NCBI GenBank assembly: GCA_040219515.1
Contig: JAVJSI010000014.1
Location: 124,001 to 188,000, forward strand
Reading direction: 5' to 3'
Length of the DNA stretch: 64,000 nucleotides
DNA from: Acidimicrobiales bacterium
GTDB taxonomy: Bacteria; Actinomycetota; Acidimicrobiia; Acidimicrobiales; Aldehydirespiratoraceae
Under the pieces are notes generated by a model that was not told where the DNA came from, made no database searches, and saw only the letters and a list, made by a program, of their open reading frames with translations. Shown here piece by piece: positions 1-64,000 of this stretch (positions are counted from its first letter, which is position 1; each line of letters starts with the position of its first letter). Position numbers and translations under genes: made by a program.

Positions 1-101
1 TCGCGCATGGCGTTGTTCATCGCGTTGCGGATGTCGGGGCGGTCGTTGATGAGCCAGCCGACCGGGCCATGCCGCTCGACGATCAGATGTTCGTAGCTCA
101 C
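1..101 (-). CDS. Enoyl-CoA hydratase/isomerase, N-terminal part (cut by window edge)
   Basis: Only the first 33 codons lie in the window. The reading frame opens at a GTG at 99-101 and its start resembles crotonase-family proteins: a short beta strand (residues 4-8), then a WLINDRP segment followed by RNAMNNAMR, the usual NRP-x-NA motif of enoyl-CoA hydratases. Such enzymes hydrate or isomerise enoyl-CoA esters in beta-oxidation. The GTG overlaps the TGA of the acyl-CoA dehydrogenase gene upstream (GTGA), so the two are probably translationally coupled and belong to one acyl-CoA degradation operon. The active-site part is outside the window, so the substrate cannot be judged. Confidence 0.75.
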   Translation of the reverse strand, partial: MSYEHLIVERHGPVGWLINDRPDIRNAMNNAMR

Positions 102-1405
102 CTCGGGGTGTCCTCCCAGTTCGCACCGTGCCACGGGTCGGGCTCGCGCGGCAGCCCCAGCACCTTCTCACCGATGACGTTCTTGTTCACTTCCGTGGTG
201 CCGCCTTCGATCGTGTTGGCCCGGCTGCGAATCATGCCCGACACCTCGTAGGGCAGCGACGCCGCCCAGCTGTCGGCGGCCGGGTGGGCAGTGTCGGTTG
301 GAAAGGCGATGGCCTGCGGGCCGTGCAGGTCGGTGGCCGCCAGCTGGATCGCCTGGTTGAGCGTGCCCTGGTGGACCTTGCCCACCGAAGCGGCGGGCCC
401 TGGGGTGCCGCCGGCCTTGACGGTGGCGCGGACGCGGTCGTTGGTCCAGCCCCGCACCTTCTCCTCGCAATGCAGCGACATCAGCCGGTCACGCATCACC
501 GGATCGACGCCAATGGTGCGGGCGTGCTCGATGAGGCGCGACACACCGCTCCCGCCGATGCGATCGACACCACCGGACCCGGACCCGGCGACCATCTGCC
601 GCTCACCGGCCAACGTCGACGCAGCGACCCGCCAACCATCGCCGGCCGCACCGACGCGATGGGGGTCGGGTACCCGTACCTCGTCGAGCCAGACCTCGTT
701 GAAGTCGACGGTCCCGCCCATGTGACGAAGCTCGCGCACCTCGACCCCCGCGCTGCGGAGGTCGACGAGGAAGTAGGTGATGCCCTTGCGCTTGGGGGCC
801 GACGGATCGGTGCGGGCGAGACAGATCGCAAACTCCGAGTGGTGGGCCCAGGTGCTCCAGACCTTCTGGCCGGTGAGGATCCACTCGTCGCCGTCGCGGG
901 TGGCGCGCATCGACAGCGATGCGAGGTCGGACCCGGCCCCGGGCTCGCTGAACATCTGGCACCAGCGCTCGCGGTTCTCGACCATCGGCGGCAGAAAGCG
1001 CAGGCGCTGTTCCTCGGTGCCGTGGGCGAACAGGGCGGGGGCCATGTTGTGCAGGCCCAGCGGGTTGAGTCGGCCGAGGTTGAACGGCGCGAGGCGCGAC
1101 TCGACCGCACGGGCCTGCTCGACCGAGAGATCGAGGCCGCCGTAGGCGACGGGCCAGGTCGAGACGGCCAGGCCCGAGGCTGCGAAGCGCGGGTACCACG
1201 CCTCGTAGTCGGCCCGCGGTCGCACCGCCCGGATGGCCTGGCGCCCCTCGGCCGACGCGGCCCGCCAAGCGGCGGGGATCTCGGCCTCGATCCAGGCGTC
1301 GACGGCGGCGAGGATCTCCGGCGGATCGGTCGCCGGGCCGATGTCCAGTCGCTGTGCGTCGTCCAACTGATTCGTCCCCGTCGAGTGTTCGGATACTGTA
1401 TACAT
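98..1405 (-). CDS. Acyl-CoA dehydrogenase (FadE-like)
   Basis: A 435-residue flavoprotein of the acyl-CoA dehydrogenase family, which forms the alpha-beta double bond of acyl-CoA esters using FAD. Visible family marks are the FAD/substrate segment SEPGAGSD (first third), GQKVWSTWAHHSEFA after it, and the C-terminal IRSRANTIEGGTTEVNKNVIGE stretch in two parts. The frame is open upstream of 1405, but ATG 1405 is the last ATG before the conserved part, and the frame further upstream would run into the divergent gene. A TTG about 50 nt downstream is an alternative start. It is coupled to the enoyl-CoA hydratase gene by a 4-bp overlap and diverges from the MaoC-type dehydratase gene. Confidence 0.88.
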   Translation of the reverse strand: MYTVSEHSTGTNQLDDAQRLDIGPATDPPEILAAVDAWIEAEIPAAWRAASAEGRQAIRAVRPRADYEAWYPRFAASGLAVSTWPVAYGGLDLSVEQARAVESRLAPFNLGRLNPLGLHNMAPALFAHGTEEQRLRFLPPMVENRERWCQMFSEPGAGSDLASLSMRATRDGDEWILTGQKVWSTWAHHSEFAICLARTDPSAPKRKGITYFLVDLRSAGVEVRELRHMGGTVDFNEVWLDEVRVPDPHRVGAAGDGWRVAASTLAGERQMVAGSGSGGVDRIGGSGVSRLIEHARTIGVDPVMRDRLMSLHCEEKVRGWTNDRVRATVKAGGTPGPAASVGKVHQGTLNQAIQLAATDLHGPQAIAFPTDTAHPAADSWAASLPYEVSGMIRSRANTIEGGTTEVNKNVIGEKVLGLPREPDPWHGANWEDTPR

Positions 1406-1406
1406 T
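1401..1406 (+). promoter_or_regulatory. Putative -10 element (TACATT) for the MaoC-type gene
   Basis: TACATT lies 5 nt before ATG 1412 and would give a leaderless or nearly leaderless transcript. It sits inside a GTATAC palindrome (1398-1403) that overlaps the ATG proposed for the divergent acyl-CoA dehydrogenase. Only 6 nt separate the two proposed start codons. Weak evidence on its own; it follows a pattern seen elsewhere in the window. Confidence 0.35.
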
Positions 1407-1411
1407 CGTTG

Positions 1412-2686
1412 ATGAGCGAGACGAACGACGAGGCCGCCATCAGCGACGAGCGCATCGCGCGGCTGCGGGCCCGGATCGGTGTCGCCCAGCCCCACCCGCA
1501 ACCGCCCTGGTACCGCCACCCCGGCCCCGACGCCTTCCGACACGTGTCCGAGGCGTGCGGCGACGACAACCCGCTGTGGTGCGACGCCGACTACGCCACG
1601 GCGTCGGTGTGGGGCGGACCGATCGGCTCACCGAACATCAACGGCGGCGACACGCTCATCGGCGAGAACGAGATCGGCCGCCTCGATCCCGACACCAGGG
1701 CGCTGCTCAAGGGCGACCCGCTCAAGGGAGCGCACGCCTACTACTCGGGCAGTCACCGCGAATGGTGGGCGCCGGTGCGTCCCGGCCAGTCGATCACCCG
1801 GCGCAACGCGCTGGTCGGGGTGCACGACAAGTCGAGCGAGTTCGCCGAGCGCACCGTGCACGAATGGACGGGCGAAGTGTTCGCGGCCGCCGACCACGTG
1901 TTGTCGGCCCAGTACCGCCTGATGATCCGCACCGATCGCAGGGCGGTGGAGGAGAAGGCCGGGGCGACCACGCCGAGCGGGCCGGCCCCCTACACCGACG
2001 ACGAGATCGCGGCGATCACCGAGGCCGTGTTGGCCGAGCCGTCGCGCCGCCGGGGGGCCGAGCCGAGGCTGTGGGAGGACGTCGAGGAGGGTGACGAACT
2101 CCCGCCGCTGGTGAAGGGCCCGATGCGGGTGACCGACATCGTCGTCTGGCACACCGGCATGGGCATGGGTCTCTACGGGGTGAAGGCCCTTCGCCTCGCC
2201 CAACAGCAACGGGCGCGGGTGCCCGGCTTCTTTCGCGTCGACGAGCTCAATATCCCCGACGTGCATCAGCGCGTGCACTGGGATCCGGCGTGGGCGGCTC
2301 GGGCGGGGTCGCCGGCCATCTACGACTACGGTCGCATGCGCGAGACCTGGCTGGTCCATCTCTGCACCGATTGGATGGGTGACGACGCGTGGCTTGCGGC
2401 GCTCGACGTCGAGTTCCGCAAGTTCAACTATGTGGGCGACACCCACTGGATGCGGGGAACCGTCGCCCGGAAGTATCTGGCCGACGGTGATCGTCCGGCC
2501 GTCGACCTCGAGATCCGGGGCGAGAACCAGCGCGGCGAGATCACCTGCCCCGGCCATGCGACCGTCCTTCTGCCCAGCCGTGAGCACGGTGCCGTGGTCT
2601 TGCCCGACCCGCCCGGCGGCGCCAAGAACTGCGCCGAGGCCCTCGAGGCGTTGGTCGAACGCTTCGCCGCTGCGGCGCGCACGTGA
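1412..2686 (+). CDS. MaoC-like / FAS1-type double-hotdog acyl dehydratase
   Basis: A 424-residue protein with two hotdog-type halves: an N-terminal FAS1-like dehydratase domain (about residues 20-190, including the WGGPIGSPNINGGDT segment and the WAPVRPGQSI strand) and a second MaoC-like half (about 215-410, opening with the LWEDVEEGDELPPLVKGPM stretch). Such proteins hydrate or dehydrate enoyl-CoA substrates. ATG 1412 was chosen because the frame upstream is antisense to the acyl-CoA dehydrogenase. The last codon overlaps the GTG of the GntR regulator (GTGA). The context points to degradation of an acyl-CoA such as a steroid side chain or branched acid; the substrate is not readable from sequence. 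Confidence 0.8.
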   Translation: MSETNDEAAISDERIARLRARIGVAQPHPQPPWYRHPGPDAFRHVSEACGDDNPLWCDADYATASVWGGPIGSPNINGGDTLIGENEIGRLDPDTRALLKGDPLKGAHAYYSGSHREWWAPVRPGQSITRRNALVGVHDKSSEFAERTVHEWTGEVFAAADHVLSAQYRLMIRTDRRAVEEKAGATTPSGPAPYTDDEIAAITEAVLAEPSRRRGAEPRLWEDVEEGDELPPLVKGPMRVTDIVVWHTGMGMGLYGVKALRLAQQQRARVPGFFRVDELNIPDVHQRVHWDPAWAARAGSPAIYDYGRMRETWLVHLCTDWMGDDAWLAALDVEFRKFNYVGDTHWMRGTVARKYLADGDRPAVDLEIRGENQRGEITCPGHATVLLPSREHGAVVLPDPPGGAKNCAEALEALVERFAAAART

Positions 2687-3333
2687 GCGCGATCACCCGG
2701 CAGACCACGAGCGAACATGTCGTGCGCGAGATCCGCCGTCAGATCTGGACCGGCGAACTACGCGGCGGCGACCGTCTTGCCCAGGAGGATCTGGCCGCGG
2801 CGATGCGCGTCAGCCGCATTCCCATCCGGGAGGCCCTGATCCTGCTCGCCGGCGAGGGGGCGATTCGCATGACACCGCACCGTGGGGCCTTCGTCGAGCC
2901 GCTGACCGAGGCGGGGGTGGCGGACCACTACGAGCTGTTCGGTCATGTCGACGGCTTCGCCCTGCGTCGAGCGATCGAGCGAGCAGCGCCCGTCGCGCTG
3001 GCCGCACTCTCCGGCGACATGGTCTCCGCCGGTTCGGTCGACCTCCCGAACCCGATGCAACACCTCGTCATCGGTACGCGAGCGAGAATCCACGAGCTCG
3101 GCGGCTCGGCGCGATTCCAGGCCGTGGCCCGGGGTCTCATCGGGCTCGTCCCCGGCAACTTCTTCGAGGAGGTGCCCGGTGCCCTCGAGGTCGCTCGTCG
3201 GCGCCTACCCGACGCGGGTATCGCGATCGGCGGGGGCGACACCGATCGAGCCGTGGAGGCGTACGACTCGATGATGCGCGAGCACGGGGTCCTCGTGCGC
3301 GACGTGCTGCGGCGTCGAGGTGTCCTGGCCTGA
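2683..3333 (+). CDS. GntR-family transcriptional regulator
   Basis: A 216-residue regulator. The N-terminal winged helix (about residues 8-75) carries the GntR signature: EIRRQIWTGELRGGDRL, then VSRIPIREALILLAGEG. The C-terminal helical domain (about 85-210) is FadR/FCD-like but short and without a clear metal-binding His set. GTG 2683 overlaps the stop of the dehydratase gene, so it is cotranscribed and is likely a local regulator of the acyl-CoA genes, probably sensing an acyl-CoA or organic acid. The operator is not identified. Confidence 0.85.
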   Translation: MSAITRQTTSEHVVREIRRQIWTGELRGGDRLAQEDLAAAMRVSRIPIREALILLAGEGAIRMTPHRGAFVEPLTEAGVADHYELFGHVDGFALRRAIERAAPVALAALSGDMVSAGSVDLPNPMQHLVIGTRARIHELGGSARFQAVARGLIGLVPGNFFEEVPGALEVARRRLPDAGIAIGGGDTDRAVEAYDSMMREHGVLVRDVLRRRGVLA

Positions 3334-3348
3334 GCCGGGTCGGAACCC

Positions 3349-3930
3349 TCAGTCGGTCAGGTGGGTCTTCGCGCCCTCACGGTCGAAGACCATGATCACC
3401 TCGGCGGGTGCGTCGACGGCGGCGATTGCGTGGGGCGTCATCGTCGAGAACTCGGCCGACTCGCCGGCTTCGACGTCGAGCTGCCGCTCGCCGAGGATGA
3501 GCCGAACCTTTCCCTCGAGCACAAACATCCAGTCGTGGCCGGGATGAACCTGCGGATCGGGTTCGGCGCCGTCCGGCTCGAATCGCATCTTGACCGCGAC
3601 GGTCGCGCTTCCGGGCCGCGACAGCGGCCACACGGTCATCCCCGGATGGTTCACGGCATGTGGTCGGATGACGACGTCCTCCTCCTCGTCGCACGACACC
3701 AACTCGTCGACGGTCACGTGGAGTTCCCGGGCGAGGGGAACGAGTACATCGAAGCTGATCGACCGATGGCCGGTCTCGATGCGCGAGATCGTCGATGCCC
3801 CCACGCCACTCCGGGTGGCGAGGTCGTCGAGCGACCACCCGTGGTGCCGGCGAATGGCCCGCAGCCGAGCTCTGACGAGGTCGTCGACCAGGGTGTTCGG
3901 GGAGGACGTGTTCGGGGAGGACGTGCTCAT
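3349..3930 (-). CDS. XRE-family regulator with C-terminal cupin domain
   Basis: A 193-residue protein with an N-terminal helix-turn-helix (about residues 20-75; GWSLDDLATRSGVGASTISR) and a C-terminal cupin barrel (about 110-185; HPGHDWMFVLEGKVRL). This HTH-cupin architecture is common in local repressors that bind a small molecule. ATG 3930 was chosen over the ATG 16 codons upstream because the latter lies beyond a perfect inverted repeat likely to be the operator. The extreme N-terminus contains a duplicated SSPNT unit from a tandem 15-bp repeat (3893-3907 and 3908-3922). It is divergent from the oxidoreductase/methyltransferase fusion, a pairing that suggests it controls that gene. Confidence 0.85.
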   Translation of the reverse strand: MSTSSPNTSSPNTLVDDLVRARLRAIRRHHGWSLDDLATRSGVGASTISRIETGHRSISFDVLVPLARELHVTVDELVSCDEEEDVVIRPHAVNHPGMTVWPLSRPGSATVAVKMRFEPDGAEPDPQVHPGHDWMFVLEGKVRLILGERQLDVEAGESAEFSTMTPHAIAAVDAPAEVIMVFDREGAKTHLTD

Positions 3931-3960
3931 GGGGAGGAGTCTGCGTGGTTCTTGCGGATA

Positions 3961-3978
3961 GTGCAACCTCCCTTGCAC
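3961..3978. promoter_or_regulatory. Perfect inverted repeat, likely operator of the XRE-cupin regulator
   Basis: GTGCAA-cctccc-TTGCAC: two perfect 6-bp arms with a 6-bp spacer, 30 nt upstream of the regulator ATG and 28 nt upstream of the divergent oxidoreductase ATG. The right arm TTGCAC also stands 16 bp before TATCGT and could act as the -35 box of the divergent promoter, so a bound repressor would block it directly. Position and symmetry are seen; regulator binding is inferred. Confidence 0.6.
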
Positions 3979-3994
3979 ATTGCGAATGCGTCTC

Positions 3995-4000
3995 TATCGT
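3995..4000 (+). promoter_or_regulatory. Putative -10 box TATCGT (leaderless start at 4007)
   Basis: TATCGT is followed by exactly 6 nt and then ATG 4007; TTGCAC at 3973-3978 lies 16 bp upstream and fits a -35 element. The layout predicts transcription beginning at or next to the start codon. Confidence 0.5.
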
Positions 4001-4006
4001 GACGGC

Positions 4007-5527
4007 ATGCACCAACACGTCGATGTCATCGTCATCGGAGGGGGAGCGGCCGGATCGGCCGCCGCCCTCCAGCTCGGCGGGGTCCGTCGCTCCGTCGTGG
4101 TCGTGGACGGGGGCGAGCCCCGCAACGCGCCGGCCGCCCACATGCAGGGCTATCTCGGCTACGACGGGCTCCCTCCTGCCGAGTTCCTTGCGCTCGCCCA
4201 CGCCGAACTCGAGCGCTACGGCGTCGACGTCCTGCCCGATCGGGTGGCCGAGGTCGACGCGATCGGTGACATGTTCGTCGTCACGACGGTGGGAGGCCGG
4301 CGCTGGCACGCCCGCCGGATTCTGGTCGCCACCGGCCTCACCGATCTGCTGCCCGACATCCCCGGTGTCGCCGAGGAGTGGGGCCGTCGGGTCATCCACT
4401 GTCCGTGGTGTCACGGCTGGGAGGTGCGGGATCAGCGCATCGCAGTGATCGACACCGCCGGATTCGGCGTGCACCAGGCGTCGATCTTCGCGCAGCTCAG
4501 CGATCGGGTGACGTTGCTCTCACACGAACGCACGCTCGACGACGACGAGACGGCGCGTCTCGGCCTACTCGGCATCGGCCTCGATGCCCGGCCGGTCGAC
4601 CGCGTGGTCGTCGACGGCCCCGGCATCGCCGTGCGGTTCGCCGACGGGGCGAAGCTCGACGCCGATGTCGCCGTTGTCGCTCCTCGATTCCGCGCCAACA
4701 GCGCGGTGGTCGAGCACCTCGTCGCCGCCGAGCCGCACCCGTCGGGCACCGGTACGTACCTGGTGGTCGACGAGCGGGGCATGACGGGTCGCCCAGGGGT
4801 CTATGCGGCCGGCAACGTCGCCGACCCGATGCAGCAGGTCCTGCACGCGGCGGCCCATGGGTCGCGGGTCGCGACGATGATCAACGTCGATCTCCTCGAA
4901 GGCGACCTGGCCCGACTTCGTGGAACGAACACGGCGGCCGAATGGAACGAGCGCTACGCCGTTCACGAATCAGGCATGTGGAGTGGACGACCCAACGGTT
5001 CGCTGGAAGCGGAGCTCGCCGACACGCCCGCAGGCCGCGTGCTCGACGTCGGTTGTGGCGAGGGTGCGGACGCGGTCTGGCTGGCGGGTCGTGGATGGCA
5101 GGTCACCGCCACCGACATCTCCGACGTGGCGATCGATCGGGCGCGACGGGCCGCCGCCGACGTCGGGGTGACGGTCGATTTCGCAGCCGTGGACGGTCTC
5201 GCGGAGGCGCCGACTGCCGGCGCGTTCGACCTGGTGGTGATGTGCTATCCGGCACTGTCGATGCCGGGTGGCGTCGATGCCATGCGGGGGATCGCCGACG
5301 CGGTTGCGTCCGGCGGCGAACTGCTCGTGGTCGGCCACGAGATCGATCATCAGCACGCACAGGCCGGCGGGTTCGATCCGGCCCGCTACCTCTCTGTCGA
5401 CGACATCGTGGGTGTGATCACGAACGAGTTCTCGATCGAGGTCGACGAGACTCGCGACCGCCCGAACCCGCCGGCCGGCGCGCACCACAGCCGCGACCGT
5501 GTCCTGCGGGCCCGCCGGGTGTCCTGA
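4007..5527 (+). CDS. Fusion: thioredoxin-reductase-like FAD oxidoreductase + SAM-dependent methyltransferase
   Basis: A 506-residue two-domain protein. Residues 1-300 form a thioredoxin-reductase-like pyridine nucleotide-disulfide oxidoreductase: FAD-binding VIVIGGGAAGSAAA near the start, a CPWC pair at Cys132/Cys135 in the position of the TrxR redox centre, and a second FAD motif (GVYAAGNVADP) near residue 270. Residues about 310-506 form a class I methyltransferase with motif I VLDVGCGEGADA. The usual TrxR is about 310 residues, so the methyltransferase is a true appendage. ATG 4007 was preferred to the ATG nine codons upstream because a -10-like TATCGT lies between them. Such fusions occur in other actinobacteria; substrates of both halves are unknown. 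Likely repressed by the divergent XRE-cupin protein. Confidence 0.88.
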   Translation: MHQHVDVIVIGGGAAGSAAALQLGGVRRSVVVVDGGEPRNAPAAHMQGYLGYDGLPPAEFLALAHAELERYGVDVLPDRVAEVDAIGDMFVVTTVGGRRWHARRILVATGLTDLLPDIPGVAEEWGRRVIHCPWCHGWEVRDQRIAVIDTAGFGVHQASIFAQLSDRVTLLSHERTLDDDETARLGLLGIGLDARPVDRVVVDGPGIAVRFADGAKLDADVAVVAPRFRANSAVVEHLVAAEPHPSGTGTYLVVDERGMTGRPGVYAAGNVADPMQQVLHAAAHGSRVATMINVDLLEGDLARLRGTNTAAEWNERYAVHESGMWSGRPNGSLEAELADTPAGRVLDVGCGEGADAVWLAGRGWQVTATDISDVAIDRARRAAADVGVTVDFAAVDGLAEAPTAGAFDLVVMCYPALSMPGGVDAMRGIADAVASGGELLVVGHEIDHQHAQAGGFDPARYLSVDDIVGVITNEFSIEVDETRDRPNPPAGAHHSRDRVLRARRVS

Positions 5528-5542
5528 GCCACTGCCCGTACC

Positions 5543-6712
5543 TCAGCGGGCGGCGACCTGCGCGTCGACCAGCGCGCGACCGCGGCCCTCGCGGAAGTAC
5601 GGCAGCACCTCCTCGCCCAGGTGGTGCAGCGTCTCGATCTGCGCCGCCTGAGGGATGGTGCCCATCTGGCACAGGAAGAGGATCTCGTCGGCGCCGGCCT
5701 CGACGAGGCGGGTCACGTAGCCGATGCAGTCCTCCACGGTGCCGTAGCCGTGGTTCGCGTTGTGCAGTGCCATCGCCGGGTCCGACAGATCCAGCGTCAC
5801 CTTCTCCGAGCCGACGGACGCCTCGACGACTCCCGCGGGGCCGGATCCATCCGAGCCGAGCTCGGCATCCCACGAGTCGGGGTCCGGGAGCGGTGTCGCC
5901 CCCGCGCTGCTCCAGTGCCCGATCGACTCCATGAAGAAACGCTGGCCACGGATGCCGAGGCGTCGTGCCTCCTGGCCGTCGTCGAGAACCACGGTCGGAC
6001 AGAGCGCGGCGAGGTGCTCGGTCGGTCGGAGTCCGACCTGTTGCGCGAGGTCTCTGTTCCGGAACGCCTCTCGATAGACGGCATTCTTCTCGGCCACCTG
6101 TTCGGGACCGCCGAAGCCGAGCACCAGGGCACCGATGCCGCGACCGCCGGCGTCGGCCAACGTCGATGTCTGTGTGCACGCCTGGTACAGCGGTGGATGG
6201 GGGTCCTGTAGCGGCTTGGGATGGATCGGCCGCGGCGGCAGGTCGATGAATTCGCCGTGGTGCTCGACGATGTCCTCGACCCACAGGCGGGGGACGAGGC
6301 GCATCGCCTCGTCGATCATCGGGGGCAGGTCGGCCTTCGCGTAGCCGAAGGTTCCCGCCTCCTGCTCGGTGCCGCCCTTGCCGAAGCCCACATGGAGACG
6401 GCCGCCCGACAGGATGTCCAGCGTGGCGCAGCGTTCGGCCACCTTCACCGGATGGTTCATCTTCGGCGGGAGACAGATCACCCCGTGGCCGATGCCGATA
6501 CGGGTGGTGGCGCCGGCCAGGTAGGCGAGGAAGGTCTCGGGCGCCGACATGTGGGCGTACATGCTGAGGGCGGTGTGCTCGACGGCCCAGATCGTGTCGA
6601 AGCCCAGTTCCTCGGCCAGCAGCGCCTGTTCGAGTACCTCGGCAAACACCTGATGATCGCCCTCGCGGGTGGGGTTCGCGGTCTGGGCTTCGTAGATCAA
6701 CGAGAACTTCAA
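5543..6712 (-). CDS. LLM-class flavin-dependent oxidoreductase (luciferase-like)
   Basis: A 389-residue protein of the bacterial luciferase-like monooxygenase superfamily, using FMN or F420. Family features are the MKFSLIYEAQ start strand, HMSAPETFLAYLAGATTRI, the LSGGRLHVGFGKGG segment and a C-terminal barrel strand with ADEILFLCQMG. The start is a TTG at 6712, chosen because the sequence begins there with the first barrel strand and AGAGGA lies about 10 nt upstream; the open frame further upstream covers the divergent DsbA-like gene. The closest class cannot be assigned to a substrate. Its stop is 15 bp from the stop of the convergent fusion gene. Confidence 0.85.
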   Translation of the reverse strand: MKFSLIYEAQTANPTREGDHQVFAEVLEQALLAEELGFDTIWAVEHTALSMYAHMSAPETFLAYLAGATTRIGIGHGVICLPPKMNHPVKVAERCATLDILSGGRLHVGFGKGGTEQEAGTFGYAKADLPPMIDEAMRLVPRLWVEDIVEHHGEFIDLPPRPIHPKPLQDPHPPLYQACTQTSTLADAGGRGIGALVLGFGGPEQVAEKNAVYREAFRNRDLAQQVGLRPTEHLAALCPTVVLDDGQEARRLGIRGQRFFMESIGHWSSAGATPLPDPDSWDAELGSDGSGPAGVVEASVGSEKVTLDLSDPAMALHNANHGYGTVEDCIGYVTRLVEAGADEILFLCQMGTIPQAAQIETLHHLGEEVLPYFREGRGRALVDAQVAAR

Positions 6713-6877
6713 CGGGCGGAATCCTCTGGTTTCGTTGGCGCAAGGGTGTGGCCGGTCGGCACGCCTGTCAAGAACCAACGACCGAAGGCTGGAGCGCGGC
6801 GGGAAGTTCTGGGTGCTCGGCGGCGTTGCTCTGATCGTCCACCCTGCGTACCCCTCGGACGAAAGAGTGATCCCCAC

Positions 6878-7684
6878 ATGACCGACCCACTGACCATCCC
6901 GACCGAAGCACCCCCGTCGGAACCCGGCTACGACATCGAGTTCTTCTGGGATCCCGTATGCCCCTTCGCCTGGGTCACGTCTCGCTGGGTGGCGAAGGTC
7001 GCGGCGCAGAGCGACTTCTCGGTCGACTGGCGGTTCATCTCCCTGCGGCTGTTGAACAAGGACAAGGACTACGCCACCGAGTTCCCGCCGGAGTACGAGC
7101 AGGGTCACACGGCCGGCCTCCGGATGCTGCGAGTGGCCGCGGCCGTGCGGCACGAGCTCGGCCGTGAACCGTTGGATGCCCTCGTGACCGCCTACGGCGA
7201 GAGCTACTGGGACGCGCCAAAGGGCTCCGACGTCGCCGGCCGGCTCAGCACCACCGAACATGTCGTCGCCGTGCTCGAGGCAGCCGGACTGCCCTCCCGA
7301 TTCGCCGACGCACTCGACGACACGGCGTGGGACGCCATGCTCGACGCCGAGACCGAGCTCGCACTCAGCCGGACCGGTCGAGACGTCGGTACCCCGATCA
7401 TCACGTTCCAGCCCCCGGACGGTCTGTCGTTCTTCGGTCCGGTGATCTCCCGGGTGCCATCCGATGATGAGGCGGTGCCACTGTGGAACGCAGTGACCAC
7501 ACTGGCTGCCTTTCCCGGTTTCGCGGAGATGAAGCGGTCCCTGCGCGAGATGCCCCAGCTCAACATCCTCGGCGGCACCAGCGACGCGCCGAAGTCCGAG
7601 GACTGGACCGGCGGCCGGAGAGTCGGACACCTGGCCTCGGAGCGCGCGTCGGCCCGGTCAGCCGATGACGGTGCCGAAGAGTGA
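6878..7684 (+). CDS. DsbA-family thioredoxin-fold protein, mycothiol-dependent nitroreductase (Rv2466c) type
   Basis: A 268-residue thioredoxin-fold protein. The active-site segment FFWDPVCPFAWVTSRW (residues about 23-38) has one cysteine in a CPFA setting. That fits the Rv2466c-like family, where a single active-site Cys works with mycothiol, rather than the CxxC of classical DsbA. The long helical insertion and a conserved GTPIITF cis-proline segment follow. No signal peptide, so cytoplasmic. ATG 6878 has no strong SD. The family link suggests a mycothiol-using actinobacterium; this is inference. The 3' end overlaps the convergent VIT1-type gene by 27 bp. Confidence 0.75.
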   Translation: MTDPLTIPTEAPPSEPGYDIEFFWDPVCPFAWVTSRWVAKVAAQSDFSVDWRFISLRLLNKDKDYATEFPPEYEQGHTAGLRMLRVAAAVRHELGREPLDALVTAYGESYWDAPKGSDVAGRLSTTEHVVAVLEAAGLPSRFADALDDTAWDAMLDAETELALSRTGRDVGTPIITFQPPDGLSFFGPVISRVPSDDEAVPLWNAVTTLAAFPGFAEMKRSLREMPQLNILGGTSDAPKSEDWTGGRRVGHLASERASARSADDGAEE

Positions 7685-8422
7685 CCCGATGCCGTAGGTG
7701 ACGATCGAGGCCACGATCACGATGGCCAGCTGACGGAGCGCGCCCTGGCTGACCGGACGGTCGGCCGATCGGCTGACCCACCCGCCCACAACGAGGCTGG
7801 CCAGCGCGGTGCCGACCACCGAGATCGTGATCGCGGCGGTGCCGCTCGTGACGAACCACGGGGCGAGCGGGACGATGGCGCCTGCCGTGAACAGGCCGAA
7901 CGACGAGACGGCAGCGACGGCCGGCGAACCCACCTCGCCGGGGTCGAACCCGAAAACGGTGCGGGCGGTGAACTCGACGAAGCGGTCACCCTCCAACGGC
8001 AGTTCGGTGGCCACCCGCTGTGCTGTGTCGGTCGCCAGGCCGGTGTCCTCGAGCTTGGTGGTGAGCTCGGCGAGCAGGAGTCGCGGGTTGCGCTGGGCCA
8101 GCAGGTTGAGTTCGCCGGTGATGCCCTCGAACAACTCGACCTGACTTCGCACCGAGATCCACTCGCCGGCGGCCATCGAGAAGGCACCGGCGATCAGGCT
8201 GGCCAGCCCGGCGATGCGGACCTCGTCGGCCCCGGAACTCGCGCCGGCGACGGCCAGGATCAGGCAGACGTTGGTGACCAGCCCGTCGTTGACGCCCAGC
8301 ACGGCGGCCCGAGCTGCGCCGCGGGTGACGGTGGAGACCCGCTCCTGGAGTCGCGCCGCGTCGCCCCCGGCGTCGCGGGGCGAGGCGTCGGAGGTCGTCG
8401 TGTAGGGGACGGAGGCAGTCAC
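7658..8422 (-). CDS. VIT1/CCC1-family transporter (iron/manganese)
   Basis: A 254-residue membrane protein of the VIT1/CCC1 family, which moves Fe(II) or Mn(II) out of the cytoplasm. Seen: the family opening RGAARAAVLGVNDGLVTNV, AGAFSMAAGEWISVRSQ in helix 2, a cytosolic metal-binding loop rich in Glu (about residues 95-150), and three C-terminal hydrophobic helices. The GTG start at 8422 overlaps the stop of the upstream peroxiredoxin gene (GTGA), so the two are cotranscribed; a metal exporter coupled to a peroxide-removing enzyme makes sense as oxidative or metal stress defence. Confidence 0.85.
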   Translation of the reverse strand: MTASVPYTTTSDASPRDAGGDAARLQERVSTVTRGAARAAVLGVNDGLVTNVCLILAVAGASSGADEVRIAGLASLIAGAFSMAAGEWISVRSQVELFEGITGELNLLAQRNPRLLLAELTTKLEDTGLATDTAQRVATELPLEGDRFVEFTARTVFGFDPGEVGSPAVAAVSSFGLFTAGAIVPLAPWFVTSGTAAITISVVGTALASLVVGGWVSRSADRPVSQGALRQLAIVIVASIVTYGIGSLFGTVIG

Positions 8423-8886
8423 CGGTGGCCCTCGGCCTGCTCGACATCGGCGAGGACCTCGTCGGCGTGGTGCTCGACATCGGTGACGTCGTAGCCGCGG
8501 TGGATGAGGCCGGCGGGATCGATGAGGTAGCTGTGACGCCGGGGGAATCCGGCGAACTTGTCGCCGGGGCCACGGGCCACGTGATAGGCGCGGCCGACGG
8601 CACGTTCGGTGTCGCTCAGCAGTAGGAACGGAAAGCCCTGGGCTTCGGCGAACGCCCGGTTCTCGGCCGGGCTGTCGAAGGACGCGCCGAGGATCCTCAC
8701 CCCGAGCCGGTCGAAACGGTCGGCGCTGTCACGCAGCGCCTGTCCTTCCACCGTTCAACCGGGGGTTGCCGCCTTCGGATACCACCACAACAGCACCCAC
8801 GAACCGATGAGGTCGGCGAGTTCGACGATCTGCTCGTTCTGGTCCGGCAGCGCGAAGCCAGGGGCGCGTTGGCCGGTCGTCAGCAT
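8419..8886 (-). CDS. Selenocysteine-containing peroxiredoxin (in-frame UGA at the peroxidatic position)
   Basis: A 155-residue BCP/AhpC-TSA-type peroxiredoxin if the UGA at 8755-8757 is read as selenocysteine (residue 44). The first 43 codons from ATG 8886 encode a normal peroxiredoxin start: GQRAPGFALPDQNEQ, then SWVLLWWYPKAATPG. The UGA falls exactly where the family has its catalytic Cys (YPKxxTPGC), and the same frame continues with TVEGQALRDSADRF and the rest of the fold, including FPFLLLSDTE and RHSYLIDPAG. A 7-bp hairpin just downstream fits the bacterial SECIS model. Without recoding, only a 110-residue fragment starting at GTG 8751 would be called, lacking the active site. Cotranscribed with the VIT1-type transporter. 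The alternative is a nonsense mutation or sequencing error (TGC to TGA); intact flanking frame and hairpin argue against it. Confidence 0.82.
8722..8740 (-). promoter_or_regulatory. Putative bacterial SECIS element
   Basis: In the mRNA, GGCGCUG and CAGCGCC form a perfect 7-bp stem closing the loop CGUGA. The loop begins 21 nt after the UGA and has G as its second base. These values fit the published bacterial SECIS rules (16-37 nt from UGA to the apical loop, stem of at least 4 bp, loop of 3-14 nt, a G among its first two bases). It lies inside the coding region, as bacterial SECIS elements must. Confidence 0.7.
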
Positions 8887-8957
8887 GACCCGAGTCTGCC
8901 AGGCAGCCACTAGCCTGCGCTGTCGTTCGGGACTCGGCGTCGGAAAAGGGAGTTGTC

Positions 8958-9890
8958 ATGGCTGGTGGACTGGTCGGGCTGCTCGACGACGTCGCTGCGC
9001 TGGCCAAGCTCGCCGCCGCCTCGATCGACGACGTCGGCGCGGCCGCCGGTCGGGCGAGCATGAAGGCCGCCGGGGTGGTGGTCGACGACACGGCGGTCAC
9101 GCCTGCCTACGTGCGAGGCCTGGCTGCCGACCGCGAGCTCCCGATCATCCGCCGCATCGCCACAGGCTCGATCCGCAACAAGCTGCTCTTCATCCTCCCC
9201 GCTGCGCTCCTGTTGAGCGAGGTGGCGCCCACCCTCGTCGAGATCATCCTCATGGCCGGCGGCACATTCCTCTGTTTCGAGGGCGCCCACAAGATCCTCC
9301 ACGCCCGCAAGGGTGACGATCACGACCACGACGTCCCCGCGACGCTGAAGGGGCCCGAAGCCGAGCAGGCGACCATCAGTGGGGCCGTCCGCACCGACTT
9401 CATCCTGTCGGCGGAGATCATGGTGATCTCACTCAAGGAGGTCATCGACGAAGGGTTCTTCGCGCGTGCAGCGATCCTCGTGGTCGTGGCGATCTTCATC
9501 ACGGTGATCGTCTACGGCGTCGTGGCGCTCATCGTGAAGATGGACGACATCGGCCTCATGCTGGCGCAGCGCGAGTCCGAGGGCTCGCAGCGCATCGGCC
9601 GTGGACTCGTGTCGGGCATGCCGAAGCTGCTCACCGGTCTCTCCGTGGTGGGGACGGCGGCGATGCTGTGGGTGGGCGGTCACATTCTCCTCGTGGGTAC
9701 CGACGAGCTCGGATGGCACTGGCCCTACGAGCAGGTCCACCACGCCGAAGAGGCCGTCCACGACACCGGCGCCGTGAGCGGCGTCCTCGAGTGGCTCGTG
9801 AACACGGGGATCTCCGCCGTCGTCGGACTCGTGGTCGGCCTGATCGTCGCGTCGATCGTCGATCGCCTGCCCACGCGGACGGTCGTTTGA
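8958..9890 (+). CDS. DUF808 (YedI-like) integral membrane protein
   Basis: A 310-residue protein of the DUF808/YedI family, recognised by the opening MAGGLVGLLDDVAALAKLAA and by GRASMKAAGVVVDDTAVTP, both highly typical. Four to six hydrophobic segments are visible (about residues 75-110, 140-190, 225-250, 280-300). The function of the family is unknown. ATG 8958 is preceded by AAAAGGGAG, a good ribosome-binding site. It is divergent from the selenoprotein gene with a 71-bp gap. Confidence 0.88.
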   Translation: MAGGLVGLLDDVAALAKLAAASIDDVGAAAGRASMKAAGVVVDDTAVTPAYVRGLAADRELPIIRRIATGSIRNKLLFILPAALLLSEVAPTLVEIILMAGGTFLCFEGAHKILHARKGDDHDHDVPATLKGPEAEQATISGAVRTDFILSAEIMVISLKEVIDEGFFARAAILVVVAIFITVIVYGVVALIVKMDDIGLMLAQRESEGSQRIGRGLVSGMPKLLTGLSVVGTAAMLWVGGHILLVGTDELGWHWPYEQVHHAEEAVHDTGAVSGVLEWLVNTGISAVVGLVVGLIVASIVDRLPTRTVV

Positions 9891-9944
9891 GGGGCCTCGG
9901 CGCGAGGTAGCACCTCTGTCGTACGCGTCCCACGGAGCCTGACC

Positions 9945-11078
9945 ATGACCACCGCACCAACGGAACCCGCACGCGCCGCCCGCTCCGGGTGGTCCTCTCG
10001 GCGACAGATCGTGGGAGCCCTGCTGCTGGTTCCGATTCTGTCCCTGACGGCGAGTTGCGGTGACGATGGCGACGGCGACGCATCGACACCGGAGCCGGAT
10101 CCGTCGCAGGAGTCGACGACGACCACCCAGGAAACGACCACGACCACGACGACGACCACGACGACCATGGCGCCGACATCGAGTTCGTCACAGCCCCCGA
10201 CCACCTCGGCCGGGGTGGCGGACCTGCTCGAGAACGCCGAACGGTGCGAGAGCCCCGAGGGCTACGCGGTGTCGTACCCCGAGGACTGGGTCGTGAACGA
10301 CGGGTCGGTCGTCCCGCTGTGCTCCCAGTTCGATCCCGGTCCGTTCGAGGTCCCCGACGGCACCGATGCACGCGTGGCTGCGATCACCGCCTACGTCGAT
10401 CAGGTGGCCTTCGGTGATGTGACCACGGGCGAGTCGACGGTCGACGGAACCCGAGCGGTGACCGTGGTCGATGGTCACCAAGCGGTACGCCTCTCCGGTG
10501 TGACCAGCGGCGGCCAACTGCACGAGGACGGCACCGCCGTCACCCGCTACATCGTCGACATGGCGCGTGGCATCGATGACGGACCGGGGACGCTCTTCCT
10601 CGACACCATCGACATCACCGGCGGCGACCACGAGACCCATCAGCGCGTGCTCGACGCCATGGTCTCGACCATCGAACTCACCGGAAGCGACGCAGCCCCC
10701 GGGATCGTCGCCCGCTACGAGGGAGGCGGTGCACCGTTCGAGGTGATGGCCGAAGCAGCAGACGGCGACGTCTGCCTCGCCTCCGACACCCAGGAGGGAG
10801 AGGTGTGCCTGACCGCTCCCACCGAACAGACGCCGATCCGCTCCGGCGTGCTCGGCGACGGCGGCGCCGCCGTTCTCGTCGGTGTGGCCGCTCCCGAGGT
10901 CTTCATGATCGAGTCGTCGGCTGCAGAGGGGGAGTCGTTCGCCGTGCTCCCCACCGGTGCCGAGACGCTCGACGGCGTGAAGGCGTGGGCCTTCCCGTTC
11001 GTCCCCGGCAGCGAGGCCGAGCTCGTCTGGTACGACCGATCCGGAAGCCGAGGCGGAACGGTCTCCGTCGGCTCGTAG
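9945..11078 (+). CDS. Secreted lipoprotein with Thr-rich linker, function unknown
   Basis: A 377-residue predicted lipoprotein. An Arg-containing N-terminus is followed by a hydrophobic stretch (residues 22-35) and lipobox LTASC with Cys38. After the lipid anchor come an acidic segment and a low-complexity Thr-rich linker (about residues 56-85) encoded by ACG/ACC repeats. The C-terminal 290 residues look globular (possible PsbP/LpqN-like fold from the YAVSYPEDWVVNDG opening, which resembles that superfamily) but are not assigned. Anchored outside the cytoplasmic membrane. Confidence 0.7.
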   Translation: MTTAPTEPARAARSGWSSRRQIVGALLLVPILSLTASCGDDGDGDASTPEPDPSQESTTTTQETTTTTTTTTTTMAPTSSSSQPPTTSAGVADLLENAERCESPEGYAVSYPEDWVVNDGSVVPLCSQFDPGPFEVPDGTDARVAAITAYVDQVAFGDVTTGESTVDGTRAVTVVDGHQAVRLSGVTSGGQLHEDGTAVTRYIVDMARGIDDGPGTLFLDTIDITGGDHETHQRVLDAMVSTIELTGSDAAPGIVARYEGGGAPFEVMAEAADGDVCLASDTQEGEVCLTAPTEQTPIRSGVLGDGGAAVLVGVAAPEVFMIESSAAEGESFAVLPTGAETLDGVKAWAFPFVPGSEAELVWYDRSGSRGGTVSVGS

Positions 11079-11108
11079 TCCGCTCGCGGTCACGCCCCGG
11101 CACCACTG

Positions 11109-11114
11109 CATACT
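11109..11114 (+). promoter_or_regulatory. Putative -10 box CATACT for hrpA
   Basis: CATACT is followed by 6 nt and then ATG 11121, the same leaderless layout seen at several other genes in the window. No SD sequence precedes the ATG. Confidence 0.4.
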
Positions 11115-11120
11115 GCACGG

Positions 11121-14100
11121 ATGGATTCGGCCGACTCCCGACCGGCGCAGATCGCCGTGACGTATCCCGACGATCTGCCGATCACCGAGCGGCGCGACGA
11201 GCTGCTGACGGCGATCCGGGATCATCAGGTGGTCGTCGTGGCCGGCGAAACGGGGTCCGGCAAGAGCACCCAGCTCCCGAAGATATGTGTGGAGCTGGGA
11301 CTCCACGAGGAGGGTTGGATCGGCCACACGCAGCCCCGGCGAATCGCGGCCAGGTCGATCGCCGAGCGGGTGGCGGAGGAGCTCGGCGACGAGGTCGGTG
11401 GCGTCGTGGGCTACAAGGTGCGCTTCACCGACAAGGTCTCGAAGAAGACCGCGATCAAGGCGATGACCGACGGAATCCTGCTGGCCGAGATGCAGCGCGA
11501 CCGGCGACTGTCGGCGTACAGCACGATCATCGTCGACGAGGCGCACGAACGAAGCCTGAACATCGACTTCTTGCTCGGCTACCTGCGTCGGCTTCTGCCA
11601 ACGCGTCCCGATCTGAAGGTGATCATCACCTCGGCGACGATCGACACGCAACGCTTCTCGGAGCACTTCGACGACGCGCCGATCATCGAGGTCTCGGGGC
11701 GGACCTACCCCGTCGAGATCCGGTATCGACCGCCCGAGGACGAGGACTCCGGTGAGGCGCTCACCCAGGCCGAGGCGATCGTCGAGGCGGTGAACGAACT
11801 CGAACGCGAGGGATCCGGCGACGTGCTCGTGTTCTGCAGTGGTGAGCGCGAGATACGCGAGGCGAGCGAAGCCTTGGGCGACGCACGGCTCCGCAACACC
11901 GAGGTGGTGCCGCTCTACGGACGCCTCTCGGCCGCCGAGCAACATCGGGTGTTCGATCGCTCTCGGCGGGACCAGCGGCGCATCGTCGTGGCGACGAATG
12001 TTGCCGAGACCTCCCTCACCGTGCCCGGCATCCGCTACGTCGTCGATCCCGGCACCGCCCGGATCAGCCGCTACAGCAGCCGAACCAAGGTGCAACGCCT
12101 TCCCATCGAAGAAGTGTCACAGGCCAGCGCCAACCAGCGCTCCGGTCGGTGCGGCCGGGTGGCGCCGGGTATCGCCATCCGCCTCTATTCCGAGGACGAC
12201 TTCGACAACCGTCCCGAGTTCACCGAGCCCGAGATCACCCGCACGAACCTGGCATCGGTGATACTCCAGATGGCATCGCTCGGGCTCGGTGACATCGAGA
12301 CGTTTCCGTTCGTCGAACCCCCCGAACTCCGCAACATCCGCGACGGCATCGCACTGCTCGAAGAACTCGACGCGGTCGACCCCGATCGCGAGGGCAGTCG
12401 CAAATGGTTGACGCCGATCGGCCGCACGCTCGCCCGGTTGCCGATCGATCCTCGCTTCGGCCGCATGGTCGTGGCCGGCGCCGACGCCGGCTGCCTGCGC
12501 GAGGTGATGATCATCACCGCGGCGATGTCGGTGCAGGACCCCCGCGAGCGGCCGAGCGACAAGCGAGAGGAGGCGAGTCAACACCACGCTCGTTTCAACG
12601 AATCGGGGTCGGACTTCCTGGCCTGGCTCAACCTCTGGACGTATCTCGAGGCCGAACGCGAGGCACGGTCGGGGAGCAGCTTCCGGCGCATGTGCAAGCA
12701 GGAGTTCCTCAACCACAACCGCATCCGTGAATGGTGGGACATCGTCCGTCAGCTCGAACGCACGGCTCGTTCGGAGCGTTGGACCGTCAACGAAGAACCG
12801 GCTCATCCCGACACCGTGCATCAGGCGCTGCTCACCGGGCTGCTCTCGCACGTCGGGCTGAAGGACGCCAACAGCAACGAGTACACCGGCGGCCGCAACG
12901 CTCGCTTCGTCATCAGTCGCAGCTCAGCGCTCGGGAAGAAGCCGCCGGCGTGGGTGATGGCCGGGGAGCTCGTGGAGACGAACCGGCTCTGGGCCCACAG
13001 CGTTGCTCGGATCAATCCGGAGTGGGCCGAGCGGGCCGGCGATCATGTCATCAAACGCACCTACGACGAACCGGAGTGGGATGCCGAGAAGGGCTCGGCC
13101 ATGACCATCGAGCGGGCCACGCTCTACGGCGTGCCGTTGGTGGCCGGGCGGCGGGTGCACTATCGGCGCGTCGATCCGGCGGTCGCCCGTGAGCTCTTCA
13201 TCCACCACGCGCTCATCGAGGGCAACTGGCAGACCCATCATGCGTTCTTCGCCCAGAACGAAGGAGTGCTGGAGGAAGTGCGGCAGCTCGGAGCCCGGCA
13301 GCGGCGCGATCTGTTCGTCGAGTACGAGGTCCTGTTCGCGTTCTACGACGAACGAATCGGTCCGAAGGTCACCTCGGGCGCCGACTTCGACAAGTGGTGG
13401 AACACGCGCCGTCAACGCGACCCCGATCTCCTCGACCTGAGCCTCGACGAGATCTTCGACACCGATCAGATCGATGACGACAACGGCTTTCCCGAGACCT
13501 GGGAGCTCGGTGAGGTGTCGTTCGATCTGGCGTACGAGTTCGACGCGGCGTCGCCAGTCGACGGGGTGACGGTCAACGTGCCCGTGGCACTTCTCGACCG
13601 CGTCGATGCTGCTGCCTTCGACTGGAATGTGCCCGGTCTGCGGCACGAGCTCGTGACCGCGCTGCTGCGCTCGATGCCCAAGGACATTCGGCGCGGGTTC
13701 GTCCCCATCCCCGACACGGTCGACCAGATCCTGCCGGCGCTCACCGACCGTGGCGGGGATCTGATCGAGGAGCTCCGCCGCCTGCTCCGGGAGAGGTCGG
13801 GTGAGCCGCTCCCGCCCGACGCCTTGGTGATCGACCGACTGCCCGACCATCTCCGTCCGCTCTATCGCGTGACGAACGACGCCGGTGAGGTGCTGGCCCA
13901 GGGTCGCGACCTCGTGGCCATCCGCGCTCGCCTGGCCGGCGAGGTTCGCGAGGTCCTGTCCGAGGGAGCGCACGAGCTCGCGCGCTCGGGTGCGACCACA
14001 TGGGTGTTCGGCGATCTCCCGCAACGGGTGCGCACTCACGCTGCGGGCCTCGAGGTCGATGCGTTTCCCGCCCTGGTGGACGAGGGCGACACCGTCGGGG

Positions 14101-14828
14101 TCGAACTCACGGCCGACCTCGACCGTCAGTACGAAGCGATGTGGTCGGGGACGACCCGCCTCCTGCGCCTCAATGTCGGCGGCTCGGCCCGGATGCTCAA
14201 CGACCTCTTCGACAACGAGGCCACACTGGCACTGGCGTCGAGCCCGCATGGTTCGAAGCTGGCGTGGGTGAACGACGCCGCCGACTGCATCTTCTCCGAG
14301 CTGTTGGGCCGGGCCGGAGGTCCGGTGTGGACCGAGTCGGCGTTCGTTGCGCTCGCGGCCGACGTGCGCGCCGCCCTGCCCGACGCGGTGCGAGAGATCG
14401 GCACCGATGCGATCAGAATCCTTCGCCTCGCGGCCGGGCTCCGTCGCGATCTCGCCGCGCCGGTGGCCTCTGCGCTGCATCCCGCCCACCTCGACATGCA
14501 GGCCCAGCTCGATCGACTCGTCTACCCACACCATCTGTCGGGGGTGGGTGCGGGGCGGCTTGCCGACGTCGCCCGCTACCTCGAGGGCATCCGCGTCCGG
14601 CTGGACAAGGTCCCGGACCGGGTGACGCAGGATCGACGACTCATGTCGACTGTCCATGCGCTCGAACGAGACTTCGAGACCTTCACCGAACGGTTGTCGC
14701 CCTCGCTCGAACTCGAGGACCTCAACTGGCAGCTCGAGGAGTTCCGCGTGGCCACCTTCGCCCAGCAGTTGGGGGCCCGGGGCAAGGTGAGCGAGAAGCG
14801 GATCCGCAGCGCCCTGCAGCGACTGTGA
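11121..14828 (+). CDS. hrpA: ATP-dependent RNA helicase HrpA (DEAH box)
   Basis: A 1235-residue DEAH-box helicase close to the usual HrpA length (about 1300). Motifs in order: Walker A GETGSGKST (about residue 45), DEAH in VDEAHERSLN (about 138), SAT in IITSATID, and the C-terminal QRSGRCGR arginine-finger motif (about 340). The HA2/OB part and the long DUF3418-type C-terminal region, including EMWSGTTRLLRLN-like text, follow. HrpA unwinds structured RNA and in E. coli helps resolve stalled ribosomes; here it is presumably a cytosolic housekeeping RNA helicase. It stands alone between a lipoprotein gene and the convergent surE-like gene. Confidence 0.93.
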   Translation: MDSADSRPAQIAVTYPDDLPITERRDELLTAIRDHQVVVVAGETGSGKSTQLPKICVELGLHEEGWIGHTQPRRIAARSIAERVAEELGDEVGGVVGYKVRFTDKVSKKTAIKAMTDGILLAEMQRDRRLSAYSTIIVDEAHERSLNIDFLLGYLRRLLPTRPDLKVIITSATIDTQRFSEHFDDAPIIEVSGRTYPVEIRYRPPEDEDSGEALTQAEAIVEAVNELEREGSGDVLVFCSGEREIREASEALGDARLRNTEVVPLYGRLSAAEQHRVFDRSRRDQRRIVVATNVAETSLTVPGIRYVVDPGTARISRYSSRTKVQRLPIEEVSQASANQRSGRCGRVAPGIAIRLYSEDDFDNRPEFTEPEITRTNLASVILQMASLGLGDIETFPFVEPPELRNIRDGIALLEELDAVDPDREGSRKWLTPIGRTLARLPIDPRFGRMVVAGADAGCLREVMIITAAMSVQDPRERPSDKREEASQHHARFNESGSDFLAWLNLWTYLEAEREARSGSSFRRMCKQEFLNHNRIREWWDIVRQLERTARSERWTVNEEPAHPDTVHQALLTGLLSHVGLKDANSNEYTGGRNARFVISRSSALGKKPPAWVMAGELVETNRLWAHSVARINPEWAERAGDHVIKRTYDEPEWDAEKGSAMTIERATLYGVPLVAGRRVHYRRVDPAVARELFIHHALIEGNWQTHHAFFAQNEGVLEEVRQLGARQRRDLFVEYEVLFAFYDERIGPKVTSGADFDKWWNTRRQRDPDLLDLSLDEIFDTDQIDDDNGFPETWELGEVSFDLAYEFDAASPVDGVTVNVPVALLDRVDAAAFDWNVPGLRHELVTALLRSMPKDIRRGFVPIPDTVDQILPALTDRGGDLIEELRRLLRERSGEPLPPDALVIDRLPDHLRPLYRVTNDAGEVLAQGRDLVAIRARLAGEVREVLSEGAHELARSGATTWVFGDLPQRVRTHAAGLEVDAFPALVDEGDTVGVELTADLDRQYEAMWSGTTRLLRLNVGGSARMLNDLFDNEATLALASSPHGSKLAWVNDAADCIFSELLGRAGGPVWTESAFVALAADVRAALPDAVREIGTDAIRILRLAAGLRRDLAAPVASALHPAHLDMQAQLDRLVYPHHLSGVGAGRLADVARYLEGIRVRLDKVPDRVTQDRRLMSTVHALERDFETFTERLSPSLELEDLNWQLEEFRVATFAQQLGARGKVSEKRIRSALQRL

Positions 14829-14837
14829 GGCTCGGTC

Positions 14838-15680
14838 TCAGTAGGTGAGTTCGGCCAGGCTCGCGAAGCCGACGGTCACGGCACCGACGTCGTCGACGGG
14901 CTCGGTGGCGTCGCTGGTGCAGTCGGACGAGAGCGGGTCGCGGTCGGCGAAGTCCGTCGCCACCGGCACCTCGACGACACCGCGTACCTCGCCCTCCACA
15001 CAGGTGGGGATGTTGATGCTGTCGACGAAGGGGTCGGTGCCGGCTCGCAGCTCGTCGATGTGGTCGGCGAGCCACGCCTCGACCAGTGACGCGCCGGTCT
15101 CGAAGTCGGCGGGCTCGCCGAGGCCTTGGCTCGCGGCAAGCGCCGGGTAGCCGGCGCGGGCCGCGGTGCGGGCGGCGCCGACGGTGCCCGACAAATCGGT
15201 GAACGGTCCGATGTTGGCACCGTCGTTGATCCCGCTGATCACGAGATCGGGCACGATGCCCACCACGTCGAGCGCGTGGATCACGGCATCGGCCGGGAAG
15301 CCGCTGACCGCGATCGCGGGGAACCCGCTCAGGGTCGTCGCCTCGGCCGCGGTGACCGAACCGTCGTCGGTGGTCGAATCGGAACTCCCGCTGCGGTTGC
15401 CGTCGGGGGCGACGACGACGATCTCGACGCCGTCGACGGTGCGCAGCATCTCGACCAGCGCGTCGATGCCCTCGGCCGCCACGCCGTCGTCGTTGGTGAT
15501 GAGGATGGTCAGCGGGTCCGGTGCCGCAGTGGTCGTGGTGGTCTCGGCCGCAGTCGTGGTGGTGTCGCCCGCGGTGGTCGTCGGGGCGTCCGTCGACGCC
15601 GTGTCGCCGTCGTCGCCGCAGGACGAGGCTACGAGCGCGAGGATGACGAGGAGAACGAGGGAGACGAGCTGGCGACGCAT
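14838..15680 (-). CDS. SurE-like 5'/3'-nucleotidase exported as a lipoprotein
   Basis: A 280-residue protein combining an export signal and a SurE fold. Residues 1-20 are hydrophobic with lipobox VASSC (Cys21), then a Thr-rich linker (about 30-53). The SurE domain begins at residue 58 with ILITNDDGV, whose Asp64-Asp65 pair is the family metal-binding motif, and contains SGINDGANIG. SurE normally is a cytoplasmic phosphatase acting on nucleoside monophosphates; this version should work outside the membrane, perhaps scavenging phosphate from nucleotides. ATG 15680 was chosen because the hydrophobic signal starts right there. Confidence 0.83.
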   Translation of the reverse strand: MRRQLVSLVLLVILALVASSCGDDGDTASTDAPTTTAGDTTTTAAETTTTTAAPDPLTILITNDDGVAAEGIDALVEMLRTVDGVEIVVVAPDGNRSGSSDSTTDDGSVTAAEATTLSGFPAIAVSGFPADAVIHALDVVGIVPDLVISGINDGANIGPFTDLSGTVGAARTAARAGYPALAASQGLGEPADFETGASLVEAWLADHIDELRAGTDPFVDSINIPTCVEGEVRGVVEVPVATDFADRDPLSSDCTSDATEPVDDVGAVTVGFASLAELTY

Positions 15681-15777
15681 GCCGGCAACGTAGCCGCCGA
15701 TCCGACGCGCCGCGCAGGCCGGATCGGTGGACGACAGCGGACGACCGGCGACCGCGTCCTCGACGCAGGCGGCGATG

Positions 15778-16755
15778 TCAGAGCCAGCCGCTGCGGCGAA
15801 AGGCGCGATACATGCCCAGGCAGACGACCAGCATGATGGCCAGCGCAACGGGGTAGCCGAGGGTCCAGCCGAGTTCCGGCATGTTCTCGAAGTTCATGCC
15901 GTAGATGCCGGCGATCATCGTGGGCACCGCGGCGATGGCGACCCAGGCCGAGATGCGACGCATGTCGTCGTTCTGGCGCAGCCCCACCTGGGCGGTGTGG
16001 GCCGTCAATGCGGCCGAGATCAGTTCCCGGATCGTCTGGAGCTGGTCGGCCTGGCGCAGCAGGTGGTCGTGGACGTCGCGGAAGTAGGCGGGCCAGTCGT
16101 CGCCGGCGGTGACGATGCGGTCGGCCCGCAATGTCGGCAGCGCGGCGATGAGCGGGTTGAGCGAGCGATGGACCTCGAGCACTTCGCGCTGGAGGAAGTA
16201 GATGCGTTCCACCAGCTGTTCGCCCCCGCGCTCGCGTTCGGCGAACACGTCGAGCTCGACCTCGCTCACGTCGTCATCGAGGCCGGTCATCACCCGTTGG
16301 TACGAATCGACGACCCGATCGATCACCGCGTGGAGCACCTCGACAGGTCCGCGGCCGAGTGCGTCCTCGTCGGCCTCGAGTCGGCGCCGGAGCCCCGCCA
16401 GCGGCAGCGGGTCGCCCCGACGGATGACGATGATGGAGTGCGGGTCGCAAAGGATCTGGATCTCGCCGAAGTCGACCTTCTCGGGGACGTCGAGGTAGCG
16501 GGCGGTCTTCAACACCACGAACAGCCAGTCGTCGTAGCGCTCGACCTTCGGTCGTTGGCGACCCTTGGTCATGTCCTCGACGGCCAGGGGATGGAGTCCG
16601 AACACGGAGACGAGTTCTTCGATCTCCTTGGCTTCGGGGTCGTGGAGACCGGACCAGACGAACCCCCCTTTGCGCCGCGATTCTCGCACGGCCTCCTCGA
16701 GGCTCGAGGTCCTCGTTCCCACTCCGTCGCGGTACCAGACGGCGTCTACGAGCAT
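15778..16755 (-). CDS. corA: CorA-family magnesium/cobalt transporter
   Basis: A 325-residue CorA protein. The long N-terminal cytoplasmic domain (about residues 1-250) ends in two transmembrane helices; the signature GMN selectivity motif is seen as YGMNFENMPELGW at about residue 275. The last helix ends with the basic tail FRRSGWL. Mediates Mg2+ influx as a pentamer. ATG 16755 fits the family start; the open frame upstream overlaps the divergent ABC transporter gene. Confidence 0.92.
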   Translation of the reverse strand: MLVDAVWYRDGVGTRTSSLEEAVRESRRKGGFVWSGLHDPEAKEIEELVSVFGLHPLAVEDMTKGRQRPKVERYDDWLFVVLKTARYLDVPEKVDFGEIQILCDPHSIIVIRRGDPLPLAGLRRRLEADEDALGRGPVEVLHAVIDRVVDSYQRVMTGLDDDVSEVELDVFAERERGGEQLVERIYFLQREVLEVHRSLNPLIAALPTLRADRIVTAGDDWPAYFRDVHDHLLRQADQLQTIRELISAALTAHTAQVGLRQNDDMRRISAWVAIAAVPTMIAGIYGMNFENMPELGWTLGYPVALAIMLVVCLGMYRAFRRSGWL

Positions 16756-16902
16756 CCATGCAGCATGCCCCGTAACCCTCGGTCCCGTCGGCATGCAGCC
16801 GAAAGTTGGCCTTCGCGTGACATCCGGGCCAACGTGACAACCGGCCACTGAGGAAGGAGGGTCGGTGCACGACGTTGTCGAGTCGGTTGCGGCGGTCATT
16901 CC

Positions 16903-18638
16903 ATGGTGAGTCTGCTGCGGCTGCTGCGGTCGCATCTCGGTCCGTATCGCCGCACGATGCTGGTCGTCGTCGTTCTCCAGGCGATCCAGACGACGGCCGC
17001 GCTGGTGTTGCCGACGCTCAACGCCGCGATCATCGACGAGGGCGTACTGGTCGGCGACAACGACTTCATCCGCCGCACCGGCCTGGTCATGATCGGCTTT
17101 TCGATCGCCCAGATCGTCTTCTCGATCGGGGCGATCTGGTTCGGCGCGAAAGCCGCCATGGCCTTCGGCCGCGACATTCGTCGCGATCTGTTCGACAAGG
17201 TGACCTCGTTCTCGGCCCGTGAGATCGGCCACTTCGGCGCGCCGACGCTCATCACCCGCATCACCAACGACGTCCAGCAGGTCCAGATGCTGGTCGTGCT
17301 CCTGTGCACCATGATGATCGCAGCACCGATGACGATGGTCGTGGGCGTGATCATGGCCGTGCGCGAGGAGCCCGGACTCTCCCCGGTGCTGGTCGTGAGC
17401 ATGCCGGCAGCGGTGATCGCGCTCGGCTCGCTCGTCGTCCGGATGGTGCCGGCGTTCCAACGCATGCAGGCCCACATCGACCGGGTGAACCTCGTCCTGC
17501 GCGAACAGATCACCGGTGTGCGCGTCGTGCGCGCCTTCGTTCGCGAACGTCGGGAGGAGGCGCGCTTCGAAGAGGCCAACGCCGACCTCACCGACGCGTC
17601 ACTGCGTGCCGGTCGGCTCCAGGCGGGCATGTTCCCGACGGTCATTCTCACCATCAATCTCGCGAGCATCGCGGTGCTCTGGGTCGGAGCGGACCGCATC
17701 AACGCGGGCACGATGGAACTCGGCTCGCTCGTGGCCTACCTGAGCTATCTCGTTCAGATCCTGATGGCCGTGGTGATGGCGACCTTCATGTTGTCCATGA
17801 TCCCCCGTGCCGCAGTGGCTGCCGATCGCATCGTGGAGACGCTCGGAGTGACGCCGTCGCTCGCCCCGGCGGCGACGCCGGTCACGGAGTTCACCGAACG
17901 AGCGACGCTGGAACTCGACAGGGTGGAGTTCCGGTACTTCGGTGCCGCACAACCGGTGCTCCGTGACGTGAGCTTCCGCGCCGCCGCCGGCCAGACCACT
18001 GCGATCATCGGCAGTACCGGTGCGGGAAAGTCCACCCTCGTCGGGTTGATCCCGCGCCTGTTCGACCCGACGGCCGGCACGATCCGGATCAATGGCGAGA
18101 ACGTGGCCGAGGTCGACGCCGATCTGTTGGCCGCGACCGTCGCGCTCGTGCCGCAGCGACCGTTTCTCTTCTCGGGCACGGTCGCCTCGAACCTGCGCTT
18201 CGCCCGACCCGACGCCACCGAGGAGGAGATGTGGACGGCGCTCGAGACCGCCCAGGCGGCGGAGTTCGTGAGGGCCACGGCACTCGGACTCGACGCACCG
18301 GTGCAGCAGGGCGCGGCCAACCTCTCAGGGGGCCAGCGGCAACGCCTCGCCATCGCCCGGGCGCTGATCGTGCAGCCCGAGATCTACGTGTTCGACGATT
18401 CGTTCTCCGCACTCGACGTGGTCACGGCCGCCCGACTGCGGGCCGCGCTCACCGCGACCACGCGGGACGCGACCGTCGTCATCGTCGCCCAGCGCATCTC
18501 GACGATCGTCGACGCCGATCGGATCATCGTGCTCGAGTCGGGTGAAGTGGCCGGGATCGGCACCCACGAGTCGTTGCTGAAGGACTGCCCGACCTACGCC
18601 GAGATCGTCGAGTCGCAGCGTCGTCAGGAGGCCCCCGC

Positions 18639-18642
<4 letters not shown>
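16903..18642 (+). CDS. ABC exporter half-transporter, degenerate ATPase site partner
   Basis: A 579-residue type-IV exporter subunit: six transmembrane helices (residues 15-300) and a nucleotide-binding domain. Walker A is GSTGAGKST, the signature LSGGQRQR, and the Walker B region YVFDDSFSALD. The residue after Walker B Asp is Asp rather than the catalytic Glu, the usual mark of the non-catalytic site in heterodimers such as BmrCD or TM287/288. Its stop overlaps the start of the next gene (ATGA), which encodes the partner. Likely exports lipids or drugs; the substrate is not predictable. Confidence 0.9.
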
Positions 18643-21966
<3,324 letters not shown>

Positions 21967-21997
21967 GCAGTGTGTCGCCGGCCTTGCCGCCCGGCTC

Positions 21998-22231
21998 TCA
22001 CCCCCCGGCCCGGCGCACTGCCTTCGCGCAGTGGATGAAGCACTCGACGACCACGGCGACCACACCGACCTCCGGGTGTTCGACGAGGTTGGCGTAGGAG
22101 TCGAGACGGTTGTTGCCGGCCAGGTCACCGAACACGAGCCGGGTGCCGTCGTCGCTCACCCGCACGAAGCCGGGTGGGCCGCCCCGGGTTGAGGCATCGT
22201 CGATGGTGTGCGTGGCGGTCGGTTCGGGCAT
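21998..22231 (-). pseudogene. Remnant of a pyridoxamine 5'-phosphate oxidase-family gene (internal deletion)
   Basis: A 77-codon frame that joins two segments normally far apart in FMN-binding split-barrel (PPOX) proteins of about 200 residues. Residues 19-53 match the N-terminal part (PPGFVRVSDDGTRLVFGDLAGNNR-like, then LDSYANLVEHPEVG), and residues 63-75 match the C-terminal FIHCAKAVRRAG tail. The central strands are missing, in frame. It therefore looks like a deletion remnant rather than a working enzyme, although a small expressed product is possible. Its start is 41 bp from an iron box, so it might once have been iron-regulated. Confidence 0.6.
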
Positions 22232-22271
22232 GAGCGGCCTTCGGCGGAGGTTGACGGTGTCGAACCATACC

Positions 22272-22289
22272 TGTTAGGTATACCTAACA
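22272..22289. promoter_or_regulatory. DtxR/IdeR-type iron box (perfect 18-bp palindrome)
   Basis: TGTTAGGTATACCTAACA is a perfect palindrome and matches the TTAGG-n-CCTAA core of DtxR/IdeR operators. Its last base is the A of the ATG of the downstream small gene, so bound regulator would cover the start site. It lies between that gene and the divergent PPOX remnant. Confidence 0.8.
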
Positions 22290-22480
22290 TGACATCGAAC
22301 ATCCATTGGTTACGGGGCTGTGCCGAGTGTGGCACGGTCGACATCCATTCGATCTTTCCGATCGCCGCCATGGTCGAAGACCCGTACTGGCGCTGTGGTG
22401 AGTGCTATTGCGGGTCACCCGTGGCGGTCGCCGTCGATCTGGTCGGCGTGCTCGAGGGCGACACGGCGGTGGCGCGATGA
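22289..22480 (+). CDS. Small zinc-ribbon-like protein, iron-regulated
   Basis: A 63-residue protein with two CxxC pairs (Cys11/Cys14 and Cys36/Cys39, with Cys41 next to the second), spaced as in a zinc ribbon or small metal-binding protein. No membrane segment. The ATG begins at the last base of the iron box, with no SD, so it is probably a leaderless, iron-controlled transcript. The stop overlaps the start of the next gene (ATGA). Function not recognised; the metal could be zinc or iron. Confidence 0.7.
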   Translation: MTSNIHWLRGCAECGTVDIHSIFPIAAMVEDPYWRCGECYCGSPVAVAVDLVGVLEGDTAVAR

Positions 22481-23022
22481 CAGGCCGGATGCCCAGTCGC
22501 GAACTCCGGATGGCGACGGCGCTCGCTCATTCGGTCGTGGGTGCGGCTTTGGGCCTGGCCGTCGCAGACGGATCATCGATCGTCGTCGGTCGACACCCGG
22601 CAGCCGATGTCGACCCGTGTGAGTGGCGCCGGCGCGTGATCGACCGGCGTGAGCCGTTGCTCGACTCGGGCGCGACCCCGGTCGCGGTGGCGGGCGTGGT
22701 TCGCCCGATCGGAGGTGGGGTGTTCGTCGGCCGCGACCCGCGCGAGATGTGGATCGTCGCCGAAGCCTGCGCTCGTCGCTCGGTGGCCGCCATCCGGCGG
22801 GCCGTCCTGCCGGATGGAACCGAGGACGGCGTCACCGTCAGCATTCGCCCCGACATCGCGCTGGGGGTGACCGTCCTCCGGCTCGGGCTCGACGGACCCG
22901 ACGGCACCCCGATGGCGCCCGCGGATCGCGATGGCGTGCGCTCGGCGATCGTTGCCGAACTTCTGGCAATCGAACTCGAGGCGGATCTCCAACCCGTGCG
23001 TCGGGCCGAGGAATCGTCGTGA
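22477..23022 (+). CDS. Hypothetical protein in iron-regulated pair
   Basis: A 181-residue soluble protein that I do not recognise. It is Arg- and Ala-rich, has no signal peptide or clear motif, and contains a PIGGGVFVGRDPREMWIVAEA stretch split around residue 90 and a GVTVSIRPDIALGV strand near 125. ATG 22477 overlaps the stop of the zinc-ribbon gene, so both are under the same iron box. The gene order (iron box, two unknowns, second iron boxes, Bfd, Bfr) suggests an iron-homeostasis role. Confidence 0.65.
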   Translation: MTGRMPSRELRMATALAHSVVGAALGLAVADGSSIVVGRHPAADVDPCEWRRRVIDRREPLLDSGATPVAVAGVVRPIGGGVFVGRDPREMWIVAEACARRSVAAIRRAVLPDGTEDGVTVSIRPDIALGVTVLRLGLDGPDGTPMAPADRDGVRSAIVAELLAIELEADLQPVRRAEESS

Positions 23023-23058
23023 CGTTGACTTCGAACTTGACGTGGCTCACTCGATCAG

Positions 23059-23090
23059 TAAGGTATCCCTAACGTTAAGGTGTGCTTAAC
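23059..23090. promoter_or_regulatory. Two adjacent DtxR/IdeR-like boxes upstream of the bfd-bfr genes
   Basis: TAAGGTATCCCTAA (23059-23072) and GTTAAGGTGTGCTTAAC (23074-23090, perfect 6-bp arms) stand side by side. Both carry the TTAGG/CCTAA-like arms of iron-regulator operators, the second more diverged. Double boxes are typical where two DtxR/IdeR dimers bind; upstream of storage genes the regulator can act as activator. Confidence 0.7.
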
Positions 23091-23112
23091 GCCACGGGGA
23101 AGGCAGAAGCAA

Positions 23113-23454
23113 GTGACCGCGACCGAGGCTGACAGCCGAGTACGGGGACGAATCGTGGCATTGCGCGAGCAGACGGAGGGTGTGGTCGTCGAACTCGACG
23201 GTCCAGTGCCCACCCGCAGCCTCGCCCTTTCGACCTCGGTCGACCTCGCTGCGGCCACACGGCTCCGGCGGACCGTGAAGCGAGTGGGTCTCGTCACCCT
23301 CACCGTCGATGGCGACGGCACGTGCTCGGCCGTCGCCGATGGTGTCGGCCACCGACTGCCGTTCCATCGTCGATTGGCCGCCTCGACGGCACTCGGTCTC
23401 GCGCTGCTCGGTGTCCCCGCCCTCGTTTCGTACACACAGGAAGTCGACGCGTGA
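23113..23454 (+). CDS. Hypothetical protein upstream of bfd
   Basis: A 113-residue protein without a recognised family. Residues 1-85 look like a small beta-rich domain (RVRGRIVALREQTEGVVVEL opening), and residues about 88-105 are hydrophobic (LAASTALGLALLGVPALVS), perhaps one membrane helix. The GTG start at 23113 follows GGAAGG at a workable distance. It is translationally coupled to bfd (GTGA overlap at 23451-23454) and follows the double iron box, so it is likely part of the iron-storage operon. Confidence 0.65.
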   Translation: MTATEADSRVRGRIVALREQTEGVVVELDGPVPTRSLALSTSVDLAAATRLRRTVKRVGLVTLTVDGDGTCSAVADGVGHRLPFHRRLAASTALGLALLGVPALVSYTQEVDA

Positions 23455-23651
23455 TCATCTGTCATTGCAAGCGGGTCACGAGCGAGCAGATCGCCGAGGC
23501 CAGTCGCGACACCCACATGGCCGACGGCAGCGTCGATCTCGTCGCTCTCGCCGCAGTGTGCCGCGCCACCCAGGGCTGCGGAGCATGTATCGATTCCGTA
23601 CGGGAAGTCGCCGTGCGGTCCGCTTCCCGCCGCCCCGTTCTGGCAGTATGA
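23451..23651 (+). CDS. bfd: Bacterioferritin-associated ferredoxin (Bfd)
   Basis: A 66-residue BFD-type [2Fe-2S] protein. The four ligand cysteines are visible as CHC (Cys4, Cys6) near the start and GCGAC about 35 residues later. Bfd delivers electrons to bacterioferritin to release stored iron under iron limitation. GTG 23451 overlaps the upstream stop. The gene directly precedes bacterioferritin (48-bp gap), the classical partner, and lies behind two iron boxes. Confidence 0.9.
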   Translation: MIICHCKRVTSEQIAEASRDTHMADGSVDLVALAAVCRATQGCGACIDSVREVAVRSASRRPVLAV

Positions 23652-23699
23652 AACCGGCGGGCGTCGAAAGCCGGCCCGACGTCCTGAGGAGGATCCACC

Positions 23700-24170
23700 G
23701 TGCGCGGGGATGAAGCCGTCATCGAATTTCTCAACGAGGCACTGACCTCCGAACTCACGGCGATCAACCAGTACTTCGCCCACGCCAAGCTCTGTGAGAA
23801 CTGGGGCTACAAGCGCCTTGCGGAGAAGCAGCGCGAGGAATCCATCGACGAGATGCGAGACGCCGAGCGGTTGATGGACCGCATCCTCCTGCTCGAGGGC
23901 ATGCCCAATCTGCAGCGCCTCGGTTCGGTCCGGGTGGGCGAAACGGTGCCCGAGCAGTTCGAGGTCGATCTCCAGCTCGAACAGGATGCCGTCGAGCGTT
24001 ATCGGCGTGGCATCCAGCTCTGCCTCGAGAAGGGCGACGCCGGCACCCGGGAGATGCTCGAAGATCTCTTGGTGGGCGAGGAGGAGCACGCGGACTGGAT
24101 CGAAACCCAGCAGCGGGTGATCGACGACATCGGGCTCGAGCGTTACCTGCTCCATCAACTCGGCGAGTAG
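23700..24170 (+). CDS. bfr: Bacterioferritin
   Basis: A 156-residue bacterioferritin, the iron-storing 24-mer. Ferroxidase ligands Glu18, Glu51, Glu94, Glu127 and His130 and the haem-ligand Met52 are at the standard positions. The sixth ferroxidase ligand, normally His54 (EMxHA), is Asp54 here (DEMRDAE), which may change iron oxidation kinetics. The GTG start at 23700 follows GAGGAGG, a strong ribosome-binding site. Operon with bfd and the double iron box upstream. Confidence 0.93.
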
Positions 24171-24177
24171 CGGTTTC

Positions 24178-25128
24178 TCAGCGAGCGTCGAGCCACTCGA
24201 TCAGGCGGACTCGTTCGGCCGCGGACGCACCGGTGCCGGGCAGGTAGTGGGTGCGTCGCACTCGACGATCGAGCCAGAAGGAACCGGCCGGCGCGTCGTC
24301 GCCGCCGGTGGCCGCCAGCCAGACCATGGTGTCGGCACCCTGCTCGGCGTTGCGCAACAACGGACCCATCACCCGACCGAATCCGGGGAGCGCCGCATCC
24401 ACACCGGGGGTGTCGACCCAACCGGGGTGCATGGCGTGCAGGCGGACCTCGGGGGCCCACAGAGGCCCCAGGTGGGTGACGAGTTCGACCTGTCCGCGCT
24501 TCGCCCGCGCGTAGGCGACGGCACCCCGATAATTCTCCTCGGTCATCTCGATCGAATCGACATCGAGCTTCTGGGTGTACATCCCGCCCGACGACATGAA
24601 GAGCACCCGGGCACCGACATTGAGCGCGGGCCGCAGCCGCTTGGTGAGCTCGTAGGGCCCGATCAGGTGGCTGGAGAGCGTGAGTTCGTTTCCCCGGGCA
24701 TCGGTGAGGTACTTCGAAGTCAGTGCGCCGGCGTTGTGGATCAGTACGTCGAGACCGCGGTCGACCGCATCGAGTTCAGCGGCGAACGCAGCGATCGACT
24801 CGAGGTCCGACGTGTCGAGCCCGTAGCCCGTGGCCCGGCCACCGTCGCTCGCTCGATTGAGTTCCTCGGCCGCCTGCTGGGCCCGGTCGTCGCTGCGGGA
24901 GGTGAGGTGGACATTGGCGCCGAGGTCGAGGATGGCCTGTGCGGTCGCTCGGCCGATGCCGCTCGTCGCTCCGGTGATGACGACCTCCTGCCCGGCCATC
25001 GAGGGCAGATCGTCGTCCCAGTCGAAGAGCTGGTTTCGGGCGCGGATGCCGACCTTGGTGAAACTGCCGACAATGGTTGCTTCGAGCGCGGCGTCGGCCA
25101 ACGACGGCCAGCGGAGCGACGAAGTCAT
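24178..25128 (-). CDS. Short-chain dehydrogenase/reductase
   Basis: A 316-residue SDR. The cofactor motif TGATSGIG (about residue 52), NAG in LIHNAGALTS (about 130), the Ser in FMSSGGMY, and the YARAK catalytic Tyr/Lys pair (YxxxK) are in order. The roughly 40-residue N-terminal extension before the Rossmann fold is typical of the human DHRS12-like group of SDRs. ATG 25128 overlaps the TGA of the upstream SRPBCC gene (ATGA), so both are in one operon. Substrate unknown. Confidence 0.88.
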   Translation of the reverse strand: MTSSLRWPSLADAALEATIVGSFTKVGIRARNQLFDWDDDLPSMAGQEVVITGATSGIGRATAQAILDLGANVHLTSRSDDRAQQAAEELNRASDGGRATGYGLDTSDLESIAAFAAELDAVDRGLDVLIHNAGALTSKYLTDARGNELTLSSHLIGPYELTKRLRPALNVGARVLFMSSGGMYTQKLDVDSIEMTEENYRGAVAYARAKRGQVELVTHLGPLWAPEVRLHAMHPGWVDTPGVDAALPGFGRVMGPLLRNAEQGADTMVWLAATGGDDAPAGSFWLDRRVRRTHYLPGTGASAAERVRLIEWLDAR

Positions 25129-25571
25129 CGTGTCGGCTGGGCGGTGTCGACCGGGCCCGGGACCACGTCTCGGAGACCGTTGGCGGCGCGGTCGCCGATG
25201 CGGTCGAAGGCGAGCCGCAGCAGCGGATCGGCGAACCGCAGGATGCCGTTGAGCTCGAGCGTTGCCTCGTAGCGGATCTCCGAGCCCGTGCCGGAAGGGG
25301 TGACCTCGATGACATCGACGCTGTGGAGCAGCTTCGATTCCGCCTCGACGACCACACGACGCGGCTGATCGAACTCGATGGTTCGGTAGCGCAGTGTGGT
25401 GCCGGTGACGCGCACGTCGTATTCCGCGGCGGGGCCGGGCTGCGGGCCGACGACGAGCTCCGACGAACTGACGCCGGGATCCCACTCCTCGAAGTTCCGC
25501 AGATCCGCCATGTAGGCGAACGCCTCCGCCGGCGTCCAGCGGCTGCGAAGGGAGGTCGTGTAGTGAGCCAT
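25125..25571 (-). CDS. SRPBCC/START-like ligand-binding protein
   Basis: A 148-residue protein of the SRPBCC (polyketide cyclase/START) superfamily. Typical features: N-terminal strand MAHYTTSLRSRWTPAEAFAYM, a helix with LRNFEEWDPGV, and the last long helix with LLRLAFDRIGDRAANGL. The fold binds hydrophobic ligands. It is coupled to the downstream SDR, which may act on the same lipid-like ligand; a functional link is inference. Confidence 0.8.
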   Translation of the reverse strand: MAHYTTSLRSRWTPAEAFAYMADLRNFEEWDPGVSSSELVVGPQPGPAAEYDVRVTGTTLRYRTIEFDQPRRVVVEAESKLLHSVDVIEVTPSGTGSEIRYEATLELNGILRFADPLLRLAFDRIGDRAANGLRDVVPGPVDTAQPTR

Positions 25572-25651
25572 TGGGCCATTGTGCCCGGAATCGAGGTTGC
25601 GTAAACCCCCATCTCATCGGTCGGTGGGGTTTCTCGCGTCCTTCGGTGGGC

Positions 25652-25657
25652 AATACT
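25652..25657 (+). promoter_or_regulatory. Putative -10 box AATACT (leaderless)
   Basis: AATACT is followed by 6 nt and ATG 25664. No SD is present. The same spacing occurs at other genes in the window. Confidence 0.4.
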
Positions 25658-25663
25658 CGGGCG

Positions 25664-27184
25664 ATGTCCTCCTCCGGTACCCCCGACCAGATCCTGCCCC
25701 GCCGAGTGCTCGTCACCGGCGCCACGGGATATGTCGGGGGTCGACTCGTGCCGCGCCTGCTCGCCGACGGCGACGAAGTGGTGTGCCTGGCCCGCAACGC
25801 ACTCGCCCTCGATCGCCCGTTCACCCCCAACGTCGACGTGGTCGAGGGATCGGCCGACGACGAGGATGCCGTCGCCCGCGCCGCCGCCGGGTGCACGACT
25901 GCCTACTACCTCATCCACTCGCTCGACGAGGACGACTTCGAGGCGCAGGATCGCCGACTCGCCACGAGCTTTCGGGCCGGCTGCGAACGGGCCGGCGTGG
26001 AGAGGATCGTGTACCTCGGAGGATTGGGGGAGGGCGACGAGCATCTGTCCGCGCACCTCCGAAGTCGCCAGGAGGTCGGCGAGATCCTCGCGGCGGGGTC
26101 GGTCGCCGTCACCGAGATCCGCGCCGCGATCATCATCGGCTCGGGGAGCGCGTCGTTCGAGATGCTTCGATGGCTCACCGAATTGCTTCCCGTCATGACA
26201 ACCCCGTCCTGGGTCAACTCGACCCGCTGTCAACCCACGGGGATCGGTGACGTGCTCGAGGCGCTGGCCCGGGCCCGCAACCGGGATCTCCCCGGTCACG
26301 ACATCCTCGAACTGGGCGGGCCCGATGTGGTCACCTACCACGACATGATGGACACCTACGCCGACGCCGCGGGCCTTCCGCGGCGGAGGATCATCGGTCT
26401 GCCGACGCTGTCGCCGGGACTGTCCGCCCACTGGGTTGCTCTCGTCACCCCGCTACCGGGAACACTCGCTCGCCAACTCGTGGGAAGTCTCGTCAACGAC
26501 GTCGTGGTGACCGGCACCTCGGCCGCCGAGGAACTCTCGCTCGACGTCCAGACCTTCGAGGCCTCGGTGCGCGAAGCGATCCGCATGGTCGACGATCTCG
26601 CCATCCCCACGAGCTGGAGCGCCAACTCCCGTGCCGATCTCGACGCGATCCCCGACGCCGACGATCCCGAATGGGCCGGCGGCAAGGTGTTCCAGGACGT
26701 GCGCACGGCCACGTCGGACACCGCCGACCCCGACGCCGTCTTCTCGGTGATCGCCAGTCTCGGCGGCCAGATGGGATGGATGTGGGGTGCGTGGCTCTGG
26801 CGGCTACGTGGCGTCATGGATCAGCTCGTGGGTGGTATCGGGCTGCGGCGCGGTCGGCGCCACCCGCACGACCTCGTCGTCGGGGATGCCGTCGATTTCT
26901 GGCGGGTCGTCGACCTGGAGCCGGGGCGGTTCCTGCGCCTCCGTGCCGAGATGCGACTGCCCGGGTTCGCGTGGCTGGAGTGGTCGATCTCGACCACCGA
27001 AACCGATCAGGGAAACCGGCAGACGGAGCTGGTCCAGCGGGCCCGCTATGTGCCCCGGGGGGTGCTCGGCCGCCTCTACTGGTACTCGGTGGTTCCCTTC
27101 CACCAACTGATCTTTCCGAAGATGCTCGAGCAGATCATGGCGGCCGCGGAGAAGGCGAGCGAAGCCGAACCCGTCACCCGATGA
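25664..27184 (+). CDS. NAD(P)-binding SDR-like protein with DUF2867 domain (YbjT-like)
   Basis: A 506-residue two-domain protein. Residues 15-260 form an atypical SDR (NmrA/YbjT-like) with VLVTGATGYVGGRLVPRLL and YLIHSLDEDDFEAQDRRLA. Residues about 340-500 form a DUF2867 domain, with WGAWLWRLRGVMDQLVGG and the WYSVVPFHQLIFPKML ending typical of it. The family is abundant in actinobacteria; function unknown, possibly redox sensing. It diverges from the SRPBCC-SDR operon and its 3' end overlaps the convergent ALDH gene by 11 bp. Confidence 0.85.
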   Translation: MSSSGTPDQILPRRVLVTGATGYVGGRLVPRLLADGDEVVCLARNALALDRPFTPNVDVVEGSADDEDAVARAAAGCTTAYYLIHSLDEDDFEAQDRRLATSFRAGCERAGVERIVYLGGLGEGDEHLSAHLRSRQEVGEILAAGSVAVTEIRAAIIIGSGSASFEMLRWLTELLPVMTTPSWVNSTRCQPTGIGDVLEALARARNRDLPGHDILELGGPDVVTYHDMMDTYADAAGLPRRRIIGLPTLSPGLSAHWVALVTPLPGTLARQLVGSLVNDVVVTGTSAAEELSLDVQTFEASVREAIRMVDDLAIPTSWSANSRADLDAIPDADDPEWAGGKVFQDVRTATSDTADPDAVFSVIASLGGQMGWMWGAWLWRLRGVMDQLVGGIGLRRGRRHPHDLVVGDAVDFWRVVDLEPGRFLRLRAEMRLPGFAWLEWSISTTETDQGNRQTELVQRARYVPRGVLGRLYWYSVVPFHQLIFPKMLEQIMAAAEKASEAEPVTR

Positions 27185-28556
27185 CGACGGTCTTCGCGTT
27201 GACGAACTCCTTGATCCCGAGGTCGGAGAGCTCTCGCCCGTAGCCCGAATCCTTGATCCCGCCGAAGGGGAGACGCGGATCGGAGGCGACCGATGCGTTG
27301 ACGAAACAGCTGCCCGCCTCGAGTTCGTGGGCCGCGATGCGCTCGCCCCGTTCGACGTCGGCGGTGAACACGGCCGCGCCGAGTCCGTAGTCGGTGTCGT
27401 TGGCGATGCGGATGCAGTCGCGCTCGTCGTCGGCGCGGATCACGGCTGCGACCGGTCCGAATGTCTCCTCTTCGTAGACCGCAGACCCGGGAGTGACCCC
27501 GCAGAGAACCGTCGCCGGATACCAGGCGCCGGGGCGATCAGGGATCGTGCCACCGAGGACGAGATCGGCGCCGTCGTCGATCGCGGCGCGCACCTGGGTG
27601 TGGAGATCGTCGCGGAGGTCCACCCGCGCCTGGGGGCCGTAGTCGACGGCGTCGTCGTGGGGGTCGCCCATCACCTTGGTTTCCAGCTGCGCGGTCAGCC
27701 GTTCGACGAACTCGTCGTGGACATCTCGATGGACGACGAACCGCTTGGCGGCGATACAGCTCTGGCCGCCGTTGGTCATCCGGGCATCGGCGCAGGTCGC
27801 GGCCGCGGTTTCCAGATCCGCGTCCTCGAGCACGATGTAGGGGTCGCTTCCGCCGAGTTCGAGCACGCTCTTCTTGAGCAGCGATCCCGCTTTCGCAGCG
27901 ACTGCTGCTCCGGCGGGACCACTGCCGGTGAGGGTCACGGCGCGGACCAGCCGGTGTTCGAGGGCCTCGTCGACACGGTCGGACGGGAGGACGAGCGTGC
28001 GAAAGAGCCCGTCGGGAAGGCCGGCGTCGACGAACAGCCCATCGAGGGCGAGCGCCGTGCCGGTGACGTTCGACGCGTGCTTCAACACCGCGCCGTTGCC
28101 CGCCATCAGCGCCGGCGCCGCGAACCGGACCACCTGCCACAGCGGAAAGTTCCACGGCATGACTGCGAGGATCACGCCGAGTGGATCGTGGTGGACGTAG
28201 CTCTTCGTGTGGTCGGTCTCGATGGCCAGGTCTCGCAGGTAGCTAGCGGCGTTGTCGGCGTAGTGACGACAGGCCCACGCGCATTTCTCGACCTCGGCCC
28301 TTCCGGCCGAGATGGGCTTTCCCATCTCGTCGGCCATGAGCGCAGCGAGTTCGTCGCGGCGGTCCTCGAGGAGTTGCGCGATGGCGCGTACGGTTTCCGC
28401 CCGGTCGTCGAAGGTCGCCTCCGACCAGGTCCGGTGAAGCGCATGCGCCTGCTCGATGGCCGTGGCCACGGCGTCGCTCGACGTCACCTGATACGTGGCG
28501 AGGTCTGCGCCCGTGGCCGGGTTGTTCGTCGTGACGGTCGTCGTCGTGCTGGTCAT
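27174..28556 (-). CDS. NAD(P)-dependent aldehyde dehydrogenase (succinate-semialdehyde type)
   Basis: A 460-residue ALDH with catalytic Cys267 in GGQSCIAAKR and general base Glu233 in LELGG. The cofactor segment PWNFPLWQV (about 134-142) and the ending GGIKDSGYGRELSDLG are typical of the succinate-semialdehyde dehydrogenase group. It oxidises an aldehyde to the acid. ATG 28556 overlaps the TGA of the ThDP enzyme upstream (ATGA), so the two are coupled; the ThDP enzyme could produce or consume the aldehyde or keto acid. Confidence 0.9.
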   Translation of the reverse strand: MTSTTTTVTTNNPATGADLATYQVTSSDAVATAIEQAHALHRTWSEATFDDRAETVRAIAQLLEDRRDELAALMADEMGKPISAGRAEVEKCAWACRHYADNAASYLRDLAIETDHTKSYVHHDPLGVILAVMPWNFPLWQVVRFAAPALMAGNGAVLKHASNVTGTALALDGLFVDAGLPDGLFRTLVLPSDRVDEALEHRLVRAVTLTGSGPAGAAVAAKAGSLLKKSVLELGGSDPYIVLEDADLETAAATCADARMTNGGQSCIAAKRFVVHRDVHDEFVERLTAQLETKVMGDPHDDAVDYGPQARVDLRDDLHTQVRAAIDDGADLVLGGTIPDRPGAWYPATVLCGVTPGSAVYEEETFGPVAAVIRADDERDCIRIANDTDYGLGAAVFTADVERGERIAAHELEAGSCFVNASVASDPRLPFGGIKDSGYGRELSDLGIKEFVNAKTVVIG

Positions 28557-30220
28557 TGTGCAGAACCCTTCTCTGGATGGTTCGCCAGTTCGCGTTCGGC
28601 GATGCCGTGGAGGTCGGTGGAGAGGCGTTCGTTGATGCCGTAGTCGATCGGGCAGTCGACGAGGCTGACGCCGGGTTCGGCGAGGGCAGCCCGGAACTGC
28701 GCTTCGAAGGGCGCCTCAGGTGTCACCACGTGGGCAGCGATACCGAACGCCGCCGCGAGAGCACCGAGATCGGGGTTGGTCAACGCCACGCCGGTACGGG
28801 GTCGATCCTGTTCGTCCTGGTGCCAGGCAATGAACCCGTAGGCGTCGTCCCGTAGTACGACCACCGTGAGATCGAGACCCAGGCGCGTGGCAGTGTCGAG
28901 ATCCTGGACGTTCATCAGGAAGCCGCCGTCGCCACAGACGGCGACGACGCGATTGTCCTCGGCAAGACGGGCGGCCTCCATCGCGGTGGCGAGCCCGGCG
29001 CCCATGGTGGCGAGAGTGTTGTCGAGCAGGATCGTGTGTGGGGCGGCCGCCGGATAGTGGCGGGCGAACCAGATCTTGAAGGCCCCGTTGTCGAGGGCGA
29101 CGATGTCGGACGGGGCGAGTTCGCGCCGTATGGACCGCACGATGGCCAGCGGCGAAGGGGGGAAGTCAGGACCCTGACTCTCGGCCTCGAGCAGTCGGTC
29201 GATGACCTGCGTGGTTCGCGTCAGCTGGGTGGTGGATCGAGCGGTGATCGAGTCCGCGAGCGCCGACAGTGTCGAGGCCACGTCGCCGACGAGCTGCTCG
29301 ATCGGCTGATAGCCCCGTTCGATGGCGGCCGGAGAGGCGGCAATGTGGATGATCGACTTCGTCTCGTCGGGGTTCCAGGCCAGAGGAGGGTGTTCGACGG
29401 GCTGGTAGCCGACCGTGATCACGAGGTCCGCCGGGGCGATGCCGAGGTGGGCATAGTCGGGCCGATGGATGCCCAGAGCTCGAAGGGAGTGTCGATGGTT
29501 CTCGGGAAAGGCTCCCTTGCCGACCTGCGTCGCCAGCACCCCGATGCCGGTGCGTTCGGAGAATGCCGTCAGTTGCACAGGAACGTCGTGGAGCTGTGCA
29601 CCTTCGCTGGCGAGAATGACGACGTGCTGGGCGGCGTTGATCGACGCGGACGCCTGCGCCAGCGAGGCCGCATCGACCCGGGCTGATGATCGTCGCGGCA
29701 GCGGTCGACGGTGCGCGTCGACCGTCGCGCCGGCCACGTCTTCGGGGAGCTCCACGAGAACGGCGCCCGGCCGGCTCTCGAGCGCCCGTTGCCACGCCTC
29801 GTCGACCACCGCCGATGCGTTTCGAGGATCGTCGACGCTGGAGGCCCATCGGATGAGTGGGCGCGCCGAGGCGGGTATGTCGAGCACCTGGAACGATCCC
29901 TCGTCGTTGTCGACGCGGGGCTTCTGCCCGGTGATGGCGATGAGGGGCATGCCCCCCAGCTCGGCGTGGGCGAGACCCGTGAAGAGGTTCGTCGCGCCGG
30001 GTCCGAGCGTGGCGAGACACACTCCGGGCGATCCCGTCAATCGACCGTGCGTTGCCGCCATGAAGGCCGCGTGTTGCTCGTGGCGGGTGACCACGAGTTC
30101 GACATCGGCTCGCTCCAGTGCGTCCACGAACGCGAGGTTCTCCTCGCCGGGAAGCCCGAAGACCGTGGTGACCCCATGACCGATGAGTCGGCGGACCATC
30201 ACGTCTGCGGTGGTGGTCAC
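28553..30220 (-). CDS. Thiamine-diphosphate enzyme, acetolactate-synthase-like large subunit
   Basis: A 555-residue ThDP-dependent enzyme of the acetohydroxyacid synthase superfamily. The activating Glu lies in RHEQHAAFMA (about residue 48), and the ThDP-binding motif is GDGGFLMN (about residue 430), ending in VVVLRDDAYGF where most relatives have Asn pairs. No small regulatory subunit is adjacent, so a catabolic AlsS-type or a benzoylformate-decarboxylase-like role is more likely than branched-chain synthesis. GTG 30220 is the start. Coupled to ALDH. Confidence 0.8.
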   Translation of the reverse strand: MTTTADVMVRRLIGHGVTTVFGLPGEENLAFVDALERADVELVVTRHEQHAAFMAATHGRLTGSPGVCLATLGPGATNLFTGLAHAELGGMPLIAITGQKPRVDNDEGSFQVLDIPASARPLIRWASSVDDPRNASAVVDEAWQRALESRPGAVLVELPEDVAGATVDAHRRPLPRRSSARVDAASLAQASASINAAQHVVILASEGAQLHDVPVQLTAFSERTGIGVLATQVGKGAFPENHRHSLRALGIHRPDYAHLGIAPADLVITVGYQPVEHPPLAWNPDETKSIIHIAASPAAIERGYQPIEQLVGDVASTLSALADSITARSTTQLTRTTQVIDRLLEAESQGPDFPPSPLAIVRSIRRELAPSDIVALDNGAFKIWFARHYPAAAPHTILLDNTLATMGAGLATAMEAARLAEDNRVVAVCGDGGFLMNVQDLDTATRLGLDLTVVVLRDDAYGFIAWHQDEQDRPRTGVALTNPDLGALAAAFGIAAHVVTPEAPFEAQFRAALAEPGVSLVDCPIDYGINERLSTDLHGIAERELANHPEKGSAQ

Positions 30221-30284
30221 GAACGGGGTCCGATCGTGCTGCTGAACGTGATGAGAGTGAGCATGGGCGCCCGACCCGAGGAGG

Positions 30285-30356
30285 TCAGACCCGCTTCGCG
30301 AAGTAGATGATCGCGAGGATGACGAGAATCGTGAGGAGAATGCTTCCGTAGACCAT
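30285..30356 (-). CDS. Tiny single-helix membrane protein (23 aa)
   Basis: A 23-codon gene: MVYG, then an uninterrupted hydrophobic run (residues 5-19) and a basic FAKRV tail. GAAAGGA stands six nt before ATG 30356, a good ribosome-binding site. It lies 65 bp ahead of the ThDP-enzyme gene on the same strand, so it may be the first gene of that operon. The length and one-helix design resemble small regulatory membrane peptides; homology was not judged. Confidence 0.55.
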   Translation of the reverse strand: MVYGSILLTILVILAIIYFAKRV

Positions 30357-30513
30357 GAGAGTCCTTTCGTGGGCGAAGAGAGTTCTTCGCTGATCGGCCT
30401 GAGCTACCCCCTGCACGGCCCCGCCAAACCACAGCCCTGCCCGACCCGCCGGGGTGGGTTTCGTCGCCGGCCCGTCGGGGAAGAACCCAGGTCACCCGTA
30501 CAAGGAGTCATTC

Positions 30514-30870
30514 ATGGGAATCATCCGCAAGACCGCATCCATCGTCACCCTGGGAACGATCAACTTCCGCAGCAAGGGCGAACTCCTCGAGCGGGCTCGA
30601 GGAGAGCGGGACACCGCGCAGGCCGACCTCGAGAAGGCGGAACGGCAGAAGGCGAAGCTCGCAGAACGGGCCGAGCGGGCCCGCAAGCGGGCCGAGAAGG
30701 CAGAATTGGACGCCATCGCCACGGCCAAGTCGGCGAAGCGTCGGGCCAAGCGGACCAAGGCGAAGCGAGATGCGGTCGACACGGCGGCCTCGCTTTCTCG
30801 CCGAGGCCGCCGCAAGCTTCGTCGCGAAGCCGATCGTGCGGCCGACGCCGTCAGTGATCTGACCGGCTGA
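30514..30870 (+). CDS. Small basic coiled-coil protein, unknown
   Basis: A 118-residue, very Lys/Arg/Ala/Glu-rich protein with a long predicted coiled coil (about residues 25-112, built from heptad-like ERAERARKRAEKAE text). The N-terminal MGIIRKTASIVTLGTINF is mildly hydrophobic and may contact the membrane. ATG 30514 is preceded by AAGGAG. I do not recognise the family; a nucleoid or cell-envelope structural role is possible but not shown. Confidence 0.65.
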   Translation: MGIIRKTASIVTLGTINFRSKGELLERARGERDTAQADLEKAERQKAKLAERAERARKRAEKAELDAIATAKSAKRRAKRTKAKRDAVDTAASLSRRGRRKLRREADRAADAVSDLTG

Positions 30871-30885
30871 CCTGCCGCGGCGCGC

Positions 30886-30891
30886 TACCGT
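30886..30891 (+). promoter_or_regulatory. Putative -10 box TACCGT
   Basis: TACCGT followed by 7 nt and ATG 30899; only 28 bp separate this start from the upstream stop. Another case of the leaderless-like layout. Confidence 0.35.
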
Positions 30892-30898
30892 CGCGGCG

Positions 30899-31717
30899 AT
30901 GGCCGAGACATGGAAGTCGCCGGGGCGATCGGGCCGCGTGCTCTACGCCGTGGCCGCACTCTTCTTCGGTGGTCTCGTCACGGTCTTCGCGCGATTGCGA
31001 GTGGCCAAGCAACGCGGCCGGCGGCGAGCCGCCCGCGCCCTGCCGGACGGCCCGATCATCATCGTGTCGAACCACGCCGGCTACGCCGACGGCGTGCTGC
31101 TCGCCCTGGTCTGTCGGCGCATGGGCCGTTCCGTGCGACTCCTCGCCACCGCGGGCGTCTTTCGCGCGCCCCTGATCGGCTCGCTGGCCCGGCGGCTCGG
31201 GTTCATCCCGGTTGCCCGGGGCACGAAGGACGCGGCCGGTGCGCTCGCGCCTGCCGCTGAGGCACTGGCTGCAGGCGAAGCCGTGGCGATCTTCCCGGAG
31301 GGTCGCACCACGCGCGACCCGAACCACTGGCCGGAGAGAGCGAAGACAGGGGCGGTGCGGCTGGCGTTGCAGAGCGGCGCACCGATCGTGCCCGTCGCAA
31401 TGGTCGGAACCCACCGGGTGCTCGGTCGTGGCGCGTCGGTCGGGTCGATCATGGTCAATGTGGTGTTGCGTCCCGCTGTGCTCACCGATGTGGGCGAGCC
31501 GATCGACGTGCAGGCGATGGCCGGCGATGCGCCGCTCGACAACGAAGGAGTGCGCGAGCTGACCGATCGGGTGTGGGCCCGGATCGTCGCGCTGGTCGAG
31601 GCGCTGCGCGAGGAGGCTGCGCCCGACCCCTCCGGTGTGATGCCCGACACCGACGAGGGCGACACCGACCAAGACCTTGGCGACTACGACAGTGTGCTGA
31701 ACGGGAGTGATTCATAG
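30899..31717 (+). CDS. 1-acyl-glycerol-3-phosphate acyltransferase (PlsC-like)
   Basis: A 272-residue acyltransferase. One hydrophobic N-terminal segment (about 15-35) is followed by the catalytic NHAGYAD (HX4D box), then FIPVARG, and FPEGRTT, the glycerophosphate-binding motif. Such enzymes acylate lysophosphatidate in membrane lipid synthesis or ornithine/mycolate-type lipids. The acidic C-terminal tail (about residues 245-272) is extra. Its 3' end overlaps the convergent P450 gene by 34 bp. Confidence 0.88.
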   Translation: MAETWKSPGRSGRVLYAVAALFFGGLVTVFARLRVAKQRGRRRAARALPDGPIIIVSNHAGYADGVLLALVCRRMGRSVRLLATAGVFRAPLIGSLARRLGFIPVARGTKDAAGALAPAAEALAAGEAVAIFPEGRTTRDPNHWPERAKTGAVRLALQSGAPIVPVAMVGTHRVLGRGASVGSIMVNVVLRPAVLTDVGEPIDVQAMAGDAPLDNEGVRELTDRVWARIVALVEALREEAAPDPSGVMPDTDEGDTDQDLGDYDSVLNGSDS

Positions 31718-32880
31718 CGGCGAACGAACGCGCCCGGTGCGAACCGGCCCGCGTCGGCGTCGACGGCGAAGTCGGGGAAGCGCCGCAACAACTCCTCGAG
31801 GGCGACGGCGGCTTGGAGACGCGCCGCCGCGGCTCCGAGGCAGTGGTGGGCGCCGTAGCCGAGGCTGAGGATGCGGGCGGGGTGCCGGCGCACGTCGAGT
31901 TCGTGGGCGCGTGGGCCGTACTCGCGCTCGTCGCGGCCGGCAGACCCGTACAGCAGCATCACCTTGGTCCCCGCGGGGATGGTCGTGCCGTGGAGGGTCA
32001 CCTCCTCGGTGGTGGTGCGGGCCAGATTCTGCACCGGCGAGGTGAGGCGGAGGAACTCGTCGACCGAAGCCCCGATCAGCGTCGGTTCGGCGAGAAGGTG
32101 AGCGCGTTGATCGCGGTGAGCCGTCAACAGTTCTGCGGCGCCACCGAGCAGCCCGGTCGTGGTGTCGTTGCCGCCGGTGACCATGGTGAAGACGAATCCG
32201 ATGATCCAACCCGGCGTCGCCACTTCCGGGCCCACCTCGACGAGGCCGGACACGAGGTCGTCGGCCGGCTCGAGCCGGCGGCGCTCGATCAGTTCGTCGC
32301 CGAAGGCGAACAGTCCCGCGAACGCGTCGGCTGCGGACCCGAAGGAGTCGGACGCGGTGGCAGCGACGATCGCGTCGGTCCACCCATCGAAACGCGCCCG
32401 GTCGGCTTCGGGCACGCCGAGATAGTGGGCCACCACCGAACTGGGAAGGGGCTTGAACAGCCGCTCGACGATGTCGCACGACCCGCTCGCCTCGATCTCG
32501 TCGAGGCGGTCGTTCACGAAGCCGCGGACCTGGTCCTCGATCGCCTGCACCCGTCGGGGCGTCATCGGCCTGCTCACGAGCCGCCGCATGTCCGTGTGAT
32601 CGGGCGGGTCCATCATCACGATCGGTCGGGCGTCGTCGCTGAACATCGCGGCGCCGTCGCGATCCGGGGTGAGCCCCTCGGCCGACGAGAACCTCCCCGT
32701 GTCGCGAGCGGCGGCGAACACGTCGGCGAAACGGGACAGCACGAAGAAGTCGCCATGCACCTCGTGGGCGACCCGGTGCACGGGCGCCTCGTCGCGCAGG
32801 CGCCGATAGTCGTCCCACGGCTCGCGCCAGGACTCGCCCGAACGGAGAACGTACGGATCTCCGATGTGCGCCTCCGTCAT
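31684..32880 (-). CDS. Cytochrome P450
   Basis: A 398-residue soluble P450. I-helix TGGNDTT (residues 235-241), ExxR Glu275-Arg278, and the haem-binding loop LGYGAHHCLG with ligand Cys347. In that loop the usual Phe (FGxGxHxCxG) is replaced by Leu. The group resembles CYP125/CYP142-like actinobacterial steroid or fatty-acid hydroxylases, though the exact family cannot be set by eye. Neighbours (TauD, SRPBCC) do not fix a pathway. It is divergent from the TauD gene. Confidence 0.9.
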   Translation of the reverse strand: MTEAHIGDPYVLRSGESWREPWDDYRRLRDEAPVHRVAHEVHGDFFVLSRFADVFAAARDTGRFSSAEGLTPDRDGAAMFSDDARPIVMMDPPDHTDMRRLVSRPMTPRRVQAIEDQVRGFVNDRLDEIEASGSCDIVERLFKPLPSSVVAHYLGVPEADRARFDGWTDAIVAATASDSFGSAADAFAGLFAFGDELIERRRLEPADDLVSGLVEVGPEVATPGWIIGFVFTMVTGGNDTTTGLLGGAAELLTAHRDQRAHLLAEPTLIGASVDEFLRLTSPVQNLARTTTEEVTLHGTTIPAGTKVMLLYGSAGRDEREYGPRAHELDVRRHPARILSLGYGAHHCLGAAAARLQAAVALEELLRRFPDFAVDADAGRFAPGAFVRRYESLPFSTLS

Positions 32881-32920
32881 TCCTCCCCCGTTCGCGTGAA
32901 GGCGAACGCTAGTGGAGGTC

Positions 32921-32926
32921 TAGGGT
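32921..32926 (+). promoter_or_regulatory. Putative -10 box TAGGGT (leaderless)
   Basis: TAGGGT, 6 nt, ATG 32933. No SD. The intergenic gap to the divergent P450 is only 52 bp. Confidence 0.4.
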
Positions 32927-32932
32927 CGGGCG

Positions 32933-33796
32933 ATGACGTTCGAGGTGGTGGCCAGCGGCCAGGTGTGCGGCGCCGAGGTTCGCGGCGTGGATCTCCGAGT
33001 CCCGCTCGATGCATCGAGCATCGCGGCGATCCGCCGGGCCTGGCTCGATCACAAGGTGCTGGCCTTCCCCGACCAGCACCTGCGCGACCACGACCTGGAG
33101 CGCATCACCTGCTACTTCGGTCCGTTCGGCGACGACCCCTACTTCGAGTCGATCGGCGGCCATCCACACGTCGTCGCGATCCATCGGGCCGCCGACGAGA
33201 CCGCACCGGTCTTCGCCGACTCATGGCATGCCGATTGGACCTTCCAGGAGTACCCGCCCGACGGCACGTGTCTCTACGGCAAGATCATCCCGCCCGAGGG
33301 TGGCGACACGTGGTTCATCGATCAGCAGAAGGCGCTCGAGGCGATGCCCCCGGATCTCCGTGCCCGGCTCGATGGCCGAATGGCCGTGCACTCGGCCCGG
33401 CGCGGCTATTCCCCCGACGGGCTCTACGGCGACGACGACACCCATACCCGGGCCATGAAGATCCGGGTGAGCGACGAGGCCTACGCGACGCAACTGCACC
33501 CGCTGATCCGGCGCCACCCGGAGACGGGCGCCGCCACGCTCTACGGCACCCTCGGCTACATCATCGGCATCGATGGCCTGGACGAGGACGCCGGCAACGC
33601 GCTGCTCGCAGAGCTCTATGCCTGGCAGACCCGGGAAGAGTTCCGGATGGTGCTGCGGTGGGAGGCCGACACGTTCGTGATGTGGGACAACCGGTGTGTG
33701 CTGCATCGCGCGACCGGCGGCTACGACGGCCACGAACGGTTGCTCCACCGCACCACCATCGGCTACAACTCCGCCGTACGACGAGAGGGACCCTGA
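32933..33796 (+). CDS. TauD/TfdA-family 2-oxoglutarate/Fe(II) dioxygenase
   Basis: A 287-residue member of the alpha-ketoglutarate-dependent dioxygenases (taurine, 2,4-D). The facial triad is His99 and Asp101 (WHADWTF) and His258 (CVLHRAT), with Arg273 (HRTT) for 2-oxoglutarate binding. It oxidises sulfonates, aryloxyacids or related compounds. The stop shares one base with the ATG of the SRPBCC gene (TGATG), so they are coupled. Confidence 0.9.
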   Translation: MTFEVVASGQVCGAEVRGVDLRVPLDASSIAAIRRAWLDHKVLAFPDQHLRDHDLERITCYFGPFGDDPYFESIGGHPHVVAIHRAADETAPVFADSWHADWTFQEYPPDGTCLYGKIIPPEGGDTWFIDQQKALEAMPPDLRARLDGRMAVHSARRGYSPDGLYGDDDTHTRAMKIRVSDEAYATQLHPLIRRHPETGAATLYGTLGYIIGIDGLDEDAGNALLAELYAWQTREEFRMVLRWEADTFVMWDNRCVLHRATGGYDGHERLLHRTTIGYNSAVRREGP

Positions 33797-34290
33797 TGGC
33801 CAACACGCAGCGACTCGAGGTCGACCGGACGATCGCGGCCGACCCGCACACGATCTTCGAGCTGCTCCGCAGCCCCGAGGGCCATGTCCGGATCGACGCC
33901 TCCGGCATGCTGATGTCGTCGACCGGCGAACCCGCCGGCGCGGTGGGCGACACGTTCACGATCCACATGGACCGGGACTCGCTGCGAGACTTCGAGCTCG
34001 GTGAATACGACGTCACCGTGGTGATCACCAGGTTCGAGCAGGATCGCGAGATCGCGTGGACGGTCGACGGATCGTTCGATCCGCCCATCGGTCACTACTA
34101 CGGCTACCGGCTCGAGGAGATCGAGGGCGGCACCCGCGTCACGTCGTACTACGACTGGTCAGAGCTCCACGAGAACTACGCGTCGATGGCCGAGAACGTG
34201 TTTCCGGTCATCAAGGAGATCGGGCTTCGGGCCACCTTGGGCATCCTCGCCCGCACCGTCGCTCCCGGCGCGCGTCGCCCCGACGCCTGA
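33796..34290 (+). CDS. SRPBCC-family protein
   Basis: A 164-residue START-like protein. It opens with LEVDRTIAADPHTIFELL, continues with the HMDRDSLRDFELGEYDVTVV strand pair, and shows the long C-terminal helix (about residues 130-150). Likely binds a hydrophobic ligand. ATG 33796 shares its A with the stop of the TauD gene. It may carry or sense the dioxygenase substrate; this is inference. Confidence 0.78.
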   Translation: MANTQRLEVDRTIAADPHTIFELLRSPEGHVRIDASGMLMSSTGEPAGAVGDTFTIHMDRDSLRDFELGEYDVTVVITRFEQDREIAWTVDGSFDPPIGHYYGYRLEEIEGGTRVTSYYDWSELHENYASMAENVFPVIKEIGLRATLGILARTVAPGARRPDA

Positions 34291-34307
34291 CGCTCGGTCG
34301 GCGGTGT

Positions 34308-35714
34308 TCAACCGGGCGGCAGGGTCTTTCCGGGGTTGAACAGGTCATCGGGGTCGAGGGTCCGCTTCAGCAGCCGCATGAGCTCCCACTCGATCGGCGG
34401 CTTCTGTGGTTCGACGCGGTCACGTAGCAGCAGACCGAGGCCGTGTTCGGCACTGAGGGTGCCGTGCAGTCGGAACACCAGTGCGTCGATCTCGCGCTGC
34501 AGCTCGGGCTTGGCATCGGCGAATGCGGCGATCGCGTCGTCGTTCGTCGGCAGGATCATCATGTGGATGTTGCCGTCGCCGACGTGGCCGAAACCGTAGC
34601 AATGCGCCATCGGCGCGATGTCGGCGGCCAGGTCGGTGACCCGCTCGACGAACTCGGCGATGTGGTCGATCGGCACCGCGGTGTCGAGCTTGAGTCCGAG
34701 CTGGTGGTGATCGGGGTAGATCCTCGTCGGCGGGAGCTCGTCGCGGATCATCCAGAGGGTCGACTCCTGCTCGGCCGTGGCGGCGACGACCGCGTCGGTG
34801 ACGAACCCCTGTGTGCTGGCCGCTGCGAGGAACGAGGTCAGCTGCTCTGTCACCGGAGCCGACGACGCCACCTTCACCAGGACGTAGTACGCGGCCCGGG
34901 TGTCGATCGGGTGCGCCACGCCGTAGCGCGAGCACACCCTTTCGATGGCGACCTCCGGCATCAGCTCGAACGCGGTGAGCGTGCCGGGCGCGTGGTCGTG
35001 GGCCAGGGAGAGCAGGGGCATGAGGGCGCCGAGTCCGCTGATCGCCGCCAGGGCGGACTGGCTGTGGGGCGTGGCCGGTACCAGCTTCAGCACTGCGGAC
35101 GTCACGATGCCCAGCGTGCCTTCGGCGCCGATGAAGAGCTGTTTCAGGTCGTAGCCCGAGGAGTCCTTCCGCAGCGACCGGCGCCCGTCCCAGATGCGGC
35201 CATCGGCGAGCACGACCTCGAGACCGAGCACATGGTCGCGGAAGTTGCCGTAGCGCACCACGTTGTTGCCGCCGGCATCGGTGGCGATGGCGCCGCCGAT
35301 GGTGGCCGTGCCGCGCGCACCCCAGTCGGGGGCGAAGGTGCGGTCGACGGCGGCGGCCGCCTCGTGGAGTGCCTCGATGGTCACCCCGGCCTGGGCGGTG
35401 ATGCTCCAGCGGTCGGCGTCGACCGAGATGATCTCGGTGAGCCGGTCGAGCGACAGCACCACCGATGCCCGGCCCGTGGGTGCGACGGTGCCCCCGGAGA
35501 GGCCGGTGTCGCCACCTCGCGCCACGATGGCCACTCCGGCCTCGGCACAAACCCGCACGACCGCCGCCACCTCGGCGGTGGTCGCCGGTCGGACCACGAC
35601 GGGTTCTTCGGCAGGATCGGCCGGGGAAACGACGGAGCGGGGGCCCAGCGACTGCGCCAGCCGTTCGAGGAACTCGATGCCGGCGTTCTCGTCCTCCACT
35701 GCGGGAATCTCCAT
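34308..35714 (-). CDS. FAD-binding oxidoreductase (GlcD/D-2-hydroxyacid dehydrogenase type)
   Basis: A 468-residue VAO/PCMH-family flavoprotein. The FAD-binding segment is VAIVARGGDTGLSGGTVAP (residues about 61-78), followed by TIGGAIATDAGGNNVVRYG. The C-terminal part has HVGDGNIHMM, LSAEHGLG and the LFNPGKTLPPG ending. It oxidises D-2-hydroxyacids such as D-lactate or D-2-hydroxyglutarate, passing electrons to the respiratory chain or an ETF. ATG 35714 was chosen because it starts the family sequence; TACTGT lies 8 nt upstream. Confidence 0.88.
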   Translation of the reverse strand: MEIPAVEDENAGIEFLERLAQSLGPRSVVSPADPAEEPVVVRPATTAEVAAVVRVCAEAGVAIVARGGDTGLSGGTVAPTGRASVVLSLDRLTEIISVDADRWSITAQAGVTIEALHEAAAAVDRTFAPDWGARGTATIGGAIATDAGGNNVVRYGNFRDHVLGLEVVLADGRIWDGRRSLRKDSSGYDLKQLFIGAEGTLGIVTSAVLKLVPATPHSQSALAAISGLGALMPLLSLAHDHAPGTLTAFELMPEVAIERVCSRYGVAHPIDTRAAYYVLVKVASSAPVTEQLTSFLAAASTQGFVTDAVVAATAEQESTLWMIRDELPPTRIYPDHHQLGLKLDTAVPIDHIAEFVERVTDLAADIAPMAHCYGFGHVGDGNIHMMILPTNDDAIAAFADAKPELQREIDALVFRLHGTLSAEHGLGLLLRDRVEPQKPPIEWELMRLLKRTLDPDDLFNPGKTLPPG

Positions 35715-35768
35715 CCCGGTCGACAGTACGGTGCTACGAAGTGGTTTACGAGCATGGGAGGCCCACGC

Positions 35769-37196
35769 ATGCGGGACCAGATTCTGATCGACGGTGAATG
35801 GCGCGACGGCACGGACGGGCAGCGAATCGCGGTGCTCGACCCGGCGACCGGCGAGGAGATCGCGTCCGTCGCGGCGGGGACGGCGGCTGATGCGACGGCC
35901 GCCGTCGATGCGGCCGACCGGGCCCAGCGATCGTGGGCGGCGACGCCGCCTCGAGAGCGAGCCGAAGTGCTCCGGGGCTGTTGGTCGACGCTGGTGGATC
36001 ACACCGAGGAGCTCGCGGAACTGATCACCCGCGAGCACGGAAAGCCGCTGGCCGATGCCCGCGGCGAGGTTGCCTACGGTGCCGAGTTCTTCCGTTGGAA
36101 CAGTGAGGAGGCGGTCCGGATCCACGGATCGATGGGGACGGCGCCCGGCGGGGCGAACAGGATCATCGTGCGACATCCGCCGGTCGGCGTCGTCGTGATG
36201 GTGACCCCGTGGAACTTCCCGGCCGCGATGATCACCCGCAAGGTGGCGCCGGCGTTGGCCGCGGGCAACGCAGTGGTCATCAAGCCGCCGAAGGAGACTC
36301 CGCTCACGGCCCTTCGGGTGGCCGAGCTCTGCCAGAAGGCCGGCGTGCCCGATGGGGTGATCAACGTCGTGCCCACGCAGGATTCCGGCGCCTGGTTCGA
36401 CGCGGCGACCGCACATCGGGCGACCCGCATGGTGTCGTTCACCGGTTCGACCGAGGTCGGCCGAGTCCTCCTGCGGCGATGCGCCGACCGGGTCCTGAAG
36501 GTGGCCATGGAGCTCGGCGGCAACGCACCGTTCATCGTGTTCGACGATGCCGATCTCGACGCTGCCGTGGAGGGCGCCATGGTGGCGAAGATGCGTCACT
36601 CGGCCGAGACCTGCACGGCGGCGAATCGGTTCTTCGTCGAGACCGCAGTGGCTGCCGAGTTCACCGAGCGACTGGCCGCCGCGATGTCGGCCGTGGAGGT
36701 CGGCAGCGGACTCGACGCCGGCGTGACGTGTGGACCCATGATCAACCCGGCAGCCGTCGAGTCGATCGGATCGCTCGTGCGAGCTGCCGTCGGGGAGGGT
36801 GCCCGGGTGGCGACCGGCGGCGAGGCGGTCGACGGCCCCGGGTACTTCTTCACGCCGACCGTGCTGGGCGACGTCGACGCGTCATCGGCCATCACCCGCG
36901 AGGAGATCTTCGGACCGGTGGCACCGGTGATCCCGTTCGACGACCACGACGAGATGGTGACCCATGCCAACGACACCGAGATGGGTCTGGCCGCATACGT
37001 GTACACCCGCGATCTGGCCAAGGGCCTGGCGGTGGCCGAACGCATCGAGGCCGGAATGGTCGGTGTCAATCGCGGGGCGATGTCGGACCCGGCGGCGCCG
37101 TTCGGCGGTATGAAGCAATCGGGCCTGGGCCGGGAAGGCGCCAGCGAGGGGATCTACGAGTTCTGCGAGACGCAGTACATCGCCGCGAGCTGGTAG
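35769..37196 (+). CDS. NAD(P)-dependent aldehyde dehydrogenase (GabD-like)
   Basis: A 475-residue ALDH with catalytic Cys282 in AETCTAANR and Glu248 in MELGG; it ends with the GGMKQSGLGREGASEGI segment of the succinate-semialdehyde group. ATG 35769 was preferred to the ATG five codons upstream because GGGAGG lies seven nt before it. Diverges from the FAD oxidase by 54 bp, a typical setting for hydroxy-acid/semialdehyde catabolism such as 4-hydroxybutyrate; the substrate is inference. Confidence 0.9.
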   Translation: MRDQILIDGEWRDGTDGQRIAVLDPATGEEIASVAAGTAADATAAVDAADRAQRSWAATPPRERAEVLRGCWSTLVDHTEELAELITREHGKPLADARGEVAYGAEFFRWNSEEAVRIHGSMGTAPGGANRIIVRHPPVGVVVMVTPWNFPAAMITRKVAPALAAGNAVVIKPPKETPLTALRVAELCQKAGVPDGVINVVPTQDSGAWFDAATAHRATRMVSFTGSTEVGRVLLRRCADRVLKVAMELGGNAPFIVFDDADLDAAVEGAMVAKMRHSAETCTAANRFFVETAVAAEFTERLAAAMSAVEVGSGLDAGVTCGPMINPAAVESIGSLVRAAVGEGARVATGGEAVDGPGYFFTPTVLGDVDASSAITREEIFGPVAPVIPFDDHDEMVTHANDTEMGLAAYVYTRDLAKGLAVAERIEAGMVGVNRGAMSDPAAPFGGMKQSGLGREGASEGIYEFCETQYIAASW

Positions 37197-37200
37197 GCGC

Positions 37201-37305
37201 TCAGGCGGTGGTCTGCTCCGCGGCCAGGTCATGGGCGAGAAGGGCGACGGCGCCGACGAGCGCCAGGGTCAGGAACGCAATCAGTGTCAGGGCGGCGAGA
37301 ATCAT
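37201..37305 (-). CDS. Small hydrophobic membrane protein (34 aa)
   Basis: A 34-codon gene: MILAALTLIAFLTLAL and a further hydrophobic run (residues 2-24), then the polar tail HDLAAEQTTA. GAAGGAG precedes ATG 37305 by six nt, so translation is likely. Its start is 55 bp from a perfect inverted repeat (37360-37382), suggesting regulated expression. No family recognised. Confidence 0.6.
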   Translation of the reverse strand: MILAALTLIAFLTLALVGAVALLAHDLAAEQTTA

Positions 37306-37359
37306 TGTCGTCTCCTTCGACGGAACAACGGCGGCGGGCCCGTTCCTTTGATGACGGTC

Positions 37360-37382
37360 ACGTTACGAACATGACGTAACGT
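37360..37382. promoter_or_regulatory. Inverted repeat ACGTTAC-N9-GTAACGT, likely operator
   Basis: Two perfect 7-bp arms around a 9-bp spacer, resembling TetR-family operators. The surrounding stretch also holds a 12-bp direct repeat, atgacggtcacg, at 37351-37362 and 37388-37399. The site is upstream of the 34-aa membrane peptide gene on the minus strand. No regulator gene is next to it. Confidence 0.55.
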
Positions 37383-37437
37383 TGTCAATGACGGTCACGC
37401 GTAGTGGTTTGCTGCTCTCGCTGATATGTCGGCGTGC

Positions 37438-37653
37438 TTACCAGCTGATCGTCACCTCGAGTTCCGACTCGGTACCGACCTCGATCTCGACTTCGAGGGC
37501 GACCTGGTCGGGGACGTCGACGGTGTATCGCCGACCCTCGCGGGAGAACGCAAGCTCGTTGTGGCGCGACAGTTGGTCGGCGAGGTCCCGAAGGACCGCG
37601 GCAGCCTCCTCTCGGGAGAGCGTCTGCTTCTCTTCGAATTCCAGCAGTTCCAT
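37438..37653 (-). CDS. Amphi-Trp domain-containing protein
   Basis: A 71-residue protein starting MELLEFEEKQTLSREEAA and ending in VEIEVGTESELEVTISW, the pattern of the small amphi-Trp domain family, whose role is unknown. Acidic and soluble. ATG 37653 is preceded by GAAGGGAA, a good ribosome-binding site. It follows the TlpA-like and DsbB genes on the same strand with a 25-bp gap and is probably in their operon. Confidence 0.8.
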   Translation of the reverse strand: MELLEFEEKQTLSREEAAAVLRDLADQLSRHNELAFSREGRRYTVDVPDQVALEVEIEVGTESELEVTISW

Positions 37654-37678
37654 GGTGGTTCCCTTCTTCGGTTCGATC

Positions 37679-38323
37679 TCAGGTCGCGGGCGTGGCCCCG
37701 GCGACTGCAGTTGCCAGGAAGGCGTCGAGTTGGTCGGCGGTGAGCCCACCCGACGTGCGGGCGGCCACGTTGCCGTCGGCGTCGACCGCCACCCAGAACG
37801 GGAAGCTCGAGAGGCCGAACGCCCGGGCGATCGCGCCGTCGGGGTCATCGAGCAGAACCGGTGTCGGCCAGTCCTCGTCGTCGAGCCATCGCGACGGGGG
37901 GTAGTTGTCGGCCGACGGTTCCACCGCAGTCGAGACGGCGAGGACCTCCACGCCCCCTGGAATCTCGGTGTCGGCGAGCCAGTCTCTCGCCACCGGCACC
38001 TCGGCCCGGCAGTGGGGGCACCAGTGCGCGAAGAAGGCGATCAGTCGAACCGTGCCGTCGGGGCCGATCGTCGTCGTACCGCCGTCCATGAGCGAGGCCG
38101 TGACCGAGGGGATCGGCGTGCCGATCGCCGTGTCGGTCTCGGCCAGGGGCGGGAGTGGAGTGCCGGCGACCTCGACCGGAGCGGTCTCCTCGGCAATTTC
38201 CGGGCTGGCAGCGTCGGGACTCCCGTTGTCGCCCGAGCCGGTGAACACGACCACCGCCGCAACGACAATGAGGACGAGTACCCAGGTCATGGGCGATCGC
38301 AGGGCACTTCGCAGGGAGTTCAT
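37679..38323 (-). CDS. Membrane-anchored thioredoxin-like protein (TlpA/ResA type)
   Basis: A 214-residue protein with one N-terminal membrane helix (about residues 13-29), an Ala/Pro/Glu-rich linker and a thioredoxin fold. The active site is CPHC in FFAHWCPHCRAEVP (about residue 103). The cis-Pro strand appears as SSFPFWVAVD. Reduces or oxidises thiols outside the membrane. ATG 38323 overlaps the TGA of the DsbB gene (ATGA), so it likely works with the DsbB-like protein as its redox partner. Confidence 0.85.
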   Translation of the reverse strand: MNSLRSALRSPMTWVLVLIVVAAVVVFTGSGDNGSPDAASPEIAEETAPVEVAGTPLPPLAETDTAIGTPIPSVTASLMDGGTTTIGPDGTVRLIAFFAHWCPHCRAEVPVARDWLADTEIPGGVEVLAVSTAVEPSADNYPPSRWLDDEDWPTPVLLDDPDGAIARAFGLSSFPFWVAVDADGNVAARTSGGLTADQLDAFLATAVAGATPAT

Positions 38324-38841
38324 CGAGAGGCCTTTCTGTCGACTCGGGTACCGAGCACGGTCAGGGTGATGATCACGGCGAAGGACACCGCAGCCATCTG
38401 AGGGATCGTCATCCACCCGAGCCCCTCGACGAGGCGACTCGAGCACGGGACACTCGCGTCGCACACCGAGGAGCGTTCGGGATAGGCCTGGATGTAGATG
38501 TGATAAAGCGAGACCGCCCCGCCGATCCCGGCGAGCGCGCCGAGGTAGGGCAGGACGGCGCGGTCACGGCGGACGGTCGCGAGCACCCCGATGACCGCGA
38601 TCGGGTACATGGCGATGCGTTGGAACCAACAGAGTTGACACGGTTGGAAGTTGGCGACCTCGGAGAAGTAGAGGCTCCCGCCGGTGGCCCCCGCGGCGAC
38701 GAGGGCGCTGAGGCGGACGGCATCGGCGGCGAGAGCGGCGCGGGCTGCGGGGCGGGTCAGTGCCGCGGCCAAGAGGACGGCGCCGACCAGCAGCACGAGC
38801 GCGAAGAAGTCGGCGGCGGTGTTGGGGTCGATGTCGGACAT
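38320..38841 (-). CDS. dsbB: Disulfide bond formation protein B (DsbB/BdbC-like)
   Basis: A 173-residue four-to-five-helix membrane protein with the DsbB CxxC pair in FQPCQLCWFQRI (about residues 67-70) and the second periplasmic pair CDASVPC (about 127-133). It reoxidises a thiol oxidase using quinone. Immediately followed by the TlpA-like thioredoxin gene with a 4-bp overlap. Together they form a compact disulfide system. Confidence 0.88.
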   Translation of the reverse strand: MSDIDPNTAADFFALVLLVGAVLLAAALTRPAARAALAADAVRLSALVAAGATGGSLYFSEVANFQPCQLCWFQRIAMYPIAVIGVLATVRRDRAVLPYLGALAGIGGAVSLYHIYIQAYPERSSVCDASVPCSSRLVEGLGWMTIPQMAAVSFAVIITLTVLGTRVDRKASR

Positions 38842-38918
38842 CTGTGCTGAGACTACGCGGGTGGTGCATCTCGAAAGAGGTCGAAGGTCCCGAATCGCGC
38901 CGGGTATCCGTCACACGC

Positions 38919-39623
38919 TCAGCGCGCCGATGCCTCGCGTTCCACGAGCCGGTGGATCGCCTCGGCTTCCTGCGGCCGGACGTTGGGATCGCGGAGGCGA
39001 TGGGCGGCGGCGGCAGGGAGCAGGGGCTCGAGTCGCGGCCGGTCGCAGCGAGCGAGAAAGCGACGGACGAAGTAGGCGCGGCCCGCGGACTGGACCGCTC
39101 GGGTGATGCGGCCGCCCTCGAGTTCGGAGCTCGCCACCAACACCCACGTGGTCGCCGCATCCATGCCGCGAGGACCGATCGCGGCGTTCGGCCAGTCGAT
39201 CACCACCGGGCCTCGCTCGGTGAGGATGACGTTGTCGGGGTGCAGATCCCCGTGGAGGATCGCGTCGCACGGGCCCGGCCGCTCGGGGAGCGGGAAGTCC
39301 GGCAGGGCAAGGCCCTCCAGCCGGAGGTGGAGGTCGGCCAGGTCGTCGACGAAACGGCGGATCCGCCAGGGTTGTGCCTCGAAGGCGCCGAGCATCGTCG
39401 GGCCGTCGAGCCGCTCCATCACGAGGTCCCCGTCGGCCGCGTCGTGGACCTCGGGCACCGGAAAGCCCAGCGCGTGGACGTGGCGCATCACCCGGGCTTC
39501 GAGCTCGGTCGACGCGCCGTTGCGGTTGCGGCGCAGGACCCGGCCACCGCCGATGTCGTAGACATCTGCGGCCCGCCCCTGACCGATCAAGCGACCGGGT
39601 GCTGCCCCGGCGGGCTCCGTCAT
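38919..39623 (-). CDS. Aminoglycoside phosphotransferase/choline kinase-like protein
   Basis: A 234-residue APH-family kinase. Gly-rich opening LIGQGRAADVYD, catalytic HGDLHPDNV (Asp126) and the metal-binding VIDWPN (Asp143). It is short for a full antibiotic kinase, and such actinobacterial proteins usually phosphorylate metabolites or remain uncharacterised. ATG 39623 overlaps the stop of the sulfotransferase gene (ATGA). Confidence 0.85.
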   Translation of the reverse strand: MTEPAGAAPGRLIGQGRAADVYDIGGGRVLRRNRNGASTELEARVMRHVHALGFPVPEVHDAADGDLVMERLDGPTMLGAFEAQPWRIRRFVDDLADLHLRLEGLALPDFPLPERPGPCDAILHGDLHPDNVILTERGPVVIDWPNAAIGPRGMDAATTWVLVASSELEGGRITRAVQSAGRAYFVRRFLARCDRPRLEPLLPAAAAHRLRDPNVRPQEAEAIHRLVEREASAR

Positions 39624-40744
39624 CGTTCGTCGCCGAGGAAGCGATGGCGATAGCCGGCGAAGACGGCGTCGATCTCGGCCGGGTCGACGCCGACGAGGGC
39701 GTAGTCGTGTCGACCCGCCTCGGCGGGAGGCGCGGTGTCGACCGTCGACGGGCCCAGGTCGAGCCTCACCAGGAGGTCGTCCATCACCGCCTGCGGTTCG
39801 GCGATGAGGGCGCGCTGATCGATGTGGATCAGCTGTGCGCCGGCGCCACCCTCGTCGGGGGCATCGCGGGCCAGCGAGTCGAGTGTCCGGCCGTAGAGGT
39901 CCATGTGGTAGCGGGCGATCTCGACCTCGTCGACCTCGTCGCTGAAGGCCCGGCGGAGGTTGGCGACGAGGCTCGTCACCGAACCGAGAATCTCCGCGGG
40001 GTCGCGATGGGTGATCACCACCCGCGCATCCGGGTAGGTGGCGAGCACCGTCGTGAGGTTGTTCAGGTGCACGGGGGACTTCAACACCCAGCGGGTGGTG
40101 CGGCGGCGCTGCAGCGTCTGGAGGACGAGGCGGTGCATGTCGTAGGCCGGTGCCATGTCGCAGGCGCCGAGCCATTCGACATAGCGGGGCACGCGATAGC
40201 GGCTGACGAACTCTTCGCTGCGGAAGGAGAACGACATGGCCGACAGGCACTCCTTGTGCATGCGCCCCGCGTAGCGATGAATCGACATCATCGATTCCCG
40301 CTGCCGTTGCGGCCACGTGAGCTCCTCATCGGCGGCGAGGATTCGGGGTTCGTCGTCGGCGGTGGTGGCCTCCGGCGGCGGTACCGGGAACAGCAGCTCC
40401 CATCCCTCGGGCGCGCGCAGCTGCGGATGCTGGGCGAGGAGTCCGTGCAGATACGTCGTGCCCGTGCGAGGGGCGCCGGCGACGATCACCGGCGCCGCGA
40501 TCGTCTCGTCGGCGACGCCCGGGTCCTGTGCGGTCCACTCCTGGAGTTGGGCGCGACCGCCGATCAGGCGGGCGAGCCAGCGGCCGGTGAACTCTTGTCC
40601 GGCGTCGGTCAGCGCCGCATCGGCGTCGAGCGAGTCGAGGAGAAGTTCGAGCGGCTCGGTCACCTCGGCCAACGAGGCATCGATCGCATCGGTGTCGAGC
40701 CCGGTCGTCGCGGCGGCGGTCGCGATCAGTGACGAGCGGTCCAT
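39620..40744 (-). CDS. Sulfotransferase family protein
   Basis: A 374-residue PAPS-type sulfotransferase. The 5'-phosphosulfate loop GAPRTGTTYLHGLL is at about residues 90-103, and the 3'-phosphate-binding VVITHRDPAEILGSV stands at about 245-260. It transfers sulfate to a hydroxylated lipid, sterol or similar acceptor. Operon with the APH gene downstream and the DUF1214-type gene upstream (1-bp gap). Confidence 0.88.
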   Translation of the reverse strand: MDRSSLIATAAATTGLDTDAIDASLAEVTEPLELLLDSLDADAALTDAGQEFTGRWLARLIGGRAQLQEWTAQDPGVADETIAAPVIVAGAPRTGTTYLHGLLAQHPQLRAPEGWELLFPVPPPEATTADDEPRILAADEELTWPQRQRESMMSIHRYAGRMHKECLSAMSFSFRSEEFVSRYRVPRYVEWLGACDMAPAYDMHRLVLQTLQRRRTTRWVLKSPVHLNNLTTVLATYPDARVVITHRDPAEILGSVTSLVANLRRAFSDEVDEVEIARYHMDLYGRTLDSLARDAPDEGGAGAQLIHIDQRALIAEPQAVMDDLLVRLDLGPSTVDTAPPAEAGRHDYALVGVDPAEIDAVFAGYRHRFLGDER

Positions 40745-40745
40745 G

Positions 40746-41954
40746 TCAGGTTCGGAATCGCCAGGCCAGATGGGCGCGGCGAGCCGCGATCTCCTCCTGC
40801 CGGGTTTCGGCGGACACGAGCGGCGTGGCTCCGCCCATCGCCTCGGGAAGGTCGGCGGTCCTGACGACCCGGGACTCGATGGCCGGCGCGGTGTCGTCGT
40901 GAGGCCAGAACCAGCGGAACGTGCAGAGTCCGGTGCGGCGCCCGCCGGTGTCGAGCCAGTTGGCCGCCCCCACGTCGACCGGCGAGATCACGGCCCGGAT
41001 CCGGCCGTCGGGTGACAGGGTGACCTGGCGATGGTTCCGGCTGCAGATCCGGCCGACGGGGTCGGTCAGCTCGAACGTGCCCATGCGGTAGAGCTGGAGC
41101 GCCCAGTAGTCGGCGGCCGGCACGTCGGCCTCGACGAAGATCGCCTCGTCCGGTCCGAGGTCCCAGAAGTTGAACGAGTAGCGGGCGGCCGAGAGACCCT
41201 TGGCGACGGCGAGGCCGCCGGCGAACTCGTTGGGCTCGCGTTCGTCGCGATTCTCGATCATGTAGCGGTTCCAGTAGTCGACCGAGTCCTCGACCTGTTG
41301 GTAGGCCCGATCGAGACGACCCCGCAGCTCCTCGGCCGTGACCGGCGGGGTGGGCCCGGGATCGTCGAGACACTCGATGACCATCGTGGCCGGTTCGTCG
41401 GCCACCCAGTCGTAGTAGTACTCACGAAACGACGCCATGATCGTCCCCTCGGGCAGCTCGATGTGGCGAGGGCCGGTGCCATAGCCGCCGAGGGTCAGCT
41501 CGAACTCGTCGCCGGGTCCGATGCCGAGCGACGACGCCGTCACCTGGCCGACCGTGCCCCACACCTCGTTGTGCATGAAGCCCTTGCGAATCGCGAGCAG
41601 CCACTGGTCGCAGGAATGCATGCGGCCGGTGATGCGATAGCGACGGTCGGGGCTGATCCGGGCGTGGCGGTAGACGTTGTCGGCGTTCGGTCCGCCCCAC
41701 TGATGGATGAGGTCGTTGTGACGATGAAAGGCCGGTCGCGCGGGGTCGGCGTGGAACACCTCCCACTCGGCGAAACCAGCCGTCTGCTCGATGAGGTGGT
41801 CGATCTGCTCGGCGGGCGCATCGGGAAACCCGTCGCCGACCATGCGGTACGCAAGCGCCGTCAGTCGTTCGGCGAAGTCACGGAACAGGTCGGCGACGGA
41901 CACTGGTTCCGCGGACACTGGTTCGCCGGACAGTTCGTCGGTGGATTCGGACAC
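40746..41954 (-). CDS. DUF1214-type protein
   Basis: A 402-residue soluble protein. The C-terminal part has FELTDPVGRICSRN, then TLSPDGRIRAVISPVDVGAANWLDTGG, typical of DUF1214 proteins. The N-terminal half (about residues 10-200) is family-specific with AFHRHNDLIHQWGGPNADNVYR. Function unknown; such genes often sit beside sulfotransferases and APH proteins in actinobacteria. GTG 41954 is preceded by TACGAT at 6 nt spacing. Heads the DUF1214-sulfotransferase-APH operon. Confidence 0.75.
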   Translation of the reverse strand: MSESTDELSGEPVSAEPVSVADLFRDFAERLTALAYRMVGDGFPDAPAEQIDHLIEQTAGFAEWEVFHADPARPAFHRHNDLIHQWGGPNADNVYRHARISPDRRYRITGRMHSCDQWLLAIRKGFMHNEVWGTVGQVTASSLGIGPGDEFELTLGGYGTGPRHIELPEGTIMASFREYYYDWVADEPATMVIECLDDPGPTPPVTAEELRGRLDRAYQQVEDSVDYWNRYMIENRDEREPNEFAGGLAVAKGLSAARYSFNFWDLGPDEAIFVEADVPAADYWALQLYRMGTFELTDPVGRICSRNHRQVTLSPDGRIRAVISPVDVGAANWLDTGGRRTGLCTFRWFWPHDDTAPAIESRVVRTADLPEAMGGATPLVSAETRQEEIAARRAHLAWRFRT

Positions 41955-41960
41955 GAGCGG

Positions 41961-41966
41961 ATCGTA
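41961..41966 (-). promoter_or_regulatory. Putative -10 box TACGAT (leaderless, minus strand)
   Basis: On the minus strand TACGAT, 6 nt, then GTG 41954. It is the mirror of the TACCGT box 18 bp away, making a very compact divergent promoter in a 41-bp gap. Confidence 0.45.
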
Positions 41967-41983
41967 GACCAGGGGCGGCGGGC

Positions 41984-41989
41984 TACCGT
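41984..41989 (+). promoter_or_regulatory. Putative -10 box TACCGT (leaderless, plus strand)
   Basis: TACCGT, 6 nt, then ATG 41996. No SD. Paired with the minus-strand box TACGAT. Confidence 0.45.
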
Positions 41990-41995
41990 TCGGCG

Positions 41996-43027
41996 ATGAC
42001 CGACCTCGAAGAATTCCCGAGGGTGGTGTTGGGTCACTGGCCAACGCCGTTCGAACCGTGCCACCGACTGCACGAGCAGGTCGGCGGGCCCTTGATCTGG
42101 CTCAAGCGAGACGACTGTTCGGGCCTCGCTCTCGGCGGGAACAAGACCCGCAAGCTCGAGTTCCTGCTCGGCGAGGCCACGGCGAACGGCGCCGACGGCG
42201 TGGTCACGTTCGGCGCGATCCAGTCGAACCATGCTCGCCAGACGGCCGCGGCCTGCGCTCGGGTGGGCCTGCCCTGTGATCTGATCCTGGTCGACATGGT
42301 CGCCCGGCCGACCGAGAACTATCGGGCGTCGGGCAATCGTGTGCTCGACGACCTGCTCGGGGCGACCGTGCACGTCGTGCCCGACGACGAGACGGCGCTG
42401 GCGACCGCCGCCACGCTCGCCGAGGAGCAGCCGGACCGGTACTTCATCGATCCCGGTGGCTCCAGCCCCGTCGGCGCCCTCGGCTATGTCGCCGCCGCCG
42501 AAGAGCTCGCAACCCAACTCGCCGACGTCGCCGACGCGACCCCCGTTGCAACGGGGGTCAGACCCCCGTTGCGGTTTTCGTCGCCGGCGGGACCGGGATC
42601 GGTGGTGGTTGCGTCGTCGACCGGGGGCACGGCGGCGGGTCTGATCGTGGGCTTGGCTCGGGTCGGCATCGACACTCCCGTGAACGCGATCGCCGTGCAT
42701 TCCGACGCGACGCACACGGCCACCGTGATCGACCAGCTCGTCACCACGACCGCGGCGCTCGTGGGCATCGAGCCGCCCTCGCCCGAACGATGGTCGGTCG
42801 ACGGGTCCGCGCTGGGCGACGGCTACGGCATCGAGACCGAGGCGTCGCACGAGGCGCTGCTCACGTTGGCGCGAGCGGAGGGTGTCGTTCTCGATCCCGT
42901 CTACACCGCGAAGGCATTTGCCGCGCTCCTCGGGTCCCTTCCCACCATGGACCCCGATGGCGACGTCGTGTTCCTCCACACCGGTGGCCAGGCGGGCGTG
43001 TTCGCCTACGCCGACGCGTTTTCCTGA
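41996..43027 (+). CDS. PLP-dependent D-cysteine desulfhydrase / ACC-deaminase family
   Basis: A 343-residue fold-type II PLP enzyme. The PLP lysine is Lys50 in LALGGNKTRKLEFLLGE and the phosphate-binding loop is near TFGAIQSNHARQTAA. Family length is about 325-340; the excess is an inserted stretch around residues 181-195 encoded by a GC-rich palindromic element. D-cysteine desulfhydrase releases sulfide and pyruvate; ACC deaminase cannot be excluded. The stop overlaps the convergent sterol-desaturase gene. Confidence 0.82.
   Translation: MTDLEEFPRVVLGHWPTPFEPCHRLHEQVGGPLIWLKRDDCSGLALGGNKTRKLEFLLGEATANGADGVVTFGAIQSNHARQTAAACARVGLPCDLILVDMVARPTENYRASGNRVLDDLLGATVHVVPDDETALATAATLAEEQPDRYFIDPGGSSPVGALGYVAAAEELATQLADVADATPVATGVRPPLRFSSPAGPGSVVVASSTGGTAAGLIVGLARVGIDTPVNAIAVHSDATHTATVIDQLVTTTAALVGIEPPSPERWSVDGSALGDGYGIETEASHEALLTLARAEGVVLDPVYTAKAFAALLGSLPTMDPDGDVVFLHTGGQAGVFAYADAFS
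42539..42572. repeat. Palindromic element inside the D-cysteine desulfhydrase gene
   Basis: ACCCCCGTTGCAACGGGGGT (42539-42558) is a perfect 20-bp palindrome. After CAG it continues with another copy of the arm, ACCCCCGTTGC (42562-42572), so several alternative hairpins are possible. It keeps the reading frame and adds residues in a surface-type loop between conserved PLP-enzyme elements. It looks like an inserted REP-like unit. Confidence 0.7.
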
Positions 43028-43956
43028 TCTGGCCTCCAGCCGTCTCCTGGATCTGGCCTCCAGCCGGGGTGCTTGAACACGTGACCCAGCTTGTTGCGCC
43101 AGCCCTTGGCGTGGCGGACGTCGCGGGCGATGTCGGCCATCTCGTGGTAGCCGATCGTGAGCGGGTTGAACGACTTGATGTTCTTCGTGAGCCCGTACTT
43201 CACCCGGCGCACCTCGGGCTCGAACGTGCCGAAGAGGCGGTCCCAGACGATGAGGATGCCCGCGTAGTTCTTGTCGAGATACTGCGGGTTGGCGCCGTGG
43301 TGGACGCGATGGTGTGACGGGGTGTTGAGGATCTTCTCGCTCGTGGGATCGAGTCGGTCGATCGCCTCGGTGTGGATCCAGTACTGGTAGAGCAGGTTCA
43401 ACTGGCCGGCTCGGGCGGTCTGCGGCAGCGTGATGCCGAGCAGCGGCATCGGGAAGTAGACCCACGAGGTGAGGTAGCCCGACCACGGCTGACGCAGGGC
43501 GGTCGACAGGTTGTAGTGCTCGCTCGAGTGATGGGTGACGTGGTTCGCCCACAGGATGCGCTTCTCATGCTGCCAGCGGTGGCTCCAGTAGTAGAGGAAG
43601 TCCCACGTGATCATCGAGATGAGGAACGACCCCTTGCGGCGGCCCAGGTCGGCCACCCGATGGCGGAAGAGGAACCGGTTGACCTTGGAGAGCGCGCCGT
43701 AGTACGCCAGATTCACGACCACGTTGCCCACGAGCATGGTGAGGCTTGCCGCGGTGTCGCGCTTCTCGTAGCCGACGGGGATCAGCTCGTCGCCGGGCAG
43801 GGACGGGTCGGACAGCTCGGCCTTGGTCCACCCGTCGAGGTCGCCCGCCTCACGCGTCGGTCGGTTCTTCAGGGCGCGGGCCTCGGCGAGCATCGTCAGC
43901 ACGAAGATCGGGCCCGACGCGAGGTCGACCTTGTCGAGGGGGAGTGTCCGCTTCAC
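43006..43956 (-). CDS. Sterol desaturase / fatty acid hydroxylase superfamily protein
   Basis: A 316-residue membrane di-iron hydroxylase. The histidine boxes are HRWQH (about 136), HVTHHSSEH (about 149) and a final HRVHH (about 228), with two or three hydrophobic segments between. It hydroxylates or desaturates sterols, hopanoids, fatty acids or carotenoid-like lipids in the membrane. The C-terminus carries a repeated GWRPD unit from a 24-bp tandem repeat (43026-43066) that overlaps the stop of the convergent gene. GTG 43956 is the start. Confidence 0.85.
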   Translation of the reverse strand: MKRTLPLDKVDLASGPIFVLTMLAEARALKNRPTREAGDLDGWTKAELSDPSLPGDELIPVGYEKRDTAASLTMLVGNVVVNLAYYGALSKVNRFLFRHRVADLGRRKGSFLISMITWDFLYYWSHRWQHEKRILWANHVTHHSSEHYNLSTALRQPWSGYLTSWVYFPMPLLGITLPQTARAGQLNLLYQYWIHTEAIDRLDPTSEKILNTPSHHRVHHGANPQYLDKNYAGILIVWDRLFGTFEPEVRRVKYGLTKNIKSFNPLTIGYHEMADIARDVRHAKGWRNKLGHVFKHPGWRPDPGDGWRPDQENASA

Positions 43957-44021
43957 CCGTACAGCTTGCCGCGGTCGGTGTCTTCTGTCGACGCGGGGTG
44001 TTCGTCGTACGCTGACGGTCG

Positions 44022-45491
44022 ATGGGACTCCTCCGACGGCACCGCCGTCCGCAGCCGAAGATCGATCCGCTCGTCGCCGATCTCTGTGGTGTGTTGAGCG
44101 ACGATCGTGTACGGGTCGACGGTGCCGAACGGGCGCTCATGGCGAGGGACGCGTCGGTCTTTCGAGGCGGTGTCGCGGGACCGACCTGTTTCCCGACCTC
44201 GACCGCCGAGGTGCAGGCGATCATGCGGGTGGCCGAACTCCACGGAGCCGCTGTGGTGCCGCGTGGTGCAGGTACCGGACTGGCCGGTGGCGCCATCCCA
44301 CTCGGGGCGCCGATCGTGGTTTCGACCGGCCGCATGAACCGCATCCTCGACGTCGATCTGGTCAATCGGGTCGCCTGGGTCGAGCCCGGCGTGATCAATC
44401 TCGACCTGTCGCGCCACCTGCAGCCGATGGGCTTCCACTTCGCTCCCGACCCGTCGAGCCAGGCGGTGTGCACCCTCGGTGGCAACGTCGCCAACAACTC
44501 CGGGGGCCCGCACTGCCTCGCCTACGGGGTGACCGACGCCCACATCGCGGCGATCGAGGTCGTCCTCATCGACGGGAGTGTCATCATGCTCGGCGGGCTC
44601 GAGGCCGAGCCGGTCGGCTACGACCTGCGCGGGGCGTTCGTGGGCGGCGAGGGAACGCTCGGCATCGCCACCCGTATCGCGGTGCGGCTCACGCCGAACC
44701 CGCCCGCCGTGCGCACGCTGCTGCTGTCGTTCGACACGGTGCGAGCCGCGGCCGAGACGGTGAGCGCGGTGATCGCGGCCGGCATCGTGCCCGCCGCCCT
44801 CGAGGTGATGGACCAGCGCATCACGGTCGCGGTCGAGAACTTCGTGGGCGCCGGCTATCCCACCGACGCGGCGGCGGTGTTGCTGGCCGAGGTCGAGGGG
44901 TCGCCGGCCGGTGCCGACATCGACGCCGAGCGACTCGAGACCATCGGTCGGGCCAACGGGGCCACCAGAGTTCGCCGGGCCGAGTCCGAGGAGGAAAGCG
45001 CCCTGCTGTGGAAGGGGCGCAAGACCGCCTTCGGGGCCATCGCCCAGCTGGCGCCCGACTACTACCTCCACGACACCGTCGTGCCCCGGGCCGCGCTGGC
45101 CGACGTGCTCGAACAGGTCTACGAGATCGCGGAGCGCCACGACGTGGTGGTGATGAACGTGTTCCACGCAGGCGACGGCAACCTCCATCCGTTGTTGCTG
45201 TTCGATGCCCGCATTCCGGGCACGCTCGACCGGGTACACGCGGCCGGTGCCGAGATCCTGCGTGCGTCGCTCGCCGCCGGCGGTGTGTTGAGCGGCGAGC
45301 ACGGGATCGGGGTCGAGAAGCAGCGCTTCATGGGCGAGCTGTTCACCGACGCCGACCTCGACCACCAGAACCGGCTGCGGCGGGCCTTCGACCCGGTCTG
45401 CCGCGCCAATCCGGGCAAGGTGTTGCCCACCGGTCACTCGTGCGCCGACATCCAGGCCCTGCGGGCCGTGCCCACCGGCGTCTGGGGTTGA
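44022..45491 (+). CDS. glcD: Glycolate oxidase subunit GlcD
   Basis: A 489-residue FAD-linked oxidase. FAD-binding VVPRGAGTGLAGGAIPLG (about residues 80-97), GGNVANNSGGPHCLAYG, and the C-terminal HAGDGNLHPL and SGEHGIGVEKQ motifs identify GlcD. It oxidises glycolate (or D-lactate) to glyoxylate in complex with GlcE and GlcF, whose genes follow directly. TACGCT lies 8 nt before ATG 44022. Confidence 0.93.
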   Translation: MGLLRRHRRPQPKIDPLVADLCGVLSDDRVRVDGAERALMARDASVFRGGVAGPTCFPTSTAEVQAIMRVAELHGAAVVPRGAGTGLAGGAIPLGAPIVVSTGRMNRILDVDLVNRVAWVEPGVINLDLSRHLQPMGFHFAPDPSSQAVCTLGGNVANNSGGPHCLAYGVTDAHIAAIEVVLIDGSVIMLGGLEAEPVGYDLRGAFVGGEGTLGIATRIAVRLTPNPPAVRTLLLSFDTVRAAAETVSAVIAAGIVPAALEVMDQRITVAVENFVGAGYPTDAAAVLLAEVEGSPAGADIDAERLETIGRANGATRVRRAESEEESALLWKGRKTAFGAIAQLAPDYYLHDTVVPRAALADVLEQVYEIAERHDVVVMNVFHAGDGNLHPLLLFDARIPGTLDRVHAAGAEILRASLAAGGVLSGEHGIGVEKQRFMGELFTDADLDHQNRLRRAFDPVCRANPGKVLPTGHSCADIQALRAVPTGVWG

Positions 45492-45495
45492 CGTG

Positions 45496-46434
45496 ATGGA
45501 CGCTGTCGAGGAGAGCACCCTCACGATTGTCGACCCGGTGTTGCTCGCGTTCGCCGACGAGGTCGGCGCCAGCGGACCGGTCGCCGTGGCCGGAGGACGA
45601 ACCCGTTGGGACGTCGGCGGTTCACTCGATCCGGAGGCGCGAGTGCTCTCGGCCCCGTCGGGCGTCGTCGCCCACCAACCCTCGGAGATGACGGTCCAGG
45701 TGCGAGCGGGCACGACCGTCGCGGAACTCGACGCCGAGCTCGCGGCCCACGGACAACGCACGGCATTGCCCGACCGGGGCGGCACCGTCGGCGGCGCGGT
45801 CGCGGTGGGCGAGAACCCGGTCGACGTCCTTGCCCGCGGTCGCCTCCGAGATGCGGTGCTCCAGGTGCGCTATGTCAGCGCCGAGGGGGAGCTCGTCACC
45901 GGGGGCGGGCCGGTCGTGAAGAACGTGACCGGCTACAACCTGCCCAAGCTGATGACCGGCTCGCTCGGCACCCTCGGCGTGTTGGCCGAGTTCGTGTTGC
46001 GTACGAACCCGGTGCCGCCGGCGTCGCGCTGGTTGTCGGCCGAGGGCGTCGACCCGACGCTGGTCTTCGGTGCGGTGCATCGGCCTGCCGCCGTGCTGTG
46101 GGACGGCCTGACCACCTGGGTGCAGCTCGAGGGGCACGGTGTCGACATCGATGCCGACGCGGTGGCCCTGGGTCGTCTCTCCTCGTTCACCGAGGTCGCG
46201 GGTCCGCCGGCCATGCCCGACCATCGTTGGTCCCTCACCCCGGCGGAGGCGCTCGACCTTCCCGCGCACGTCGACGGTGACGTCGTCGTCGCCCTGGGAG
46301 TGGGGCTCGCCTGGGCGTCGCAACCGCAACCCCCCCGGCCGGTCACGCCCGAGGTGGCGGCGGTGTCTGCTCGGATGAAGGAGAACTTCGACCCGACCGG
46401 TCGACTCAATCCCGGACGAAGCGTGTTCGCCTGA
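45496..46434 (+). CDS. glcE: Glycolate oxidase FAD-binding subunit GlcE
   Basis: A 312-residue smaller FAD-binding subunit, with the PCMH fold signature VGGAVAVGENPVD and PVVKNVTGYNLPKLMTGSLG (about residues 135-155) that marks GlcE. A GTG one codon upstream (45493) is an equally possible start. It lies 4 bp after glcD and shares a base with the ATG of glcF (TGATG). Confidence 0.92.
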   Translation: MDAVEESTLTIVDPVLLAFADEVGASGPVAVAGGRTRWDVGGSLDPEARVLSAPSGVVAHQPSEMTVQVRAGTTVAELDAELAAHGQRTALPDRGGTVGGAVAVGENPVDVLARGRLRDAVLQVRYVSAEGELVTGGGPVVKNVTGYNLPKLMTGSLGTLGVLAEFVLRTNPVPPASRWLSAEGVDPTLVFGAVHRPAAVLWDGLTTWVQLEGHGVDIDADAVALGRLSSFTEVAGPPAMPDHRWSLTPAEALDLPAHVDGDVVVALGVGLAWASQPQPPRPVTPEVAAVSARMKENFDPTGRLNPGRSVFA

Positions 46435-47588
46435 TGGATCTCCATCTGCCTCTCGACGACCTCAACACGTGTGTGTCCTGCGGTCTCTGTCTGCCGCACT
46501 GCCCGACCTATCGGGTCACCGGCGACGAGACCCGCAGCCCACGCGGGCGCATCCAGCTGATGCGCGAGGTGCAGGACGAGGGTGCGCCGGTCACGGTCGA
46601 GATCACCGAGTCGTTCGAGACGTGTGTGCAGTGCCGTGCCTGCGAACCAGCCTGCCCCAGCGGCGTGCCGTTCGGTCATCTCATGGAACGGACCAGGGAG
46701 ACGCTGGCGGCCGAGGGTCGGATCACGCCGTGGTGGCAGCGGCTGCTCTATCGCCCACTCGGTTGGCCCCGCCTCCTGCGGGCGGGGAGCTCCGTGCTCG
46801 CAGTGGCCAATCGACTGCGACTGGTCCCGGCCCGGCTCGGGTTGCCGGCCTCGATGCCGATCCGGCGCCGGCCCCACACGACCTCAGGCGACGACGTCTA
46901 CCTGTTCACCGGCTGTGTGATGGATGCGTGGCAGCGCGACGTCCACCACGCCGGTCAGCGAGTGGTCGAGCTCGCCGGTTTCGGTGTCACCCCGACCGGC
47001 GATGCCGTGCCGTGCTGCGGTGCGCTGCACGCGCACGCGGGGCTGACCGACCAGACGCGGGCATTCGCCGCCCGAATGATGGAGACCCTCGGTGCGGACG
47101 ACCGCCCGATCCTGGTGGACTCGGCCGGCTGTGGTGCGGCGATGAAGGACTACGGCCATCTCCTCGGCACACCGGAGGCCGCGGCGTTCTCCGCTCGCGT
47201 CTTCGACATCCAGGAGTGGCTGGCCGACCACCTCGACCAGCTGCCGGTGGCCGAGCCGTTGCCGGTCCGCGTGGCGGTGCAGGACCCGTGTCATCTGCGC
47301 CACGTGCAGCGCGTCCACGGGGCAACCCGGACGGTGCTCGCGCCCTACGTCCGCGAGCTGGTCGAGCTCGACGACGAGGGGATGTGCTGTGGCGCGGGCG
47401 GGGCCTACTCGGTGCTGGAGCCGGGCCTGGCCGGGGACGTCCGCAAGCGCAAGGTCGACGCGATCGGTCGCGCCGCGCCCGACATCGTGGCGAGCGCGAA
47501 CCCGGGATGCTCGATGCATCTCGCCGGGGCGGGCGTCGACGCCGTCCATCCGATGGTGCTCGTGGCGCGGGCGCTCGGTGTCGACTAG
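46434..47588 (+). CDS. glcF: Glycolate oxidase iron-sulfur subunit GlcF
   Basis: A 384-residue protein with two [4Fe-4S] ferredoxin motifs, CVSCGLCLPHCPT (Cys13 onward) and CVQCRACEPACPSG (about residue 64 onward), and two CCG domains (PCCGALHAHAG near 190 and MCCGAGGAYS near 318). It passes electrons from GlcDE to the respiratory chain at the membrane. The last codons overlap the GTG start of the next gene by 11 bp, so it is in the same operon. Confidence 0.93.
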   Translation: MDLHLPLDDLNTCVSCGLCLPHCPTYRVTGDETRSPRGRIQLMREVQDEGAPVTVEITESFETCVQCRACEPACPSGVPFGHLMERTRETLAAEGRITPWWQRLLYRPLGWPRLLRAGSSVLAVANRLRLVPARLGLPASMPIRRRPHTTSGDDVYLFTGCVMDAWQRDVHHAGQRVVELAGFGVTPTGDAVPCCGALHAHAGLTDQTRAFAARMMETLGADDRPILVDSAGCGAAMKDYGHLLGTPEAAAFSARVFDIQEWLADHLDQLPVAEPLPVRVAVQDPCHLRHVQRVHGATRTVLAPYVRELVELDDEGMCCGAGGAYSVLEPGLAGDVRKRKVDAIGRAAPDIVASANPGCSMHLAGAGVDAVHPMVLVARALGVD

Positions 47589-48792
47589 CGCAGACGGGCA
47601 GCCGAGCGTCGCCGTCGTCGGTGGGGGACCGGCCGGGTTGATGGCGGCCGAGGTGTTGGCCTCGGCCGGGGCCGCGGTCACCGTCTTCGAGATGCACCGA
47701 TCGCCCGGTCGTAAGCTTCTGCTGGCGGGGCGCAGCGGGCTCAACCTGACCCACTCGGAGCCGTTGGCGAGAGTGCTCGAACGCTATGACCCGTGCCCAC
47801 CGGCGCTGGGTGCGGCGATCGAGTCGTTCCCGCCGGAAGCGGTGCGGGCGTGGGCCGACGGATTGGGTCAGGACACCTTCGTCGGGTCGAGCGGACGGGT
47901 GTTCCCCGACGCGTATCGGGCCGCGCCGTTGCTGCGGGCGTGGCTGACACGGCTGACCGATCTCGGCGTGCAGCTCCGGCCACGGCATCGGTGGTGGGGC
48001 TGGGACGGAGAACGGCTGCGGTTCGAGACGCCGGAGGGCGACGCGGTGGTCGAGGCCGACGCCACCGTGCTGGCGCTGGGCGGCGCGAGCTGGCCGCGGG
48101 TCGGATCCGACGGCAGCTGGACACGCGAAGTCGAGGCCGAAGGCGTACGGGTTGCGTCGCTGCGCCCGTCCAACTGCGGACTCTTCGTCGAGTGGTCGCC
48201 GGTGTTCGTCGACCGGTTCGAAGGCGAGCCGGTCAAGAACGTGGTGGCCCATTGGGGCAATCGATCGGTGCGCGGCGAGCTCGTGATCACCCGACGCGGG
48301 CTGGAGGGAGGGCCCGTCTACGCACTCGCCGGCCCGCTCGGTGGCGCAGCGACGTTGCCGGCAACCGTGCTGCTCGATCTCGCGCCCGACCTCGACGAGG
48401 CGGCCCTGGTCACGCGACTCTCGGGCCGGCGTCCGAAGGAGTCGCAGTCGCGCTGGTTGAGGGGCGCGGGCCTCGAACCCGTGGCGGTCGGGCTGCTGCG
48501 CGAGGCCACGGGCAACCGGCTCCCCGACGAGGCGGCGTCACTCGCGTCACTGATGAAAGCGTTGCCCCTCATGGTCACCGGGTTGGCATCGCTGGACCGG
48601 GCGATCTCCACGGCGGGTGGCGTCGTGTTCGACGACCTCGACGACGATCTGATGCTGCGGGGTCGACCGGGGGTCTTCCTGGCCGGCGAAATGCTCGACT
48701 GGGACGCGCCAACGGGCGGCTATCTGCTGCAGGCCTGCCTGTCGACCGGCCACGCCGCCGGTTCCGCCGCCGCCAGGTTCCTGCGAGACTGA
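47578..48792 (+). CDS. HI0933-like FAD-dependent oxidoreductase (TIGR03862 type)
   Basis: A 404-residue flavoprotein. FAD motif VAVVGGGPAGLMAAEVLAS near residue 12, then SPGRKLLLAGRSGLNLTHSE and a C-terminal GVFLAGEMLDWDAPTGGYLLQ, the fingerprint of the TIGR03862/HI0933 branch (YhiN-like). Function is uncertain; members may reduce modified nucleotides or act on unknown substrates. GTG 47578 is chosen because it is the first start before the FAD motif, although it overlaps glcF. Confidence 0.85.
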   Translation: MSTSADGQPSVAVVGGGPAGLMAAEVLASAGAAVTVFEMHRSPGRKLLLAGRSGLNLTHSEPLARVLERYDPCPPALGAAIESFPPEAVRAWADGLGQDTFVGSSGRVFPDAYRAAPLLRAWLTRLTDLGVQLRPRHRWWGWDGERLRFETPEGDAVVEADATVLALGGASWPRVGSDGSWTREVEAEGVRVASLRPSNCGLFVEWSPVFVDRFEGEPVKNVVAHWGNRSVRGELVITRRGLEGGPVYALAGPLGGAATLPATVLLDLAPDLDEAALVTRLSGRRPKESQSRWLRGAGLEPVAVGLLREATGNRLPDEAASLASLMKALPLMVTGLASLDRAISTAGGVVFDDLDDDLMLRGRPGVFLAGEMLDWDAPTGGYLLQACLSTGHAAGSAAARFLRD

Positions 48793-48796
48793 CCCC

Positions 48797-49252
48797 ATGA
48801 GCACCTTCGATGCCGAGAAGATCACCCAGGGAAACTGGAAGACGATCCCGTTTCTCGAGCGGACGAAGATCGTCGTCGAACATGCCGAACGGGGCCACGT
48901 GCGGCTGCGGATGCCGTTCGAGCCCAACGTCAATCATGTGGGCATGATGTACGCCGGGGCGCTCTTCACCCTGGCCGAGGTGCCCGGCGGCACGCTTTTC
49001 CTCACCACCTTCGACACGAAGAAGTACTTCCCGATCGTGAAGGACCTTCAGATCCGGTTCCGCCGACCGGCGATGTCCGACATCACCGTCGAGGTACGCA
49101 TGAGCGACGACGAGGCTGCGCGCATCGCGGCCGAGGCGGAGGTCAACGGCAAGGCGGACTACGGGTGGGAGTGCCTGCTCGAGGACGAATCCGGTGAGGT
49201 CGTCGCCATCAGCCAGAACACCTACCAGATGCGCGCCTTCGACCTCACCTGA
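48797..49252 (+). CDS. Hotdog-fold thioesterase (PaaI/DUF4442-like)
   Basis: A 151-residue hotdog protein: HAERGHVRLRMPFEPNVNH, then a helix MYAGALFTLAEVPGGTLFL and strands with IVKDLQIRFRRPAMSDITVEV. It probably hydrolyses an acyl-CoA, but no catalytic residue set can be read with certainty. It follows the flavoprotein gene by 4 bp and may end the glcDEF operon. A C-rich tract begins right after the stop. Confidence 0.78.
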   Translation: MSTFDAEKITQGNWKTIPFLERTKIVVEHAERGHVRLRMPFEPNVNHVGMMYAGALFTLAEVPGGTLFLTTFDTKKYFPIVKDLQIRFRRPAMSDITVEVRMSDDEAARIAAEAEVNGKADYGWECLLEDESGEVVAISQNTYQMRAFDLT

Positions 49253-49348
49253 CCCCAAACCCCCCACCCCACCCCACCCCGAAATTGATGCGACTTGACC
49301 ACCGATGCGGTGGTGAACTCGCCTCGAGTTGCGGTGTGGCGGGGTGGG
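49253..49348. repeat. G-rich hairpin repeat, copy A
   Basis: A C-rich tract (49253-49280) gives on the minus strand four or more G-runs of at least four G separated by one to three bases, a G-quadruplex pattern. It is followed by an imperfect inverted repeat (49281-49340) with arms around gacttgaccaccg and cggtggtgaactcgc. The left arm matches, in opposite orientation, the right arm of copy B at 50226-50260. May also serve as a terminator-like structure between the convergent thioesterase and methyltransferase genes. Confidence 0.6.
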
Positions 49349-49360
49349 TATCGGGCCGGG

Positions 49361-50167
49361 TCAGGCGCGGGCGATCACCTCTCCGTGGGGGACGAAGAAG
49401 ACGGCGTCGGGTGCAGCCGCCCAGGTTCGCCACGCCGCGGCGATCTCTTCGAGTTCCGCGATGTCGGCGAGGCCGCGGTCGATCGCATGGTCCTTGTAGC
49501 CTGACTCGACGACGCGGTCGGCCCAGATCCCCGACCACCAGCTGCGTGTGTCCTGATCGGCGAAGCACCAGATCGACGCAGTCGCCTCGATGTCGTCGTC
49601 GGCGAAGCCGACCGACCGGGCCCAGCCCAGCAGGCGTCGACCGGCATTGGCGTCATGGCCCTGGTGGGCCGTCATCGCCTGGTAGATCTCCATCCAGCGG
49701 TTCATCGGGGTTGATTCGGGTGACCAGGTCATGCCGGCATAGTCGGCGTCGCGGATGGCGACGACCCCGCCGGGCTTGGTGACACGCCGCATCTCCCGCA
49801 GCGCGGCCACCGGGTCGTCCAGGTGCTGGAGTACCTGGTGCGCGTGCACGATGTCGAAGTGGTCGTCGGGCGCGTCGATCGCGTAGATGTCGCCGGTGGC
49901 GAAGCTGATCCCGGGATGGTCGGCCGCTGCCTTGGCGATCACCTCGGCCGACGCGTCGATGCCGTGCATCTCGCACCCGGGCGCGTTCGCGGCGATGTCG
50001 GCCGTCAACGAACCGGGCCCGCAGCCGACATCGAGGATCCGCCGGTCGGGCGCCAGATGTGGAAGCAGGTAGGCGGCCGAGTTCGCCGCCGTGCGCCAGG
50101 TGTGGCTCCGCAGCACCGACTCGTGGTGCCCGTGCACATACCCCTCGATATCCCCTGACCCGTTCAT
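49361..50167 (-). CDS. Class I SAM-dependent methyltransferase (UbiE/MenG-like)
   Basis: A 268-residue methyltransferase with motif I ILDVGCGPGSLTADIA (about residues 45-60), acidic motif post II GIDASAEVI, and HAHQVLQHLDDPVAALRE. Resembles UbiE/Coq5-type enzymes; the acceptor is unknown. ATG 50167 has GGAAG upstream. The gene is bracketed by two copies of the same hairpin repeat in opposite orientation (copies A and B), which is unusual in this otherwise tightly packed region. Confidence 0.88.
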   Translation of the reverse strand: MNGSGDIEGYVHGHHESVLRSHTWRTAANSAAYLLPHLAPDRRILDVGCGPGSLTADIAANAPGCEMHGIDASAEVIAKAAADHPGISFATGDIYAIDAPDDHFDIVHAHQVLQHLDDPVAALREMRRVTKPGGVVAIRDADYAGMTWSPESTPMNRWMEIYQAMTAHQGHDANAGRRLLGWARSVGFADDDIEATASIWCFADQDTRSWWSGIWADRVVESGYKDHAIDRGLADIAELEEIAAAWRTWAAAPDAVFFVPHGEVIARA

Positions 50168-50197
50168 CTTCCGACCCTTCCGTCCGGTCACTTCATC

Positions 50198-50280
50198 TTC
50201 TTGAGTCGAGTTGACCACCGCGAGGGTGGCTAAGTCGCCTCAATTTCGGGGTTGGGGGGGGTGGGGAGGTCAGGGGGTGG
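50198..50280. repeat. G-rich hairpin repeat, copy B
   Basis: An imperfect inverted repeat (arms around gagttgaccaccg and ggtggctaagtcgcc) followed by cggggttggggggggtgggg (50247-50266) and more G-runs, a G-quadruplex pattern on the plus strand. Its right arm (50226-50260) matches the left arm of copy A read on the other strand: a core of about 35 bp with aagtcgc-tcaatttcgggg in common. Overlaps the last bases of the amidohydrolase gene. Confidence 0.6.
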
Positions 50281-51655
50281 GTTGGAAGCGGCGGGAGGCG
50301 GTGCGGTGGGCGGCGAGGTTGGCGCCGAGGTCGGGGGACTGCAGGTGGCCGTCGCGCACGATGGGCACGCCGTGGACGACGGTGTCACGGGCGGCGGTGG
50401 GGCCGCAGCGCAGCCAGCCCTCGATGGGGTCGTCGAGCACGCCGGCGAAGGTGGGGCCGCTGAGTTCCCAGACGGCGACGTCGCCCACCGCGCCGACCGA
50501 CAGTTCGCCGAGTTCGCCTTCGCGGCCGAGACACCCGGCCCCGCCGCGGGTGGCGATCTCGAGCGCGGTGCGAGCGGTCATGGCGGCGGCGCCGGAGACC
50601 AGCTTCCCTTGGAGCATCGAGAGCCTCGCCTCCTGCCACAACGACCCGGCGTCGGCCGAGGACGACCCGTCGCAGCCGAGACCGACGGGGCAGCCGGCGT
50701 GGCGAAGGTCGACGACCGGGGCGATGCCCGAGGACAGGATCATGTTCGAGCTGGGGCAGTGGGCGATGCCGACGCCGGCAGCCCCGAGTCGCCCGACCTC
50801 CTCGGGGTTCGGACGCACGACGTGGGCACCCCAACTGCGGTCGGACATCCAGCCGACGTCCTCGTAGAGATCGACCGGACGCATGCCGAAGGTGGCCAGT
50901 GCGAACTCGTCGTCCTCGGAGTTCTCGGCGAGATGGGTGTGGAGCCTGACGTCGAGCCGCTCGGCCAGCTCCGCGGTGCGCCGCATCAGGTCCGGTGTGA
51001 CGCTGAACGGCGAGCACGGCGCCAGCGCGATCCTGGTCATCGCCCCGTGCGCGGGGTCGTGCCAGCGGGCGACGTGGCGTTCGGACTCGGCGAGGATGTC
51101 GTCCTCGTCGCGCACGGCGTCGTCGGGGGGAAGACCGCCGTCCTTCTGCGACAGGCTCATCGACCCGTAGGTGGGGTGGAATCGCACGCCGAGATCCAAC
51201 GCGGCGGTGACCTCGGCCGCCAGCAGGTCGCCGGCCCGCGTCGGATGGAGATAGTGGTGATCGGTCGAGGTGGTGCACCCGGACAGCGCGAGTTCGGCGA
51301 GCCCCACCCACGCGGCGAGGTACTCGGACTCCTCGTCGATGGCCGCCGTCCAGAGCGGATAGAGCGACTGGAGCCAGCCGAACAGCGGCACGTCGGTCAT
51401 CGGGGTGTAGGCCCGGGTGAGATTCTGGAACAGGTGGTGGTGGGTGTTGACGAGGCCAGGAGTGACCAGGCATCCGTCGGCCGAGATGCGGTCGGTCGCC
51501 GACGGCTGCAGGACGTCCGAGCCGCCCACGCCGGAGATCAGACCGTCGGTGATCGCGACCCAGCCGCCGGGCAGTTCGCGCCGGGCGTCGTCGACCGTGG
51601 CGACCACCCATGCGTCGTGGATCAACAGGTCGGCGTGGGTCAACGGATCAGCCAT
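50270..51655 (-). CDS. 8-oxoguanine deaminase-like amidohydrolase
   Basis: A 461-residue metal-dependent amidohydrolase of the chlorohydrolase/guanine-deaminase group. Metal ligands are seen in NTHHHLFQNLTRA (HxH at about residue 76), HTHLAEN (about 245), AHCPSSNM and GCDGSSSAD. The NTHHHLFQNLTRA form is typical of 8-oxoguanine deaminases, which turn 8-oxoguanine into uric acid. It starts 8 bp inside the end of the HTH regulator gene, so both are one transcript, and it faces the purine-type operon across the 70-bp divergent region. It would feed urate into that operon's pathway. Confidence 0.82.
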   Translation of the reverse strand: MADPLTHADLLIHDAWVVATVDDARRELPGGWVAITDGLISGVGGSDVLQPSATDRISADGCLVTPGLVNTHHHLFQNLTRAYTPMTDVPLFGWLQSLYPLWTAAIDEESEYLAAWVGLAELALSGCTTSTDHHYLHPTRAGDLLAAEVTAALDLGVRFHPTYGSMSLSQKDGGLPPDDAVRDEDDILAESERHVARWHDPAHGAMTRIALAPCSPFSVTPDLMRRTAELAERLDVRLHTHLAENSEDDEFALATFGMRPVDLYEDVGWMSDRSWGAHVVRPNPEEVGRLGAAGVGIAHCPSSNMILSSGIAPVVDLRHAGCPVGLGCDGSSSADAGSLWQEARLSMLQGKLVSGAAAMTARTALEIATRGGAGCLGREGELGELSVGAVGDVAVWELSGPTFAGVLDDPIEGWLRCGPTAARDTVVHGVPIVRDGHLQSPDLGANLAAHRTASRRFQPTP

Positions 51656-52139
51656 CGGCGTGGTTCTCCAGGGCGTTGAGATAGTTGTAGATCGTGATGC
51701 GGGAGACCCCCATGATCTGCGCGATGTCGTCGACGGCACCGCGCAGGAGGAAGGCACCCCGCTCGTCGAGCATGCGCACGACCTGCTGCTTCTGGGCGCG
51801 ATCCCAGTCGACCGCCGGTGTCCCGATCTCCCGTTCGGCCATGCGCAGGATGTCGTCGAGGGCGTCGCGGATCGACGGGATGGGGATCTCCTCGGCCGTG
51901 GCCGCCACCCGGAGCTGCACCGACGTGGCCCCGTTGGCCATGGCGGCGCGGACCATGTCGGCGATCGCCGCGGCCATGTCGTCGACGTCGCCGGCCACCG
52001 ATGACGAGAACGGACCGAACTCGACCGAGAGTCCGTGGGCATCGAACGCATCGATCGCGGCGGTGACGTGGGGACCCGGTCGGCCCTCGACCAGCGGAGC
52101 AACGAGGAACTCAGCAGCGATCTCGGTGCCCCGGGCCAT
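51648..52139 (-). CDS. HTH regulator with YkoF/MTH1187-like (thiamine-binding-type) sensor domain
   Basis: A 163-residue two-part protein. Residues 1-105 resemble the small ferredoxin-fold YkoF/MTH1187 domains (EFGPFSSSVAGDVDDMAAAI, then NGATSVQLRV), which bind thiamine-like or other small ligands. Residues 115-158 form a helix-turn-helix with DDIAQIMGVSRITIYNYLN. It is probably the ligand-responsive regulator of the divergent purine/hydantoin-type genes on both sides. TACTGT on the minus strand stands 7 nt before ATG 52139. The fusion is uncommon; the ligand is unknown but a purine breakdown product is a reasonable guess. Confidence 0.75.
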   Translation of the reverse strand: MARGTEIAAEFLVAPLVEGRPGPHVTAAIDAFDAHGLSVEFGPFSSSVAGDVDDMAAAIADMVRAAMANGATSVQLRVAATAEEIPIPSIRDALDDILRMAEREIGTPAVDWDRAQKQQVVRMLDERGAFLLRGAVDDIAQIMGVSRITIYNYLNALENHADG

Positions 52140-52197
52140 GGGCTGAACAGTATCTCACGGACTGACTGACTTTGTACATTTTGTAAAGTGCGTCTGG

Positions 52198-52203
52198 TAC
52201 GTT
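52198..52203 (+). promoter_or_regulatory. Putative -10 box TACGTT for the purine-type operon
   Basis: TACGTT, 6 nt, ATG 52210. The 70-bp gap to the regulator gene also contains an AT-rich inverted motif, tttgtacattttgtaaag (52171-52188), with tttgta and a ttgtaaa arm, a candidate operator. Confidence 0.45.
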
Positions 52204-52209
52204 CGTGTG

Positions 52210-53523
52210 ATGCCACGGACCGTCCCAGCGTCATCGGAAGCCGCAGATCTCGGGGCGAGGCTGCGGGTCGACATCGATCGGCTGGTCGGCCGACTCGCCG
52301 CGTTGGCCGAGATCGGCGCGATCACGGGCACCGAGGGCTGTGCTCGACTGGCGCTCACCGACGAGGACCGGGCCGGCCGCGACCTGGTGGTCGCCTGGAT
52401 GCACGACCTCGGGCTCGAGGTGCGCATCGACCGCATCGGCAACGTCGTCGCCACCCTCGCCGGCGAGACCGATGGCCCGCCGGTGATGTGTGGCTCCCAC
52501 ATCGACACCGTGCGCAGCGGCGGTCGCTACGACGGCAACCTCGGAGTGCTGGCCGGACTCGAGGTCATCGAGACCATCCTGGGCGCGGGGCTGACCCCCC
52601 GGCGCCCGATCGCCGTCGGGTTCTTCACCGACGAGGAGGGCGCCCGCTTCGCGCCCGACATGCTCGGCAGCCTCGTCTACGTCGGCGGTATGGCGCTCGA
52701 GGAGGCGCTCGAGATCGAGGGAATCGACGGTGCGGTCCTCGGCGCCGAGCTCGACCGCATCGGCTACGCCGGCGCCGCGCCGGTGCCCGGCCTCGTGCCC
52801 CATGCGTTCGTCGAACTCCATGTCGAGCAGGGCCCGGTTCTCGAGGCCGAAGGCATCACCATCGGCGCGGTGGACGGCGTGCAGGGCATCAGCTGGCAGG
52901 AGCTGACCATCACCGGCCAGTCCAACCACGCGGGCACCACCCCGATGACCATGCGCCGCGACCCGGGCTATGTCGCGGCGGCGGTCACCACCTTCGTTCG
53001 CGAGTTGGCCGTCGAGCTCGGCGCGCCGCAGGTCGGCACGGTGGGGATGGTCGCCCTCGCGCCGAACCTGGTCAACGTCGTTCCCGCGTCGGCGACCATC
53101 ACCGTCGACCTGCGCAACACCGACGACACCGTGCTGCAGGAGGCCGAGCGACGCCTCGCCGAGTTCGTCACCGTCACCGCCGAGGCCGAGGGGTGCACCG
53201 TCGAGACCCGCTCGCTCGCCCGGTTCGAGCCGGTGATCTTCGACCCGATGATGGTCGACCTGGTCGCGAGCACGGCGGCCGATCTCGGTCACTCGGTGCG
53301 CCGGATGCCGTCGGGTGCCGGTCACGATGCGCAGATGCTCGCCCGGGTCTGCCCCACGGCGATGATCTTCACGCCCAGCAAGGACGGGCTGAGTCACAAC
53401 CCGGCCGAGTACACGAGTCCCGAGGACCTCCGGGCCGGCGCCGACGTGCTCCTCCGGGTCATGTGGACCCTCGCCAACGACGCCGACGCCGACGACGACG
53501 GAGGTGACGACCCTCGTGTCTGA
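52210..53523 (+). CDS. Zn-dependent M20 hydrolase (allantoate/ureidoglycolate amidohydrolase, N-carbamoyl-L-amino-acid hydrolase type)
   Basis: A 437-residue M20-family amidohydrolase. Metal-site motifs: MCGSHIDTVRSGGRYDG (about residue 97), FFTDEEGARF (about 140), ELHVEQGP (about 205) and SHNPAEYT near the C-terminus. The family cleaves ureido groups, as in allantoate amidohydrolase (AllC) or HyuC. It heads the operon; in the enterobacterial counterpart the M20 member is YgeY. ATG 52210 was chosen; a GTG directly before it is possible. The 3' end overlaps the YgfK-like gene. Confidence 0.87.
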   Translation: MPRTVPASSEAADLGARLRVDIDRLVGRLAALAEIGAITGTEGCARLALTDEDRAGRDLVVAWMHDLGLEVRIDRIGNVVATLAGETDGPPVMCGSHIDTVRSGGRYDGNLGVLAGLEVIETILGAGLTPRRPIAVGFFTDEEGARFAPDMLGSLVYVGGMALEEALEIEGIDGAVLGAELDRIGYAGAAPVPGLVPHAFVELHVEQGPVLEAEGITIGAVDGVQGISWQELTITGQSNHAGTTPMTMRRDPGYVAAAVTTFVRELAVELGAPQVGTVGMVALAPNLVNVVPASATITVDLRNTDDTVLQEAERRLAEFVTVTAEAEGCTVETRSLARFEPVIFDPMMVDLVASTAADLGHSVRRMPSGAGHDAQMLARVCPTAMIFTPSKDGLSHNPAEYTSPEDLRAGADVLLRVMWTLANDADADDDGGDDPRV

Positions 53524-55270
53524 GACCACACCACCGCTCACGCCGATGTCGTTGGCGACGCTGATGGGCCGCATCGACCACGAGTGGGCGTCCCGTAAGA
53601 AGATCTTCGACCTCCCCAACGCCCGCATCTGGCGCCCCGACGCCGAGATCGACCTGTCGTTCGAGTTCCTCGGTCGGCCGTGCGCATCGCCGGTGGGTCC
53701 CGCCGCCGGCCCCCACAGTCAGATGGCCCAGAACATCATCCTCGCCTGGCTCGGCGGGGGTCGGCTCTTCGAGCTCAAGACCGTGCAGGTGCTCGACGAT
53801 CTCGAGATCGGGCGTCCGTGCATCGACATGGAGACGATCGGCTACAACATCGAGTGGAGCCAGGAACTGACCGTGCCGCAGAGCCTCGACGAGTACGTCA
53901 AGGCGTGGATGGCGCTCGACGTGCTCCGCCGCTGGGAGCCGTTGCAGGAGTTCATCGGCGACCCCGGGCCCCACGTGTTCGACATGTCCGTGGGCTACGA
54001 CCTCGCCGGTATCCGGAGCGACAAGGTCGCCGCGTTCCTCCGCGGGATGCACGATGCCACCGAGTCCATCGATCGTCTGCGTCCCGAACTCACCGGCCCC
54101 TTCGCCGAGTTCGCCGATCTCGACTTCGACCCGGTCATCGCCGACACGCTCACGCTCTCGACATTCCACGGCTGCCCGCCCGAGGAGATCGAGTCGATCA
54201 CCAAGCACCTGATCGACGAGCACGACCTCGACGTGATCGTGAAGCTCAACCCCACACTGCTCGGCTACGACACCGTCGCTGCCATCGTGAACGACGAACT
54301 CGGCTACACGACGGTGCCGGTGAAGGAGTCCGCCTTCGCCGACGATCTCCAGTTCGACCGCGGCATCGAACTCATCGGCGAACTCAACGACTACGCCAAG
54401 GCCCGGGGCCACCGGTTCGGCATCAAGCTCACCAACACGCTGGTGGTCGACAACCAGAAGGGCTTCATGCCCGACGAGACGATGTATCTCTCGGGCCCGC
54501 CGCTCCACGTGCTGGCCGCCACATTGCTCGACGAGCTGGCGACGGCGCTGCCGGGCACGTTGATGATCCCCGGCCACGACGGCGACGTGATGGTGTCGTT
54601 CTCCGCCGGTGTCACCAAGGACAACCTCGCCGACACGCTGGCAGCGGGAGTGAACCCGGCCACGGTCTGCTCCGATCTGTTGAAGCCGGGCGGTTACGGC
54701 CGACTGGCGCCCATGCTGCGGAGCCTCGTGAAGGACATGACCGAGGCCGGGTCCGCCGACCTCGCGACCTATCGAGCCCAGCGCCAGGCGGCAGCCGTCG
54801 CGGCCGGTCACCCATCGGTGAGCGCGGAATACGCCGCGTCGCTGCGCGGCGACGGCGCCGAGCCCTACCGGTTCGCGGCCAACGAGAAGCTGCCCCGCGC
54901 CGTCGACCACGAGCTCGAGATGTTCGGCTGCGTCGCCTGCAACTTCTGCATCACCGTGTGCCCCAACGACGCCTTCTTCAGCATCAAGAGCCTCGAGGGG
55001 ATGTCGGACCGTCAGCAGTATCTGGTCTTCGCCGAACTCTGCAACGAGTGTGGCAACTGCATGGTGTTCTGCCCCGAGACCGGGGACCCGGCCCAGATCA
55101 AGCCCAAGCTCTACACCGACCCGGACCTCTTCGCGGCCCGCGAGGGCCAGGGTTTCCTCCTCGAAGGCGACCGCGTCGTCGCCTCCCGAGTCGACGACGC
55201 GGATGCTCGCGAAGAGACCGTGTCGCTGGTCGAACAACTCCTCCGAACCGAACAAGGACTCCCCCTGTGA
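53516..55270 (+). CDS. ygfK: YgfK-like iron-sulfur protein, short form without the central GltD-like domain
   Basis: A 584-residue homologue of E. coli YgfK (1032 residues). The N-terminal domain matches closely by eye: CASPVGPAAGPHSQMAQNII (residues 56-75), RLFELKTVQVLDDLEIGRPC, TLSTFHGCPPEEIESI and ATVCSDLLKPGGYGRL. After it the sequence goes straight to the C-terminal di-cluster ferredoxin part, CVACNFCITVCPN (about 471) and CNECGNCMVFCPE (about 505). The central pyridine-nucleotide FAD domain of YgfK is absent. YgfK is called putative selenate reductase but belongs to the purine/selenium-molybdenum-hydroxylase cluster; it likely shuttles electrons. GTG 53516 has GGAGG upstream; GTG 53504 is an alternative. 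Confidence 0.85.
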   Translation: MSETTPPLTPMSLATLMGRIDHEWASRKKIFDLPNARIWRPDAEIDLSFEFLGRPCASPVGPAAGPHSQMAQNIILAWLGGGRLFELKTVQVLDDLEIGRPCIDMETIGYNIEWSQELTVPQSLDEYVKAWMALDVLRRWEPLQEFIGDPGPHVFDMSVGYDLAGIRSDKVAAFLRGMHDATESIDRLRPELTGPFAEFADLDFDPVIADTLTLSTFHGCPPEEIESITKHLIDEHDLDVIVKLNPTLLGYDTVAAIVNDELGYTTVPVKESAFADDLQFDRGIELIGELNDYAKARGHRFGIKLTNTLVVDNQKGFMPDETMYLSGPPLHVLAATLLDELATALPGTLMIPGHDGDVMVSFSAGVTKDNLADTLAAGVNPATVCSDLLKPGGYGRLAPMLRSLVKDMTEAGSADLATYRAQRQAAAVAAGHPSVSAEYAASLRGDGAEPYRFAANEKLPRAVDHELEMFGCVACNFCITVCPNDAFFSIKSLEGMSDRQQYLVFAELCNECGNCMVFCPETGDPAQIKPKLYTDPDLFAAREGQGFLLEGDRVVASRVDDADAREETVSLVEQLLRTEQGLPL

Positions 55271-56276
55271 CAACCACTGATGTCGACGGCGCTGCGCCCG
55301 GTCCTCTCGAGGAGACCGTGGGCCGCAACCTGCGGATCGCCGCCGCGCAGGTCGGTCCCATCGGTCGACATGCCGAGCGGGCCGAGGTGGTCGACCGCCT
55401 GATCGCGCTGCTCCTCCAGGCCGCGTCCGCCGGCGTGGAGCTCGTCGTCTACCCCGAGCTCGCGCTCACCACGTTCTTCCCCCGCTGGTTCGTCGAAGAC
55501 GAGGACGATCTCGATCTCGACAGCTTCTACGAGACCGAGATGCCGGGCCCCGAGACCAAGCGGCTGTTCGACGCCGCGAAGCGCCATGGCGTGGGGTTCT
55601 CACTCGGCTATGCCGAGTTGACCCCCGACGGGCACCGCTACAACACGCAGATCCTCGTGGAACGCGACGGGTCGATCGTGGGGAAGTACCGCAAGGTCCA
55701 TCTGCCCGGCCATCGCGAGTACGAGCCCTGGCGCGAGTTCCAACACCTCGAGCGTCGCTACTTCGAAGCAGGTGACGAGTTCCCCACGTGGCACGCCTTC
55801 GGTGGCGTGGTCGGCATGGCGATCTGCAATGACCGTCGCTGGCCCGAGACCTATCGGTGCCTCGCCTTGGGCGGCGCCGAGCTCATCCTGATCGGCTACA
55901 ACACGCCCACCCACTACGCGCCCGACCCCAGCCAGGATTCGCTCCAGGCGTTCCACAGCCACCTCGTCATGCAGGCGGGGGCGTACCAGAACGGCTGCTT
56001 CGTGGTGGGGGTCGCCAAGGGCGGCAACGAGGAGGGCGTCGAGTCCCTGGCCGACAGTTGCATCATCGCCCCGACCGGTCGCGTGATCGCCCTCACGGCC
56101 CACACCGGCGACGAGATCGCCATCGCCGACATCGACCTCGACCTGTGTCGCAACTACAAGGAGACGCTCTTCCAGTTCGAGCGCTACCGCCGCCCCGAGG
56201 CGTACACCGCCATCACCGCCCAGGCCGGACCGATCCCGCCGCCACTCCCGCCCGACTTCGATGACGAGGAGCCGTC

Positions 56277-56280
<4 letters not shown>
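55267..56280 (+). CDS. N-carbamoyl-D-amino-acid hydrolase-like carbon-nitrogen hydrolase
   Basis: A 337-residue nitrilase-superfamily amidohydrolase. Catalytic triad Glu64 (VYPELALTT), Lys143 (YRKVHLPG) and Cys187 (ICNDRRWPE). The CNDRRWPETYR motif, GYNTPTHYAPD and the QAGAYQNG stretch are those of D-carbamoylases (DCase/HyuC of hydantoin users). It removes the carbamoyl group of N-carbamoyl-D-amino acids, releasing ammonia and CO2. GTG 55267 overlaps the ygfK stop (GTGA). The cluster thus has both an M20-type (L-type) and a D-type ureidohydrolase. Confidence 0.88.
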
Positions 56281-58900
<2,620 letters not shown>

Positions 58901-58910
<10 letters not shown>

Positions 58911-59968
58911 ATCCCGTGCCGGTGGGGGACCACGCACTGCGCGCCGACCAGACCCCCGGTCTGGTCTGTGCACACCACCACCTCTACTCGGCGCTCGCGC
59001 GGGGCATGCCGGCGCCGCCGCGCCCGCCCACCGGGTTCACGGAGATCCTCGAGCTGGTCTGGTGGCGCCTCGACCTGGCTCTCGACGCCGACATCATCGA
59101 GTGGACGGCCAAGCTCGGCGCCCTCGAGGCGCTCGAGCGGGGCTGTACCGCGATCGTCGACCATCACGAATCACCGAACGCGATCGATGGATCGCTGTCG
59201 GTCATCGCCGATGCGTGCGCCGAGGTCGGCGTGCGGGTGAACTGCGCCTATGGCATCACCGACCGGCACGGGGCGGCGGGCGCGGCGGCCGGGCTGGCCG
59301 AGAACGACCGCTTCCTGTCCGAGGGCGGACGAGGAATGGTCGGGCTGCACGCTGCGTTCACGTGTGACGACGACACCATCGCCGCGGCCGCCGATATGGC
59401 GGCCCGCCACGGTGTGGGCGTGCATGTCCACGTGGCCGAGGGCGAGGTCGACACCTGGTCCCGATTGCGCGGCCACACCGCCGACGACTGGTGGCTGGTG
59501 CACGGCGTGCACCTGCCCGACGATCACGACCTGCGCGGCACGATCGTCCACAACCCCCGCTCCAACATGAACAACGCCGTCGGCTACGCCCGTCCCCACC
59601 GCTTCACGAACCCGGTCGGGCTCGGCACCGACGGCATCGGCGCCGACATGCTCGACGAGTTCCGTCTGGCGTTCGTGAGGGGCCGCGAGCACGACGTCAC
59701 CCTCACGCCCGACGAGGTGTGGGCCTGGCTCGAACCGGGCTACGGCCTGTTCCCCGAGGCCCGCACCGATCGCGTCACCTGGGGCTACGAACCGATGGAC
59801 CCCTGGCGGCTGGCCTACAGCCCCGGGGTCTCGCCGCGCACCATCGAGATCGACGGTGTGACGGTGTTTCGCGATGGCACGACGACGCTGGTGGACGCGG
59901 CCGAGATCCGTCACAAGGCCGCCGAGGCCGCACATCGACTCTTCGACAGGTTGGAGAACATGACATGA
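58901..59968 (+). CDS. ssnA: SsnA-like amidohydrolase
   Basis: A 355-residue homologue of E. coli SsnA (442 residues). Recognised by CAHHHLYSALARGMPAPPRP (HHH metal site), ELVWWRLDLALDADIIEW, AIVDHHESPNAIDGSLSVI, HNPRSNMNNAVGY and GTDGIGADM. The N-terminal composite strand region (about 50 residues) seems largely missing. GTG 58901 lies inside the end of the xdh gene and was chosen as the only start that keeps the conserved HHH part with a little N-terminus. SsnA belongs to the ygfK/xdhD cluster; it is predicted to hydrolyse a purine-derived ring. Confidence 0.84.
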
Positions 59969-61479
59969 GCAGTACTGGTTCCGAGAGTGGCCTCGCCGTG
60001 TTCGGTGACTTCGCACCCGACGGGCAGGGGGCCTACGACAACGCCGTCACCCGTTTTCGCGAGAACAACATCGTGCTGCCGACGTTCGGTCAGCTGCGCG
60101 ACCCTTCGACGATTCCGGGGTCCATCATCGACTCGCTGGCCGAGGTCGACAGGAACGCAGCGGATCCGCGCAATCTCTTCCGGGTCCATTGGTTCAATGC
60201 CCTCGACGGCAGCGGTCCCCTCGACGTGCCCGACCACGTCGAGCTCCCGCCGGAGTTGACCGGAGTCGACGCCCGAATCGTGCTCGCATTCGGCAACCGT
60301 TTTCCGATGATCGCCGCCCACAAGGTGCTCGCGGCCTACGCCTGTCTGGCGGCCCGACTGGTGACCGGTCGCTTCGATCCCACGGTGCATCGCGCCATCT
60401 GGCCATCGACCGGCAACTACGCCCGGGGCGGCATCGCGATCTCGAAGATCATGGGTTGTCGTGGTGTTGCCGTGCTGCCCGAGGGGATGAGTCGTGAGCG
60501 CTTCGAGTGGCTCGACCGCTGGATCGATCACCCCGACGACGTGATCCGAACCCACGGCACCGAGGCCAACGTGAAGGAGATCTACGACGAGTGCATGCGG
60601 CTCGAACAGGATCCGACCAACGTGATCCTCAACCAGTTCAGCGAGTTCTCGAACCACATGGGTCACTATGCGGTCACCGGTGCTGCGCTCGAACGGGTCT
60701 ATCAACACGTCACGGCCGACCGGCCCGGCACCCTCGCCGCGTTCGTTTCCGCCTCGGGGTCGGCCGGCACGCTCGGTGCGGGCGACTATCTCAAGGACGA
60801 ACACGGCGCCCGGATCGTCGCCGTGGAGGCGCTCGAAGTGCCGACGATGCTCTACAACGGCTTCGGCGATCACAACATCCAGGGCATCGGCGACAAACAC
60901 ATCCCGCTGATCCACAACGTCACCAACACCGACATGATCGTGGGCATCTCCGACAAGTCGACCGACGAGCTCGACGTGTTGTTCAACACGCCCGCCGGAC
61001 TCCGGGTGCTCGAGGAGCGGGGGATCGACCCCGCGCTCGCTGCGACGCTCACGCACATGGGTTACTCCTCGATCTGCAACACGTTGGCCGCTGTCACCGC
61101 GGCGAAGAAGTGGGGCCTGGGAAGCGACGACGTGATCGTGTCGGTCGCCACCGACGGGTCCGAGCTGTACGACTCCGAACGCGAGAAGGTCATGTCGAGC
61201 CACTTCTCCGGAGGGTTCGACGATCGTGAGGCCGCCCAGGTGTTCGACGAGCACCTCGGCGATGTCGGCACCACCCACGCCATCGAGATGGGCCCGGTCG
61301 AACGTGACCGCGTGTTCAACCTCGGTTACTTCACCTGGGTCGAGCAGCTCGGGCTCGACATCGACGACTTCGAGATGCGACGCGACCAGAGCTTCTGGTC
61401 GGGGCTGCGCCCCTTGATCGGCCAGTGGGACGAGATGATCGAAGAGTTCAACACCGCCACCGGCGCGTCCCACGGTTAG
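59965..61479 (+). CDS. Fold-type II PLP-dependent lyase (cysteine-synthase-like)
   Basis: A 504-residue PLP enzyme with probable PLP lysine Lys120 in MIAAHKVLAAYA, phosphate loop SASGSAGTLGAG (about 255) and IWPSTGNYARGGIA (about 138). It is longer than cysteine synthase and lacks an obvious name. ATG 59965 overlaps the SsnA stop (ATGA). In the enterobacterial and clostridial clusters the PLP member is YgeX, a 2,3-diaminopropionate ammonia-lyase; this protein is only distantly similar and may play the same step. Confidence 0.78.
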   Translation: MSSTGSESGLAVFGDFAPDGQGAYDNAVTRFRENNIVLPTFGQLRDPSTIPGSIIDSLAEVDRNAADPRNLFRVHWFNALDGSGPLDVPDHVELPPELTGVDARIVLAFGNRFPMIAAHKVLAAYACLAARLVTGRFDPTVHRAIWPSTGNYARGGIAISKIMGCRGVAVLPEGMSRERFEWLDRWIDHPDDVIRTHGTEANVKEIYDECMRLEQDPTNVILNQFSEFSNHMGHYAVTGAALERVYQHVTADRPGTLAAFVSASGSAGTLGAGDYLKDEHGARIVAVEALEVPTMLYNGFGDHNIQGIGDKHIPLIHNVTNTDMIVGISDKSTDELDVLFNTPAGLRVLEERGIDPALAATLTHMGYSSICNTLAAVTAAKKWGLGSDDVIVSVATDGSELYDSEREKVMSSHFSGGFDDREAAQVFDEHLGDVGTTHAIEMGPVERDRVFNLGYFTWVEQLGLDIDDFEMRRDQSFWSGLRPLIGQWDEMIEEFNTATGASHG

Positions 61480-62583
61480 ATGACCGAGCCGCTCGTCGAC
61501 AATCCTTTCGTCCGCTACCGGGAACGACTCGACAGCCACGCCGTTGCACTCGCCGGAGGGATGAGTGACGACGAGTTCGTCGATGTCGTCGAGCGACTCG
61601 ACGCCGCCGTTGCCGCGATCGACGGGCACGGCTTTCGGATCACCCCGACCACCGCGATGCCTGACCTCGCGGGGCGGGCGGGCCTGGCCGACGGCGTCGA
61701 GCTGTTCGTCAAGATCGAGGTCGACAACGTGGGCGGTTCACACAAGGGGCGTCATCTGTTCGGCGTCGCCCTGCAGATGCTGGTCGACGAACGTCTCGGC
61801 GCCGCGCCCTCGGGCCCGTTGGCCATCGCCAGCTGTGGCAACGCTGCGCTCGGAGCGTCGGTCATCGCTCGTGCCCTCGATCGGCCGCTGCAGGTCTTCG
61901 TGCCGACGTGGGCCGACCCACCGGTGGTCGCGCAGCTCACCGGGCTCGGCGCCGACCTGCGGGTGTGCCCCCGCCGAGAGGGCGAGGCCGGCGATCCCTG
62001 CTACCTCCGCTTCCGCGAGGCGGTGGTCGCCGGGGCGCGACCGTTCAGCGTGCAGGGCATCGACACTCCGTCGACCTTCGACGGCGGTCGCACGATCGGG
62101 TGGGAGCTCGCCGACCAGGTGCCCGATCTCGATGCGCTGTTCGTGCAGGTCGGCGGCGGCGCCCTCGCCACCGCCGCCTCGATCGGGCTCGGTGACGTCG
62201 CCCTTTTCCCGGTTCAGGCCGAGGGGTGCGCACCGTTGCGTCGCGCCTGGGATCTGCTGGCCCCCGAGTTCGACCTCGACGCAGCCGCACTGATACCCGG
62301 CGACTTCATGTGGCCGTGGCAGCCCGAACCCGCGAGCGCAGCCACCGCGATCCTCGACGACATCACCTACGACTGGTTGCCGCTGGTGCGGCGCACACTC
62401 GAGACCGGCGGGGAGCCCGTGGTCGCCGACGAGGCCACGATTCGCCGAGCGCACGAACTCGCGGCAGCAACCGGCATCGCCGTCTCCGCCACCGGCTCGG
62501 CCGGTCTCGCGGGGGTCCTCACCTCGGGGCCGTCGACGGGCCAACGTATCGCCGTGTTGTTCACCGGAGTGGAGAGAGAATAA
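61480..62583 (+). CDS. Fold-type II PLP-dependent enzyme (threonine-synthase/YgeX-like)
   Basis: A 367-residue PLP enzyme: lysine Lys89 in NVGGSHKGRHLFG, SCGNAALGASVIARAL, and VGGGALATAAS as phosphate loop. It follows the previous gene without any gap (TAG then ATG), so it is cotranslated. Two adjacent fold-type II PLP enzymes in one operon point to eliminations on an amino acid product such as diaminopropionate or serine-like compounds released by the ureidohydrolases. Substrate not known. Confidence 0.78.
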   Translation: MTEPLVDNPFVRYRERLDSHAVALAGGMSDDEFVDVVERLDAAVAAIDGHGFRITPTTAMPDLAGRAGLADGVELFVKIEVDNVGGSHKGRHLFGVALQMLVDERLGAAPSGPLAIASCGNAALGASVIARALDRPLQVFVPTWADPPVVAQLTGLGADLRVCPRREGEAGDPCYLRFREAVVAGARPFSVQGIDTPSTFDGGRTIGWELADQVPDLDALFVQVGGGALATAASIGLGDVALFPVQAEGCAPLRRAWDLLAPEFDLDAAALIPGDFMWPWQPEPASAATAILDDITYDWLPLVRRTLETGGEPVVADEATIRRAHELAAATGIAVSATGSAGLAGVLTSGPSTGQRIAVLFTGVERE

Positions 62584-62588
62584 GCCGC

Positions 62589-64000
62589 ATGTCCACCGTT
62601 CCCGGCTCGTTGCACGAGGTGCAGCGAGCGTCCACCCGCATCGCAACGGTCATCCGACCGGCAACATGGCTCGAAGCACTGCTCGCGTTCGACGACCACC
62701 CCCACGCCCGGCCGATCGCGGGCGGCACCGATCTGCTGCTCGACCTCGCCCGCTCATCGGGCGACCCGGTCACCCTGATCGACCTGTCTGCCGTCGACGG
62801 CGGACGGGAGATCCACGACGTCGGGGACGCGTTCGTGCTCGGCGGCGGGGTCACTCACAACCAGATCGTGGGCGATGCCCGCATCCGCGCCCACTGCCTG
62901 CCACTGGCCCAGGCCTGTCTCGAGGTCGGTTCGCCACAGCTGCGCAATCGTGCGACCCTGGCCGGCAATCTCGCCACCGCGAGCCCGGCCAACGACTCGA
63001 TCAGCGCGCTGATGGCCCTCGGCGCAAAGGTGGTACTCACCCGCCTCGTCGACGGCACCGAGCGTGTGCGTGAGGTCGACATCGCCCGCTTCTTCACCGG
63101 CTTTCGTTCGACCGTGTGCGATGCCCACGAGCTGATCACGGCGATCCGTGTGCCGAAGCTCGCCGCCGACGAGCGTGGCATCTGGGTGAAGGTCGGACTC
63201 CGTCGTGCGCAAGCGATCTCCGTCGTCCACGCTGCGATGGTGGTCGCCCTGCGCGACGGCATCGTCACTGCCGGCCGCCTCTCGATCGGTTCCGTGGCGC
63301 CCACGGTCATCGAGAGTCACGTGTTCCCCGCGGCCGTGCTCGGCAAGGTCCTCGACGACGCGACCATCGCCTCGACCGCGAGGTCGGTGGCGGCATCCAT
63401 CGAGCCGATCGACGACGTGCGGGCCACCGCCGACTATCGCCGTCAGGTCACCCAGTCGGTGCTGGCCCGGGCGCTGCACGCGATCGCCGACGACACGACC
63501 GGTGCGGCCTGGCCGGTCGAGCCGCCGTTGCTCGGTGTGCGAACGCCGTCCACCCCGCCGCCGAACGCCGTCGTCACCGACGAGGACACCATCTCCATGA
63601 CGCTCAACGGGTGGCCGGCGGCCGGCTTCGACGCGGCCGGGGCCACGCTGCTCGATTGGCTGCGCGATCACTCGTCGGTGGAGTGCTCCGGCGTGAAGGA
63701 AGGTTGTGCCGAAGGCGAATGCGGGGCCTGCACGGTCCTGCTCGACGGCAGCGCGGTCATGAGCTGTCTCGTCCCGGCCGCCCAGGCCGACGGTGGCGAG
63801 GTCACCACGGTCGAGGGCCTGTCGCCGTCCGACGGCGTCGGCGAGTTGCACCCGCTCCAGTCGTCGTTCATCGACGAGTTCGCGGTCCAGTGCGGGTTCT
63901 GCATCCCGGGGTTCCTGGTGGCCGGGGTCGCGTTGCTCGACGAGTGCCCGTCACCCACCGATGCCCAGATCGAGCTCGGTCTGGCCGGCAACCTCTGTCG
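62589..64000 (+). CDS. Xanthine-dehydrogenase-type FAD subunit with C-terminal 2Fe-2S domain (3' end beyond window)
   Basis: The first 470 codons of a gene that runs off the window, with no stop seen. Residues about 20-300 are an FAD-binding domain: GGTDLLLDLARS, RNRATLAGNLATASPANDS and GIWVKVGLRRAQAISVVHAA. After a short linker a plant-type [2Fe-2S] domain starts (Cys366, Cys373; GECGACTVLLDG; QCGFCIPG near 437; NLCR at the edge). The order FAD then 2Fe-2S is the reverse of classical XdhA. It likely accepts electrons from the molybdenum subunit or is the small subunit of another hydroxylase. Six bases separate it from the PLP gene. Confidence 0.85.
   Translation, partial: MSTVPGSLHEVQRASTRIATVIRPATWLEALLAFDDHPHARPIAGGTDLLLDLARSSGDPVTLIDLSAVDGGREIHDVGDAFVLGGGVTHNQIVGDARIRAHCLPLAQACLEVGSPQLRNRATLAGNLATASPANDSISALMALGAKVVLTRLVDGTERVREVDIARFFTGFRSTVCDAHELITAIRVPKLAADERGIWVKVGLRRAQAISVVHAAMVVALRDGIVTAGRLSIGSVAPTVIESHVFPAAVLGKVLDDATIASTARSVAASIEPIDDVRATADYRRQVTQSVLARALHAIADDTTGAAWPVEPPLLGVRTPSTPPPNAVVTDEDTISMTLNGWPAAGFDAAGATLLDWLRDHSSVECSGVKEGCAEGECGACTVLLDGSAVMSCLVPAAQADGGEVTTVEGLSPSDGVGELHPLQSSFIDEFAVQCGFCIPGFLVAGVALLDECPSPTDAQIELGLAGNLC

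Follow-up and report, generated by a model that had tools for sequence, protein, structure and literature searches.

A probable selenocysteine peroxiredoxin without cysteine in an Acidimicrobiales genome

Introduction

Is a peroxiredoxin (Prx) gene with a stop codon at its active site broken, or is the stop read as selenocysteine (Sec)? The question is raised by a locus in a 64,000-nucleotide stretch of DNA from an Acidimicrobiales bacterium. The whole of this stretch is called the window here. Its assembly (G000) comprises 4.02 Mb in 19 contigs, and the window lies on contig C14. An initial annotation, made from the letters alone, had interpreted the interrupted frame as a probable selenoprotein gene. 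The analysis described below supports that interpretation. Judged from comparative sequence evidence, the apparently broken gene almost certainly yields a whole antioxidant enzyme, its 'stop' being read as selenocysteine at the active site.

Reading frame and encoded protein

The coding sequence occupies positions 8419–8886 of the minus strand, from an ATG at 8886–8884 to a TGA at 8421–8419. Direct reading confirms a peroxiredoxin that is complete except for one in-frame TGA at 8757–8755, the frame's sole defect. With this codon translated, the protein has 155 residues including Sec44. The UGA codon (8755–8757, minus strand) falls, as the initial annotation had stated, exactly at the peroxidatic position of the motif YPKxxTPG(U)T, here YPKAATPG-U-T. 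Family sequence had also been described on both sides of the codon in the same frame; the Pfam AhpC-TSA domain (PF00578) indeed runs across it, from residue 5 to residue 128 (E = 1.4e-30; 106.2 bits against a gathering score of 26). The best NCBIfam match is the equivalog NF006960 (Bcp/PrxQ thiol peroxidase), which reaches 107.9 bits and so lies below its cut-off of 140. The position of the start methionine is common to 11 of 12 aligned rows. In the twelfth (L022), which was trimmed to where the match begins, the codon just ahead likewise encodes Met. Besides Sec44 the protein contains no cysteine, and the i+5 position is Gln49.

Standard gene callers had been expected to report a 110-residue fragment without the active site, and the mechanical list of open reading frames bears this out: it gives the GTG-initiated frame 8419–8751 alone. 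One rival explanation takes the TGA as a real stop and this downstream frame as the functional product, for which a GTG at 8751, just past the TGA, would provide the start. The 43 codons upstream of the TGA are nevertheless in frame and conserved, and three Cys forms among the relatives described below are single uninterrupted frames. Moreover, to judge by the family, a product that lacks its peroxidatic residue could have no peroxiredoxin activity. This explanation is therefore highly improbable.

Selenocysteine machinery

The selenoprotein interpretation had been tied to the presence of selA, selB, selC (tRNA-Sec) and selD, and all four were found in the same assembly. The tRNA-Sec lies at position 131974 of contig C18 (64 bits against a gathering score of 47) and is typed by ARAGORN as tRNA-SeC(tca). 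The genes selA, selB and selD score 393, 276 and 362 bits, each above its cut-off; selD itself contains one in-frame TGA, read GAGUGCK. Within the GTDB family, selA is above cut-off in 49 of 51 genomes. Among 33 genomes chosen from the 80 related loci discussed in the next section, selA is matched in 30 and exceeds the cut-off in 28. It found no match in three of the 30 Sec-form genomes examined (G056, G064 and G071), the completeness of these assemblies not being given.

The presence of this machinery also bears on a rival in which a variant code, or near-cognate suppression, places some amino acid other than Sec at the TGA. No support for such reading was found, TGA also terminates the window's peroxiredoxin gene, and the site is the family's Cys position, where the sole other codon in the 80 loci is TGC; this rival is thus scarcely credible.

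In four more genes of the assembly an in-frame TGA falls on a redox or Sec site: C1:65684–66046, C3:7069–7404, C10:116444–116785 and C16:95480–96403 (L125, L127, L129 and L043). They comprise a second peroxiredoxin type, two UGC-type Prx-like proteins and SelD. Counting the window's gene, four of the eight AhpC-TSA matches in the assembly have a TGA. The second peroxiredoxin type (L125), with the sequence YPKAMTPGUTKESCHFRD, retains a Cys at i+5. The loop of its RNAfold hairpin begins about 10 nt past the UGA, closer than the published 16-nt minimum, and the hairpin perhaps represents another class of SECIS element. Relatives of this KAMTPGU type (L031–L033, L036, L038 and L039) have similar DNA at the hairpin region. 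A mycothiol-ligase-like match with an in-frame TGA (C4:94701) was rejected as a selenoprotein: its TGA is at match residue 3 and most likely marks a gene boundary.

Conservation of the UGA codon

A wider scan of named genomes found 122 relatives of the window's protein, of which the best 80 were kept. At the equivalent of codon 44 these best 80 of 122 have TGA in 77 and TGC in three, counts that are not independent, since the sequences are related, and that may favour this clade, the two search patterns having omitted the Sec position but having been derived from Sec rows; the remaining 42 may hold more Cys forms. Seventy-five of the TGA loci were identified by script, and two (L090 and L110), missed by the motif pattern, from their translations. 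L064 and L065 are from one bin and have identical proteins. The initial annotation had proposed an alignment of Cys-containing homologues over residue 44. Its outcome, TGA in one column with the TGC of the three Cys forms, is the pattern by which a bacterial selenoprotein is recognized. Gene calling that treats TGA as a stop loses the enzyme's active site both here and in these 77 of 80 relatives.

By label, 48 of the best 80 relatives are Acidimicrobi-, Ilumatobacter- or Microthrix, 31 are broader or other actinobacterial, and one (L111) is Proteobacteria. In this last metagenome-assembled genome the peroxiredoxin stands among actinobacterial sequences, and selA scores 498 bits, higher than in the other 32 genomes examined; contamination or transfer is possible. 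L046 and L053 have a second in-frame TGA within the counted stretch (two U each).

The GTDB family gives a second view, which overlaps the wider scan in at least five contigs (L078/G018, L089/G017, L100/G005, L121/G013 and L124/G010). A match at E <= 1e-15 occurs in 19 of its 51 genomes, the window's own included, with 23 matches in total. Thirteen are close, namely the window's gene and 12 orthologues of 48–56% identity, each with one TGA; in all 12 orthologues it falls at the YPxAST(P/A/S)G-U-T site. The ten distant matches (E 1e-15 to 1e-19) have a TGA in six cases and Cys without a stop in four.

A SECIS-like hairpin downstream of the UGA

A hairpin, GGCGCUG-CGUGA-CAGCGCC, occupies positions 8722–8740 of the minus strand (5' arm 8740–8734, loop 8733–8729, 3' arm 8728–8722), with 21 nt from the UGA to the loop. 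The bacterial SECIS model given in the accessible text of PMC13188914 specifies a loop of 3–9 nt, 4–16 bp, a G within the loop's first two positions, a spacing of 16–37 nt and a minimum free energy (MFE) of at most -7.5 kcal/mol. The window's hairpin agrees with every one of these rules: its loop has 5 nt and begins CG, its stem has 7 bp, its spacing is 21 nt, and the MFE is -26.7 kcal/mol, computed for the 60 nt starting 10 nt upstream of the UGA. For the 71-nt stretch of the window, the gain in folding over shuffled versions is only moderate (z = -2.31; 4 of 200 as good). Rfam returned no family match in window positions 8300–9000.

The hairpin is conserved among the relatives. In the 78 Sec genes (the 77 loci and the window's gene) all seven pairs form in 67, six in seven, five in three and four in one. 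At least six of the seven pairs are thus present in 74 of 78, against 20.0 expected from synonymous codon sampling, a null that is conservative, since it samples the codons of the same genes with the hairpin included. The three Cys genes form 3, 3 and 4 of the seven pairs. Loops of 5, 6 and 7 nt occur in 22, 15 and 41 of the Sec genes (22, 15 and 38 of 41 when identical 45-mers are taken once); each sequence was assigned to the best of three registers, a choice that favours the observed register but was equally available to the synonymous null. Paired cells in register number 146/154, 103/105 and 260/266 for the 5-, 6- and 7-nt classes, and sliding the arms by one or two leaves at most 81/154, 60/105 and 167/266. 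Of the seven pairs, 4, 2 and 3 show changes on both sides in register, and up to 2, 0 and 3 when slid, so that this measure does not discriminate for the 7-nt class (3 vs 3). The loop contains CGTGA in 78 of 78 Sec genes; among the Cys genes one has CGTGA and two have CGCGA. The loop codon for Arg52 is CGT in all 78, as against 46 of the 567 Arg codons at other places in these loci's Sec genes. The clade is useful for refining SECIS models in actinobacteria.

These results also bear on another rival to the selenoprotein interpretation, that of a pseudogene or a sequencing error in which a Cys codon was mutated to, or misread as, TGA. That the single in-frame stop is the frame's only defect would suit it. 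Against it, 77 of 80 loci from other assemblies share the TGA, as do all 12 close orthologues in the GTDB family, which makes a read error or pseudogene very unlikely; a conserved hairpin, moreover, follows the codon. Homologues broken without any SECIS-like hairpin had been named as evidence that would tell against a selenoprotein; what is found is the reverse, the TGA being kept with a conserved hairpin that is unformed in the three TGC loci. None of the testable grounds for doubt raised in the initial annotation went against its interpretation. Sequence comparison thus argues very strongly that the minus-strand frame 8886–8419 is a selenoprotein gene, with Sec at residue 44, and neither a pseudogene nor a read error.

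Cysteine forms and gene history

The three TGC forms (L059, L061 and L071) constitute one clade (support 100/99). It is nested in a fork whose 75 rows are otherwise all Sec forms, and four outgroup rows fall outside that fork; the support of the fork, 94/98, is just below the tool's mark for firm support. The genomes of all three forms have selA above cut-off. Since the TGC clade is nested and selA is kept in its genomes, a change from Sec to Cys without loss of selA, accompanied by decay of the hairpin, appears the likeliest reading of these sequences. For peroxiredoxins a 2006 survey lists, in its accessible text, five Cys-to-Sec events and no Sec-to-Cys event (PMC1794560). Sec and Cys forms, with and without a SECIS element, can thus be compared within one natural clade, which helps to ask why these bacteria keep costly selenocysteine.

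In the tree the window's peroxiredoxin groups with L045–L048 (up to 74% identity), two of which are labelled Ilumatobacter or Ilumatobacteraceae, while its identity to orthologues of its own GTDB family is 49–57% (11 of the 12 compared). In five of the six genus mates no match reaches E 1e-15; the sixth has only a more distant peroxiredoxin type. The gene is thus not general to the genus, and transfer or differential loss may account for this. Because of the tree grouping, contamination of the assembly (its own estimate is 4.96%) was considered as the source of the contig and rejected. The same contig encodes, at a distance of 2.2 kb, a 1235-residue helicase whose closest relatives are in three of the six genus mates (G028, 80% identity; G026, 86% and 71% in two pieces; G030, 74% over 199 residues), the other three having only distant matches. 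Its affinity indicates that the contig belongs to the genus.

Structure and proposed catalytic cycle

The AlphaFold model has a mean pLDDT of 86.7, with a moderate value of 73 for residues 41–50, near the active site. A helix spanning residues 44–53 begins at residue 44. The best Foldseek matches include Bcp1 and Bcp4 of Sulfolobus, BcpB and AhpE of M. tuberculosis, and PrxQ of Xanthomonas. By profile, the closest solved structures are of the Bcp/PrxQ type (5iph, E 5e-28); AhpE of M. tuberculosis is more remote (1xxu, E 6e-15).

The positions that hold a resolving Cys in PrxQ are largely empty of it in this group. In 81 rows, Cys is found at i+5 in one and at i+36 in three; the window's protein has neither and so does not qualify as an atypical 2-Cys enzyme. 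The other PrxQ resolving site is i+36, and the spacing of the Xanthomonas PrxQ mutants C48S and C84S among the Foldseek matches is consistent with this. A single catalytic residue in the same fold, as in 1-Cys enzymes of the AhpE type, is what the protein does possess. Proteins free of Cys are encoded by 45 of the 75 script-counted TGA loci.

A mechanism can be proposed from these features and from the family. (i) SelB and Sec-tRNA(Sec) would bind the hairpin past UGA44 and insert Sec, giving the 155-residue enzyme instead of a 43-residue stub. (ii) Sec44, with which the predicted active-site helix begins, would attack H2O2 or organic peroxides, reducing them and itself becoming Se-OH. (iii) The Se-OH would then be reduced by an outside thiol, of the type of mycothiol/mycoredoxin or of thioredoxin, much as AhpE and other 1-Cys peroxiredoxins are served. 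The last step is suggested by composition: since the window's protein has no cysteine, its Se-OH would have to be reduced by a thiol from outside. Candidate donor genes in the assembly score below their cut-offs (MshC-like, 410.7 vs 485.1 bits; mycoredoxin-like, 68.7 vs 89.5 bits). A cycle that runs on a single selenium, with the thiol supplied from outside, is a sound inference and probably correct.

The alternative that survives best accepts the Sec-peroxiredoxin but has the Se-OH resolved by a Cys of a dedicated partner protein or, in relatives, by the Cys of alignment column 63, and not by a free thiol or redoxin alone. Column 63 is indeed Cys in 23 of 81 rows, the three Cys forms among them; against this, there is no Cys in the window's protein or in 45 of the 75 script-counted TGA loci. 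Such resolution is rather unlikely, though it deserves more weight than the rivals to selenocysteine itself. The single-selenium cycle forms part of a broader reading for which the odds are about even: the Acidimicrobiia and their kin may have a separate PrxQ-fold subfamily of single-selenium peroxidases, many of them Cys-free and dependent on an outside thiol, with a SECIS loop that shifts among 5, 6 and 7 nt around a constant CGUGA, and one branch that has gone back to Cys, keeping selA and losing the hairpin. If this is true, selenium alone does the chemistry in the Cys-free members.

Genomic neighbourhood

A gene of the VIT1 family (Fe/Mn transporter family; Pfam PF01988, 161.9 bits) occupies positions 7658–8422 of the minus strand. 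Its GTG start overlaps the peroxiredoxin stop (GTGA), and the two genes are likely co-transcribed. In 14 of 80 loci, among them those of the three Cys forms, tblastn places the start of a VIT relative 6–107 bp past the peroxiredoxin match (77 of the 80 have at least 800 bp there). A link of the peroxiredoxin to iron or manganese handling therefore covers a minority of relatives. Given the overlap, the enzyme may protect the cell during metal handling, a more tentative suggestion than the catalytic cycle. Clustering of neighbours gave no gene adjoining more than 19 of 81 peroxiredoxin loci; it skipped stop-to-stop frames overlapping the peroxiredoxin by more than 150 bp and thus missed the sense VIT gene.

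On the plus strand, at 6221–7684, lies a frame with an Rv2466c-like (mycothiol-dependent, DsbA-type) domain and the motif CPFA; translation of this frame probably begins at the internal ATG at 6878. Rv2466c-like and DUF808 neighbours were not found in the flanks covered for the 80 loci at E 1e-10.

Relation to known systems

Sec-peroxiredoxins (COG1225 Bcp/PF00578, with TxxU) are an established family, to which the window's gene adds a member. They have appeared in metagenome surveys and reviews since 2005; the accessible portions of these report 43 genes in the Sargasso Sea (PMC1088965), 253 in the GOS data (PMC2398784) and 91 in 78 organisms (PMC5029168), and list the family in reviews (PMC9312934, PMC13188914). 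Symbiobacterium, then classed as an actinobacterium, was listed with a Sec-peroxiredoxin in 2006, according to the accessible text of PMC1794560. Like these, the window's protein has the same fold family, Sec at the peroxidatic TxxU (here TPGU) and a bacterial SECIS element just downstream. It differs in belonging to an actinobacterial clade, the one in which 48 of the best 80 loci are labelled Acidimicrobi-, Ilumatobacter- or Microthrix. The word 'Acidimicrobi' is absent from the accessible text of PMC13188914 and PMC5029168, and a literature search, thin on subscription journals, returned no paper on selenoproteins in Acidimicrobi- as judged by title and start of abstract. Marine members of the clade may already be included, without a name, in the data of the ocean surveys.

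The family PrxU (NCBIfam NF040737), presumably the Eubacterium acidaminophilum enzyme, is likewise a peroxiredoxin with Sec, but the window's protein scores 56.7 bits against its cut-off of 270 and so belongs to another subfamily. The E. acidaminophilum Sec-peroxiredoxin is the experimentally described one cited in the accessible parts of the reviews (PMC9312934, PMC13188914).

Two actinobacterial enzymes frame the proposed chemistry. M. tuberculosis AhpE (1-Cys; PDB 1xxu, 5id2) resembles the window's protein in fold (TMq 0.84) and in its single peroxidatic residue. That residue is Cys in AhpE and Sec here, and the profile match (E 6e-15) is weaker than that to Bcp/PrxQ (5e-28). AhpE is reduced by mycothiol/mycoredoxin 1, to go by the title of a reference in PMC5811025. 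Corynebacterium glutamicum PrxQ is, like the window's protein, of the PrxQ/Bcp type in an actinobacterium. It has Cys49 and the resolving Cys54, and without Cys54 its thioredoxin-linked activity is lost, as the accessible text of PMC5811025 states. Where Cys54 stands at i+5, the window's protein has Gln49. Since resolving Cys is absent at both i+5 and i+36, a 1-Cys-type cycle with an outside thiol is the likeliest. What is less ordinary, set against the known family, is that the window's protein lacks any Cys besides Sec, hence a resolving Cys, and that its relatives include one nested Cys clade in which the hairpin is lost.
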